A DNA stretch of 44,745 bases from the NCBI GenBank assembly GCA_003141315.1, contig PLLP01000021.1:53473-98217 (forward strand), in the 5' to 3' direction. The notes under the pieces were generated by a model. It did not search any database. It saw only the letters and a program-made list of their open reading frames with translations, and was not told the DNA's origin. The translations under genes were made by a program, and so were the position numbers. Source of the DNA: Phycisphaerales bacterium. GTDB lineage: Bacteria > Planctomycetota > Phycisphaerae > Sedimentisphaerales > Anaerobacaceae. Below, one piece after another: positions 1 through 44,745 of the stretch (positions are counted from its first letter, which is position 1; each line of letters begins with the position of its first letter).

Positions 1-623
1 GGGTTCTGCAAAATCACAGCGGCGGTTTTGTCATCGATTTTTTTCAGAATCTGCTCGCGGCTGGCCTGGCCGTCAACGCAATGCGTTTCCTCAAGCTCGA
101 TATTCAAATTCCGGCTGTAAGAATGAATCATAACCCGATAAATCGGATTTACGCTGTCGTCGATTATAATTTTATCCCTGTCTGTTATCCGCATTGCCAT
201 CATCATCGCCTCATACATAGCCGTTCCGCCGTCATAGAGCGAGGCGTTCGAGACCTCCATTCCGGTAAGCCTGCAGATAACCGACTGAAACTCATAAATA
301 GCCTGAAGCGTCCCCTGCGACAGTTCCGGCTGATACGGCGTATAGGCCGTGTAAAATTCGCTGCGGGATGTAATCGCATAAACTGCCGACGGTATAAAGT
401 GGTCATAGAAGCCGCCGCCGAGGAACAGGGTTAAATTGGTCGAGTTTTTGCCTGCCAATTCAGCAAGCCTACTCCTTACCTGCTGCTCGGCTAATCCTGC
501 CGGCAGGTCAAACGAGCTGTGTTGCAGGTCCGCAGGAATATCCGCAAAGAGTTGTTCTGTTGACAGCCCGATTTTAGAGAGCATCTGCTTTTGCTGCTCT
601 TTAGTATTCGATATAAAAGGCAT
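1..623 (-). CDS. gcvPA: Glycine dehydrogenase (decarboxylating) subunit 1, N-terminal part (cut by window edge)
   Basis: This is the first 207 codons of the GcvPA half of the two-subunit P-protein. P-protein is the PLP enzyme of the glycine cleavage system that decarboxylates glycine and passes the aminomethyl group to lipoyl-GcvH. The open frame starts at ATG 623 and runs off the left edge with no stop. It reads MPFISNTKEQQKQML and then the family signatures FYDHFIPSAV, SRSEFYTAYTPYQPELSQG, LQAIYEFQSVICRLTGM and SNASLYDGGTA. The PLP lysine lies on the partner subunit GcvPB, which would be farther left and is not in the window. The start is fixed by a strong AAGGAG (632-637) eight bases upstream. 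That ribosome site directly follows the tRNA-Lys terminator, so how the gene gets its transcript is unclear. The family assignment is secure from the conserved blocks. Confidence 0.93.
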   Translation of the reverse strand, partial: MPFISNTKEQQKQMLSKIGLSTEQLFADIPADLQHSSFDLPAGLAEQQVRSRLAELAGKNSTNLTLFLGGGFYDHFIPSAVYAITSRSEFYTAYTPYQPELSQGTLQAIYEFQSVICRLTGMEVSNASLYDGGTAMYEAMMMAMRITDRDKIIIDDSVNPIYRVMIHSYSRNLNIELEETHCVDGQASREQILKKIDDKTAAVILQN

Positions 624-637
624 TGCCGCTACTCCTT

Positions 638-675
638 AAAAAAACAAAAGTGCATTGGCTCTTGACCAATATGCA
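638..675 (-). terminator. Intrinsic terminator of tRNA-Lys, abutting the gcvPA ribosome site
   Basis: On the minus strand the stem GTGCA-(bulge)-TTGG pairs with CCAA-TGCAC (675 to 650) and is followed by TTTTGTTTTTTT (649 to 638). This is a good rho-independent terminator 13 bases after the tRNA 3' end. Its T-tract touches the gcvPA AAGGAG, so it is also placed to act as an attenuator for gcvPA. Confidence 0.8.
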
Positions 676-687
676 CTATGCGTTAAT

Positions 688-760
688 TGAGAGTGTTGGG
701 ATTCGAACCCAAGACCTACGCATTAAAAGTGCGTTGCTCTACCAACTGAGCTACACTCCC
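688..760 (-). tRNA. tRNA-Lys (anticodon UUU)
   Basis: A complete 73-nt cloverleaf is visible. The acceptor GGGAGTG pairs with CACTCTC (one G-U) and the discriminator is A. The D arm contains AGCTCAGTTGGTAGAGC. The anticodon arm is ACGCA-CTTTTAA-TGCGT with anticodon TTT, and the T arm is TTGGG-TTCGAAT-CCCAA. CCA is not encoded. It is transcribed from a near-consensus promoter just upstream and ends at a terminator before gcvPA. Confidence 0.97.
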
Positions 761-777
761 GAACTTCAAAGTCAAGC

Positions 778-806
778 AGGATAACACCGCAGGCCTGAAT
801 TGTCAA
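778..806 (-). promoter_or_regulatory. Sigma-70-type promoter of tRNA-Lys
   Basis: On the minus strand a perfect -35 TTGACA (806 to 801) and a -10 TATCCT (783 to 778) are separated by exactly 17 bases. The tRNA 5' end lies 17 bases past the -10. Confidence 0.75.
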
Positions 807-820
807 ACCCTTTCCGGTTA

Positions 821-852
821 GCCCGTCCGCCGAAGGCGGGCCGCAGGCGGAC
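821..852. repeat. GC-rich palindromic repeat (copy 1)
   Basis: Overlapping short dyads of the type TCCGCC-GAA-GGCGG and GCCGCAGGCGGAC. This is one of at least seven related GC palindromes in the window. It lies in the 474-bp gap between tRNA-Lys and mraZ. The rest of that gap (about 853-1160) is AT-rich and shows no gene. Confidence 0.75.
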
Positions 853-1171
853 TTAATTTGGCCGCAGATTTCACATTGAGCAAAGTAAAATCCTAATTTA
901 TCGGAATAAAGATAGGTAAAGAAAATAGTCTTATGCCGTAAGCCGTAATGCGAAAATGTGTGGGAATCGCGAAAGGTGTGAAGAGTAAAAAGTGGCACAT
1001 TTCAATGGGCAAAAAAAAATCACGCTATCAAAATAAAATTTGTGAAAAAAAATTTTACAGCTCATAAAAATCTGGTTAGCTGTAAGTTCATTTATTTTCG
1101 CAAGTTAGCAATTCTTCTAATAGTCCCATAATAAAATTTTACAAAAATTCCAAAAAAAATAATGTTTTTTG

Positions 1172-1226
1172 TTGACAGTATGGGAGAAAGTGGTAATCTT
1201 TCCCATACTTTTTAATCCCAGTGGGA
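1172..1226 (+). promoter_or_regulatory. mraZ promoter with TGGGA boxes in inverted arrangement
   Basis: A perfect -35 TTGACA (1172-1177) is followed after 16 bases by TAATCT (1194-1199). Four TGGGA motifs overlap or follow it: forward at 1181-1185 and 1222-1226, reverse (TCCCA) at 1201-1205 and 1216-1220. The first pair forms a long inverted repeat, AGTATGGGAGAAAG facing CTTTCCCATACT. MraZ is known in E. coli and mycoplasmas to bind repeated TGGG-containing boxes at its own promoter, so autoregulation of the division cluster is likely. The inverted spacing differs from the direct repeats of E. coli. Confidence 0.65.
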
Positions 1227-1234
1227 AAGAAGTT

Positions 1235-1714
1235 ATGATTTCATTAACAGGCGAATACTCACATACAGTCGACCACAAAGGCAGGGTCCTAATATCTAAC
1301 AAATTACGGAACCAGATAGATGCGGTCGAGCACGGCAGCGATTTCTATCTTGTACTGGGTTCTAACGGCATATTATCGCTTTATCCCGAAAAACCATTTG
1401 AAAAATTAATCCGGGCAGGAGCGCCCAAGGACGCCGCACCGGATGAGGTGGTGGCTTTCGAGAGATTGGGGTTTGCCCTGTCAAGCAAGGTTGAACTCGA
1501 TAACCAGGGAAGGCTGTTATTGAACGAAAGGCTGCGAAAAAGGGCTGGACTGAAGGAAAATATTACCCTGGTGGGCGTAAGAGACCATATTGAGCTTTGG
1601 AACGATGAAAGCTGGGAGCAATACCTGGCAGACCACCTTGCCCAGTATCAAAAGCAGATGTCGCAGGCAAGACAGGCGGTTCTGCAGGAATACAATACGC
1701 AGGATAGCGAATAG
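1235..1714 (+). CDS. mraZ: Transcriptional regulator MraZ
   Basis: A 159-residue AbrB-fold (SpoVT/MraZ) DNA-binding protein, first gene of the division/cell-wall cluster. I place the start at ATG 1235 (MISLTGEYSHTVDHKGR), because family members begin just before the F/L-x-GEY-x-H-T-x-D-x-KGR block; upstream codons in the same frame would overlap the promoter. A GAAAGAAG purine stretch lies immediately before the start. The second repeat is visible as FALSSKVELDNQGRLLLNERLR. MraZ forms ring-like oligomers and represses its own promoter, and the TGGGA boxes just upstream fit that role. The protein ends with a short Q/E-rich tail. The next gene starts 43 bases later. Confidence 0.93.
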   Translation: MISLTGEYSHTVDHKGRVLISNKLRNQIDAVEHGSDFYLVLGSNGILSLYPEKPFEKLIRAGAPKDAAPDEVVAFERLGFALSSKVELDNQGRLLLNERLRKRAGLKENITLVGVRDHIELWNDESWEQYLADHLAQYQKQMSQARQAVLQEYNTQDSE

Positions 1715-1757
1715 AAACACTAATTACGAGGTATGACAGATAGAACAAGGAGGTACG

Positions 1758-1967
1758 ATGTCAGAATACCAAACAAATCATCACAGGATTGTAAAAGAGG
1801 CATTGGAAGGAAAACGTTCGGTCAACGAGCAGACCCATGTTTCGCTGGAAATTCTCGACGAAAGGCTTCAAAGGCTGAGAAAATTAGACAAAATCTTCGA
1901 TGAAGTCGAGTTTTCGTCAGCGGTCAGAAAGATTTTGACCCAAAAAGATACGTGTACGGTCTGCTGA
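1758..1967 (+). CDS. Small conserved-looking helical protein between mraZ and rsmH
   Basis: A 69-residue highly charged protein with a perfect AAGGAGGT ribosome site 6-7 bases before ATG. It is predicted to be mostly helical (EILDERLQRLRKLDKIFDEVEF) and ends in a CTVC motif. It shares no family I recognise. Its stop is seven bases before the rsmH GTG, so it is probably translationally coupled with rsmH and part of the mraZ transcript. The strong ribosome site and tight packing argue that it is real. The function is unknown. Confidence 0.75.
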   Translation: MSEYQTNHHRIVKEALEGKRSVNEQTHVSLEILDERLQRLRKLDKIFDEVEFSSAVRKILTQKDTCTVC

Positions 1968-1974
1968 ACCAGCC

Positions 1975-2889
1975 GTGGAAGAAGGATTAATCGAACATAT
2001 TCCTGTTCTGTCGCAACAATTGGCCGAACAGGTAATCTTACCACCGGATGCGGTAATGGTCGACGCGACCATCGGACAAGGAGGTCACAGTTACCTGTTC
2101 GGCCGTGCTTTAGGGCCTCAGGGGGTTGTGATAGGGTTTGATGTCGATGAAAAGGCGATGGAGAAGGCAGAGGAAAGGCTCAAAACCCTGAAATGCAGGG
2201 TCATATTGGTACACTCAAACTTTTCGCAAATCGCTGATGAGCTGAATAACCAAGGCATCAAAGGGGCGGATTTTATCCTCGCTGACCTCGGGGTAAGCTC
2301 GCCGCAACTGGGGGCTTCGGAATTCGGATTAAGTTTTCTCGAAGATATGCCTCTGGATATGAGAATTGATAAAAGAATTCAGAGGTCAGCAGCCGATATA
2401 ATCAAGTATCTGGACGAGAAATCGCTGGCTGATTTGATATATCAGTATGGCGAGGACAGGGCATCTCGCAGGATAGCCAGGTTTATCGTTCAGAGCCGCA
2501 AGGATTTTCCAATCACGACGACAGGTCGGTTGGCTAACGTCGTGTGCAGGGCGTTAGGAAATCGCGGGAAGGGCAGGAGCAGAATACATCCTGCGACGAG
2601 AACTTTTCAGGCCCTTCGGATAGCGGTGAATGACGAGCTGGAAAACCTGAAGGCCCTGCTCGATTCGGCGCCGGAAGTTTTGAAGCGAGGCGGACGAATC
2701 GCAGTAATTAGTTTTCACAGTCTGGAAGACAGGCTGGTTAAATATAATTTCAGGAAGAATAAAGAAGAAAATGTTTACGAAATCATAACAAAAAAGCCGC
2801 TTATCCCTACACGGCAGGAAATCTCTGAAAATCGAAGGTGTCGCAGTGCAAAACTCAGAATCGCACGTAAAATTTCAGAAGGAGATTGA
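1975..2889 (+). CDS. rsmH: 16S rRNA (cytosine1402-N4)-methyltransferase RsmH (MraW)
   Basis: A 304-residue SAM-dependent enzyme that methylates N4 of C1402 in the 16S rRNA decoding centre. Family motifs are clear: HIPVLSQQL near the N terminus, the SAM loop VDATIGQGGHS, FDVDEKAM, ADLGVSSPQ, PLDMRID and the C-terminal FHSLEDRLVK. The length is typical. It starts at GTG 1975 with no clear Shine-Dalgarno, seven bases after the preceding stop, which suggests translational coupling. It occupies the usual position after mraZ. The next gene's ribosome site begins just after the rsmH stop. Confidence 0.97.
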   Translation: MEEGLIEHIPVLSQQLAEQVILPPDAVMVDATIGQGGHSYLFGRALGPQGVVIGFDVDEKAMEKAEERLKTLKCRVILVHSNFSQIADELNNQGIKGADFILADLGVSSPQLGASEFGLSFLEDMPLDMRIDKRIQRSAADIIKYLDEKSLADLIYQYGEDRASRRIARFIVQSRKDFPITTTGRLANVVCRALGNRGKGRSRIHPATRTFQALRIAVNDELENLKALLDSAPEVLKRGGRIAVISFHSLEDRLVKYNFRKNKEENVYEIITKKPLIPTRQEISENRRCRSAKLRIARKISEGD

Positions 2890-2917
2890 TGTAAGAAAGG
2901 GAAAAGGAGTTTCATTT

Positions 2918-3889
2918 ATGACATCAGAAGCAAAAATCGGGTTATTACTGGGTTTAGTGGTCATTTTCATTATCGCACTTGTAGTAAATGGCTTGCCATC
3001 ATTTCATAAGGGAGATTCAACCAATGATATGACCAAAGATATGGTCACGCTGGACAACAATCCGCCGGTGCTGGCGGGAGGCGAGAGACAGGTGAGCAGG
3101 GATTTGGGCCAGAGCAGCAGCCTTCAGCCTCTACCGGTAGGCGCAGGTGTAAATCAGCAGACAACCAGCCCCGATACCACCGGAGTGCGAAGCATAACAC
3201 CGGCACCACAGGCCATAGGAAATCAGCCGCAGGGAATAACAACCTTAACAACTCAGGGAATACCGGCGGGTCAAAATGCAATGACGAGCAATAATCCATC
3301 CGCTGCCGGCACAACAACATTAAGCGGACTTTCAAACCCGCCAGCCGGGCAGGCAGGAAACGTCATTATAAGCGGACAGCCGACAGTGCCTGCTCCACAA
3401 CAGGGAACATTGACACAAAACCCCCCTGCCGTCAAAACTGAACTAAAGGCAAAGCCGACAACAACCCAGACAAAAACTTACGTTGTCAAAAGCGGCGACA
3501 GCCTCGCGTCAATAGCGGTAAAATGCTATGGCGCAAAGGAAGGGAACAAGAAGGCAAACATCGATAAGATTTTTAACGCCAACAAAAATGTCCTGAAATC
3601 GGTAGATGAGATTTACGAAGGCCAGAAGCTGGTCATACCGGGCATATCGACATCAGAGAGCGCCGTCTCGACCACAAGCAGCCATAGTGCAGCGGAAAGC
3701 AATCAGGGAAATCGAATTTCTGCGAGCGGAGAATACGTAGTAGCCGATGGCGACAGCCTGTGGAAAATTGCACAGGCCAAACTCGGTAACGGCACCCGCT
3801 ATGCGGAAATTATCAAGTTGAATTCCGACGTGCTGAAAGACGGGGACAATCTCTCGGTAGGAATGAAATTAAGAATGCCGGCCAAATAA
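2918..3889 (+). CDS. Membrane-anchored protein with two LysM domains
   Basis: A 323-residue protein starting at ATG 2918, with AAAAGGAG 8 bases upstream. In-frame upstream codons overlap rsmH and are unlikely to be used. One N-terminal membrane segment (about residues 7-25, LLLGLVVIFIIALVV) is followed by a long P/Q/T/G-rich linker (about 35-180). Two LysM domains follow, at about 187-241 (TYVVKSGDSLASIA...) and 272-322 (YVVADGDSLWKIA...). LysM binds N-acetylglucosamine in glycan strands, so this is likely a peptidoglycan-tethering or division-site protein on the outer face of the inner membrane. Its location between rsmH and ftsL is unusual for the dcw cluster and suggests a division role, which is an inference. 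Confidence 0.88.
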   Translation: MTSEAKIGLLLGLVVIFIIALVVNGLPSFHKGDSTNDMTKDMVTLDNNPPVLAGGERQVSRDLGQSSSLQPLPVGAGVNQQTTSPDTTGVRSITPAPQAIGNQPQGITTLTTQGIPAGQNAMTSNNPSAAGTTTLSGLSNPPAGQAGNVIISGQPTVPAPQQGTLTQNPPAVKTELKAKPTTTQTKTYVVKSGDSLASIAVKCYGAKEGNKKANIDKIFNANKNVLKSVDEIYEGQKLVIPGISTSESAVSTTSSHSAAESNQGNRISASGEYVVADGDSLWKIAQAKLGNGTRYAEIIKLNSDVLKDGDNLSVGMKLRMPAK

Positions 3890-3921
3890 TACTTGTACGG
3901 CTTTTAATAAATTACTCACTT

Positions 3922-3966
3922 GCTTTCAAAGCCCCCGCCCTTGTCAAATGCGGGGGCTTTGAAGCA
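3922..3966 (+). terminator. Long GC-rich hairpin between the LysM gene and ftsL
   Basis: GCTTtCAAAGCCCCCGC pairs with GCGGGGGCTTTGaAGC around an 11-base loop, about 16-17 bp of stem. No T-tract follows and the ftsL ribosome site begins at once. It is more likely an attenuator or mRNA-stability hairpin than a full terminator. Confidence 0.5.
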
Positions 3967-3984
3967 CAAGGAGTTGTGTGAACG

Positions 3985-4209
3985 GTGGTTTCGCGAATAT
4001 ACCTTGTAATAGTTATTTTTTGCCTCACGGCGCTTTTGGTGTTTACAGTCTACCTGCGAAGCGCAAATAACAGATTGTTTTTCCAGTATTACCAGTGCAG
4101 GGCAGAGCAGAAACGCCTTACACAGCAATTAGGCAATAAACAGATTCAGGTGGAAGGGCTGATAAGCCCCGCGTCGGTGTGGAAGTCGTTAGACAAAAGC
4201 AGTCGATAA
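3985..4209 (+). CDS. ftsL: FtsL-like small bitopic division protein
   Basis: A 74-residue protein with GTG start 3985 and AAGGAG 11 bases upstream. It has one membrane helix (residues 4-23, IYLVIVIFCLTALLVFTV) and then a short helical segment likely to form a coiled coil (FFQYYQCRAEQKRLTQQLGNKQIQVEGL). Size, topology and position directly before ftsI match FtsL, the bitopic partner of FtsB/FtsQ that recruits and activates FtsWI. Sequence similarity cannot be judged by eye because FtsL is poorly conserved, so the call rests on topology and synteny. Confidence 0.62.
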   Translation: MVSRIYLVIVIFCLTALLVFTVYLRSANNRLFFQYYQCRAEQKRLTQQLGNKQIQVEGLISPASVWKSLDKSSR

Positions 4210-4271
4210 TGAATATTCGTCAATCGCAAAAAACAAACGGACAGAAGAGGGGACGGGTAATCAAATATTGA
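4209..4271 (+). CDS. 20-codon basic leader ORF overlapping ftsL stop and ftsI start
   Basis: ATG 4209 overlaps the ftsL stop (TAATG). The frame encodes 20 mostly basic and polar residues and stops at TGA 4269-4271, which overlaps the ftsI TTG codon as TTGA. Chained overlaps are typical of translational coupling. The peptide also resembles the basic cytoplasmic tail that usually precedes the FtsI membrane helix, so a frameshift joining it to ftsI is an alternative reading. Confidence 0.35.
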   Translation: MNIRQSQKTNGQKRGRVIKY

Positions 4272-5965
4272 AAAGCAATCGATTAGCAACTTTTTTATTC
4301 GCATTTCTATTGGCAGCCTTTGCCGGACTGATGGTGCGGTGTTTCTATCTTCAGTGCATAAAATATGATTATTTCAGCACCGCATCACTAAGACAGCGGC
4401 AAAAGTGGATAGCTGAACAGCCGCAACGCGGCGTAATCCTCGACAGCCACGGCAGGGTTCTGGCGGCAAGCAACAGATACCAGACAATCTACGCAGAGCC
4501 GAGAGCCATAAAAGATATAGATGATGTTTCCGCAAGGTTATCCCCAATTTTGAAAATGTCCGCTGCCCAGATTTCAGACATTGTCGGCAGCAGCAAAAAT
4601 CCCGGCTACGTCAAATTGAAAGAAGGAGCAACGGAGGAAGAGTGCAAGGGAGCAGTAAGTTTAGAGGGTATATCAGTTGAAAGCGACTGGCAGCGGTATT
4701 ACCCCGGGGGCAGGCTTGCTTCAAATATCGTGGGGTTCACCAGCGCGGATAACATAGGGCTCGAAGGAATAGAGCTGAAATACAACCACGACCTTACAGG
4801 CGACGCCGGGCAAAATATAGTATTTGCGGATGTGATGCGCAGGCCAATCCGGATGAAGGAGCAAACCACTTACGTGGAAAACGGGTATGGCCTTATTTTA
4901 ACCATCGATTCGACCATTCAGGAATTTGCGAGAACGGAACTCGAAAAGGTGATTGGCGATTACCAGGCAGAATCGGGAGTGGCGATAGCAGCCGACCCGA
5001 AGACCGGGGCGATACTCGCTATGGTTTCACTTCCTGATTACGACCCGCAAAAAATAGTGGCGTCGGATATGAGCAGACTACGCAACCACGGCATAAGTGA
5101 CCAGTTCGAGCCGGGCAGTATATTCAAGCCGTTCGTGGCGGCAATTGCGCTCGATTCAAATATGGTATCGAGAACCGAAACGATATTCTGCGAATACGGA
5201 GACTATCACGGCAAGGGATTCGGCAGGATTGGCGAATACGGCAACCACCGGTACGGGAATATGACCATCAGGGAGATACTGGCGGAATCGAGCAATATCG
5301 GGATGGCCAAGATTGGCCAGAGAATCGGGGCAAAGCGAATATATGACGGACTGCACAAATTCGGTTTCGGGCGAAAGACGGGAATAGATTTGCCCGGCGA
5401 GGTAGAGGGAAATTTAAGGCCGCTGAACGGATGGACGGGCTACAGCGTCACGAGAGTGCCTTTCGGACAGGAAATTTCGACAACCGGTATCCAGATTGTG
5501 CAGGCGTTTTGCATAATTGCCAACGGGGGACGATTTGTAAGCCCGTATCTCGTAAAGGCGATTGTGAATAATAACGGCAGCATTATAAAAGTCAGGCAGC
5601 CCACAGGTAAAAACGTATCTGTTATAAGGCCGGAAACGGCTAACTGGCTTGTTAACGTGGCGCTGACGGCGGTGGTAAATGAAGGAACAGGCAAACCCGC
5701 GAAGCTGAAAAAATGGCAGCTGTTCGGTAAAACGGGAACGGCCAGCATGGCGCTTGCCGACAGGAAAGGATATTCGGATTCAGATTATGTGGCGTCATTT
5801 GTAGGCGGCGCACCGGCAGAAAATCCGGTGATTGTGGTTTTAGTATCAGTGGTAAAACCGAATAAAAAATTGGGCAAGGGCTATACGGGCGGAGTGGTGG
5901 CATCCCCTGCCGTTTCACACATTATCGAGCGGACATTAAACTACATGGAAAGCCGCAACCAGTAA
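4268..5965 (+). CDS. ftsI: Septal peptidoglycan transpeptidase FtsI (class B PBP3)
   Basis: A 565-residue class B penicillin-binding protein that cross-links septal peptidoglycan with FtsW. It has an N-terminal membrane anchor (residues 6-23), a PBP dimer/pedestal domain (about 50-200) and a transpeptidase domain. Active-site motifs are present: S284-I-F-K287, S341-S-N343 and K488-T-G490. There is no C-terminal PASTA domain. The start is TTG 4268, overlapping the stop of a 20-codon leader frame; no ATG lies in frame before the membrane helix. In most bacteria murE, murF and mraY follow, but here the cluster stops. FtsI rather than PBP2 is supported by the gene order and by the separate mrdA nearby. 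Confidence 0.93.
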   Translation: MKSNRLATFLFAFLLAAFAGLMVRCFYLQCIKYDYFSTASLRQRQKWIAEQPQRGVILDSHGRVLAASNRYQTIYAEPRAIKDIDDVSARLSPILKMSAAQISDIVGSSKNPGYVKLKEGATEEECKGAVSLEGISVESDWQRYYPGGRLASNIVGFTSADNIGLEGIELKYNHDLTGDAGQNIVFADVMRRPIRMKEQTTYVENGYGLILTIDSTIQEFARTELEKVIGDYQAESGVAIAADPKTGAILAMVSLPDYDPQKIVASDMSRLRNHGISDQFEPGSIFKPFVAAIALDSNMVSRTETIFCEYGDYHGKGFGRIGEYGNHRYGNMTIREILAESSNIGMAKIGQRIGAKRIYDGLHKFGFGRKTGIDLPGEVEGNLRPLNGWTGYSVTRVPFGQEISTTGIQIVQAFCIIANGGRFVSPYLVKAIVNNNGSIIKVRQPTGKNVSVIRPETANWLVNVALTAVVNEGTGKPAKLKKWQLFGKTGTASMALADRKGYSDSDYVASFVGGAPAENPVIVVLVSVVKPNKKLGKGYTGGVVASPAVSHIIERTLNYMESRNQ

Positions 5966-6046
5966 TTTATACTATAACAATCGTAAGAAATTTTAGCGTC
6001 TTGTCGGCGACAAAATAAGCAAAAACTGAACACAACCGGTAATACT

Positions 6047-7120
6047 ATGGCAAAAATAATTTACGCAGTAGCAGGTGAAGGTTTCGGGCACAGCAGCCGG
6101 GCACACCTGATAGGCCAAAGGCTTATCGATGCTGGAAACGACGTAATATTTGCTGCGTCGGAAAAGTCGCTTGTCTATCTGCGTCAGTATTTCGGCGAGC
6201 GGGTCAAGCCGGGCTTCGGTTTATCGTTCGCCTACAGCAAAGGAAAGGTCAAGGCGTTAGGAACAGTTAAGAAAAATCTATTGAGAGTTCCATCGGCGGT
6301 GCGGGAAAGCAAGGAGCTTTTCAGAAAACACCTGAAGGATTTTGAGCCGGATGTTGTCCTGACGGATTTTGAGCCGATAACGGCGTGGTGGGCTTTTGTA
6401 AAAAAGGTGCCATTCGTGAGCATCGACAACGAGCATCTGCTGACGATCTGCAGACTGGAACACAGGCTGAAAAACATCTGGCCGAGATTCACTTCTTATG
6501 TGGTAACAAAATCATATTTCTTCGGCGCGGATAAATATATCATTCTTAATTTTTTCCAGGCCCCTTTGAAGTTTAAAAATGCCTGTCTTGCTCCGCCGAT
6601 TATAAGGCCGATTGTAACGCAGCTAAAGACAACCTCGAACGGCACAATCGTTTATTATACGACAATTGCTTACGGCAAAGAACAGCTGCTGGATATATTC
6701 GGAAAATTCCCGGGCGTGAAATTTATTATTTACGGATTCGACGTCGATGAGGAACGCGGCAACTGCCTTTTCAAAAAACGCTCCACGGAAGGATTCCTTA
6801 ACGACCTTGCGGCGAGCAGCGGGGTTATTGCGTCAGCGGGGTTTTCCCTGATAAGCGAATGCCTGTATCTGAAAAAGAAGATGCTGCTGCTGCCGGTTGC
6901 CGGCCAGTATGAACAGATGTTAAATGCTCAATATGTCGAGGAGCTTGGGCTCGGCGTGCAGGGGAAACAATTAGACCAGGAAACATTGAACCGGTTTTTG
7001 AAGAACGTCAATGAGCCGATGAGAAATGATGACCGGATTATCTGGCCTGATAATGAAAAATTTTTCGGCATCCTGCAGGACACGTTCGATTCAATGAGCC
7101 TGCCGATAAAAATTTCCTGA
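6047..7120 (+). CDS. GT-B glycosyltransferase, MJ1255/VC2487-like (MurG-related fold)
   Basis: A 357-residue protein beginning MAKIIYAVAGEGFGHSSRA. The glycine-rich G-x-GFGHSSRA loop and the C-terminal block (SAGFSLISECLYLKKKMLLLPV...QYEQMLNA) mark a GT-B transferase using a nucleotide-sugar donor. The pattern matches the family annotated as MJ1255/VC2487 glycosyltransferases, whose substrates are mostly unknown. It lies 81 bp after ftsI on the same strand and converges on mrdA, so an envelope-glycan role is reasonable but inferred. No good Shine-Dalgarno is visible before ATG 6047. It is not MurG: it lacks the MurG family motifs and lipid-binding signature. Confidence 0.78.
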   Translation: MAKIIYAVAGEGFGHSSRAHLIGQRLIDAGNDVIFAASEKSLVYLRQYFGERVKPGFGLSFAYSKGKVKALGTVKKNLLRVPSAVRESKELFRKHLKDFEPDVVLTDFEPITAWWAFVKKVPFVSIDNEHLLTICRLEHRLKNIWPRFTSYVVTKSYFFGADKYIILNFFQAPLKFKNACLAPPIIRPIVTQLKTTSNGTIVYYTTIAYGKEQLLDIFGKFPGVKFIIYGFDVDEERGNCLFKKRSTEGFLNDLAASSGVIASAGFSLISECLYLKKKMLLLPVAGQYEQMLNAQYVEELGLGVQGKQLDQETLNRFLKNVNEPMRNDDRIIWPDNEKFFGILQDTFDSMSLPIKIS

Positions 7121-7134
7121 TGCAGAGAGATTTT

Positions 7135-7213
7135 ACCCCGTTAGAGAGCTACACAGATTTCGGCAAATCGAGGGCAAATACTAAACCCTTGAAGCGTAGC
7201 TCTCTAACGGGGT
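7135..7213. mobile_element. MITE-like repeat element, copy 1 (79 bp)
   Basis: Perfect 18-bp terminal inverted repeats, ACCCCGTTAGAGAGCTAC at the left and its complement at the right. It fills the space between the convergent glycosyltransferase and mrdA genes, ending immediately beside the mrdA stop codon. It codes for nothing. The hairpin it would form could serve as a bidirectional terminator. Confidence 0.85.
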
Positions 7214-9337
7214 CTACCTTGAATTTTTGCCGGGGTAGCCGGCGTCAACGCAGAGCGAAAGAATATCAGCAGCCAGAGGAGCGGCGACATTCGAGCCGCT
7301 TTTGCCGCCTTCAACAAGAACTGCAACTGCGATTGAATGGCCTGAATTGTCTTTAGCGAAACCGGCAAACCAGGCGTGTTCGGGGGCTTCTGTCGAACCG
7401 GTTTTGCCATAGACCGTAATACCGCGGGAGGAAAATCTGTGACGTGAAAAGGCATTATAAGCGGTGCCTTCCGGCTCATTTACGACTGCGTGCATACCAT
7501 CATAAACCGTATCGAGAACGGATGGAGAAACTCCGAGAAAGACTGGTTCGGCCCGGCCTGCAGCCGTGGATGGTTTATTTTTTATATCGTTAATATCGTC
7601 GATAAAGAGTGTCGGGGCAAGGAAGTAGCCGCCGCGAGCGATTGCAGACATCGCATTAGCAACCTGCAGAGGCGTTGCGCGAAGATTGCCCTGGCCGATA
7701 CCGAAATATCTTTTCTCATCATCCACAAGAGGCGGCAGCTGGTCGATATTCTGGATATTTTTTGTCGGCCTTGAGCTTGAGATGATGCCGCCGGCCTGAT
7801 TAAAATTCCTTTGCGATTCGCTGTTGGCGCCGGCAGGCCCGCGGAGGATTCGGCGTCCGTAGCCGAAATTGAAAAGCCATTTTTGCAGGACAGCCGAATT
7901 GATTCTGTCAGCCAGATGTGAGAAGTAAATATTGCAGCTGCCCTTAATCGCATTTCTGGCATTGACCGAACCATGAGACTGGCCATGCTGCTTGAAAATC
8001 CAGCATTGTGGCCAGCCCTGCGGCGGCCTGCGAGGCAGACAATCCATGGTTTCCTGGGGCGTGATTGCGCCGGCCTCCAGCCCCGCGATAAGAATTACCG
8101 GCTTGACCGAAGAACCCGGCGGATACAACTCGTTTATGGCGCGGTTGGATAGAGGTCTGCCGGCATCATTTATAAGCCGGGAATAGTCGAACCTTACACG
8201 ATTAAGGTCAAAGGTTGGAAGCGACGCAAGGACAAGGATTTGCCCCGTCGAAACATCAATAATTACAACTGACAAGCCTGGGCCGGCATCCGGCGGAAGG
8301 CTGTAAGAGGTCATATATTTTTCTATTTTTTCCTGCAATTGAATATCGAGGGTAAGGCGAACGTCTTTTCCGAATTGGGTTTCAAGCCGGACCTCGTTGC
8401 CGTCGGGGTCGTAATACAGCTCCCCTCTTTTTCCACGCAGGAGGGTTTCGCAGACGTATTCTACGCCATCATCTCTGCCGCTGACGTCGCCGGATACATA
8501 TTTCGAATACCTGTCGTCTTCGAAGAGCTGTATATCCTCCTGCCGCGGCGTGCTTACCCACCCTATCGTTTGAGCGGCGACTGAGCCGAAAGGATAAGCC
8601 CGCTGTGAGCGTGGCATAATTTTGACATCCGGGATATTCATAAATTCGATTTGGGCAGCGATTACGTCGTCGTCAGTCTTTAGCTGGACGATTGGCAAAT
8701 CCTGATGCATCTCGACAATATCGGTTTTGCCAATTTTGACAAGACGGTCGTTCGTATCGGGAAAATTATTTTCGAAGTCGGCGATGTAATCTGCGGATTT
8801 GACCGCCAGGAGGTTATCTTTATACTGCTTGTAAAGCGGAGACTGCGGGCAGTTTTTTCGCCAAGCCTGGAAGAGGCGGATATTCCAAATCTGGTCGTTT
8901 TTTATCCTGATTTCATCCTCAAGCTCGCTGCGGACGGCTCCAAAGCGGGCGGACTTTTCAATTACCTGCTGAAGGATTTCGGAATCGCCCTGGATTTTGC
9001 GGATTGTCTTTTGTGTTTCTTTCTGGGGGTCCAAGGTGCGTTCTGCAAGGAGGATGCCGGCTTTGTTAAAACGCTGGTCTAAGAGACCGGCCAGCCGGCA
9101 GCTTATATACAAATCGAATACGGGCTGGTCGGTAGCGAGAATCTTGCCGTTCCTGTCGAGGATTTTTCCGCGCAGGGTCTTCAGTTGCCGGGAACGGCCC
9201 TGCTGCCGTCTAAGGTCGGCAATTTTTTCAGAGATTTGGGTGTCGGTTTTCAGCTGGAGCTGGGCAAGGCGAAATAAAAAGACCGCAAGCAGAACAGAAC
9301 CTAAAACAACAAAAATTTTTATTCGCCTGTCATACAT
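7214..9337 (-). CDS. mrdA: Elongasome peptidoglycan transpeptidase PBP2
   Basis: A 707-residue class B penicillin-binding protein that cross-links side-wall peptidoglycan together with RodA and MreBCD. It has an N-terminal membrane anchor (residues 7-23), a pedestal domain and a transpeptidase domain with S409-S-V-K412, S467-C-N469 and K645-T-G647. At 707 residues it is longer than typical PBP2 (about 630). The extra length lies mainly in a charged helical insertion around residues 85-205. It is the last gene of mreB-mreC-mreD-mrdA, starting 13 bases after the mreD stop. No rodA follows. Its stop codon TAG directly abuts a repeat element. Confidence 0.93.
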   Translation of the reverse strand: MYDRRIKIFVVLGSVLLAVFLFRLAQLQLKTDTQISEKIADLRRQQGRSRQLKTLRGKILDRNGKILATDQPVFDLYISCRLAGLLDQRFNKAGILLAERTLDPQKETQKTIRKIQGDSEILQQVIEKSARFGAVRSELEDEIRIKNDQIWNIRLFQAWRKNCPQSPLYKQYKDNLLAVKSADYIADFENNFPDTNDRLVKIGKTDIVEMHQDLPIVQLKTDDDVIAAQIEFMNIPDVKIMPRSQRAYPFGSVAAQTIGWVSTPRQEDIQLFEDDRYSKYVSGDVSGRDDGVEYVCETLLRGKRGELYYDPDGNEVRLETQFGKDVRLTLDIQLQEKIEKYMTSYSLPPDAGPGLSVVIIDVSTGQILVLASLPTFDLNRVRFDYSRLINDAGRPLSNRAINELYPPGSSVKPVILIAGLEAGAITPQETMDCLPRRPPQGWPQCWIFKQHGQSHGSVNARNAIKGSCNIYFSHLADRINSAVLQKWLFNFGYGRRILRGPAGANSESQRNFNQAGGIISSSRPTKNIQNIDQLPPLVDDEKRYFGIGQGNLRATPLQVANAMSAIARGGYFLAPTLFIDDINDIKNKPSTAAGRAEPVFLGVSPSVLDTVYDGMHAVVNEPEGTAYNAFSRHRFSSRGITVYGKTGSTEAPEHAWFAGFAKDNSGHSIAVAVLVEGGKSGSNVAAPLAADILSLCVDAGYPGKNSR

Positions 9338-9349
9338 ATAATTTCCCGG

Positions 9350-9832
9350 TTAGTAGAATCTCCGGTTTTCGGAGAACAGACTCATCAACCATTTCATCGG
9401 AGGAAAGAGAAAAGGGCCGGCGACGGCAGAATAAAGGGAAGAATAAACAAACAAACGAAAAAAATCGCCGGCGACAGGCGTCTTTAAGTAGCTTAAAAAG
9501 AGAATCAATATTGCACAGAGCACGCCGGCGACAAAAATAGCGATTGCCTGAAAAGGTGTCTTCCTGAGAGAGATGGTCTGCTGAAGATAAGCAAGGCCGG
9601 TTCCGACCAGGCCGAAACTGATAATCCCCGCGCCGACAGGCGTGCTCGCGATAAGGTCAGAAGCAAGGCCGATAGCAAAAGAGGTAATGATTGCATCAGA
9701 GATTGTGCCGTGGACTGCGAAAAAGACGAGCATAATCAGCAGGAGGTCAGGATGGATTCTTAATTTCGAAAGCAGTCCGTCCTGAATCAGCATAATAAAG
9801 ATAATCAATATAGCAAAACGTATCCATCGCAT
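9350..9832 (-). CDS. mreD: Rod-shape membrane protein MreD
   Basis: A 160-residue integral membrane protein with about five hydrophobic helices. It begins MRWIRFAILIIFIMLIQDGLL and contains the family-typical early LLSKLRIHPDLLLIMLVFFA block. MreD links the MreB filament and MreC to PBP2/RodA. Its identity comes from size, topology and position between mreC and mrdA. It starts 22 bases after the mreC stop with an AGGAGG-type site (from CTCGAAGCAGCCTCC on the plus strand), supporting ATG 9832. Confidence 0.88.
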   Translation of the reverse strand: MRWIRFAILIIFIMLIQDGLLSKLRIHPDLLLIMLVFFAVHGTISDAIITSFAIGLASDLIASTPVGAGIISFGLVGTGLAYLQQTISLRKTPFQAIAIFVAGVLCAILILFLSYLKTPVAGDFFRLFVYSSLYSAVAGPFLFPPMKWLMSLFSENRRFY

Positions 9833-9854
9833 TTTATTTACTCGAAGCAGCCTC

Positions 9855-10619
9855 CTAATATTTAATAATACCGACGCTGTTCAGGGCGGAAATGTCAGCG
9901 GCAGGCGTGACCGTAATATCCCAGAGATGAGGATTTTCACTCAATCTGCATTCAGAAACCGTTCCGACGATTATGGGCGTATTGAGCAAGCCCGGTTTTG
10001 GCTGACAGAAAACCTGCTGGCCAATCTGGACAGGGCAGGTTTTAGGAAGGGTTTTGATTTTGATGTTTCTGCCGTCGCCCTGCAGGATAGCGGATTTATC
10101 GGCAATTTTAACTTCCAGTTTGCACGAGGAGCTTGTTATTAATCTTACCTTTGCGGTGTATGCGGTGACGCCGGCAATAGTTCCGATGACGCCGTTATCG
10201 CCAAAGACAAAGAGGCCGTCAATCAGCCCGTCTTTTTGGCCGCTGTCAATAATAAGCTCCGAATTTGTTGCCCTGGTAATGTTGGCGGTGATGAATTTTG
10301 CGCCCTCGAAGGGATGTTTGGCCCTGAATCCTGCGACCTGCTGGTATTTTTTTTCGACCTCATCAACCCTTGCCTGGAGATTGGCAATCTGATTCTGATA
10401 GGGCAGCCCCGCCCTTTCCGCATTACCGCCGACAGGCTGCGAAGTGACGGCTGAGAGCATAAGATTCCTCGTGAGATTGAGAGGCCAGTGAAAGGCGGAA
10501 GCAAAAAGGAGCTGAAATTTGCCGGTGATTGCCTGCGGGCTGAAAAGGACAATAAAGCCTGCCAAAAGAAGCCATGTGAAAAGCGTTCTTTTGTTGAACC
10601 TGACTTTCCTGTTAGTCAT
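9855..10619 (-). CDS. mreC: Rod-shape determining protein MreC
   Basis: A 254-residue bitopic protein. It has an N-terminal cytoplasmic basic tail and one membrane helix (about 12-30), a coiled coil (about 70-100, NQIANLQARVDEVEKKYQQ) and the two-barrel MreC domain (ANITRATNSELIIDSGQKDGL, FGDNGVIGTI, TSSSCKLEVKIADKSA). MreC forms periplasmic filaments that activate PBP2. The family signature of a variable coiled coil followed by the INxGxxDG-like block is recognisable. The gap to mreB (206 bp) holds a repeat element. Confidence 0.9.
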   Translation of the reverse strand: MTNRKVRFNKRTLFTWLLLAGFIVLFSPQAITGKFQLLFASAFHWPLNLTRNLMLSAVTSQPVGGNAERAGLPYQNQIANLQARVDEVEKKYQQVAGFRAKHPFEGAKFITANITRATNSELIIDSGQKDGLIDGLFVFGDNGVIGTIAGVTAYTAKVRLITSSSCKLEVKIADKSAILQGDGRNIKIKTLPKTCPVQIGQQVFCQPKPGLLNTPIIVGTVSECRLSENPHLWDITVTPAADISALNSVGIIKY

Positions 10620-10697
10620 AATTATTTATTCGATTCCGCTCATTGCTTTTCGGCGCTGCATACTTACCGATTCTGCGTGCCGGAGCCGGAGCAGTAA

Positions 10698-10810
10698 ACC
10701 CCGTTAGAAAACAATGTTCTCTAACAGTCTGAACTGACGGCGGCATTAAACCACAGTCGGCTTTAAACAATAGACCACCAATTAAAATCAGCGGCTTTCT
10801 CTAACGGGGT
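10698..10810. mobile_element. MITE-like repeat element, copy 2 (113 bp), between mreB and mreC
   Basis: The ends are ACCCCGTTAGAaAA and TTTCTCTAACGGGGT. Read on the minus strand its interior aligns with copy 3 (GCCGAC-x-TGGTTTAATG and TTTTAAT-x-GGTGG), proving common descent. A second TCTCTAAC lies internally (10719-10726) and could form an alternative hairpin with the left end. The flanks are AA-rich on both sides. Confidence 0.85.
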
Positions 10811-10825
10811 AAAAAGGCACGAAAA

Positions 10826-11893
10826 CTATTCCCAAGTGTGCTGGTCGTGGTCCATAGTCTCTTTCCAGATTTCGAGATTTTCAAGAAAGACGCTTGTGCC
10901 AAGGGCAACTGCGCTCAGCGGGTCTTCGACCCTTTCAACCCGCAGGCCTGTAGAATTAGCCAGCACCTTGTCGATACCCCGCAGAAGAGAAGTGCCGCCG
11001 CAAATATGCATGCCATTGTCAATGAGGTCTGCAGCGAGCTCCGGTTCGGCCTTTTCGAGAGTTTTCGAGACAGCATCAATGATAGCAGAGACCGGCTCCT
11101 GGAAAGCTTCTCTTATTTCTTCACTTGTAATAGTAATTTTTCTGGGCAGTCCCGTGATAGTATCCCTGCCCGACACTTCCATAGTCAATTCCTCTTCGAG
11201 AGGAGCAGCCGACCCTATTTGAATTTTTACTTTTTCCGCCCTCGGTTCGCCGATAAGAAGATTATAGGTTTTTTTAAGATGGTTGATAATAGCCTCATCG
11301 AAGTCATCACCTCCAACCCTGATGGACTGGCAGCAGGCAATATCAGCAAGACTCATAATGGCGACTTCAGTAGTGCCGCCACCCATATCGACAATCATCG
11401 ATGCGGTAGGCTCTGTAATGGGCAGGCCTGCACCAATACCGGCAGCCAAGGGTTCATCGACGAGAAAAACCTTTCTTGCGCCGGCGCGTTCTGCACTATC
11501 GATAACGGCACGCCGTTCGACGGCGGTAATTCCGCTCGGGACGGCAATGACGACGCGGGGCCTGATAAGATTTCCGCGGCCGTGCACCTTGCGGATAAAA
11601 TAGCCGAGCATTTTTTCGGTAATTTCAAAGTCTGTAATGACGCCGTCCTTGAGAGGTCTGATTGCGGAAATGGAGCCAGGTGTTTTCCCGAGCATCTCAC
11701 GGGCAACATCGCCGACGGCATTGCCGCCATTCAAAACGATATTGGTGCCTTTTCGAACTGCAACGACTGAAGGTTCGTTGAGGACAATCCCTTTTCCACG
11801 GACACAAACGAGTGTATTACAGGTACCAAGGTCGATACCCATATCCATACTGAACCAGCCTGCAATCGTGTCCAAAAACACTTTAGACTCCAT
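10826..11893 (-). CDS. mreB: Actin-like rod-shape protein MreB
   Basis: A 355-residue bacterial actin homologue that polymerises under the inner membrane and positions the elongasome. Motifs: phosphate-1 loop MGIDLGTCNTLV, connect-1 RPLKDGVITDFE, phosphate-2 VDMGGGTTEVAI and adenosine loop HICGGTSLLRGID. The length is typical. The start is ATG 11893, giving an unusual N terminus MESKVFLDTIAGWFSM in place of the usual short amphipathic helix; this segment is amphipathic and could serve as the membrane anchor. It is the first gene of the mre operon. Confidence 0.96.
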   Translation of the reverse strand: MESKVFLDTIAGWFSMDMGIDLGTCNTLVCVRGKGIVLNEPSVVAVRKGTNIVLNGGNAVGDVAREMLGKTPGSISAIRPLKDGVITDFEITEKMLGYFIRKVHGRGNLIRPRVVIAVPSGITAVERRAVIDSAERAGARKVFLVDEPLAAGIGAGLPITEPTASMIVDMGGGTTEVAIMSLADIACCQSIRVGGDDFDEAIINHLKKTYNLLIGEPRAEKVKIQIGSAAPLEEELTMEVSGRDTITGLPRKITITSEEIREAFQEPVSAIIDAVSKTLEKAEPELAADLIDNGMHICGGTSLLRGIDKVLANSTGLRVERVEDPLSAVALGTSVFLENLEIWKETMDHDQHTWE

Positions 11894-11967
11894 TCTTTAA
11901 GTTATGCGTCTGCCTACAAGAATGCATTTAAATTTATAGAGGCTGAGTTGTCAACAGATATTTTTGA

Positions 11968-12126
11968 TTATTGGGTTGAAAATAAAGAACCAAAAAGACT
12001 GTAGCTTTTTACAGCCACAAACAGGAAGGTAACCAGGACGGTGAAAAAAGCTGCCGCCGCCAGAACAGTATAAATATCACTGGCAGCCTGAGGCAAAATC
12101 GGTTTTGTACGCAGTTCAGGACACAT
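11968..12126 (-). CDS. 52-residue small membrane protein
   Basis: Open frame from ATG 12126 to TAA 11968. It has a GAGGA ribosome site six bases upstream, a soluble N terminus of about 18 residues and then one long hydrophobic helix (IYTVLAAAAFFTVLVTFLFV) ending in VKSY. It sits 94 bp downstream of the coiled-coil gene and 75 bp upstream of mreB, all on the same strand. I know no family. The ribosome site, hydrophobic pattern and operon position support expression. It may be a small partner of the neighbouring envelope proteins. Confidence 0.6.
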   Translation of the reverse strand: MCPELRTKPILPQAASDIYTVLAAAAFFTVLVTFLFVAVKSYSLFGSLFSTQ

Positions 12127-12219
12127 TCGGTTTCCTCAAAAATACACAAACCTTTGCGGCGGATAAAAAGGCCAAATAAGTTTTCCGGGGCAAAAAGGGC
12201 TTTTTCGGACCCAAAACCG

Positions 12220-13107
12220 CTACAGATTCGTAGCAGCAACATCCCCCGGCTTAGGCTCCAGCTGAACAAGTTCAAGAGAGCCAACGGCCTCTTCGGCAGC
12301 CACATCGACAACAAAGACATCACAAATATACTCACCGTTGCGGCTGATATGGAATCTCATACCTTTTTTGACGCCGTCGGCCTGACCGATGGAGATTTTG
12401 GCAAGAGACCTTTTCATATCAACAGCGGTTATTTTTCCTTTAAGGCCTATTTCAACTGCTGCCGGCTGGGCTGCAGCGGTCTGAACAGGCTGCGCTTTAT
12501 CTCTTTGGGTTGTCACCGGCTGTTCGGGAGCAGCTTTCTGGCCATAAGGCTGCATAAAGTTGCCGAGCTTTTTCTCAAGAGCGGTTTTTTCCTCAAGCAG
12601 CCGTTTCGAATCGCTCTGGAGCAAATTTATAAGATTCTCTCTTTTGAGCAGTTCGTCTGCAACCTCATCATATTTTTTCTTCTCGGTGACTAAATCGCTT
12701 TTTACCTGTGTTAATTCCTTTGAACTGCTGTCAGCAATATTTGTTTGAACTTTTGTAGCAGTAGCAAGGGTTGCGTTCTCACTCTGGAGTTTGTCAATCT
12801 GGGTCTGGAGCGTGGTCTTTTCAAGCTCAATTTTATTGAGAGCCTCCTGCAATTCATTCATTTTGGCCTTGCGGGTCTCTATTTCCCTCGATTGAGTGTC
12901 AGCGAGACTTTGTCCTTTTGCAGTTTCATCCTGAAGCTGCTTGGTGAGACTTTTCTTATCGTTTTCAAGTTTTACAGCATTGGCTTTGGCATCGTTATAC
13001 AGCTTCTTAAAGTTTTCAGAATTAGCAACATACTGAACAACAAAGCCGCAAAGGAACAGACTTGCTAACGTCAAAAGGATAATAAATATTTTTGTAAGCG
13101 TACTCAA
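12220..13107 (-). CDS. Membrane-anchored coiled-coil protein with C-terminal beta domain
   Basis: A 295-residue protein with TTG start 13107, chosen because AAAGGAG lies six bases upstream and the membrane helix follows at once. The helix spans about residues 5-27. A long coiled coil runs from about 30 to 190 (repeating K/E/L/Q heptads), then a Q/P/A linker. The C-terminal domain of about 80 residues (GLKGKITAVDMKRSLAKISIG-ADGVKKGMRF...) resembles the C-terminal domain seen in FlgT-like and other secreted beta-barrel modules. The bulk probably lies in the periplasm. It is upstream of the small membrane protein and mreB, so a cell-shape or envelope scaffold role is plausible but unproven. Confidence 0.8.
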   Translation of the reverse strand: MSTLTKIFIILLTLASLFLCGFVVQYVANSENFKKLYNDAKANAVKLENDKKSLTKQLQDETAKGQSLADTQSREIETRKAKMNELQEALNKIELEKTTLQTQIDKLQSENATLATATKVQTNIADSSSKELTQVKSDLVTEKKKYDEVADELLKRENLINLLQSDSKRLLEEKTALEKKLGNFMQPYGQKAAPEQPVTTQRDKAQPVQTAAAQPAAVEIGLKGKITAVDMKRSLAKISIGQADGVKKGMRFHISRNGEYICDVFVVDVAAEEAVGSLELVQLEPKPGDVAATNL

Positions 13108-13300
13108 GTTAGGCTCCTTTCAGGGAATTAGGCCTTTTTTAGTTCCCCCGCCGGTATTCTAAACTAAATATATCCACTCTAATACCGCAATTTTACCTTT
13201 TAAAGAAGAAAAGGTCAAGCTATTTTTACCAAATACCCCAAAACAAACTTTCCCCTTCAATATTTAATCGGGATAAAGCGGCTGCTTCTTCTGTAAAAGA

Positions 13301-14305
13301 TTAGTTAGACCTTTGGCAGAGCAGGACAGCCTCTGCAGCTGCCAATTGAACAGATTTTGACTCATTTTTAAGCAGTTTAGGCAGAAATTTCGCAAGGGAA
13401 GGGGTTTTTATATGACCTATGGCCAGTGCAGTAAGACAATTAATTCGCTGTGCCTCCTGGGGATCCATTTGGTCAGTGAGGTTTTTAGTAAAGACATCGA
13501 GGACTTCCGGCTCACCTGTGGGGTAACCTAAAATTCCGAGCTGTTCGGCAGCAACAAGCCTTACCTCAAGGACCTGGTCCGATAACTGGGTGGTGAGAGC
13601 GCCTCTGGCCTGTGCATTACCCAATTCTCCAATTGCAATGGTGCCGAGGACCCTGACATCTGCGTTAACACTCAGCATCATCGTCCAAAGTTTCTGATAA
13701 ATAGTTTCATCTTTGAGTCTTGCCAGAGATTCAGCAGCCTGGAGCCGGACTTTATCGTCGGAATCTTTGGAAATCATAACCTGCCGGAGAATATTTATGG
13801 CTTCGGGACTGCCGGATTTACCGAGCAGCAGAGCCGCATTCGCCCTTATTTCCATATCGTTATTAGCGAGGCGAAAAACCATAACAGAAAATTTGGATTT
13901 ATCGCCCAGCATATAGAGTGCATAAGCAGCGGCTAAAGAGGTATTTTCATCAGCGGATTTTGAGATCTGAACGAGCACGGATTTAGCTGAACTGTATTTT
14001 GTGTCACCGACAGCGAGAGCCGCGGCAAAACGCACCGGTACACATTCGTCTGCAAGCAGCTGCTCCACTTTGGGCATCAGGTCCAATTGACCGGTGACAA
14101 CCACCGCTTCGATTGCATTTGCCCTGATATGCGGGTCGGCATCATCTAAGCCGGCATGGAGAATCGCCAATGCCCGGGCAGTAAGATTTTCAAGGCGAAC
14201 GTCTTTTGTGTCTGTTGTGGATGTGCTTGTAGTGCAGCCGCCAAACAGAGCAATAAAAAGGAATACAAAAAATACTTCAAAAAATTTCTGTTTCGGAAAA
14301 TTCAT
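13301..14305 (-). CDS. HEAT-repeat lipoprotein
   Basis: A 334-residue exported lipoprotein. The signal peptide ends in LFGGC with lipidation Cys24 and a Ser/Thr-rich spacer, then a solenoid of about seven to eight HEAT/PBS-type helical repeats (for example DADPHIRANAIEAVVVTG, VPVRFAAALAVGDTK, DKVRLQAAESLARL). HEAT solenoids bind other proteins, so this is probably a periplasmic scaffold. It starts seven bases after the lnt stop and so is probably co-transcribed with lnt, the enzyme that would finish its own acylation. Confidence 0.87.
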   Translation of the reverse strand: MNFPKQKFFEVFFVFLFIALFGGCTTSTSTTDTKDVRLENLTARALAILHAGLDDADPHIRANAIEAVVVTGQLDLMPKVEQLLADECVPVRFAAALAVGDTKYSSAKSVLVQISKSADENTSLAAAYALYMLGDKSKFSVMVFRLANNDMEIRANAALLLGKSGSPEAINILRQVMISKDSDDKVRLQAAESLARLKDETIYQKLWTMMLSVNADVRVLGTIAIGELGNAQARGALTTQLSDQVLEVRLVAAEQLGILGYPTGEPEVLDVFTKNLTDQMDPQEAQRINCLTALAIGHIKTPSLAKFLPKLLKNESKSVQLAAAEAVLLCQRSN

Positions 14306-14311
14306 CGTTCT

Positions 14312-16111
14312 TTATGACCTTTTCATTGTAAAAAACATAGTAGCCAGGCCGGCAACAACAGCCCCGGCAAGGCAGACTGCACAGAAATTATCCAGCCATT
14401 GGCCGAACCTGCTGAATAAAGTAACCCTTTTATCTATCGGCAATTTATCAACAAACCATCCAGCCATTCCTTTGCGTTCTAATGCCCTTTTGGGGAGGTT
14501 TCCGGCGAGAAAACCATCCCTGATTTTTCCGGTCGAATCAATAAGGCAGGAGATGCCGGTATTGACGCTGCGGACAACGGGCGTCCTGTTTTCAACAGCC
14601 CTGAAAACGCAAATGGCGGTATGCTGGGCAAGTTCGGTGGATGGCTCTGCCCTGCCGTTGATAAACCCCATTGGAGAATCCCGATTAACATCGGCAGCCT
14701 TCTCTAACGGGGTAAATTTTACGAACCAGCCGTCATTGCTTATGTTGAGGAGCCAATCGACCTGTTTTTGGCCTTTGCTGTCGAGAATAAATTTTCTGGC
14801 AATTTGCGGCGTGGTATCCTCATAACAAATCATAACGGCAAATTTATAATTTTTTCGGGGAATATTGTCGGCAATATCTGTCCGCTGCAGTGATTGCGGA
14901 TAAATCTGAAAAATCGTAAATTCATCGCCGGCATCGAGGGAGTAATCAAAATCGTAAGGGGTGAACTTCATCAGGAGTTTGTGAAAGGTCGGGAAAGATT
15001 TTTTGAAAGGGACGTATTCGCCGAAGGGAACAAGGTGAATTTTATTATAATGGTCGAGAGCCTGCCGACCATCAGGAGTGTAGAGAAATGCGGAATTGCA
15101 TCTGCCGACCGATTCGAGCGAATAATCTTTATCATACTGTGGTTTCAGGCCGCTTGCACCGACGAGGATGTATGCCCTGCCCAGAGCGAGCAAAGAAAGT
15201 CTTGCATTAAAATACCGGAAATCCTGCCTGATAACCTGGTTATTCGAAAGGTCGAGCACGCCTGAGGGCGTGTCATCGAGATAGGCAGGTATCATAGTTT
15301 CCGGCCAGACGCACAAAGAAGCGCCGGCGGCAATAACCGAATTGCTGTCAGCGGCGAGTTTATTAAAAGTATCCTGGGCTACTTCATTCGAATCAAAGGC
15401 GCTTGCCTTGACAGATTGCGGAATACACGACTGGACGGCGCCGACAAGAGGCCCCTGCTCGATTATTGTATCGGTCTGCTGTATCCGCCACCGGCCGTAA
15501 AGAACTGTCGCAAAGATAAGCCCTGAAACAAAAACAGTCTTGAGCAGAAATTTGAAATTCGGAATCTGAGATTTCAAATTTACATAGATGATTTCCGCGA
15601 TGAGGGCGTTGACCATAGCGATAAGAAAAGAGACGCCCGCTGCTCCGAAGATGTCAGAAATCTGGATAAGGTAAAGGTTTTCGTACTGGCTGTGAGCAAG
15701 AAACCGCCAGAAAAAGCCGCCGAGAAAAAAACCCTGCAGCCTTTCAGCCCCGACGAAAAGGATGGGAACGGATATGAGGAGCGGAATTTTTTTTGCGGTG
15801 CAGAATCGCAGCGCGATAGCGAGAACAGGCCAAAAGACAGCCATATAAAGGCAGCCTGTGAGCCAGCCGGCAGTTGTCACGGGGATAAGCCAGTAAAGAT
15901 TGAATAGCCAGTATAAAAGTGAGATTATATAAGAGGCAAAAAGAAGGGGCTTTAACTTTTCTGCGGAAGTGCACACGAGGATAAACGGCACAAGTGCGAC
16001 AAACGCAAGAACAGAAAGACCAAACGGCGGCTGGATAACCGTAAGCAGGCCGGCAGAAAGTATCAGGAGTCCAAAGACGGATAACGAAATTTTATTTTTT
16101 ACTATTGTCAT
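14312..16111 (-). CDS. lnt: Apolipoprotein N-acyltransferase, carrying an in-frame repeat insertion
   Basis: About 599 residues (start ATG 16111; a TTG lies just before). It transfers an acyl chain to the N-terminal cysteine of lipoproteins in the inner membrane. The N-terminal half has about six membrane helices; the C-terminal half is a nitrilase-fold domain with the catalytic Glu in CVWPETMIPAY, Lys in HYNKIHLVPFGEY and Cys in FAVMICYEDTTP. A last membrane helix lies near the C terminus. After NISNDGWFVKF a 17-residue segment (TPLEKAADVNRDSPMGF) is encoded by a repeat element inserted in frame. It lies in a surface loop after the catalytic Cys, so activity may be kept. The gene overlaps the upstream DNA methyltransferase by 20 bp. 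Confidence 0.93.
   Translation of the reverse strand: MTIVKNKISLSVFGLLILSAGLLTVIQPPFGLSVLAFVALVPFILVCTSAEKLKPLLFASYIISLLYWLFNLYWLIPVTTAGWLTGCLYMAVFWPVLAIALRFCTAKKIPLLISVPILFVGAERLQGFFLGGFFWRFLAHSQYENLYLIQISDIFGAAGVSFLIAMVNALIAEIIYVNLKSQIPNFKFLLKTVFVSGLIFATVLYGRWRIQQTDTIIEQGPLVGAVQSCIPQSVKASAFDSNEVAQDTFNKLAADSNSVIAAGASLCVWPETMIPAYLDDTPSGVLDLSNNQVIRQDFRYFNARLSLLALGRAYILVGASGLKPQYDKDYSLESVGRCNSAFLYTPDGRQALDHYNKIHLVPFGEYVPFKKSFPTFHKLLMKFTPYDFDYSLDAGDEFTIFQIYPQSLQRTDIADNIPRKNYKFAVMICYEDTTPQIARKFILDSKGQKQVDWLLNISNDGWFVKFTPLEKAADVNRDSPMGFINGRAEPSTELAQHTAICVFRAVENRTPVVRSVNTGISCLIDSTGKIRDGFLAGNLPKRALERKGMAGWFVDKLPIDKRVTLFSRFGQWLDNFCAVCLAGAVVAGLATMFFTMKRS
14665..14713. mobile_element. MITE-like repeat element, copy 3 (49 bp), inside lnt
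   Basis: The minus strand reads ACCCCGTTAGAGAAG at one end and TTCTCCAATGGGGT at the other, so the terminal repeats match with two mismatches. The interior (GCTGCCGAT-x-TTAATCGG) is a shortened form of the interior of the other copies. The flanking bases are TTT before and TT after; removing 49 bp plus one TT restores AAATTTATC in frame. Confidence 0.85.
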
Positions 16112-17057
16112 CAATTTTGCAATCCATCAATACCGGCAAAACCGACTGGGTATCGAGTTTCTTTTGCGTGTTTAATCTGACTGAAAGCTGATTAACGAAT
16201 AAATTCAAAAGCGTTTTGTCGCCGGCAATTCGCTGAGCAGGCAAATTCATATCAACGGAAAGCCTTTTTAATTCGTTCAGCTCTTTTATATCCAAAAAAA
16301 GATTCTGCGATTTTTGTTTTTTCAACGACTCCAATCTCTTTATCGACTGCCTTACATACACTTTCGAGATTTCGATGCCGGCGAAATTTCTGCCGAGCCG
16401 GCGTGCAGCAGCAGCCGTGGTGCCGGAACCGCTAAAAGGGTCGAGGACGCAATCGCCGGGGTTCGAGCTGACGGCAATAATTCTCTGGAGGAGGTTTTCG
16501 GGCATCTGGCAGGGATGCCAGCCCTGCCTTTCCTTAAAAGTGCCGCAGACCCTCGAAAATTCCGCCCAGACGTCATCGGGAATCCTGCCCTTCGAATTGG
16601 CACGTTTGTCAGAGTAAATTAACTGCCTGCCTGACGGAATGCGGACAGCGAAATCGTTAAAGGTAAATTTTTTCTCATCATTTACGAAATAAAAAATGTG
16701 AGTATGCGAGCGGGCAAATTTTTGTTTCGTATGCTGGCCGAAAGAGTAGTGCCAGATAATCCAGTTGCGGAGGTGCAGGCCGATTTTGTCGCCGATGATT
16801 CTGACGTTGGCGGCGTAATCGTCGCCGATGGCGATATAGAAAGAGCCGGCTGGTTTGAGAACTTTTTTGCAGGCGGCCATCCATTCTTTTGTCCAGGCGA
16901 TGTATTTTTCCTTTTTGAGGTTGTCGTTGTATCTGTCGTATTTGTAGCCGATATTGAAAGGCGGGTCAGCGAAAATCAAATCCGCGAACGGTTCATTAAC
17001 CTTACCCAAAACCTTAATGCAGTCGCCGCAGATAATTTTGTTTAAGAAGTCTTTCAT
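16092..17057 (-). CDS. Orphan beta-class DNA methyltransferase (N6-adenine or N4-cytosine)
   Basis: A 321-residue SAM-dependent DNA methyltransferase. Motif IV D31-P-P-F34 precedes motif I/FxGxG (DPFSGSGTT, 206-214), the order of the beta class that includes CcrM- and HinfI-type enzymes. The DPPF form fits adenine-N6 or cytosine-N4 methylation but does not decide between them. A 90-residue C-terminal extension beyond the catalytic domain could be a DNA-binding part. No restriction gene is nearby, so it is probably a solitary regulatory methyltransferase. There is no Shine-Dalgarno before ATG 17057. The promoter/5' region is duplicated upstream of the M23 gene. The 3' end overlaps lnt. Confidence 0.88.
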   Translation of the reverse strand: MKDFLNKIICGDCIKVLGKVNEPFADLIFADPPFNIGYKYDRYNDNLKKEKYIAWTKEWMAACKKVLKPAGSFYIAIGDDYAANVRIIGDKIGLHLRNWIIWHYSFGQHTKQKFARSHTHIFYFVNDEKKFTFNDFAVRIPSGRQLIYSDKRANSKGRIPDDVWAEFSRVCGTFKERQGWHPCQMPENLLQRIIAVSSNPGDCVLDPFSGSGTTAAAARRLGRNFAGIEISKVYVRQSIKRLESLKKQKSQNLFLDIKELNELKRLSVDMNLPAQRIAGDKTLLNLFVNQLSVRLNTQKKLDTQSVLPVLMDCKIDDNSKK

Positions 17058-17100
17058 ATTTAGGGTATAGGGTATAGGGTGCAGGGCGAATCGTCAATAG
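17021..17100. repeat. Direct repeat A: methyltransferase 5' end and upstream region (intact copy)
   Basis: 80 bp covering the first 12 codons of the DNA methyltransferase gene and about 43 bp of its leader, including the GGGTATAGGGTATAGGG run. By eye it is about 85% identical to 18152-18231, in the same orientation. Confidence 0.85.
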
Positions 17101-17146
17101 AATATGGAAGGCACAATTGGGATTGCATATATACAGTGCTATGAAT

Positions 17147-18127
17147 CTATTCACCAACCACGATTTCGTTTTTTGTTGGCGAATAGTTCGTCTTTAGCTC
17201 CTTTTTGCCGCCGACCAAGACAGATACTTTGTCAAAAAAGCATTTGATTCCCGTCCCATCCTGAATTATGGGCGTATTCTGGAGGTGGTAATGCAGATGC
17301 GGCTCTGAAGAATTTCCGGAATTACCACACAAACCTATCACCTGGCCTCTCCTGACCCTGTCACCGACCTTGACTGTTATACTATCGAGTTTCAGATGAG
17401 CAAGAACAGAAACCTCATTTTCACGGTGTTGAATAAATACAGCGTTTCCGAGTACCGAAAAAGGATTCATCGAACCCGGCTTATTATCCCTGACTCCATT
17501 GATAACATCCGTCACATTTCCGTCCGCCGGCGCGCGGACACTCCTGCCGAACGCAAAATAATCTCCATTTCCCTCACCAGTGCCTTTGCGGGTGTTTCCA
17601 TTCGGGTCAGTGCCTAAAAAATCAAAAGCAAACCTCTGGTTAGGAACATCGTGATGTGAATTTACTTCTGCGCTGTCTCCACCCCATAATACAAGCCAGT
17701 TTCCCCTGAAAGGAAGAGAAAGTTTTGTTTCGTTTCTATCGGGAACAGCTATCTCGGCAGTGTGCTGCAAAAACAATAATCCAATGATTTTGTCTTGACC
17801 ATCAAGGGCCACCTTAATATCAAAGATAGCACGCTCGAAGTGTGCAGGAAAAATTGCCTCGTCAGGCGAAACGTATCTTGAATTGTCGAGCTTTCGAATC
17901 TTCCCGTAATTTGCTATCAGACTCCCGAAAAACGGCTTACTCTTTTCCAGAGGGAGAGTGTCGAGCATACTTTTGCTAAAATCCCTTTGAATACCCTCAT
18001 AATCGCCTTTATTGATGGCTTCTACCATAGGCTTTACCACCTTCTCGAAACGGTCCGTGGCTTTCTTTTCCACCGACAGTAAAAGCAAAGAGAAAAACAC
18101 AGCTAAACCGATACATAATTTCGTCAT
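17147..18127 (-). CDS. Exported M23-family peptidoglycan endopeptidase
   Basis: 326 residues. An N-terminal signal peptide (about 1-18, CIGLAVFFSLLLLSV) is followed by a DUF3887-like alpha/beta domain (about 25-130) and a LytM/M23 zinc peptidase domain (about 155-300). Metal and catalytic residues are visible: H158/H159...D169 (HHDVPNQRFAFD), H244 (VLAHLK) and H277-x-H279 (EPHLHYH). This enzyme class cuts peptide cross-links in peptidoglycan, although the HH-D-N-FD form differs from the standard HxGxD motif. GGAGG lies eight bases before ATG 18127. It is bracketed by direct repeats copied from the 5' end of the adjacent methyltransferase gene and probably uses that captured promoter. Confidence 0.87.
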   Translation of the reverse strand: MTKLCIGLAVFFSLLLLSVEKKATDRFEKVVKPMVEAINKGDYEGIQRDFSKSMLDTLPLEKSKPFFGSLIANYGKIRKLDNSRYVSPDEAIFPAHFERAIFDIKVALDGQDKIIGLLFLQHTAEIAVPDRNETKLSLPFRGNWLVLWGGDSAEVNSHHDVPNQRFAFDFLGTDPNGNTRKGTGEGNGDYFAFGRSVRAPADGNVTDVINGVRDNKPGSMNPFSVLGNAVFIQHRENEVSVLAHLKLDSITVKVGDRVRRGQVIGLCGNSGNSSEPHLHYHLQNTPIIQDGTGIKCFFDKVSVLVGGKKELKTNYSPTKNEIVVGE

Positions 18128-18130
18128 TTC

Positions 18131-18187
18131 TCATACCTCCAACTGAATACAAGTGCCGCAGATAATTTTGTTTAAAAAGTCTTTCAT
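18131..18187 (-). pseudogene. Truncated copy of the DNA methyltransferase 5' end (18-codon remnant)
   Basis: ATG 18187 begins with MKDFLNKIICG, identical to the start of the downstream methyltransferase, then diverges and stops at TGA 18131, overlapping the M23 ribosome site region. It is a leftover of gene duplication or integration and may now act as a short leader ORF for the M23 gene. Confidence 0.75.
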
Positions 18188-18231
18188 AATCTAGGGTATA
18201 GTTTATAGGGGATAGTGCAAATCGTCAATAG
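18152..18231. repeat. Direct repeat B: displaced copy of methyltransferase 5' region
   Basis: This 80 bp matches 17021-17100 (AGT-x-GCCGCAGATAATTTTG ... ATCGTCAATAG) with about 11 differences by eye. Together the two copies flank the M23 gene. Confidence 0.85.
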
Positions 18232-18286
18232 TCTGCCAGCATCCGCCGCATGTGGAGCGGAAAAAACACGGGATGCAAACGAGAGA

Positions 18287-18883
18287 TTACATTGGTTTGA
18301 TTACCTTCTGCTCCTCGAAGGTTTTGCCGGACAGATAATCGGTAAATTTGACTTTGACGGTAAGCGGATGGTCAAATTTTTCAACCATACCTGCGGCGTT
18401 GAAACTGAGTCGGTAATTAACGGTAATAAGAGTAGCGAACCACAGCCTTTTCAGTTCCGGGGGCGTCACCTTCCACTGACCAAGAATAGCCTGGCTGTCT
18501 TTTTTGTCCAAATCCCAAAGCTGGACATCCACCAGGCCGGTAGCCTTGATTACATCGCCGTATTCATCCATCGGCTGAATATAAACCATCAGAGTCTCTT
18601 TTTTGCCGTCCTGGTCATTGTCGTAAAGATTGGTGTACCTGGTGATGTTGATTTTCTGGAGGTTATAAATATCGCCCGTCTTGAAATCAGGGCCGAAATT
18701 CCGCAGCGCCTGAATCTGGCCATCGAGTTGTTCTACGTGCTTATCGCACTGCCGGAGACTGTCGGCAAGCTCGCTGTTCCGGATTTTTAATTTTTCAATC
18801 TCGGACGGGGTTTTATCGATTTGTGCCGGCTGGCAGGCCGCCAGAAAAAGCAACAGCAGACTAAAAAAGAAAAGCTTTTTCAC
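18287..18883 (-). CDS. Lipoprotein with short coiled coil, unknown function
   Basis: A 198-residue exported lipoprotein. GTG start 18883 is set by AAAGGA eight bases upstream. The signal peptide MKKLFFFSLLLLFLAAC has lipobox LAAC and Cys17. A coiled coil follows (about 28-60, SEIEKLKIRNSELADSLRQ), then a beta-rich domain (ITRYTNLYDNDQDGKKETLMVYIQP...) with a calcium-loop-like DNDQDGKKE stretch. No family is recognised beyond planctomycete-type hypothetical lipoproteins. It lies 31 bp downstream of the second clpP. Confidence 0.8.
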   Translation of the reverse strand: MKKLFFFSLLLLFLAACQPAQIDKTPSEIEKLKIRNSELADSLRQCDKHVEQLDGQIQALRNFGPDFKTGDIYNLQKINITRYTNLYDNDQDGKKETLMVYIQPMDEYGDVIKATGLVDVQLWDLDKKDSQAILGQWKVTPPELKRLWFATLITVNYRLSFNAAGMVEKFDHPLTVKVKFTDYLSGKTFEEQKVIKPM

Positions 18884-18914
18884 CTTAACAATCCTTTAAT
18901 TAAGGGTACTTTGG

Positions 18915-19550
18915 TTATTCCTGAACAACATCCTTCTGTTTTATAATAGTTGGCGCTTTTTGTAAAATTCTGTCGGCGAGGCCGTAACTGATAGCTTCCT
19001 GAGCATCCATCCAGAGGTTTCTGTCGCAGTCTTTTTCGATTTTTTCAGTGTCCTTGCCCGTATTCTCTGCGAGTATCTTATAAAGACGCTCCCGCAGACG
19101 CAATATTTCTTTTGCCTCGATTTCAATATCGGTTGCAACGCCTTCGAGGACGCCTGATATTAAAGGCTGATGAAGGAGCAGCCTGCTGTTCGGAAGGACG
19201 AATCTTTTTTGCGCATGCCCCCCTGCCATCAGGACAGCGGCCATACTCGCAGCAAGACCGACACAATAGGTCGCCACTTCGCATCGCAGAAAACGCATCG
19301 TATCATAAATGGCCAGGCCGGCGGTAATTGAGCCGCCCGGCGAATTGATGTAAAAATGAATATCGGATGTCGTTTCTTCATTACTCAGAAAGAGCATCTG
19401 TGCCACTATCAGATTGGCGGTTGTATCGTCAATGGGGCCGCCGAGAAAGATAATCCTGTCTTTCAGAAGCCTCGAATAGATGTCATAAGCACGCTCGCCT
19501 CTGCCGCTTTTTTCAATCACAATCGGGACTAAATGTTCATAGCTTGCCAT
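18915..19550 (-). CDS. clpP: ATP-dependent Clp protease proteolytic subunit (second copy)
   Basis: A 211-residue serine peptidase that forms the barrel chamber fed by ClpX/ClpA. The catalytic triad is S102 ([10 protein letters not shown]), H127 (LLLHQPL) and D176 (KDCDRNLWM), with spacing exactly as in E. coli ClpP. The usual GQAAS motif is GLAAS here. It has the standard INSPGGS loop. It lies 92 bp downstream of a first clpP. The two proteins differ strongly, so they may form mixed rings, as in Listeria or cyanobacteria (inference). Confidence 0.95.
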
Positions 19551-19642
19551 AAATCAGTTTTCCAAAATAATTTTTCTTTTTCAGGGAGATTTTTCAAATC
19601 TCGACAGCCCCCTGTAAAACGAGGGGTTAAATATTAAAGATT

Positions 19643-20281
19643 TTATTGTTTTTCAGGTTTATTCTTATTCGCATCGCCTGTGTCTTCGTGAAGCACTATA
19701 TCGATAAGGCCGTAAGCAAGTGCCTCCTGCGCGGTCATATACCTGTCTCTTTCGGTTTCCTGTGCAATCTTCTCAATGGGCTGTCCTGTGTGTTTTGAGA
19801 GAAGCTCATTTATGACTCTCTTAGCCTTGAGAATTTCTTCAGCCTGAATTTTGATGTCGGCGGCCTGTCCTGTGACGCCGCCCCAGGGCTGGTGCAGCAT
19901 AATTTTCGCATGGGGCAGGGCGTGCCGTTTTCCCTTTGTGCCGGCGGCGAGTATGACGCCCGCACCGGACTGAGCGCTGCCGATGCAGTAAGTTGCGACA
20001 GGTGAATGCACGAAGCACATAGTATCGTAAATGGCCATAGTATCATCGACGCTGCCGCCGGGAGAATTGATATAAAGGCTGATTTCACTGCTTTTGTTAA
20101 GGTTATCCAGATAGAGCAGCTTCATAATCACTTCCGTTGACCTCTCGTAAGAGATGCCCCCGACAAGAAAGATAATCCTGTTTTCAAGAAGCATATCATC
20201 GAGAGTCATCTGCCTCTGGAGGTTATATCTCTGCTGATTGAAAAACTCCGATGTGCCGGTAATAAGCTGTTTGTTAGTCAT
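19643..20281 (-). CDS. clpP: ATP-dependent Clp protease proteolytic subunit (first copy)
   Basis: 212 residues from ATG 20281, chosen because AAAGGA lies seven bases upstream; an earlier in-frame codon has no such site. Catalytic residues are S105 (IGSAQSGAG), H130 (IMLHQPW) and D179 (ETERDRYMT). The INSPGGSVDD loop is present. The N terminus is longer than in the second copy and the C terminus ends in a polar NKNKPEKQ tail. It lies 134 bp downstream of trigger factor, the common bacterial tig-clpP order, but clpX does not follow. Confidence 0.95.
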   Translation of the reverse strand: MTNKQLITGTSEFFNQQRYNLQRQMTLDDMLLENRIIFLVGGISYERSTEVIMKLLYLDNLNKSSEISLYINSPGGSVDDTMAIYDTMCFVHSPVATYCIGSAQSGAGVILAAGTKGKRHALPHAKIMLHQPWGGVTGQAADIKIQAEEILKAKRVINELLSKHTGQPIEKIAQETERDRYMTAQEALAYGLIDIVLHEDTGDANKNKPEKQ

Positions 20282-20415
20282 CAACAAATCCTTTGCAAAA
20301 AAACATTTGCCCTGCCCGCCCCGATTTACAGCAGCAGGACGCAAACGGCATCCAGGCAGCAGGACTAAACAAACGACGGGGCCGCCCGGTTCCGGATAAT
20401 CTTATATCGGCAGAA

Positions 20416-21936
20416 TTATTTGCCGGCTTTCTTTTTTGCAGCAGTTTTTGGCTTTGTTTCTTTTTTATCTTTATCAGACTTTTGAGCAGCCGTTTTACCT
20501 GCCGGTTTTTTGGGGGCGGCTTCCTTTGTCTCTTTGACCTCTTTTTTGGGAGGTTTGGTTTCGACTTTTTTGGTTTCTTTCGCCGGTTTCTTTTCGGCTG
20601 CCGGCTTTTGCTCGACCTCGGTAATCTTCGCTGTTTCGAGCAATTTTGCGAGGCATTTGTCTTCGCGAATCTGGAGGCTTAGCTGCGAGAGCTGGCCGCT
20701 TCTTTCCATAGTCTGACGGAGATGTTCGGGCCTCTGGTTCTGACTGAGCGCCATTTGGGCGATGTAGCCGTTGATTTCTTCTTCTGAAGTTTCGATGGCA
20801 AACTTTTCAGAAATCTTGTTAATAACAAAGAATATTTTTAATTCCTCTTTTGCCTGCTGGTCGCTGGCGGCCTTGAGGTCTTCGAGCTTTTCGATAATCT
20901 GTTCTTTCGCAAGCCCCATTCGCAACAAGTTTAAATACTGCCTCTGCAGAACGGCATTTGCCTGCTCCGCGACAATATCGAGGGGCAGGTCAAAATTAGT
21001 CTTTTCGAGCAGGTATTTATAGAGTTGCGTATTCATTTCCTGACGAGCCTGCTGTTCGAGTTTTCCAGTGAGGGATTCCTGCACCCTTTGCCGCAATTCG
21101 CTTACATTCGACGCCTCGAATCTCTTGAACAGTTCCGGGCCGAGTTCGGCGGGTTTGAGCCACTTAACATCCTTTATGGTTATTTTAACCTGAACATTTT
21201 TGCCGCGATATTTTTCGACATAATAAGTTTTCGGAATATCGACCGTGGTTTCTTTCGTATCGCCGGTCTTCGAGCCGATAAGCAGTTTGTCGAGGTCTTT
21301 TACGAGGACAGGGCCTGCAAAACCATTTTCCCGGACAAAAACCTGCGTGTTTTCTATTTTTTCTTCCTGCTGGTCGTCTTCGGTTTTAATAATAACGTCC
21401 GCAACAAGCTGGTCGCCATTTTCGATTTTTCCATCTTTGGGCGTCCAGAGGCCTGCCCATTTCTGGATTTGCTCAATCTCCTTGTCAACGTCGCTTTCGG
21501 AAACACGGGCCTTTGTCTTGGTTAATTCGATGCCTTCGAGAGGAGGCAGGTCGAATTCCGGCCTTACCTCGACCTCGAATTCGAACTTCATAGGCCCGGC
21601 GGCGGGAAGCTCAACCTTTTTATAATCGATTTCCGGTTCCCGCAGATAATCAATCTTCTGGTCTTTGATGGCAGTTTCGCTCGCATTAGCAAGCAGTTTC
21701 AGCTTAATCTGCTCGGTGGTATCCTTGCCGAAACGCTTTTCGAGAAGTTTCCGCGGAGCCCTGCCCTTGCGAAAGCCCGGTACAAGGGCATCTTTCTGCA
21801 GGGTCTGATATTGCTCATCAGTAGCCTTTTTTATGGTCTCTTCGGGAATCTCGATAGAGACTTTTTTCCTGCATGGACCTGCATCCGCAACTGAAATTGT
21901 GTTGTTCGAAGCCGTTTTTTCCTGTTCTTCGGTCAT
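20416..21936 (-). CDS. tig: Trigger factor with an added lysine/alanine/proline-rich tail
   Basis: A ribosome-associated chaperone and prolyl isomerase. ATG 21936 is preceded by AGGAG at good spacing; the frame is open farther upstream only through tRNA-Gly. This gives 506 residues: ribosome-binding domain (about 15-125, with the signature VPGFRKGRAPRKLLEK), PPIase domain (about 165-255) and helical C-terminal chaperone domain (to about 440). The last about 65 residues are a repetitive K/A/P/E/T-rich tail (KKPAKETKKVETKPPKK...), absent from typical trigger factor of about 430 residues and similar in composition to histone H1-like tails. It is probably co-transcribed with tRNA-Gly. Confidence 0.95.
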   Translation of the reverse strand: MTEEQEKTASNNTISVADAGPCRKKVSIEIPEETIKKATDEQYQTLQKDALVPGFRKGRAPRKLLEKRFGKDTTEQIKLKLLANASETAIKDQKIDYLREPEIDYKKVELPAAGPMKFEFEVEVRPEFDLPPLEGIELTKTKARVSESDVDKEIEQIQKWAGLWTPKDGKIENGDQLVADVIIKTEDDQQEEKIENTQVFVRENGFAGPVLVKDLDKLLIGSKTGDTKETTVDIPKTYYVEKYRGKNVQVKITIKDVKWLKPAELGPELFKRFEASNVSELRQRVQESLTGKLEQQARQEMNTQLYKYLLEKTNFDLPLDIVAEQANAVLQRQYLNLLRMGLAKEQIIEKLEDLKAASDQQAKEELKIFFVINKISEKFAIETSEEEINGYIAQMALSQNQRPEHLRQTMERSGQLSQLSLQIREDKCLAKLLETAKITEVEQKPAAEKKPAKETKKVETKPPKKEVKETKEAAPKKPAGKTAAQKSDKDKKETKPKTAAKKKAGK

Positions 21937-21974
21937 CTGATTGCTCCTGTAAAGTAAGCCTCTATAAACAAAAG

Positions 21975-22046
21975 AGCGGGTGATGAGGCTCGAACTCACG
22001 ACATTCACGTTGGCAACGTGACGCTCTACCACTGAGCTACACCCGC
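21975..22046 (-). tRNA. tRNA-Gly (anticodon GCC)
   Basis: A 72-nt cloverleaf. The acceptor GCGGGTG pairs fully with CACCCGC and the discriminator is T, normal for glycine. The anticodon arm is TCACG-TTGCCAA-CGTGA with anticodon GCC. The T-arm contains GTTCGAGCC. CCA is not encoded. The tig start codon is 38 bases downstream with no terminator between them. Confidence 0.97.
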
Positions 22047-22060
22047 AGTATTACCTGTTA

Positions 22061-22088
22061 AGTATAAGGTTTGGAATAAGCGTTTCAA
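22061..22088 (-). promoter_or_regulatory. Sigma-70-type promoter of tRNA-Gly and tig
   Basis: On the minus strand a -35 TTGAAA (22088 to 22083), a 16-base spacer and a -10 TATACT (22066 to 22061), with the tRNA 5' end 14 bases on. A perfect TTGACA lies a little farther upstream but pairs only with a weaker -10. Confidence 0.6.
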
Positions 22089-22166
22089 GTCAATTTTGTC
22101 AAAAAATTTTGTTTTCTGCCGCCTCAGTCAATGATATATTTTATACAGTTAAATTATGAGCAGGAT

Positions 22167-23264
22167 ATGCGAAACTTTGCCAACGCCAAAAGAATAGTAA
22201 TAAAGATAGGGACAGCGACGCTGTCAAAAGAAGGCGGTATAGATACGGAATATATCAGCCAGGCTGCCCGGCAGGTAAGCGGCCTTTTGAAAGCGGGCAG
22301 GCAGGTAGTAATTGTGACCAGCGGGGCAATCGGGATGGGGGCTGGGCAATTGGATATCAAAGAACGGGTGGCAGATTTGAAACTGCGCCAGGCGTGTGCG
22401 GCGATAGGCCAGCCTTTAGTGATGGCGGAATACAGAAAGGCGTTTTTGCGGTATGCGGTAAAGACGGCACAGGTTCTGCTGACGGCGGACGTGTTCAATA
22501 ACAGAAAGACTTACCTTAACCTGCGTAATTCGATTGAGACGCTGCTGGGGCTTTCGATTGTGCCTGTGCTGAATGAAAACGACAGCGTAAGCACCGATGA
22601 GATTGGTTCAGCCTTCGGCGATAACGACAAATTAAGCGCGCTTGTTGCCAGTAAGATTGATGCGCAGCTTCTTATAATTTTAAGCGATATAGATGCGCTT
22701 TACGATAAAGACCCCCGCAAATTCCCCGATGCCAGGCCGATAGCAGAGGTATATGAAATAACCGAAGAGATTGTAAAAAGCGCCGGCCAGAGAGGCAGCG
22801 CGTTTTCAACGGGCGGAATGAAAACGAAAATAGAGGCGGCGAAGATTGCCGCCAATGCCGGCTGCCGAACCGTCATCGCAAACGGGAAGGTGAAGAACGT
22901 AATAGACAAAATCATCGCCGGGGAGGCTGTCGGAACCGTCTTTATGGCGAAGCGGAAACTGAGCAACCGGAGCAGGTGGATTCTCAACAGCAGGCCGGCG
23001 GGAACTATTTTTGTCGATGAGGGGGCAATAAAGGCGATGCGGAATCATAAAAGTCTGCTGCCGAGCGGCATATTGAGAGTCGAGGGAAAATTCGATGCGG
23101 GAGAGGTTGTAATGATTAACAAGGCGGCGAAGGCGGTGAGCAGCCTGAGCAGCGATGAGGTCGAAAGCCTGGCCGGCAAACACAGCAGCCAGATAAAAAA
23201 GATTTTAGGCGAAGGCCGCAGGGACGTGGCGGCAATCCCGGAAGATATTGTCTTTCTCGAATAG
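22167..23264 (+). CDS. proB: Glutamate 5-kinase
   Basis: 365 residues from ATG 22167 (MRNFANAKRIVIKIGTATL); upstream in-frame codons lack a better ribosome site, and GAGCAGGA is just before this ATG. It phosphorylates glutamate at the gamma carboxylate, the first step of proline synthesis. It has an amino-acid kinase domain (about 1-255) with VIKIGTATLS, VTSGAIGMGAGQL, LNENDSVSTDEI, FGDNDKLSALVA and SAFSTGGMKTKIEAA, and a C-terminal PUA domain (about 275-360). The length is normal. proA is not adjacent. It is divergent from tRNA-Gly/tig. Confidence 0.96.
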   Translation: MRNFANAKRIVIKIGTATLSKEGGIDTEYISQAARQVSGLLKAGRQVVIVTSGAIGMGAGQLDIKERVADLKLRQACAAIGQPLVMAEYRKAFLRYAVKTAQVLLTADVFNNRKTYLNLRNSIETLLGLSIVPVLNENDSVSTDEIGSAFGDNDKLSALVASKIDAQLLIILSDIDALYDKDPRKFPDARPIAEVYEITEEIVKSAGQRGSAFSTGGMKTKIEAAKIAANAGCRTVIANGKVKNVIDKIIAGEAVGTVFMAKRKLSNRSRWILNSRPAGTIFVDEGAIKAMRNHKSLLPSGILRVEGKFDAGEVVMINKAAKAVSSLSSDEVESLAGKHSSQIKKILGEGRRDVAAIPEDIVFLE

Positions 23265-23288
23265 TCAGGACACGGAATGGAGAAAACT

Positions 23289-23900
23289 ATGAAAAAAGAA
23301 TTAAATCTGCGAAACGGAATGGTTTTAATGGCCGCCCTGGCGGGAATATACCTTAGCGGATGCGCGTGTCAGCAAAAAAATCCTGTTGTGCTGATGCGAA
23401 CGAATTATGGGGATATAAAGGCGGAATTGTATTTAGACAAGGCGCCTGTGACGGCGGGAAATTTCCTGCGGTACGTCAAAGAAAACAGGTACGAAGATGC
23501 GGTTTTTTACCGAGTGGTGCGGGCGGATAACCAGCCAAATAACAAGGTAAAGATAGCGGTTCTACAGGGCGGATTATTCGAAGACAGCAATCACCCCGCA
23601 AAGCTGCCGCCGATAAGACATGAGACGACAAAAGAGACAGGATTGCATCACACAAACGGAACGCTCTCGATGGCACGGTGGACACCCGGGACGGCGGATT
23701 CGGATTTCTCGATATGCGTCGGAGACCAGCCGGAACTCGATTTCGGCGGCAAACGAAATCCTGACGGGCAGGGATTCGCAGCCTTCGGACAAGTAATCGA
23801 AGGAATGGATGTGGTACGCAAGATTCACCAGCTGCCGGCAGAAGAGCAGACGCTAAAGCCGGTTGTAAAGATAACCGAGATAAAATTAGTGAAAAAGTAA
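23289..23900 (+). CDS. Lipoprotein cyclophilin-type peptidyl-prolyl isomerase
   Basis: 204 residues from ATG 23289 (GGAG six bases upstream). The signal peptide ends in LSGC with lipidation Cys25. The cyclophilin domain covers about 35-200: LYLDKAPVTAGNFLRYV, FYRVVRADNQ, QGGLFED, GTLSMARW, SDFSICVGDQPELDF and FGQVIEGMDVV. Family members isomerise proline bonds; the usual FHR active-site motif is FYR here, keeping the arginine. It would act in the periplasm, anchored to a membrane. It starts 24 bp after proB. Confidence 0.9.
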   Translation: MKKELNLRNGMVLMAALAGIYLSGCACQQKNPVVLMRTNYGDIKAELYLDKAPVTAGNFLRYVKENRYEDAVFYRVVRADNQPNNKVKIAVLQGGLFEDSNHPAKLPPIRHETTKETGLHHTNGTLSMARWTPGTADSDFSICVGDQPELDFGGKRNPDGQGFAAFGQVIEGMDVVRKIHQLPAEEQTLKPVVKITEIKLVKK

Positions 23901-24017
23901 TTGTCAGGCACAAAAAGGTGAAGAGCGAAGAGTGCGGCGAGAAGGGTATTGAATAGTAGAAGCATCGCTGTTATTCTATTGAGATAAAAAGTTAAGGAGT
24001 CCGCCACAGGCAGAAAA

Positions 24018-25034
24018 ATGGAATTGAGCTGGATAATGATATTTCGGATAACGGCAGCAATGGTGACGATAGCATTGCTGATGAGGTTTATCGGCGCAAG
24101 CTGGCAAACGAGCATACGAACAGCAGCAGTAATGTATGTCGGAGCGGTGCTGATAGGTGCGCTGTGCTGGCCGAGCATAGCGCCGGCAGAACCATTCGGG
24201 ATAGTATCGGCGGGGAATTTCGACGGCGGCGGGATAGTAAGGCTGCTGGCCCTGGCGTTTTTGAGCGGCCTTTTCGCATATTTTATAGCATGGCCTGTCG
24301 GTAAGCAAATAGCCGTGCTGGCGGCGCCCGCAGGTCTGGCGGTATGGTCTATACGCAGCGGCAGTATGGCAAATCTTATGCAGGCCAACTCAACGTTAGA
24401 TGCAAGAATGGCGATACTCGCAAAGCTGAGATGGGAGTCTTTCTTCTGGCTGGCGGTCGTGCTGGCAGGTTTTGCAGGCGTGTATCTGGCAAGCAAAATA
24501 ACACGGCCAAAGAAACAGAAGGACGGAGGCGCAGAGGAACAGAGGAAGATTTTCGGAACTGAGGGGTTCAGTGCGGATTTCAAAAAACTCAAAGCAGGCA
24601 TCGGCAACATAAATATATTAACCGCGATTTTCGGTTCCGGCGTAATAGCCGTCCTGATTATCCTTCAATTGGCACGCGGCGAGAGATTCTACGACGAAAG
24701 GCTGGGTTATCTGATTGGCCAGCCGGACAAGGGCCAGATAACTTTTGCGATAATTACCGGTTTCGCAGGAGCTGGTTTTGCGGTGAAAAAATTTCTCGGG
24801 CTTTCGTTTTTCTGGTCTGTGCTGGCAGTTCCCGTGACAGCCGTTTTCGTTTCATTTATTTACGCCAGCCGGGCAACGGTCGAGCATATTACCGCCAGCT
24901 GGCCGGCAATCTTTTTCGCAAATTCGATGGTCGCAATACTGCCAATCGAGCTGGTATCATTCGGAACGCTGGGGGCAATATTGGGCTATCTTATGGCAGT
25001 AAGATACGAATACTGGCGGCAATACGAAAGTTAG
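24018..25034 (+). CDS. Multi-pass membrane protein, unknown function
   Basis: A 338-residue protein with about nine hydrophobic helices: a cluster of four or five in residues 5-165, a polar cytoplasmic loop (about 168-200, KKQKDGGAEEQRKIF) and four more helices to the end. No catalytic motif or family is recognised. An AAGGAG lies 20 bases before ATG 24018, separated from it by TCCGCCACAGGCAG, which looks like a degenerate piece of the GC repeat found elsewhere. No better start exists. Confidence 0.75.
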   Translation: MELSWIMIFRITAAMVTIALLMRFIGASWQTSIRTAAVMYVGAVLIGALCWPSIAPAEPFGIVSAGNFDGGGIVRLLALAFLSGLFAYFIAWPVGKQIAVLAAPAGLAVWSIRSGSMANLMQANSTLDARMAILAKLRWESFFWLAVVLAGFAGVYLASKITRPKKQKDGGAEEQRKIFGTEGFSADFKKLKAGIGNINILTAIFGSGVIAVLIILQLARGERFYDERLGYLIGQPDKGQITFAIITGFAGAGFAVKKFLGLSFFWSVLAVPVTAVFVSFIYASRATVEHITASWPAIFFANSMVAILPIELVSFGTLGAILGYLMAVRYEYWRQYES

Positions 25035-25043
25035 CGCAAAGCA

Positions 25044-25076
25044 GCCCGCCTGGGCGGGCCCCGCCGCGGCGGGGCC
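25044..25076. repeat. Double GC-rich palindrome (copy 2)
   Basis: Two adjacent perfect dyads: GCCCGCCTGGGCGGGC (25044-25059) and GGCCCCGCCGCGGCGGGGCC (25057-25076), followed by TTCC and nine A. They lie 10 bp after the membrane protein gene. The rest of the gap to csrA (about 25080-25365) is AT-rich and shows no gene. Confidence 0.8.
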
Positions 25077-25378
25077 TTCCAAAAAAAAATCGCACATAAC
25101 CATTGCCATTTTTGTTTATAACCCTATACATATCAAAGCCTTATGCAAACAAAGTCTTATAATCAAATAAAAGGCGTGAAAGTTTTACAAAAATTAAATG
25201 TTTTGGGTGGTTAAATTAGCCGAATTAGAAAAAGAGCCGCAAGGATTGCGGGGTGCGTTTATTTTGTCATAAGTTATTATAAAATAAAGAAATAGAAAAG
25301 AAAAACCTTGAAACATACCGAACTTTGTGGCGCTCTTTAGCGTAAAGATAATAAACCAACCTGCAAAAGGAGTTGAAA

Positions 25379-25609
25379 ATGTTGGTTCTAAGCAGACAAA
25401 AAGATGAATCTATAATAATCGGCGATGACGTAGAAGTGGTAATCGTGGATGTGAGGGGCGATAAGGTACGACTGGGGATTACTGCACCAAAGAACATATC
25501 AGTCCATCGAAGAGAGGTCTACGAAGCAATTCAGCGGGAAAAGAAAGATAAGGCTGATAAAGACAATCCGCCATCAGCAGAACAAAACCCGAAGGCGAAA
25601 GAAGAGTAG
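25379..25609 (+). CDS. csrA: Carbon storage regulator CsrA (RsmA)
   Basis: 76 residues beginning [17 protein letters not shown], the classic CsrA N terminus, followed by [20 protein letters not shown] and [10 protein letters not shown]. It is a dimeric RNA-binding protein that blocks or stabilises mRNAs at GGA motifs. The start is ATG 25379 with AAAGGAG seven bases upstream; that site contains GGA, so autoregulation is possible. After residue 55 a charged tail rich in K/D/E/P extends the protein past the core. It is monocistronic, ending in a hairpin-rich region and a strong terminator. Confidence 0.96.
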
Positions 25610-25639
25610 AATCGCATCTATTTAAAGAATGTGTATTTA

Positions 25640-25775
25640 GCGCAAACAAGTATTTGTGCAGCGAAGGCATAGCAAAATATGCGAAGCAAAAATTAAATCA
25701 GGTGCGAAATAAAGGCCTGCCCGAATTTTCGGACAGGTTTAAAAAGCCCGCGATTTGCTGAAAAAGCAGGTGCGG
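25640..25775 (+). other. Hairpin-rich csrA 3' region, possible small RNA
   Basis: Three hairpins in series: GCGCAAA/TTTGTGC (25640-25659), CCTGcCCGAA/TTCGGaCAGG (25716-25737) and CCCGC-TGCT/AGCA-GCGGG (25747-25775). They lead directly into an intrinsic terminator. No ORF is visible. This could be a structured csrA 3' UTR or a separate small RNA; no clear promoter is seen. Confidence 0.4.
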
Positions 25776-25785
25776 GAAAATGGGA

Positions 25786-25828
25786 AACCATTCAATATTG
25801 CGAAGGCGTAAGATTGAATGGTTTTTTT
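25786..25828 (+). terminator. Intrinsic terminator downstream of csrA
   Basis: AACCATTCAAT pairs perfectly with ATTGAATGGTT around a 16-base loop, followed by TTTTTT. It is the clearest rho-independent terminator in the window. Confidence 0.88.
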
Positions 25829-25890
25829 ATGCGCATAACAAAGGCACAAAGGAGCAAAGGCTCAAAGGGACAATACCTGCACAAACTAAC

Positions 25891-27078
25891 TCAGTTGCCC
25901 ATAACAGTTATGGTCGGCGGCATAAGGTTCGCACTTTGTTTTAAGCTTTCCAGCCTTTCTAAAGCTTGTCTAAGAGATTGCTTTGCGATGTCGGCCTTTA
26001 TCGAAAGGACTTCATAGCCGTCAGTCTTTTTGAGAAGCTCTTCTGCCTTAATACGCTGATTCAACAGGAATGCCCTAAGCTGATCAAAACGGTTGCTTCT
26101 GGAGAGCCTGTCGGTAAGTTCCTCATTCAAACGTTCAATACGATTACCGCCAAGAGATGCTCGAAGTTCTTCCCGTCTCTGGGCAAGCTCAATCCTGGCT
26201 TTGAAGAGTTTTTCCCTCGCATTTGCAAGGTCTTGTGCAGAAGCATTGCCGGTTTCGACGAGTTTTTGAACTGAATCCATTTGCTTTTGTGCTTCGGCAA
26301 CCATATCACTGAACTCTCTGGAAATATCATCATTTGCAATCTTTAGTTCTGTATTCTGCCTGAGACTCTCAATTTGCTTAGGTAAATCTTTAAGATAAAT
26401 TTCGTTATCAGCCTCATCCATTTCCAAAGCCTCAATTCTGGTCTGGATGCTGTTAATGTCAGCGAGGATTGTTTTTCGGGACAAATCGCGGGAGCCGGAT
26501 AAAATTCGAAGCCTTTCCTGCATTCCGTAAAAATCTTTTTCCGCTTTGTTGGCATCTTCTCCAGCAATTTTGATTTGCTGATTTAACCTATCCCCGTATT
26601 CCATAAAAGACTTATCCAGATTTTTTTTAAGGCCATCGATAAGAGATTGCATAAATTCCCTGGCAGCCGGTCTGGGGTCGCCGCTGTCGTTGCCGTTAAG
26701 CACGTTAATCTCCAAACCGAAAGTATATATATGGTCGCTGCCGTTGGATGGGCTCGCGGGTGCGGGTAAGGGCGAAATGCCTATAACTCCGACCATTCGC
26801 TGAACGAAATCGTCCGAAATATCTTTCGCATCGTAGCCAAGAATATCCTTTGCTGCCGCGGCACCGATTCCCGAACTATTCAAAATGAAAGAAATATTTT
26901 GCAGCATCTGGGAATTAAATACGGTATCGTCTGCGATTATTCTGATTACACAGGATGCCTGATAAGTGCCGGAGATTGGCCCGGAGGCCTGCGGTTTTGG
27001 TTTTTCTGCCGAGAATGCAGACTGAGCAATACATAAAATCATTGCGATAAAAATAACGGCAATTTTGTTCATTTTCAT
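25891..27078 (-). CDS. Exported coiled-coil protein of the ECF sigma operon
   Basis: 395 residues. The signal peptide (about 1-24) ends in QSAFSAE. A domain of about 130 residues follows (SGTYQASCVIRIIADDTVF...), then a long coiled coil from about 165 to 370 with heptads of K/E/L/Q/R (ANKAEKDFYGMQERL, SLRQNTELKIANDDIS). The N-terminal part recalls the chain-length-determinant/Wzz style of periplasmic domain, but this is weak. It is the third gene after an ECF sigma factor and a one-helix membrane protein, with 13 bp between genes, so it probably acts in the same signalling or envelope-stress unit. Confidence 0.8.
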   Translation of the reverse strand: MKMNKIAVIFIAMILCIAQSAFSAEKPKPQASGPISGTYQASCVIRIIADDTVFNSQMLQNISFILNSSGIGAAAAKDILGYDAKDISDDFVQRMVGVIGISPLPAPASPSNGSDHIYTFGLEINVLNGNDSGDPRPAAREFMQSLIDGLKKNLDKSFMEYGDRLNQQIKIAGEDANKAEKDFYGMQERLRILSGSRDLSRKTILADINSIQTRIEALEMDEADNEIYLKDLPKQIESLRQNTELKIANDDISREFSDMVAEAQKQMDSVQKLVETGNASAQDLANAREKLFKARIELAQRREELRASLGGNRIERLNEELTDRLSRSNRFDQLRAFLLNQRIKAEELLKKTDGYEVLSIKADIAKQSLRQALERLESLKQSANLMPPTITVMGN

Positions 27079-27091
27079 AAAATACTCCTTA

Positions 27092-27673
27092 TCAGATACT
27101 CATATTGTTTTTATTGACGGTGACATTTTGGATTTTCAGCAGCTTTTGTCTGGCAGATTCCGCTGAAGGGGTCTGCGGGAAAAGCTCTATAACCTGGTTA
27201 TAAGCCTTCACGGCAGAATCCGTGTCATTAAGCTCGTCGTGCATTTTGTCGGCACTGGAGACGAGAATAAAGGCGGTTTTATTGATGTCCTCGTTAAGCT
27301 TTTCTATCGGGTCCCTGAATTCAGCAAGCTGCGCATCCAGTTTTGCGATGCGTTCGAGGCTTCGCTGCCGCTCAAGCACATCACGGACGAGATTCAGCGT
27401 GGCATCGACCCTTTTATTGAGGTCTTGAATCTGGACATTCAATGAAGCTGTTTGTTCGGCGGTGAGCGGTTTCGGGCCGGTATTTTTCATTATGGTAAAA
27501 ATGCACAAACCCGCCAGCAGCAAAATAATAACAACGGGGCTTACAATCATTTTTATTCGTCTTCTCTGATACCGCCTGCGGACAGAGCCGGCCAGGTTAT
27601 CAGGCTTGTATAAAGCGCCGCCGGCAGATTTGTCAGCCGCCTGAAGTAATTGTTCCAATCTATCATTGTTCAT
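27092..27673 (-). CDS. Single-pass membrane protein, candidate anti-sigma partner
   Basis: 193 residues. A short cytoplasmic N terminus (1-40, MNNDRLEQLLQAADKSAGG...) is followed by a basic RRRYQRRRIK and a membrane helix (about 43-62, VSPVVIILLLAGLCIFTI). The periplasmic part is a coiled coil and then a tetratricopeptide-like segment (AVKAYNQVIELFPQTPSAESARQKLL). It starts four bases after the sigma gene. One-helix proteins directly downstream of ECF sigma genes are usually their anti-sigma factors; the short N-terminal part would be the sigma-binding portion. No zinc (HxxxCxxC) motif is present. Confidence 0.75.
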   Translation of the reverse strand: MNNDRLEQLLQAADKSAGGALYKPDNLAGSVRRRYQRRRIKMIVSPVVIILLLAGLCIFTIMKNTGPKPLTAEQTASLNVQIQDLNKRVDATLNLVRDVLERQRSLERIAKLDAQLAEFRDPIEKLNEDINKTAFILVSSADKMHDELNDTDSAVKAYNQVIELFPQTPSAESARQKLLKIQNVTVNKNNMSI

Positions 27674-27676
27674 ATC

Positions 27677-28270
27677 TTATTCTCTCGTTAAATCGGCGAG
27701 TTTCTTTCCCAGCAAATCCCTTGCACGCGACAATCTGACGTTAAGAGTATTTTCAGAAATTTTTAGAACCTGCATAATATCAGCGGTCTTCATCTCCTGA
27801 AGATATTTCAAGACCACCGCTTCACGATATTTAGCAGGCAGAGATTTAACTGCTTTACGAACGCACTCGAAGGTTTCATCGTCTATCTGCTTATCAGCGG
27901 TGTCTGAAGAAGCCGATTCGAGGCCGCCTGCAAATTTTCCGAGAAATTTAAGCGTGAGTATTTTTTTATATTTACAGGTTCTGCATTTATTTATTGTTAT
28001 GGTAAAGAGCCAGGTTTTTACATCACATTCGCAGCGGAAATTTTTCAGCCCCGTAAAAGCCGCCAGGAAAACATCCTGCACAACATCATCGACGTCGCCG
28101 GGCCAGCCGAGCAGCCTGTTCGCAAGCAGCGCTACGTCCGCAGAATGTTCCCTTACAATCGATTCGAGAGTAACATCTCTATTCACCTGAGCAATTCCAA
28201 TCAGGATTTTAGCGTCAATTTCCTCGTTATGGGCCCGACCGGCCGCTATATTTAAGTCGGTATTGGCCAT
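27677..28270 (-). CDS. ECF-family RNA polymerase sigma factor
   Basis: 197 residues from ATG 28270 (MANTDLNIAAGRAHNEE); an ATG 72 bases upstream is possible but has no better ribosome site. Region 2 is visible as ANRLLGWPGDVDDVVQDVFLAAFTGLKNFR...KTWLFTITINKCRT and region 4 as SLPAKYREAVVLKYLQEMKTADIMQVLKISENTLNVRLSRARDLL. There is no region 3, as in all ECF factors. It directs polymerase to a specific promoter set, probably including its own operon. It is the first gene of a three-gene unit with a one-helix membrane protein and an exported coiled-coil protein. Confidence 0.93.
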   Translation of the reverse strand: MANTDLNIAAGRAHNEEIDAKILIGIAQVNRDVTLESIVREHSADVALLANRLLGWPGDVDDVVQDVFLAAFTGLKNFRCECDVKTWLFTITINKCRTCKYKKILTLKFLGKFAGGLESASSDTADKQIDDETFECVRKAVKSLPAKYREAVVLKYLQEMKTADIMQVLKISENTLNVRLSRARDLLGKKLADLTRE

Positions 28271-28350
28271 AACTATTATATTAGAGCAGCGGAGGGCAAA
28301 AAACTTACAAAAATCCTGAAAAAAATTAAAAATTTCCGGCATTCAGCCTG

Positions 28351-28474
28351 CCCCGTTAGAGAAAGCCGCCGACCCGCTGCGACGCATCGCGGCGAGTTTT
28401 AATCGGTGGCCAATATTGCCTAAAGCCGACGATGGTTTAATGCTACCGCCTTCCAGCAGATTCTCTAATGGGGT
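28351..28474. mobile_element. MITE-like repeat element, copy 4 (124 bp)
   Basis: The ends are GCCCCGTTAGAGAA and TTCTCTAATGGGGT. The interior (AGCCGC ... TTTTAATCGGTGG ... AAAGCCGAC-x-ATGGTTTAATG) aligns with copy 2, with an extra segment of about 27 bp. It ends exactly at the stop codon (CTA on the plus strand, 28475-28477) of the displaced ETF-QO 3' end. It separates the ECF operon from the methyltransferase. Confidence 0.85.
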
Positions 28475-28560
28475 CTACATTCGTTTGTATTTAGGGCCGC
28501 CGGCGCCTTCCGGGGCAGTCCAGCGGATATTATCAAATTTCGCACACCGTCCTGTTTGCA
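28475..28560 (-). pseudogene. Displaced 3' end of the ETF-quinone oxidoreductase gene
   Basis: On the minus strand this encodes FDNIRWTAPEGAGGPKYKRM and a TAG stop, nearly the same as the C terminus of the intact ETF-QO at 29271 (FDNIRWTAPEGTGGPKYKRL). Similarity fades upstream (to about 28560) and no full gene is present. It lies just past the methyltransferase gene. Confidence 0.85.
28476..28537. repeat. Direct repeat C: remnant copy of ETF-QO 3' end
   Basis: 62 bp with five mismatches to 29272-29333, same orientation. The two copies bracket the SAM methyltransferase gene. Confidence 0.88.
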
Positions 28561-28578
28561 GCTATACTTTTTCATTTA

Positions 28579-29256
28579 TTACCCCCTCTTCTTTAACATA
28601 ATTTTCATCCAGATATCTGTTAGTTCCATCTGATAATTATCTTTGAATGCAGTTTGGTCTAAAATAGTCTTAATTTTGCTGTCATATTCCTGCTTGCTGA
28701 AACCGTGGAGTTCAGTGACTTTAGTTAAAATCAGGTAAATCAAAAATCCGTAATTTTTCTTTGCCTGCTCGATGCACTCTTTGAGGGCATCACGGCACGG
28801 GTCATATATCCACCCCTCTCCGTCTTTTTTTAAGACACGATAACACTCATCGAATACCTTGGCCGGCTTGTTCCAGTGATGCAGTGAGCCAGTGCTGACG
28901 ATAAAATCAATCGAACTACCCCCAAAAGGGAGAGCGGCAGCATCACCAAACTCAAATTGAACGTTCCGGATATCTTTGGCATGACGTTTTGCTATCTTGA
29001 CCATTTGTCTGCTGAGGTCAATGCCAAAAACCTGCAGTCCCGGCGCCCTCTTTGCAAGCTCTATCGACAAAAACCCTGTTCCTGAACCTAAATCTACAAC
29101 GGTTCCGCTTCTTATCTTCTTAACGATGTCATCAGCTATTTTACCTTCCGGCTTTTTAAGAATTCTGGCGGGTATGGCATCGTAAAATATAGCAGCAGGA
29201 GCTGGAATTGCTTCAAATCTGCTCTGGATATCCCTGATGAATTTTGTCAGAGACAT
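28579..29256 (-). CDS. Class I SAM-dependent methyltransferase (probable small-molecule type)
   Basis: 225 residues with the Rossmann methyltransferase motifs: motif I VVDLGSGTGFLSIEL (about 52-66), the acidic end of beta-2 in VFGIDLSRQMVKIAK, FEFGDAAALPF and the motif IV/post-I region FIVSTGSLHHW. This Methyltransf_11/25 pattern is typical of UbiE/biotin-type and many secondary-metabolite enzymes, so the substrate cannot be named. AAAGGA lies ten bases before ATG 29256 and overlaps the ETF-QO stop, so it is co-transcribed with the ETF genes. It is bracketed by duplicate ETF-QO 3' ends, suggesting acquisition by insertion. Confidence 0.88.
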   Translation of the reverse strand: MSLTKFIRDIQSRFEAIPAPAAIFYDAIPARILKKPEGKIADDIVKKIRSGTVVDLGSGTGFLSIELAKRAPGLQVFGIDLSRQMVKIAKRHAKDIRNVQFEFGDAAALPFGGSSIDFIVSTGSLHHWNKPAKVFDECYRVLKKDGEGWIYDPCRDALKECIEQAKKNYGFLIYLILTKVTELHGFSKQEYDSKIKTILDQTAFKDNYQMELTDIWMKIMLKKRG

Positions 29257-29270
29257 AATTATTATTCCTT

Positions 29271-30935
29271 TTACAATCGTTTGTATTTCGGGCCGCCGGT
29301 GCCTTCCGGTGCGGTCCAGCGGATATTATCAAACGGGCATTTTCGCTGACAGGTCTTGCAGTGCAGGCAGTTCGAAGGATTTGCGGGTTTTACCTGGCCG
29401 GCGACGGTATCATAGACACCCGCCGGACAAAAAGTAATACAGGGACTGTTAAATTCCGGCGTGCATTTCTGCGAGCAGGTGTTGCGATTGATAATCGTTA
29501 AGTGACTCGGCTGGTCTTCGCGATGGCTGGTCGAAGCGAGTGCGGTAAAGGCATTTTTATCGAAAGAAGCAGCCGGTTTGAGGCGGTATGCGGCGGCTCT
29601 CAAAGCCTTGTAGTCTTCTTCGATTTTGAATTTCGGAAGGAGACCGCCAAGCACAGATAAAGGCATACCAAACAAAGGGCCGAGCCTGGCAACAGTCTGC
29701 CGGAAATTCCGGGCGGATTCCATTTCCTTTGCGATGTTCGAGCAGTTGATAAGAGTTGTATAGCGGGCGGCGGTCTGCCGGGGGTATGAAAGGCTTTCGT
29801 GAATGGCCTTTGCGGCCTGGATGCCGGAATCGATTGCGTTGTGCAGGCCCTTGACTTTGAGCATATTTACGAAGCCTGCGCTGTCGCCGGCAATAATGCA
29901 GTTGGCTTTGCCGATGTAGCCGCCGGCGTCCCGCGGTATCGAACACAAGCCGCCTTCGGGAATCATTTTCGCGCCGGCTTCGACGACTGTGCCGCCCTCG
30001 ATAAATTGTTTAACGAAACTGTGCTGCTTGAAAAGAGCGAGCGCATCCTGCGGATTGAAGTCGCGGTATTTGAAGTCGAGGCCGACAATCATACCAATTG
30101 TCAGATGGTCGTTGTCAGCGGCAAAGATAGTTCCGCCGCCAAACATAGCCGGCCCGACGACCGGCGTCCACAAGGGATAGCCCATAGCGTGAATGGCACG
30201 GCCTGCGGTAAATCTTTTATACTGGTCACTATTAACCTTAATAAGCTCTTTTACGCCGAGAGAGAAAAGCTGCGGCCTTTGCCTGTGGAGGCCGGCCTTT
30301 TCGATAAACTTTTCAGTGACAAGCCCGTCGCAGCCTTCCGCGAGAATGACGAAGCCGGTATGAATAATTTCGCCGGCGAGAAAATTGGGCTGCCTGTTCC
30401 CTTGTTTATCGAGCCCCTGGTCAACAAGTTTTACGCCGACCGTCTGGCCTGCGTCATCGAGGATAATATCGTTTGCGGCAAAACCGGTAAGGATTTCGAC
30501 GCCGAGACTAACAGCAATTTTGCCGAGAAACGCGGTAAGTTTGCTAATTGAAACCGAGTAATCGTCTTTGTGAATCATCTGGCCGAAATTGAGCCGGAAA
30601 ATCTTCGCCAGACCAATCAGGGGTGAGATATTAAGAGACGTTTTTCTGCCGGGGAAAAAAAGAATCTCGTTTCGGTCGATTTTGTTTGCGAAGATTTCTT
30701 TTGCCTGGTCGGTATTCTGCCAGCCCGGGGATGCAGCGTTAAGCAGCGTAAAGAGAGACTGCGTTTCGAGGACGGCGCCGGAGAGGTTATGGCTGCCGAG
30801 CGAACCGCCCTTCTCAATTACACAGACATCGAGGTCGTGCTTTTTAAGTTTTAACTGGATAGCCGCGGCGAGCCCTGCAGACCCCCCGCCGACAATCAGC
30901 ACTGAAACCTTGTTGTAATCAACGATACCGGACAT
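29271..30935 (-). CDS. Electron-transfer flavoprotein:ubiquinone oxidoreductase with C-terminal ferredoxin domain
   Basis: A 554-residue membrane-associated flavoprotein that passes electrons from ETF to the quinone pool. The N-terminal FAD site is VLIVGGGSAGLAAAIQL (about 11-27) and EKGGSLGSHNLSGAVLE follows. The quinone/membrane region is central. A C-terminal 4Fe-4S domain has cysteines in PCITFCPAGVYD and NCLHCKTCQRKCPFDNIRW, ending PEGTGGPKYKRL as in mitochondrial-type ETF-QO. It equals a FixC-FixX fusion in layout. It lies downstream of the EtfB-EtfA fusion, with a gap of 70 bp. Confidence 0.93.
   Translation of the reverse strand: MSGIVDYNKVSVLIVGGGSAGLAAAIQLKLKKHDLDVCVIEKGGSLGSHNLSGAVLETQSLFTLLNAASPGWQNTDQAKEIFANKIDRNEILFFPGRKTSLNISPLIGLAKIFRLNFGQMIHKDDYSVSISKLTAFLGKIAVSLGVEILTGFAANDIILDDAGQTVGVKLVDQGLDKQGNRQPNFLAGEIIHTGFVILAEGCDGLVTEKFIEKAGLHRQRPQLFSLGVKELIKVNSDQYKRFTAGRAIHAMGYPLWTPVVGPAMFGGGTIFAADNDHLTIGMIVGLDFKYRDFNPQDALALFKQHSFVKQFIEGGTVVEAGAKMIPEGGLCSIPRDAGGYIGKANCIIAGDSAGFVNMLKVKGLHNAIDSGIQAAKAIHESLSYPRQTAARYTTLINCSNIAKEMESARNFRQTVARLGPLFGMPLSVLGGLLPKFKIEEDYKALRAAAYRLKPAASFDKNAFTALASTSHREDQPSHLTIINRNTCSQKCTPEFNSPCITFCPAGVYDTVAGQVKPANPSNCLHCKTCQRKCPFDNIRWTAPEGTGGPKYKRL
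29272..29333. repeat. Direct repeat D: intact ETF-QO 3' end
   Basis: The in-gene partner of the 62-bp repeat at 28476-28537. It covers the last 20 codons of the intact gene. Confidence 0.88.
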
Positions 30936-31005
30936 TACATTTCCACAATATATTATAATTCAAAATCGTAAAAATATTAAAACGCTTTTCCTGCAATTCA
31001 TTCGT

Positions 31006-33102
31006 TTATAGTTTTCCTAACTCGTCAATAAGCTCAGGGATAACATTTTCTGCGTTTCCGACAAGATAATAATCGCAACTTTTGAAAATCGGGGCATTGG
31101 CGTCGGAATTGACGGCGATTATTGCCCCGGCGTTGGCAACACCGATAAGATGCTGTATCGCACCCGAGATACCGAGAGCGATATAAAGTTTCGGCGAAAT
31201 AGATGTGCCGGTCTGCCCGACCTGATGGGCACGTTTTATATAGCCCTGCTCAACGGCGGCACGCGATGCGCCGATTTCGACAGGCGTGCTGAACTTCCCC
31301 GACAGAGCGATAGAAAGCGATTTGAGAAGTGAATCGAAATTCTGCCGGCTTTGAAGGCCCCGCCCGCCGCTCACGATTATGTCGGCGTTAAAGTGAACGG
31401 AACCTGTCGCCAATTCCGTCTTCAGAATGTGCAGACTCTTGTCATTCGGAGATAGTTTCACTTTGTGCTGAATTATTTTTCCGGTTCGGGAATTATCCGG
31501 CGGAAGCCTTTTGAATACGCCCGGCCTGGCAGAGGCCATCTGTGAGAAAGAATCCTTCGTGCAGATAGTGGCGAAAACGTTTCCGCCAAGCGCCGGCCTG
31601 GTCTGGAATAGAACACCGATTTGGCCTTTTCTGGAGCTGTCCCTGATTTCGAGACCTGTGCAGTCAGCGGTAAGACCGCAGCCAACCCGGTAAGAAACCA
31701 TCGGCGCAAGCGAGCGGCCCTGCGGCGTGGCGGCAAAAAGGACAATCTGCGGACGGTACTTATTGATGCAGTCGGCGATTGCTTTTCGATACGGGGCTGG
31801 GTCAAATTCAGCGAGGATTTTATCGTCAATAGCGTAAATATTATCCGCACCTGCTGCGATCAGCTCCTGCGACAAGCCGCCGAGGTTGAAACCTGCCAGC
31901 GCTACGCCGACATTTGTTTCGAGCGAATCGGCGAGGCTGCGGGCCTTTGCGATGAGTTCAAAAGTTGAAGGATGAATTATGCCATTGTGCTGCTCGGCAA
32001 CGACCCAGACCTCGCCTTTGTAAGTCGGCTCTGTCAGTTGCAGGCCATTAAGCATATCGTCGAGTGCGTTTTTGTGAAAATGTTCCGATGCCACGTCGAG
32101 AATCTGTTTTTTCGTGTATTCATCGACGATGGCCTCTTTGCCGATGCCGAGCATCTGCAATTTATCAGCGAGGATTTTGTAATCCCGGATTTCAGCATCG
32201 CTGCCCTCGAAAGAGCGGTCAAGCCAGCTTTTTCGTTTTCCGGGTAATAAATATCCGGAATCGGCGGAGGCGGCAGCCTGGGTAGTCCCGCCGGAATCAG
32301 ATTTCAGGCTGTCGACAATAAACCGTGCGAGCGATTTGGCATAAGGGGCGTTTAGGCATTTTCTCGAGGTTTTCGGAGGCGGAAAAACCCGTATAACGCG
32401 GGTCTTCGACCCCTTCACGCCGACATGGACGGCCTTAACATCTTCGCCCGTCCATTGAGCCAGAGGCGTATTCCCCGCACGCCTCGCCGCTGAAAAGGAT
32501 GCGAACAGAGGATAATCGTATTTTGCGACGGTGATAACAGCCGGCGTTGTTGCGGGTGCGACAGCCTGATTTCCGCCGCTGATGATTCGGGTAAATTCAA
32601 ATCCGCCTTCGGCAAATCGTGCATCGGTAGCGTAGGCGATACAGGGCAGCGATAATTCCTCTGCGACTTGCGGCGGAACCTGGGCGGTATCGCCATCGAC
32701 CGACTGCATGCCGGCTATCAGGAAATAATCATTGCTGCCATTGAAAAAATCCTTCACGATTTTTTTAACGGCGCAGGCAAGCGGGTTGGCTGTGGCGAAC
32801 GTGTCGGCGCCGCCGAGCGCCTTATCGGTAAGGAGAACCGCATTGTCAGCCCCGCGGGCAAGGCAATACCGCAGAACCTCCTGTGCTTGCGGCGGCCCCA
32901 TCGATAGAACGATGATTTTGGCGTTATCATCGCCGCTGATTTTTTTCATAAAGCCGGCGAAGGCGAGGGCGTGCGTATCGAGCTGGTTGATTACAGAGGC
33001 GAGGCGGGAACGGATGAGATTGCCGGTCTCGGGGTCAAACGCGTTGCCGGTAATCTGCGATACGTCAGGCACTTGTTTTACAAGAACGATATAATTGCTC
33101 AT
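31006..33102 (-). CDS. Fused electron transfer flavoprotein (EtfB-EtfA in one chain)
   Basis: A 698-residue protein. Residues 1 to about 250 are EtfB/FixA-like (MSNYIVLVKQVPDVSQI, QLDTHALAFA, CLARGADNAVLLTD, GMQSVDGDTAQVPPQVAEEL, FPPPK). About 250-350 is a linker with a helical part. From about 365 it is EtfA/FixB-like (VWVVAEQHNGIIHPSTFELI, VSYRVGCGLTADCTGLEI, VSGGRGLQS), with the FAD signature GQTGTSISPKLYIALGISG and DANAPIF near the C terminus. ETF carries electrons from acyl-CoA and other dehydrogenases to ETF-QO, encoded next door. ETF is normally two genes; a single chain is unusual. No ferredoxin cysteines are seen. The sequence alone does not show whether it bifurcates electrons. Confidence 0.93.
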   Translation of the reverse strand: MSNYIVLVKQVPDVSQITGNAFDPETGNLIRSRLASVINQLDTHALAFAGFMKKISGDDNAKIIVLSMGPPQAQEVLRYCLARGADNAVLLTDKALGGADTFATANPLACAVKKIVKDFFNGSNDYFLIAGMQSVDGDTAQVPPQVAEELSLPCIAYATDARFAEGGFEFTRIISGGNQAVAPATTPAVITVAKYDYPLFASFSAARRAGNTPLAQWTGEDVKAVHVGVKGSKTRVIRVFPPPKTSRKCLNAPYAKSLARFIVDSLKSDSGGTTQAAASADSGYLLPGKRKSWLDRSFEGSDAEIRDYKILADKLQMLGIGKEAIVDEYTKKQILDVASEHFHKNALDDMLNGLQLTEPTYKGEVWVVAEQHNGIIHPSTFELIAKARSLADSLETNVGVALAGFNLGGLSQELIAAGADNIYAIDDKILAEFDPAPYRKAIADCINKYRPQIVLFAATPQGRSLAPMVSYRVGCGLTADCTGLEIRDSSRKGQIGVLFQTRPALGGNVFATICTKDSFSQMASARPGVFKRLPPDNSRTGKIIQHKVKLSPNDKSLHILKTELATGSVHFNADIIVSGGRGLQSRQNFDSLLKSLSIALSGKFSTPVEIGASRAAVEQGYIKRAHQVGQTGTSISPKLYIALGISGAIQHLIGVANAGAIIAVNSDANAPIFKSCDYYLVGNAENVIPELIDELGKL

Positions 33103-33158
33103 AACTCGCCAAAAAGTTTCAATTCAAAAAATCTTTTACGCAATCTCTAATAATTCGC

Positions 33159-33192
33159 TTTTTTGTTTAGCCCTGCCACCTGTGGGCAGGAC
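33159..33192. repeat. TTTGTTTAGCCCTGC repeat with small palindrome
   Basis: TTTTTTGTTTAGCCCTGCC is followed by a CCTGCCACCTGTGGGCAGG dyad. The first part recurs in reverse orientation at 38446-38463. It lies in the 327-bp gap between the ETF gene and the 33430 gene; the rest of that gap shows no convincing gene. Confidence 0.6.
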
Positions 33193-33429
33193 ATAACTGT
33201 TTCAAGTAAGTATATTCTGTCGATTATAATGAAAAAATGAACTTTTGCAATCAGTTGTCTGGGGAAAGTATGCCGTCAAATACGGTTGCGATTGTTTTGT
33301 ATCTGGCTACGCTCATTCGCCGCGGGGGCGTTCAAATTAAAAATTTCCGGCTTGTGTTTGGGATGAATTGAAGGTAAGATAGTCATTGAAGTCCGAAAGC
33401 AACCCTTTACAAAAAGGTTTTTGTAGACA

Positions 33430-34260
33430 ATGCCCAGAATCTACCGGACACAGAAAGAGTGCGAGCAATTCCTGATCCGGGAATTCCTCGGCCATTTGGG
33501 CTATAGGATTTCCAACCCCAAATGGCAGGAAAGACCAGATGCCCTGCTCACATTGAGTAAGGGCGGAAAAAGGGAACGAGTTGCAATCGAGCACACCGAG
33601 TATTTCAACGACACGGAGGCGGGGCAACTTTCACCTCTCACCCCGATTGCAAATTTCTGGCGGTTGGTGCAGGACAGCCTTATTCGTCGGGTCAGTCATC
33701 GAAAACACCTAACCGGCATTGGGGCAAATATCACTATCAATAGGAAGCTCTCCTTGACTAAGAAATTGGCCAGACAACTGGCAAAGGAACTTGTTAATTT
33801 CGTGGAAGCACACCAAGTCAAGCCATTGGGGTATTTACCACGGTTTTGCTGTTCCGACTTCAATGGATACCCAACGCTGAAATCCACGCTGTCGTGGCTA
33901 ACTCTATCGCGGTGGACAGATGCTGCGGTTCTTGCCTCTCGTTGTTCCTGGGTCTGCTCCAATATTACATCTGGTGGGATCTGCCTCAACATGAAATACA
34001 TTAAGAGCGCCATCAAGAACAAAAATAAAAAAGCCACCAAATACAACTGGGGCAATGCAAACGAGAAATGGCTGCTGATCGCGGCAAGCGGTGGCAATCT
34101 CAGCAACAACGCTGGGCCGGCCACGCAGAATGTGAACTGGGCGGATATCGAGTTGCTGAACTCATGTTCCAATTCGCTATTCGACCGAATCGTCTTCTGG
34201 GAAAGAATCCGTTGCTGGTACAAGTGGTTGAAGCCGAGCGAGAAAGTAGTCATGTATTAA
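33430..34260 (+). CDS. Unknown protein with a nuclease-like PD...ExH core
   Basis: A 276-residue soluble protein I cannot assign. The N-terminal part (residues about 35-60) reads RPDALLTLSKGG...RVAIEHTEYF, which resembles the P-D-(x)n-(D/E)-x-K core of restriction-like nucleases with His in place of Lys. The C-terminal half is basic and aromatic, with WLLIAASGG and FDRIVFWERIRCWYKWL, a pattern seen in uncharacterised accessory proteins. There is no good ribosome site and no partner gene. It stands alone on the plus strand between minus-strand genes, suggesting an acquired gene. Confidence 0.65.
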   Translation: MPRIYRTQKECEQFLIREFLGHLGYRISNPKWQERPDALLTLSKGGKRERVAIEHTEYFNDTEAGQLSPLTPIANFWRLVQDSLIRRVSHRKHLTGIGANITINRKLSLTKKLARQLAKELVNFVEAHQVKPLGYLPRFCCSDFNGYPTLKSTLSWLTLSRWTDAAVLASRCSWVCSNITSGGICLNMKYIKSAIKNKNKKATKYNWGNANEKWLLIAASGGNLSNNAGPATQNVNWADIELLNSCSNSLFDRIVFWERIRCWYKWLKPSEKVVMY

Positions 34261-34442
34261 CTGAACTTGCTAATATGATCGTCCTCACATTTTGCCTCCT
34301 CGCCTTTGGTGGTTAAACAAAACTCTTAATCTTCTCTCCACAAATCTTTTTGGTTAATTGCTGTAATGTTTTAACTCTCTCGCCCTCTGTTTATTCATCG
34401 GGGCTTACCAAAGCGGGCTGGCGAGGCAAAAAATCCTGTGTC

Positions 34443-35444
34443 TCAGAATCGCCACATCAGGTTGATTGCCCCGTATGAATCTGTGCTGCCCTGTTCTTTG
34501 TATTCCCTTGTCAGGAACGTCTCCGAATAGCTTATCTCGAAAGATTTATACCTGTAGACCGCCCCGACATGTAGCTGTCCGACCGCCGGCTCCGCTTCAA
34601 GGCCGCTCAAAAACCGGTCAAACTGCACCAGCTTTCCGCCAATCCGCGTAAAAAGATACGCCGTATAAACATCCTTCGGCTTAGCGATGCACGCCGACGC
34701 CTCAAGCCGCCCCGGCCCGAAATCGTTCGGAATATTTATCCCGTATCTGAAAACAATCCCCAGATTCGCGTTGCGATGCAGCATTCCAACCGTCGCCCCA
34801 TATTCAAGGTGCGTATCAAAATTCTCCGTCCGTTTGAAATACGGCTCCGCGACCCGCTGTCTCCTCAGCCACGTAACATCCACCTCGAACTTATTGGGTA
34901 ATTGATTCTCCCATCCATTCGGTTCCTCCGCCCTGACAATATCGTGCACGAAAGTTTGAATTGTTCCCCCTCTCGCCGCCGGCCCTATCATTCCCATGTT
35001 CAGTTCCAGGTGTTCCATCTGGTTATCAGATGCCCGCTGCATAAATATGCCGCCATACATCCACCCCGCGAAGACCCGGTCGTGTTTGGCGCGAAGCTCC
35101 GGCGCGTCAGCATGGTCGGGCGTATACATATTCTGACCAAAAAAATACCCCAGCGCCGCAGTTATATTGCCGTCGTTTTCCCCAAAGCCATTCCACCGCG
35201 AGTAATCTTTCAGAAAATTAACGTTCGGCTGATGCGTAAAAACCATTTTTACCCCATCGGTATAGTGCCGGTCAGTAGAGTATAATGGCTTGATAAACGT
35301 CCCGTCATTTTCCACATAAAGCGTGAACGTCTCCTGCCCTGACGCGATACTGTTCATCAAAACGCAGAAAATTCCCGCAAGGATTGTTCCGCTAACCCTG
35401 TGTTTTTTCGCCTGTTTTTTATCCCAACGTCGTTCTATAGGCAT
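34443..35444 (-). CDS. lpxR: LpxR-family outer-membrane lipid A 3'-O-deacylase (DUF2219)
   Basis: 333 residues with a signal peptide (about 18-36, SGTILAGIFCVLMNSIASGQ) and a beta-barrel body ending in the outer-membrane C-terminal Phe (INLMWRF). Family residues are present: the VENDGTF pair N/D, then YSTDRHYTDGVKMVF (T-D-R-x-Y-T-x-G) and YFFGQNMYTP. LpxR removes the 3'-acyloxyacyl chain of lipid A from inside the barrel, so its presence implies a lipid A-bearing outer membrane. It has no operon partners. The family call is firm; the activity is inferred. Confidence 0.87.
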   Translation of the reverse strand: MPIERRWDKKQAKKHRVSGTILAGIFCVLMNSIASGQETFTLYVENDGTFIKPLYSTDRHYTDGVKMVFTHQPNVNFLKDYSRWNGFGENDGNITAALGYFFGQNMYTPDHADAPELRAKHDRVFAGWMYGGIFMQRASDNQMEHLELNMGMIGPAARGGTIQTFVHDIVRAEEPNGWENQLPNKFEVDVTWLRRQRVAEPYFKRTENFDTHLEYGATVGMLHRNANLGIVFRYGINIPNDFGPGRLEASACIAKPKDVYTAYLFTRIGGKLVQFDRFLSGLEAEPAVGQLHVGAVYRYKSFEISYSETFLTREYKEQGSTDSYGAINLMWRF

Positions 35445-35500
35445 GGTTTTACCTTATTTATATATCGTCCATTCCGCCGGAAAGAAAAGCAAGTATTTTT

Positions 35501-35576
35501 GGCCACTAAGGCACAAAGGCTCTAAGAATTATCTTTGTGTCCTTGGTGTGCCGAAGGTCCGCCGCAGGCGGATGGC
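35501..35576. repeat. AAGGCACAAAGG-type inverted repeat plus GC palindrome (copy 3)
   Basis: AAGGCACAAAG and CTTTGTGTCCTTGG form an imperfect hairpin (35501-35545). It is followed by TCCGCCGCAGGCGGA (35558-35572). Related AAAGGCACAAAGG text occurs at 25839-25853. This fills most of the 287-bp gap between lpxR and the corrinoid gene. Confidence 0.6.
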
Positions 35577-35731
35577 TAATTTTTCTCCCTTCGACTTCTC
35601 TCAGGGCAGGCTGCGGTCCCCGCGGTCTCGGCGGTGAAAGATTTTAGGCTTGCAAAAACGGATAAAAAAAGTAAAGTCGCACTTTTCGCAAGACAGAACC
35701 AACAGGAAAAAAATTAGCGAGGTAAAAAGAC

Positions 35732-36358
35732 ATGGCAGATTTGGAAGCGTTGAAAGAAGCAGTTATGAGCGGCGACCAGGAAACGGCTGTAGAGCTAACC
35801 ATGGCAGCGATGAACGACAAAACGGGGCCGGAAAAAATCCTCAAACAGGGCTTGATAGCGGCGATGGATACGATTGGCGGGAAATTCGCCCGCAATGAGG
35901 TCTATATACCGGAAATACTTATAGCCGCCAGGGCAATGAAGTCGGCGATGGAGATATTAGAGCCGGCGCTCGCAAAGGCGGGAGTGAAACCTGTCGGCAA
36001 ATTCGTCATCGGGACGGTGGAAGGCGATATGCACGACATCGGCAAGAACCTGGTGGCGATGATGATGAAAGGCGCGGGCTTCGAGGTTATCGACCTCGGC
36101 GTGGATGTGTCTGCGGAAAAATTCGTCGAGCAGGCAAAATCCGTCAACGCACAGATAATCGGGATGAGCGCACTACTCACGACAACAATGCCTTCAATGG
36201 AAGCGGTCGTAAAGGCGGTTAAAAAAGCCGGCATAAAGACAAAGGTTATGGTCGGCGGCGCACCGGTGACGGCTGATTACGCCAGCAACATCGGGGCGGA
36301 CGGCTTCGCACAGGATGCAGCGACAGCGGTGACGGTGGCAAAAGGGCTGGTGGCTTAG
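35732..36358 (+). CDS. Corrinoid (B12)-binding methyltransferase protein, MtbC/MttC-like
   Basis: 208 residues. The N-terminal helical cap domain (about 1-85) is followed by a Rossmann B12-binding domain with the lower-axial-ligand motif D99-M-H101-D-I-G104 (GDMHDIGKN), GFEVIDLGVD, GMSALLTTTM and VGGAPVTADYA. Such proteins carry a methyl group on cobalamin between a substrate methyltransferase (MttB/MtbB/MtaB type) and a second one that passes it to CoM or folate. GAGGT precedes ATG 35732. No partner methyltransferase or reactivase gene is next to it, so the substrate is unknown. Confidence 0.92.
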   Translation: MADLEALKEAVMSGDQETAVELTMAAMNDKTGPEKILKQGLIAAMDTIGGKFARNEVYIPEILIAARAMKSAMEILEPALAKAGVKPVGKFVIGTVEGDMHDIGKNLVAMMMKGAGFEVIDLGVDVSAEKFVEQAKSVNAQIIGMSALLTTTMPSMEAVVKAVKKAGIKTKVMVGGAPVTADYASNIGADGFAQDAATAVTVAKGLVA

Positions 36359-36367
36359 GAAAGAACA

Positions 36368-36413
36368 TCCGCCTACGGCGGACCTTCGGCCCGCCGAAGG
36401 CGGGCGGCGGACG
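36368..36413. repeat. GC-rich palindromic repeat (copy 4)
   Basis: TCCGCCTACGGCGGA and GGCCCGCCGAAGGCGGGC in tandem. It lies between the convergent corrinoid and rhaD genes, where it may form a bidirectional terminator-like structure. Confidence 0.8.
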
Positions 36414-36431
36414 GCATACACAATACGCACG

Positions 36432-37283
36432 TTATTTAATTTGGGAGAGGATTTTTTGGTTTGGCTTTAGGCGGAAATGGTCTGCGATTTTTAGAAGCTG
36501 TTTTTTGGATAGCTTGTTTTTGATTCTGCCCGCGGAAATAGCCTTGATGTAAATTTCACAGGTCTTTTCGATTGTCTCAATCAGGCCGAGCGTTTTATCG
36601 AGGTCTGGGCCGGCTGCGATTATGCCGTGAAATTGCCAGAGGACGGCGTGGAAATTTTTAAGTTTCTCAGCGGTTTTTTCCGCCAGCGCCGATGAGCCGG
36701 GCATCTGCCATGGGATAAAGCCGACGCCTTCCGGAAATGCGAGGATACATTCCGCGTGCATCTGCCAGAGAAGTTTCGTAAGGCGGGCATCATCGAGGGG
36801 CAGGATAAAAGTTAGGGCTGAAAGAGCCGGGCAGTGCGCATGGATAACGGCTTTGTCTTTGCCGTTCGAGATTTTTTTGCGGACGGAATGAATATATAGA
36901 TGCGTCAATAATTCGGAAGTCGGTGCGCCATTTCGTGCAAAGCCCCATAGAACCCTGTAATTGCTGCCTTCGGAGTCGATTTGGATAACGCCAAGATTTT
37001 CATCGGGGGACAGCTTAAAATTTTTAAGGAACGAACCAGCGGCGCTGATGAGAAAGCAATCGCCGGCAATCTGCGGAAATTCGCGGCCTGCCCGACGCCC
37101 GCTTTGGGCAGGCGGGCCTGTCGGCTGCCATTTCGAGGAACGGCGGGAATTTTTGGGCGGCAGAAGAGAATCATCGAGACGAAGGCTGATATTTCCGGCA
37201 TTGGCCTCTGCCCAGCCCTTAAGCCAGATATCGTTTGCCGTTTGCGCAAATCGGTCTATAAAAGAATGAAAAGTTTGTTTCAT
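36432..37283 (-). CDS. rhaD: Rhamnulose-1-phosphate aldolase (class II aldolase) with repeat-coded insert
   Basis: 283 residues that cleave L-rhamnulose 1-phosphate to dihydroxyacetone phosphate and lactaldehyde, using zinc. It tracks E. coli RhaD closely: WLKGWAEANAGNISLRLDD, NFKLSPDENLGVIQIDSEG, RVLWG, APTSELLTH, VIHAHCPALSALT (zinc His pair), FPEGVGFIPW and LWQFHG (third zinc His), then GLIETIEKTCEI. About 15 residues near 50-66 (PTGPPAQSGRRAGRE) are encoded by a GC-rich repeat and have no match in RhaD; they lie in a variable N-terminal loop. No rhaA or rhaB is nearby. Confidence 0.92.
   Translation of the reverse strand: MKQTFHSFIDRFAQTANDIWLKGWAEANAGNISLRLDDSLLPPKNSRRSSKWQPTGPPAQSGRRAGREFPQIAGDCFLISAAGSFLKNFKLSPDENLGVIQIDSEGSNYRVLWGFARNGAPTSELLTHLYIHSVRKKISNGKDKAVIHAHCPALSALTFILPLDDARLTKLLWQMHAECILAFPEGVGFIPWQMPGSSALAEKTAEKLKNFHAVLWQFHGIIAAGPDLDKTLGLIETIEKTCEIYIKAISAGRIKNKLSKKQLLKIADHFRLKPNQKILSQIK
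37087..37130. repeat. GC-rich palindromic repeat (copy 5), inside rhaD
   Basis: GCCTGCCCGACGCCCGC-TTT-GGGCAGGCGGGCCTGTCGGC lies wholly within the rhaD coding frame and adds about 15 residues without breaking it. Confidence 0.75.
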
Positions 37284-37463
37284 AAACAGGTATTATCCGG
37301 CTGTGGGGGCAGGTAAGCAAGCGAATTTTCCGATATACACTGCGCGAAAAATATTTTAAAAACTATTCAAAAAGTGTTTCAATTTTGTCCGTTTTTACAC
37401 AGAAAAAAACCCTGAACCACTACAGCCCTACTGTCCCTTATTTCATAACCATCTATTTTCTCC

Positions 37464-37883
37464 CTATTTCATATTTCCAACACGGCGATAGAACAAAGGG
37501 GAAAGGTAATAGAACAAAGTTGTAAAAACAACACCGCCCACTATTACACCGATTATACTTGTAGCTAATGATTTTTTTGAATCTAACGGCAGAATATCTA
37601 ACAGCATCATAACTGTCCAGATTATCCCTGCTATTAAGCTTCCCGCAAAACGCGGATTTATTTGCTTTTCATTTTTGTTAAAAAACTGCCGTGAAAGGAC
37701 TATGAAGACCATCATTGCGGCCCCTATAAAAACTCCTATTAAAACTGATATCCAAAAATGATATTGCTCTTCATACTCTTTCAAAAAAACTTGACGGAGT
37801 ATTCCCATAGCCGCCGAAAACAGTATAAGACATACAAGAACCGCTAACAATTGCTTCGTATTAATTTTTATATTTGTATTCAT
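37464..37883 (-). CDS. Four-helix membrane protein, unknown (intact member of a tandem pair)
   Basis: 139 residues from ATG 37883, with AGGAG about nine bases upstream. Four membrane helices are visible, two on each side of a short polar loop (FFNKNEKQINPRF). Between helices 1 and 2 lies the signature LRQVFLKEYEEQYHFWIS, shared with the next gene. No family is recognised. The neighbouring copy at 38118-38312 is a truncated paralogue, so a local tandem duplication happened here. Confidence 0.75.
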   Translation of the reverse strand: MNTNIKINTKQLLAVLVCLILFSAAMGILRQVFLKEYEEQYHFWISVLIGVFIGAAMMVFIVLSRQFFNKNEKQINPRFAGSLIAGIIWTVMMLLDILPLDSKKSLATSIIGVIVGGVVFTTLFYYLSPLFYRRVGNMK

Positions 37884-38085
37884 AGAAAACAACTCCTACC
37901 AAGCGATTCTAAAATCATGATTCCGACTATATCGGACCACTTCCGAACTCTACACTCTACTGTTCGCTACCTCCTGCTGGATTTCATCACCAACCCTCTC
38001 CACTATCAAGGGATCATCATCACCGTAGCCACCGCCACTACTGCTGCCACCACATAAGCTTGCGCCATTGCCGGAACCTGGTCAT

Positions 38086-38312
38086 CCTTGCTATTAAGCT
38101 TCCCACAAAACGCGGATTCATTTTCTTTTCTTTTGTGCAAGGATTACGAAGACCACCGTTCCGCCCCCTGTAAAAAATCCTATTAAAGCTGATATCCAAA
38201 AATGATATTGCTTTTCATATTCTTTCAAAAAATCCTCGCGGAGTGTCCCTAAGACTACAGATATTACTATGAGATATATAAAAAGCAATAACACCAATTT
38301 TTTTGTAGTCAT
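38086..38312 (-). pseudogene. Frameshifted paralogue of the 37464 membrane protein
   Basis: ATG 38312 follows GAGGTGG and opens a 64-residue frame (MTTKKLVLLLF ... LREDFLKEYEKQYHFWISALIG ... VILAQKKRK) matching the first two helices of the intact gene. A deletion of about 14 bases relative to the intact copy brings TGA in frame at 38118. The DNA beyond it (NPRF-V-GSLIA in another frame, to about 38086) still matches the intact gene, and then similarity ends. The short product could still be made. I call it a decaying duplicate. Confidence 0.75.
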
Positions 38313-38427
38313 TAAGCCACCTCTTCTATCAAATAATTCTAAAACCAAGGTTCCTGGTGTTTCAGCGGCGTTCATGGTCCTCCGGAATTAGTACCAGCCT
38401 GCCATCTAATATATCGACTTCCCTACC

Positions 38428-38463
38428 CCTCCGCCTTCGGCGGAGCAGGGCTAAACAAAAAAC
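38428..38463. repeat. GC-rich palindrome (copy 6) with TTTGTTTAGCCCTGC end
   Basis: CTCCGCCTTCGGCGGAG is followed by GCAGGGCTAAACAAAAAAC, the reverse complement of the element at 33159. It lies 35 bp past the GH27 stop. Confidence 0.75.
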
Positions 38464-38497
38464 ACCTTTCTGATTTTCTGAATTTTCAGAGGTTGTC

Positions 38498-40543
38498 TTA
38501 AAATTTCGTAACCTTTATAAGCACTACGCCGTGAACGGGGATTTCGGCTGTGAATTTACCCGTAAAGGCGCCGAGATTTTTCTGCCGCCAGAGGTCGCGA
38601 ACAAGACATTTGCCCTCGAAACCTATATCAGCAAAATTGAGAGTAATACGCTGCTTCGAATAATCATCGGTATTAAATAAACCAACTGCTGTAGAGCCAT
38701 CTTCCATTTGCTTTGCCCAAATTTCGCGGCCGTCTTCCTGAACGATACGAGAGGCCTGCTGGCCAAGCGCATCCTGATTGACCTCGAGGACTTCATCGTT
38801 CGTCAAGAGACTCAGGGTGAATTCATCGAGCTTGTCAAGCGGACAACCCAGCAGCAGCGGCGAGCAAAGCAGACACCAGAGACTCATATGCGTGTATTGC
38901 TCATCGGCAGTCAGACCTGAATCCCGCAAATCAGGCCCCCAGCCGACTTTGCCGAGAACCATCATATCCGGGTCGTTCCAGTGGCCGGGCTTGGCATACG
39001 GGGCGAGCGGCGCCTGCTGAAATCCTCTTGCCATACTTGGCCAGGTATCCGTGATGTCGCCGGTGGTTCGCCAGCAGTTTCCGCCAACCTCTTCGCCCCA
39101 CTTCCAGACATCGCCCATTCCATACTGGCAAATACTATAGACGATATCCCTCGGCACCTGGTCGAGCGCCTTTCTCATCAGGATATAAGGCCTTTTCATC
39201 TCTTCGAGATTTGGTTCTTCTTTAACAATTGAGGAATAGCCGCACCAGTCATACTTGAGATAATCGAAACCCCATTCGGCAAATTGTTTTGCATCCTGCA
39301 GTTCGTGCTGCCAACTGGCAACGTACCCCTGACAGGTCGTCGGCCCGGGGCCTATATAAATACCGGCCTTAAGACCAAGACTGTGAATGTAATCGACGAG
39401 GGCTTTCATATCGATGAATTTTGCGTTCAGAATAAGGTTGCCATTGGGGTCGCGAGCGGGCGGGCCGATGTTCGGGTCAGGGTCGCCCCGCTGCTGTTCC
39501 ATTCTCATCCAGCAGTCATCGATATTGATATAAGACCAGCCGTGATTTATCAGGCCGGTATCAACCATAGCCTTTGCAGATTCGCTCACCTTTAAATCAT
39601 CCACGGCACAGGCCCAGCAGTTCCAGCTGTTCCAGCCCATTGGCGGAGTAAGGGCGATAGTACCGCCAACAACTATGCGAAAATTTCTTTGAGCGATGCC
39701 GCGGTCATTTTTTGCAATGAGAACAACTGTATAATTGCCCTTGTTTTTAACCGAGCCTGTGATTTGGCCTGTCGCAGAATCAATGGAAAGTCCGTCGGGC
39801 AGCCCCTTTGCGGCAAAACTCATCGGTCGGCTGCCGGTAGCAGTGACAGTGAAGAGGAAAGGATTGCCGGGACGAACGCCGAAGATTGCCGGCCCGGTGA
39901 TTCGCGGTTTCGGACCCGGCTTCGGTGTTAAGATATAAGGCTTCACAACAACGGGTTCAACAGCATAAGGTTTTTTGCCCGCGTATTCGATTTTTGCCAT
40001 AGCCCAGTCGGCGTGGTCGTTGTAATTATTTTCCACCTCCGAGACAATAAGACGCAGCTGCTTTACGCCGACGATATTGACGTCAGCTATATTAGGGTCG
40101 CTGCGAACTCTCATAACGCTGCTGTGCCATAACACTTTTCCGTCGCCGACGACCTTAAACTCGACTGTGCCGCCTCTTCGACGAAACCCCTGCTGTTGCT
40201 GCCGCTGCTGCTGGAGGATTCTGACTTCTTCATCAACGCCGACAACGGCATAGAAACGTTTTGCATTCCCATCGAGAGCGAGGATAAACTGGGACGGTGA
40301 ATGCGTTCCGAGTCCGTGTTCGTATTTCTCGCCCGCGAGAGTAATGGAATTACCGTCAAATGATTTGTTAGCCTTTGTCGGCCCTGTTCCAGACAAGGCC
40401 TTGCTTACATCGAGCTGGTCGAGCCAGATGGTTTTCAGGCCTGCAGCAGTATTACCGCCAGCCGGTGAGGCGGCAGGCTGACAGGAGGCAATAACAACGA
40501 TTGTTGATAATACCGATGCGATGAGGAGGATTTTTCTTGTCAT
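38498..40543 (-). CDS. Lipoprotein GH27 alpha-galactosidase with NPCBM and Ig-like domains
   Basis: 681 residues. The signal peptide has a lipobox-like VIASC (Cys21). An NPCBM galactose-binding domain (about 38-190) and a putative-Ig (He_PIG) domain (about 218-292, GLPDGLSIDSATGQITG) precede a GH27 (beta/alpha)8 barrel (about 297-600) and a C-terminal beta domain. Catalytic residues are the nucleophile D432 (YLKYDWCG) and acid/base D526 (HWNDPDMM). It begins at PPMGWNSWN, as the family does. It would release terminal alpha-galactose (or related sugars) from polysaccharides outside the inner membrane. A Q/R run (LQQQRQQQQGFRRRGG, about 110-125) interrupts the NPCBM domain. GGAG precedes ATG 40543. 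Confidence 0.93.
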   Translation of the reverse strand: MTRKILLIASVLSTIVVIASCQPAASPAGGNTAAGLKTIWLDQLDVSKALSGTGPTKANKSFDGNSITLAGEKYEHGLGTHSPSQFILALDGNAKRFYAVVGVDEEVRILQQQRQQQQGFRRRGGTVEFKVVGDGKVLWHSSVMRVRSDPNIADVNIVGVKQLRLIVSEVENNYNDHADWAMAKIEYAGKKPYAVEPVVVKPYILTPKPGPKPRITGPAIFGVRPGNPFLFTVTATGSRPMSFAAKGLPDGLSIDSATGQITGSVKNKGNYTVVLIAKNDRGIAQRNFRIVVGGTIALTPPMGWNSWNCWACAVDDLKVSESAKAMVDTGLINHGWSYINIDDCWMRMEQQRGDPDPNIGPPARDPNGNLILNAKFIDMKALVDYIHSLGLKAGIYIGPGPTTCQGYVASWQHELQDAKQFAEWGFDYLKYDWCGYSSIVKEEPNLEEMKRPYILMRKALDQVPRDIVYSICQYGMGDVWKWGEEVGGNCWRTTGDITDTWPSMARGFQQAPLAPYAKPGHWNDPDMMVLGKVGWGPDLRDSGLTADEQYTHMSLWCLLCSPLLLGCPLDKLDEFTLSLLTNDEVLEVNQDALGQQASRIVQEDGREIWAKQMEDGSTAVGLFNTDDYSKQRITLNFADIGFEGKCLVRDLWRQKNLGAFTGKFTAEIPVHGVVLIKVTKF

Positions 40544-40575
40544 TTGTTTTCTCCAAAAAACTGTCGTTTCTTTTT

Positions 40576-40646
40576 ACCCCGTTAGAATCAAGGCTTCCAA
40601 CTCCGCCTTCGGCGGGTCCGCCGAAGGCGGGCTACGGGCAGGCATC
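40576..40646. repeat. Solo MITE-like end plus GC-rich palindrome (copy 7)
   Basis: TTTTTACCCCGTTAGA (40571-40586) is one end of the MITE-like family with no partner end nearby. It is followed by CTCCGCCTTCGGCGGG-TCCGCCGAAGGCGGGC (40601-40632). It lies upstream of GH27 in the 420-bp gap before the histidine kinase. Confidence 0.7.
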
Positions 40647-40811
40647 TGGATTTTATAAAAGAATTTCCCATAAAAATCAATCACAAAACTTGATTAAGTT
40701 ATTTTGAACCGGCAGAATCGCAAATTTCGTCCGAAAACTCGGTATTCAACTGATAAACAAATTCCAACGTCTGATAACAATCAAGCGAGAGGCATTACAA
40801 TGGGGTTGAAT

Positions 40812-40926
40812 CGGCTCTATATTGAACGGGCCGGCCAGCAATAAAGTGGCAAGTCGCCATAGACGATTAAACTTACACAGCCGCACCCGAGCAGTATATC
40901 CAGGTTGGCTAATTCTACGCCTGGAT
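40812..40926 (+). promoter_or_regulatory. Possible structured leader of the histidine kinase gene
   Basis: About 115 bp with several short hairpins: CGGC/GCCG (from 40812), ATGGCG/GCCA type at 40847-40860, and ATCCAGG/CCTGGAT (40898-40926, seven perfect pairs). It lies 38 bp before the kinase start. It matches no riboswitch consensus I know. No -35/-10 pair is convincing. Confidence 0.3.
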
Positions 40927-40963
40927 GGGAAATGGGGAGACCGAGTAAATATTAGGGAATAAA

Positions 40964-42751
40964 ATGAAAGAGATGCTTACAATATTGATTGTGGAAGACG
41001 ACCTGGTTGACAGGACACAGCTTGAAAGACTGATTCACCGGTCAACACTATCTGCCAAGGTCACCACCACCGAATACCTCGATGGGGCATTAGGACTTCT
41101 AAAAAATAACCGGTTTGACGTTGTTCTGCTGGATTTAAATCTGCCCGACAGCAACGGAATGGATACACTTATAACGTTATCAAAACAACAGCCCGGCGCA
41201 TCAGTTATTGTCACCACAGGGCACGGCGACGAAGAGCTGGCCTTGAAAGCTGTCGCCAGCGGCGCACAGGATTACCTTACAAAAGGCGAATTCGATACGC
41301 TTACTTTAACCAAATCAATCCATTATTCCATCGAACGCAAAAAAGTTGAAGAGACGTTGCGACAGGAACGCAACAAAGCAAAGAAATACCTTGATATTGC
41401 GGGGGTAATCTTAGTTGTTCTGGCCGACGGCAAAACACTCACTATGATAAACAACAAGGGCTGTGAGATTCTCGGATACAGCGAAAATGAACTGCTGGGA
41501 AAAGACTGGTGTGAAAATTTTGTACCCGAGAAAAACAGAGAAGAAGTCAAAATAATGTTCAACAGCCTGATGGCCGGCGACACAGAGAAGTATGAGTACC
41601 ATGAAAACCCGGTATTAACAAAAGACGGACAAGAACGGCTTATCGCATGGCACAACGTCACATTGTGGAATGATACGAAGAAAATCTATGCGATTCTTTC
41701 CTCCGGTGAAGATATAACCGAGCGCAAGAAGGCGGAAGATACGCTCAGGAAAACATATCAGGAGCTTGAGAAGGCCCACAGCGATATGAAGAACGTGCAG
41801 GCACAGCTTGTACAGAACGAGAAATTGGCCTCAATCGGTCAGCTTGCCGCCGGTGTTGCCCATGAAATGAATACGCCGGTCGGATTTGTGGCGAGCAATT
41901 TCGAGACGCTCGAAAAATACATGGTTAAATTCAGAACGCTGCTGGGTATGTATGCAAAATTAGCCGCCGAAATACCGAATATCGATATTCAGCAGCTAAT
42001 GGTGAGGAGCGAGGAGCTTAAAAAAGCATCCAAAGATATGAAGATAGATTTCATACTTGAGGATATAGACGCTTTGTTTAAGGAATCCAAGGAAGGCCTC
42101 AGCCGCGTCACCACAATCGTGCAAAACCTGAGGGATTTTTCGAGAATCGACCAGGCGGAAGCCCGCGACGAATATGACATAAACCAGGGAATAACGGTGA
42201 CTCTCAACGTGGCAAGAAATGAGCTCAAATACAATGTCAATGTGACAACAGAATACTCGGATGTCCCGCACGTGGTGTGCAACGCAAGCCAGATAAACCA
42301 GGTGTTCCTGAATATCCTTATCAACGGCGCCCAGGCAATCGCATCTAAATACAAAGACCTGAAAGGCAACATCAAAATCAAAACCTACTCGACGGATAAA
42401 CATGTGGTCTGCGAAATAATTGACGACGGACCGGGCATCCCGCCGGGAGTGATAAACAAGATATTTGACCCGTTCTTTACAACCAAACCCGTTGGGAAAG
42501 GAACCGGGCTGGGACTTACCGTCTCTTATGATATTATCGTCAATAAGCATAAGGGAGAGCTTCTCGTGGACAGCATCGTCGGAGAAGGAACACGTTTCAT
42601 GATAAAACTGCCGATAAAGCCTGTCATACAGGAAAAAATAAATGATAAAGGAACCGGTACCAGCGTGGAGGCATCGAGCCCAGCAGGTGATGAAGAAAAA
42701 CAAGGCAGCGCCGAAGGACTCGAACCGAGTGAATTAATCAGTCAAAAATAG
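40964..42751 (+). CDS. Hybrid sensor histidine kinase: receiver-PAS-HisKA-HATPase
   Basis: A 595-residue soluble kinase without membrane helices. An N-terminal receiver domain (1-125; acidic D12/D13, phospho-acceptor D57 in [11 protein letters not shown]107) is followed by a PAS domain (about 140-255, ending [10 protein letters not shown]), then a coiled coil, HisKA with H300 ([11 protein letters not shown]) and a HATPase domain (N box [16 protein letters not shown]1 DDGPGIPP, F box FFTTKP, G2 GTGLGL). A polar tail of about 40 residues ends the chain. The receiver-first layout means this kinase is itself switched by another kinase. The next gene, 12 bp on, is its likely output receiver. Confidence 0.93.
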
Positions 42752-42763
42752 AAAGGGTTCGCG

Positions 42764-43213
42764 ATGGAAACCAGAACAATACTTTTTGTCGATGATGAGA
42801 AAAATATTTTGACTTCGCTGCGAAGGGGAATGATGGACGAGCCTTATAATCTGCTGTTTGCAGAAAGCGGCAAGGAAGCGCTCGAAATCCTCGAAAAGAA
42901 CGAAGTGCACGTAATCGTGACGGATATGCGTATGCCGGAGATGTCGGGACTGCAGCTTCTCAAAATCGTCAAGGAAAAATACCCGCATATCGTCAGGCTC
43001 GTTCTTTCGGGATATACGCAGGTATCAACATTGCTTACGGCAATCAACCAGGGTGAGATATTCAGATTCATAACCAAGCCGTGGAAGCTTGAGGATGAAT
43101 TCAAATCAGTCATTGTGCAGGCCATTGACTATTATAACCTGCACATAGAACGCGACCGGCTGGCAAAAGAGATTGAGGAATTGAAAAAGGAAAAGGCAAC
43201 ATCCGTCAGCTAA
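42764..43213 (+). CDS. Stand-alone receiver domain response regulator
   Basis: 149 residues with acidic pocket D10/D11, phospho-acceptor D54 (IVTDMRMPEMSG), a switch S/T in VLSGYTQ and the conserved K-P in FITKPWK. After the receiver there is only a helical tail of about 30 residues (DRLAKEIEELKKEKA), with no DNA-binding or enzymatic output. The receiver type is that normally fused to HD-GYP or HupR outputs. AAAGGG precedes ATG 42764. It overlaps the convergent efflux pump gene by 8 bp. Confidence 0.93.
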   Translation: METRTILFVDDEKNILTSLRRGMMDEPYNLLFAESGKEALEILEKNEVHVIVTDMRMPEMSGLQLLKIVKEKYPHIVRLVLSGYTQVSTLLTAINQGEIFRFITKPWKLEDEFKSVIVQAIDYYNLHIERDRLAKEIEELKKEKATSVS

Positions 43214-44745
43214 TAACGCCTGTCTTTTGCTGCTTCATTTCAAACCGCCACTTCCAGATTGCATACAAAGGCGGATATACAAGCAGCTCCAGCAGGAAGC
43301 TTGTGAGAATCCCGCCAATCATCGGAGCCGCTATACGCTTCATCATATCCGCCCCGCTGCCCATCGACCACATAATCGGGATAAGGCCCATAAACATTGC
43401 CATCACCGTCATCATCTTAGGCCTGATGCGTTTTACCGCCCCGTGAATGATTGCCTCCTTCAGGTCTGTCCAGGTCTTCATAGTTCCCTTCGCAACACGC
43501 TCGTTATACGCCAAATCCAGAAACAGCAGCATAAAGACGCCCGTCTCGGCATCGAGTCCCATCAGGGCAATCATCCCGACCCAGACGGCTATCGAGATAT
43601 TATAGCCGAGAAAATAAAGCAGCCAGATGGCGCCAACCAGTGAGAACGGCACCGCAAGCAGGACTATGCAGGTCTTGACTGCGCTTTTCGTATTCATATA
43701 CAGCAGCGTAAAAATTATCAGCAGGGTAAGAGGAATAACGACTTTGAGATGCTCTTTCACGCGGAGCATATTCTCGAACTGGCCGCTCCACTGTAATGAA
43801 TACCCCGCCGGCAGCTGAAGCTTTTCTCGAATGGCGCTTTTTGCGCGATTGACGAAACCCCCGATGTCGCTGTCGGTAATATCGATATATACATAACCTG
43901 CCGGCATCCCGTTTTCATTTCTTATCATTGCAGGGCCGAGAGAAACGGTAATATCGGCTAATTGTGCGAGGGGAATCTGCGCACCTGCGGGGGTCGGAAT
44001 CAGGACACGTTTAAGCTTTTCCAAATCGTCGCGAAAATCTCGCGCATATCGCACGCTGATTCCGTAGCGTTCCGTTCCCTGGATGGCGGTCGTCAAATTT
44101 TCTCCGCCGACAGCGGACATTAAAACTTCTTCAGTCTGCTGAATTGTTAAGCCGTAACGCGCAAGCTGCTCGCGTTTTAGAACAAAGTCGAGAAAATAGC
44201 CGCCCGATGCCCGCTCGGCATATACGCTGCGGGTTCCGGGTAAAGGCCTGATAATTTTCTCAAGGTCGATTCCGATTTTTTCGATTTCCTTGAGGTCGGC
44301 GCCATAAATTTTTATTCCGACCGGCGTGCGGATGCCCGTTGCGAGCATATCAATCCTTGCCTTTATGGGCATCGTCCATGCGTTTGTGACGCCGGGTATT
44401 TGCATCTTCGTATTCATTTCGTCAATAAGCTGCTGCCATGTGAGACCGGTCCGCCAGTATTTTTTGTCCTTCAAAACAATCGTTGTCTCCATCATCGAAA
44501 ACGGAGCGGGGTCAGTGGAAGTATTTGCGCGGCCGGCCTTTCCGAAAACACTCTCCACTTCCGGGAAAGACGTCAAAATCCTGTCCTGTATCTGCAAAAG
44601 ATTCGCAGCTTCCGTGACAGAAATGCCGGGAAGCGTCGTCGGCATATAGAGAATCGTGCCTTCGTTTAAGGGCGGCATAGATTCCGAACCAAGCAGGAAA
44701 TATACCGGCGCCGTAATAATCATCAAAATCACCGCAAGAGTTATC
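43206..44745 (-). CDS. CusA/CzcA-type heavy-metal RND efflux pump, C-terminal part (cut by window edge)
   Basis: The frame enters from the right edge (no start in the window) and ends at TGA 43206, giving 512 or more residues of an inner-membrane RND pump of the heavy-metal efflux class. Visible features are the second periplasmic porter half (PPLNEGTILYMPTTLPGIS, TPVGIKIYGADL, AERASGGYFLDF) and the C-terminal membrane bundle with VWVGMIALMGLDAETGVFMLLFLD and RPKMMTVMAMFMGLIPIMWS. These signatures are close to CusA (copper/silver), with many methionines, but substrate cannot be fixed from a fragment. It works with CusB- and CusC-like partners, not in the window. Confidence 0.92.
   Translation of the reverse strand, partial: ITLAVILMIITAPVYFLLGSESMPPLNEGTILYMPTTLPGISVTEAANLLQIQDRILTSFPEVESVFGKAGRANTSTDPAPFSMMETTIVLKDKKYWRTGLTWQQLIDEMNTKMQIPGVTNAWTMPIKARIDMLATGIRTPVGIKIYGADLKEIEKIGIDLEKIIRPLPGTRSVYAERASGGYFLDFVLKREQLARYGLTIQQTEEVLMSAVGGENLTTAIQGTERYGISVRYARDFRDDLEKLKRVLIPTPAGAQIPLAQLADITVSLGPAMIRNENGMPAGYVYIDITDSDIGGFVNRAKSAIREKLQLPAGYSLQWSGQFENMLRVKEHLKVVIPLTLLIIFTLLYMNTKSAVKTCIVLLAVPFSLVGAIWLLYFLGYNISIAVWVGMIALMGLDAETGVFMLLFLDLAYNERVAKGTMKTWTDLKEAIIHGAVKRIRPKMMTVMAMFMGLIPIMWSMGSGADMMKRIAAPMIGGILTSFLLELLVYPPLYAIWKWRFEMKQQKTGVIS

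Follow-up and report, generated by a model that had tools for sequence, protein, structure and literature searches.

How a short palindromic segment has come to lie in frame within lnt, the essential apolipoprotein N-acyltransferase gene of a Phycisphaerales bacterium, and what enzyme could have put it there, are the questions raised by the stretch of DNA analysed here (the window: 44,745 nucleotides of contig PLLP01000021.1, positions 53,473 to 98,217 of the forward strand). Comparison with other copies and with relatives confirms that the segment is a real mobile hairpin element, inserted in frame; it is probably a non-autonomous (MITE-like) copy of a palindromic transposon that encodes a GIY-YIG nuclease.

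The insertion in lnt

The product of lnt matches solved Lnt structures (E 5e-13), and homologues are found in 40 of the 41 genomes searched. The features of the locus, in window positions, are:

14312..16114, minus strand: lnt, apolipoprotein N-acyltransferase, 600 aa, TTG start, host of the insertion (open frame, solved Lnt structures, homologues)
14666..14712, minus strand: palindromic mobile element, non-autonomous, 47 bp, CCCC...GGGG (boundaries from 81 copies, hairpin fold, empty sites)
14713..14716, minus strand: left TTTA copy of the 4-bp target duplication (family boundaries and sequence)
14662..14665, minus strand: right TTTA copy of the 4-bp target duplication (family boundaries and sequence)
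14700..14712, minus strand: left terminal inverted repeat CCCCGTTAGAGAA, an exact match to the family end motif
14666..14678, minus strand: right terminal inverted repeat TTCTCCAATGGGG, with two substitutions relative to the family sequence TTCTCTAACGGGG

On the minus strand the locus reads AAA-TTTA-CCCCGTTAGAGAAGGCTGCCGATGTTAATCGGGATTCTCCAATGGGG-TTTA-TC. The 13-bp arms are complementary at 11 of 13 positions, and the insert folds at -13.3 kcal/mol against a shuffle mean of -5.2 (z = -4.4; 0/200 shuffles as good). The two substitutions in the right arm imply that this insertion is probably not brand new. At an AAA-TTTA-TC target the gain is 47 + 4 = 51 bp, so that the frame is still open and 17 codons have been added. 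The insert is absent from all 29 alignable Lnt relatives, which belong to other genera, and in 22 of these the net length difference is exactly 17 residues; where the relatives have RF-K-DGK, this genome has KF-[17]-I-NGR.

Much of this had been anticipated by an initial annotation of the window, which described a mobile repeat within lnt that adds 51 bp (17 codons) directly after the NISNDGWF block without frameshift or stop, and which proposed the comparison with relatives. Relatives with 17 unrelated residues at this place, or an ancient insert conserved as protein, would have spoken against it, and neither was encountered. Its proposal that a mobile element has here become protein holds as far as the open, in-frame insert is concerned; the presence of the 17 extra residues in a working Lnt is a prediction from the open frame. 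They may be tolerated by virtue of their placement in what the alignment suggests is a variable loop (its length differs by a few residues among relatives).

Short copies, their target duplication and their residence in genes

The ends of the family are terminal inverted repeats of about 12-16 bp, CCCCGTTAGAGA...TCTCTAACGGGG. With up to one mismatch, a search of the 2.35-Mb genome for the 13-base end motif gives 70 occurrences, versus 3 for the reversed control. The stretches of this genome that were examined contain at least 36 different copies with paired ends, 29-123 bp in length (these counts, from searches and examined stretches, are lower bounds). With relatives included, sizes span 29-143 bp. 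A variant end, CCCCGTGRGA, sought in relatives, is present in G005 only. The end-motif search places three further copies in the window:

7136..7212, plus strand: family copy, 77 bp, intergenic, flanks TTTA / TCTA
10699..10809, minus strand: family copy, 111 bp, intergenic, exact duplication (TAAA on the plus strand, TTTA on the minus strand)
28351..28473, plus strand: family copy, 123 bp, flanks CCTG / TCTA

Duplication statistics were drawn from 81 copies in this genome and relatives, picked without regard to their flanks. Exact 4-bp repeats flank 36 of these (shuffle mean 7.2, maximum 17), exact 5-bp repeats flank none, and 45 copies have no exact duplication. Matches between flanks at the four positions number 61, 57, 62 and 62, versus shuffle means of 43, 27, 26 and 43, each above all shuffles, and the neighbouring positions show no covariation beyond shuffles. 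Exact 4-bp repeats together with covariation confined to four positions imply that the target duplication is 4 bp. The exact duplications include TTTA, TTTG, TTGA, TTAG, CTTA, CCTG and CCCG, with C mostly next, and the target preference is mostly YYNR before C. The initial annotation had divided the lnt locus differently, into a 49-bp element and a duplicated TT, and had expected a 2-bp duplication at other copies; 49 bp plus TT and 47 bp plus TTTA are the same letters in another partition, in which the outer A and T count as target. A 2-bp duplication with ACCCC/GGGGT ends is ruled out, since the outer bases vary, and covary, within the 4-bp duplication.

Inverted repeats, short length, want of a gene and a fixed 4-bp duplication are the properties of a MITE, and the lnt copy has them all. 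The interiors of the short copies hold no recognisable remnant of a GIY-YIG gene. The family is widespread, being present in several phyla, and apparently undescribed.

Residence within genes is a recurring property. In-frame copies are found within lnt, polA, dnaE, ribF, addB, a lolC/E-like gene and prepilin genes of this genome; relatives have them in gcvT, in moeA and in a helicase gene of the dinG/yoaA type. Palindromes in frame in unrelated protein genes are thus found repeatedly, which is a feature of the Rickettsia palindromic elements. Alignment of PolA with E. coli polymerase I leaves a gap of exactly 12 residues, equal to a 32-bp element plus 4 bp. Copies within conserved genes contain no stop codon, and their length plus 4 is divisible by three (as it is for 58 of the 81 copies overall); two of the three forward frames are open at both element ends.

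The prepilin insertions are particularly regular. The site GGN-TTCA becomes GGN-TTCA-CCCCGTTAGAG...CTCTAACGGGG-TTCA, and the product, GFTPLE...SLTG^FTLIE, has a longer leader and a regenerated cleavage motif. In a scan of 84,980 species genomes this right junction was found in 30 contigs, whose hosts include Planctomycetota, Omnitrophota, Ratteibacteria, Auribacterota, several Patescibacteria groups and others. Upstream, 24 of these contigs also have the left end, with no more than one mismatch and usually with the matching 4 bp in front of it. (These contigs were selected by their right flank and do not enter the duplication statistics.)

In moeA, two genera carry in-frame copies at the same site with similar residues, PLEIRGAKRKQKAKNPLTGF and PLEIPGSEREQKAKNSLTGF (L102 of G011 and L161 of G003); this may reflect either inheritance of one insert that has been retained as protein or insertion on more than one occasion.

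A full-length unit with a GIY-YIG gene

A longer form of about 280 bp has the same ends as the short copies and a single gene, for a small GIY-YIG nuclease. Such units are found in this genome, in Omnitrophota, Ratteibacteria and Patescibacteria, and in another order of the phylum. In this genome the GIY-YIG match (C10:30775-30978; PF01541, E 9e-16) lies exactly within element ends at C10:30754-31032, so that a related, gene-bearing candidate for the autonomous unit is present in the same genome as the lnt copy. Among end pairs 251-311 bp apart in 37 genomes, further GIY-YIG units occur in Nealsonbacteria and in Omnitrophota, where there are five, some of them decayed; the other pairs at this spacing enclose no GIY-YIG frame and seem to be adjacent short copies. 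Exact duplications of TTTA, TAAG and TGAA surround three full-length units. Two Omnitrophota units are 90% identical in unrelated flanks, from which it appears that the unit itself has moved.

In Patescibacteria a relative of the GIY-YIG protein (E <= 1e-15) is found in 169 of 380 genomes. Of the 25 best-scoring parsed genes, 18 lie inside 12-bp inverted repeats (0-1 mismatch), with 0/50 control windows doing so. Pooled with an earlier set, 23 of 30 parsed genes (one locus, L255 = L269, being counted twice) lie inside inverted repeats, which are missing at the other 7; 8 have exact duplications, a somewhat optimistic count because the search also favoured matching flanks. End sequences vary between clades of the gene. 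In six element proteins Y3, Y16, G18, R26, H30, E62 and N76, which make up the nuclease core, are invariant, and changes among the element genes are mainly at third positions. Identities of 77% and 74% to copies in other phyla, versus 55% to a copy in the same phylum, support transfer across phyla. The exact DNA pattern of the right end was sought in viral contigs and not found there; one relative of the protein, 53% identical, is on a viral contig.

In most units no stop codon is encoded by the element, and the GIY-YIG ORF is open up to the final base of the right end. The stop is then a TAA or TGA formed by the three flanking bases next to the element, or the ORF fuses to a host gene; thus a 280-bp unit in Ratteibacteria (L173) encodes a complete nuclease fused through ...FLSLTG to prepilin. 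In seven Patescibacteria units (L271, L274, L276, L280, L281, L287, L294) the ATG of the downstream gene is at the junction. In most of these start-codon units the last base of the element and the duplication rebuild the ATG, which overlaps the stop of the nuclease ORF.

The comparison of sequences establishes insertion, empty sites, a 4-bp duplication, in-frame residence in genes that are essential or conserved, recurrence in prepilin genes and GIY-YIG genes inside the same ends. The nuclease is the likely mobilising enzyme, and would act in trans on the short copies. In the mechanism that we propose, the palindromic element inserts with duplication of a 4-bp target, mostly YYNR ahead of C. 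The nuclease would recognise the element ends, cut targets with a 4-nt stagger and mobilise its own unit as well as short copies in trans; its ORF usually takes a stop codon from the flanking target or fuses with the host gene. Copies would persist inside genes because frames are open at both ends, because length plus duplication is mostly a multiple of three, and because some sites restore a host signal, namely the prepilin G^F motif or the ATG start codon. The prepilin and start-codon sites show how insertion can leave a host gene intact.

On balance we lean towards a new class of DNA transposon, about 280 bp long, with a GIY-YIG nuclease as its sole gene and as its transposase, inverted repeats of 12-16 bp, a 4-bp duplication, spread across phyla, MITEs that become protein, and a borrowed stop codon or host fusion, the latter at places like the prepilin cleavage motif. 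If so, a one-gene GIY-YIG transposon of this size would be among the smallest autonomous elements.

Three further observations concern the GIY-YIG genes and their surroundings. A 14-nt internal stretch, ATTTACGGAAACGC, is invariant at the DNA level in six units (L259, L255, L253, L264-L266) and is partly inverted as GCGTTTCC beside the right end; it is possibly a second recognition site. Sister GIY-YIG genes in L243 (G005) and L245 (G014) adjoin, rather than lie inside, palindromes with related ends (CCCCGTGAGATAA; CCCCGGTGGGAT). A different GIY-YIG gene, around 1444-1740 of L228 (G027), has perfect inverted repeats CCGTCACTTGATTTA and is apparently within a 23S rRNA gene, possibly as an intron or intervening sequence.

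Alternative enzymes and known systems

The preferred reading, in which the GIY-YIG nuclease moves the short copies, competes with others. Terminal inverted repeats and a duplication of fixed length are typical of DDE elements, and an ordinary MITE, moved in trans by a DDE transposase with 4-bp duplication, might account for the lnt copy if the GIY-YIG units were captured cargo. Some genomes with short copies do have no close GIY-YIG relative: none was found in G022 or G031, both of which are rich in short copies, so that one has to suppose there either a different enzyme or that the autonomous copy has been lost. We nevertheless consider this reading unlikely. In the stretches examined no DDE gene was seen within a larger unit bounded by matching ends, and end pairs with equal flanks 170-5000 bp apart turn out to be adjacent short copies or a GIY-YIG unit. 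Moreover, the one-gene architecture is common to several phyla, and end sequences differ according to gene clade. A PF13340 search of this genome returned nothing. The short copies resemble MITEs in being geneless, dispersed in many copies, and bounded by terminal inverted repeats and a fixed-length duplication; what sets them apart is the enzyme of the gene-bearing form, a GIY-YIG nuclease, which is outside the known transposase classes.

HUH transposition makes no target duplication, and a 4-bp duplication of varied sequence is accordingly not its product. This counts against mobilisation of a REP- or TIR-type element by a tyrosine transposase of the IS200/IS605 kind (Y1, HUH; RAYT or TIRYT, for example), with the GIY-YIG gene as a passenger, a possibility that we rate as rather improbable. 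Y1 genes are present in 33 of the 41 genomes, with three matches in this one, and hairpin elements of Planctomycetes have been linked to Y1-type enzymes (PMC3733652). The likeness to REP/REPIN and RAYT/TIRYT systems extends to short, numerous hairpins, some of them inside genes; the difference is that the present elements have a 4-bp duplication, no GTAG/CGTC tag and no linked Y1 gene. Element ends were sought at 30 Y1 loci and in the three Y1 stretches of this genome, and all 33 are without them; the only gene found between ends is the GIY-YIG gene. (An argument for HUH enzymes from same-strand TTYR on both sides was dropped, the pattern being what duplication alone yields.)

In other systems there are translational bypass elements that are associated with homing nucleases, and the lnt hairpin sits in a conserved gene; the insert might therefore be removed or skipped at the level of RNA or translation (intron-like, or by bypass), giving an Lnt without the 17 residues. 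This is very doubtful: removal or skipping needs no keeping of frame, yet copies in conserved genes have a length plus 4 divisible by three and no stop codon, and Rfam contains no family matching the element. That the segment is a chance or ancient loop, accidentally palindromic and immobile, is, in spite of the slightly differing Lnt loop lengths of relatives, refuted by its identity to dozens of dispersed copies, its target duplication and its empty sites.

To our knowledge, the GIY-YIG fold is not known for transposons with inverted repeats, and the literature surveyed (preprints and most subscription papers lay outside its scope) contains no description of the end sequence, of the prepilin insertions, or of an inverted-repeat transposon with GIY-YIG as sole gene. 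The GIY-YIG family itself occurs in selfish elements of more than one kind, several being described (PMC1564403). The homing elements among them, such as the I-TevI group, are alike in that a nuclease of this superfamily spreads the DNA that encodes it, but they have one cognate site and neither duplication nor inverted repeats, whereas the present elements have inverted repeats, duplicate 4 bp and occupy many targets that are unrelated to one another, so that they are not of the homing type.

Rickettsia palindromic elements, for which we know of no assigned enzyme, are the nearest parallel to the copies read as protein. They are short palindromes that, at high frequency, lie in frame in unrelated protein genes and are translated (PMC10969869). 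The likeness is in this mode of residence; by description, the two are set apart, the Rickettsia elements being about 150 bp long and of other sequence, and the present ones 29-143 bp long, in another host group and in several phyla, with a gene-bearing GIY-YIG form. As far as we have found, a candidate enzyme for the entry of palindromes such as these into protein genes was previously lacking. Shared ends and duplications tie a short in-frame palindrome to a gene-bearing form with one nuclease, which makes the question testable in the laboratory.

Y1 enzymes were encountered in quite another setting. A valyl-tRNA synthetase of 1349 aa (L146, 1738-5787, minus strand; G000:C14) contains an in-frame Y1-transposase/RAYT-like domain between LRYPLEEPVE and YVTVATTRPETML, together with in-frame peptides of another repeat family (GTGFQPV, HGQDARAT, TGKMPVP). 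The same arrangement may underlie the Y1 matches in G007, G019 and G023, which fall in ORFs of 1220-1312 aa.
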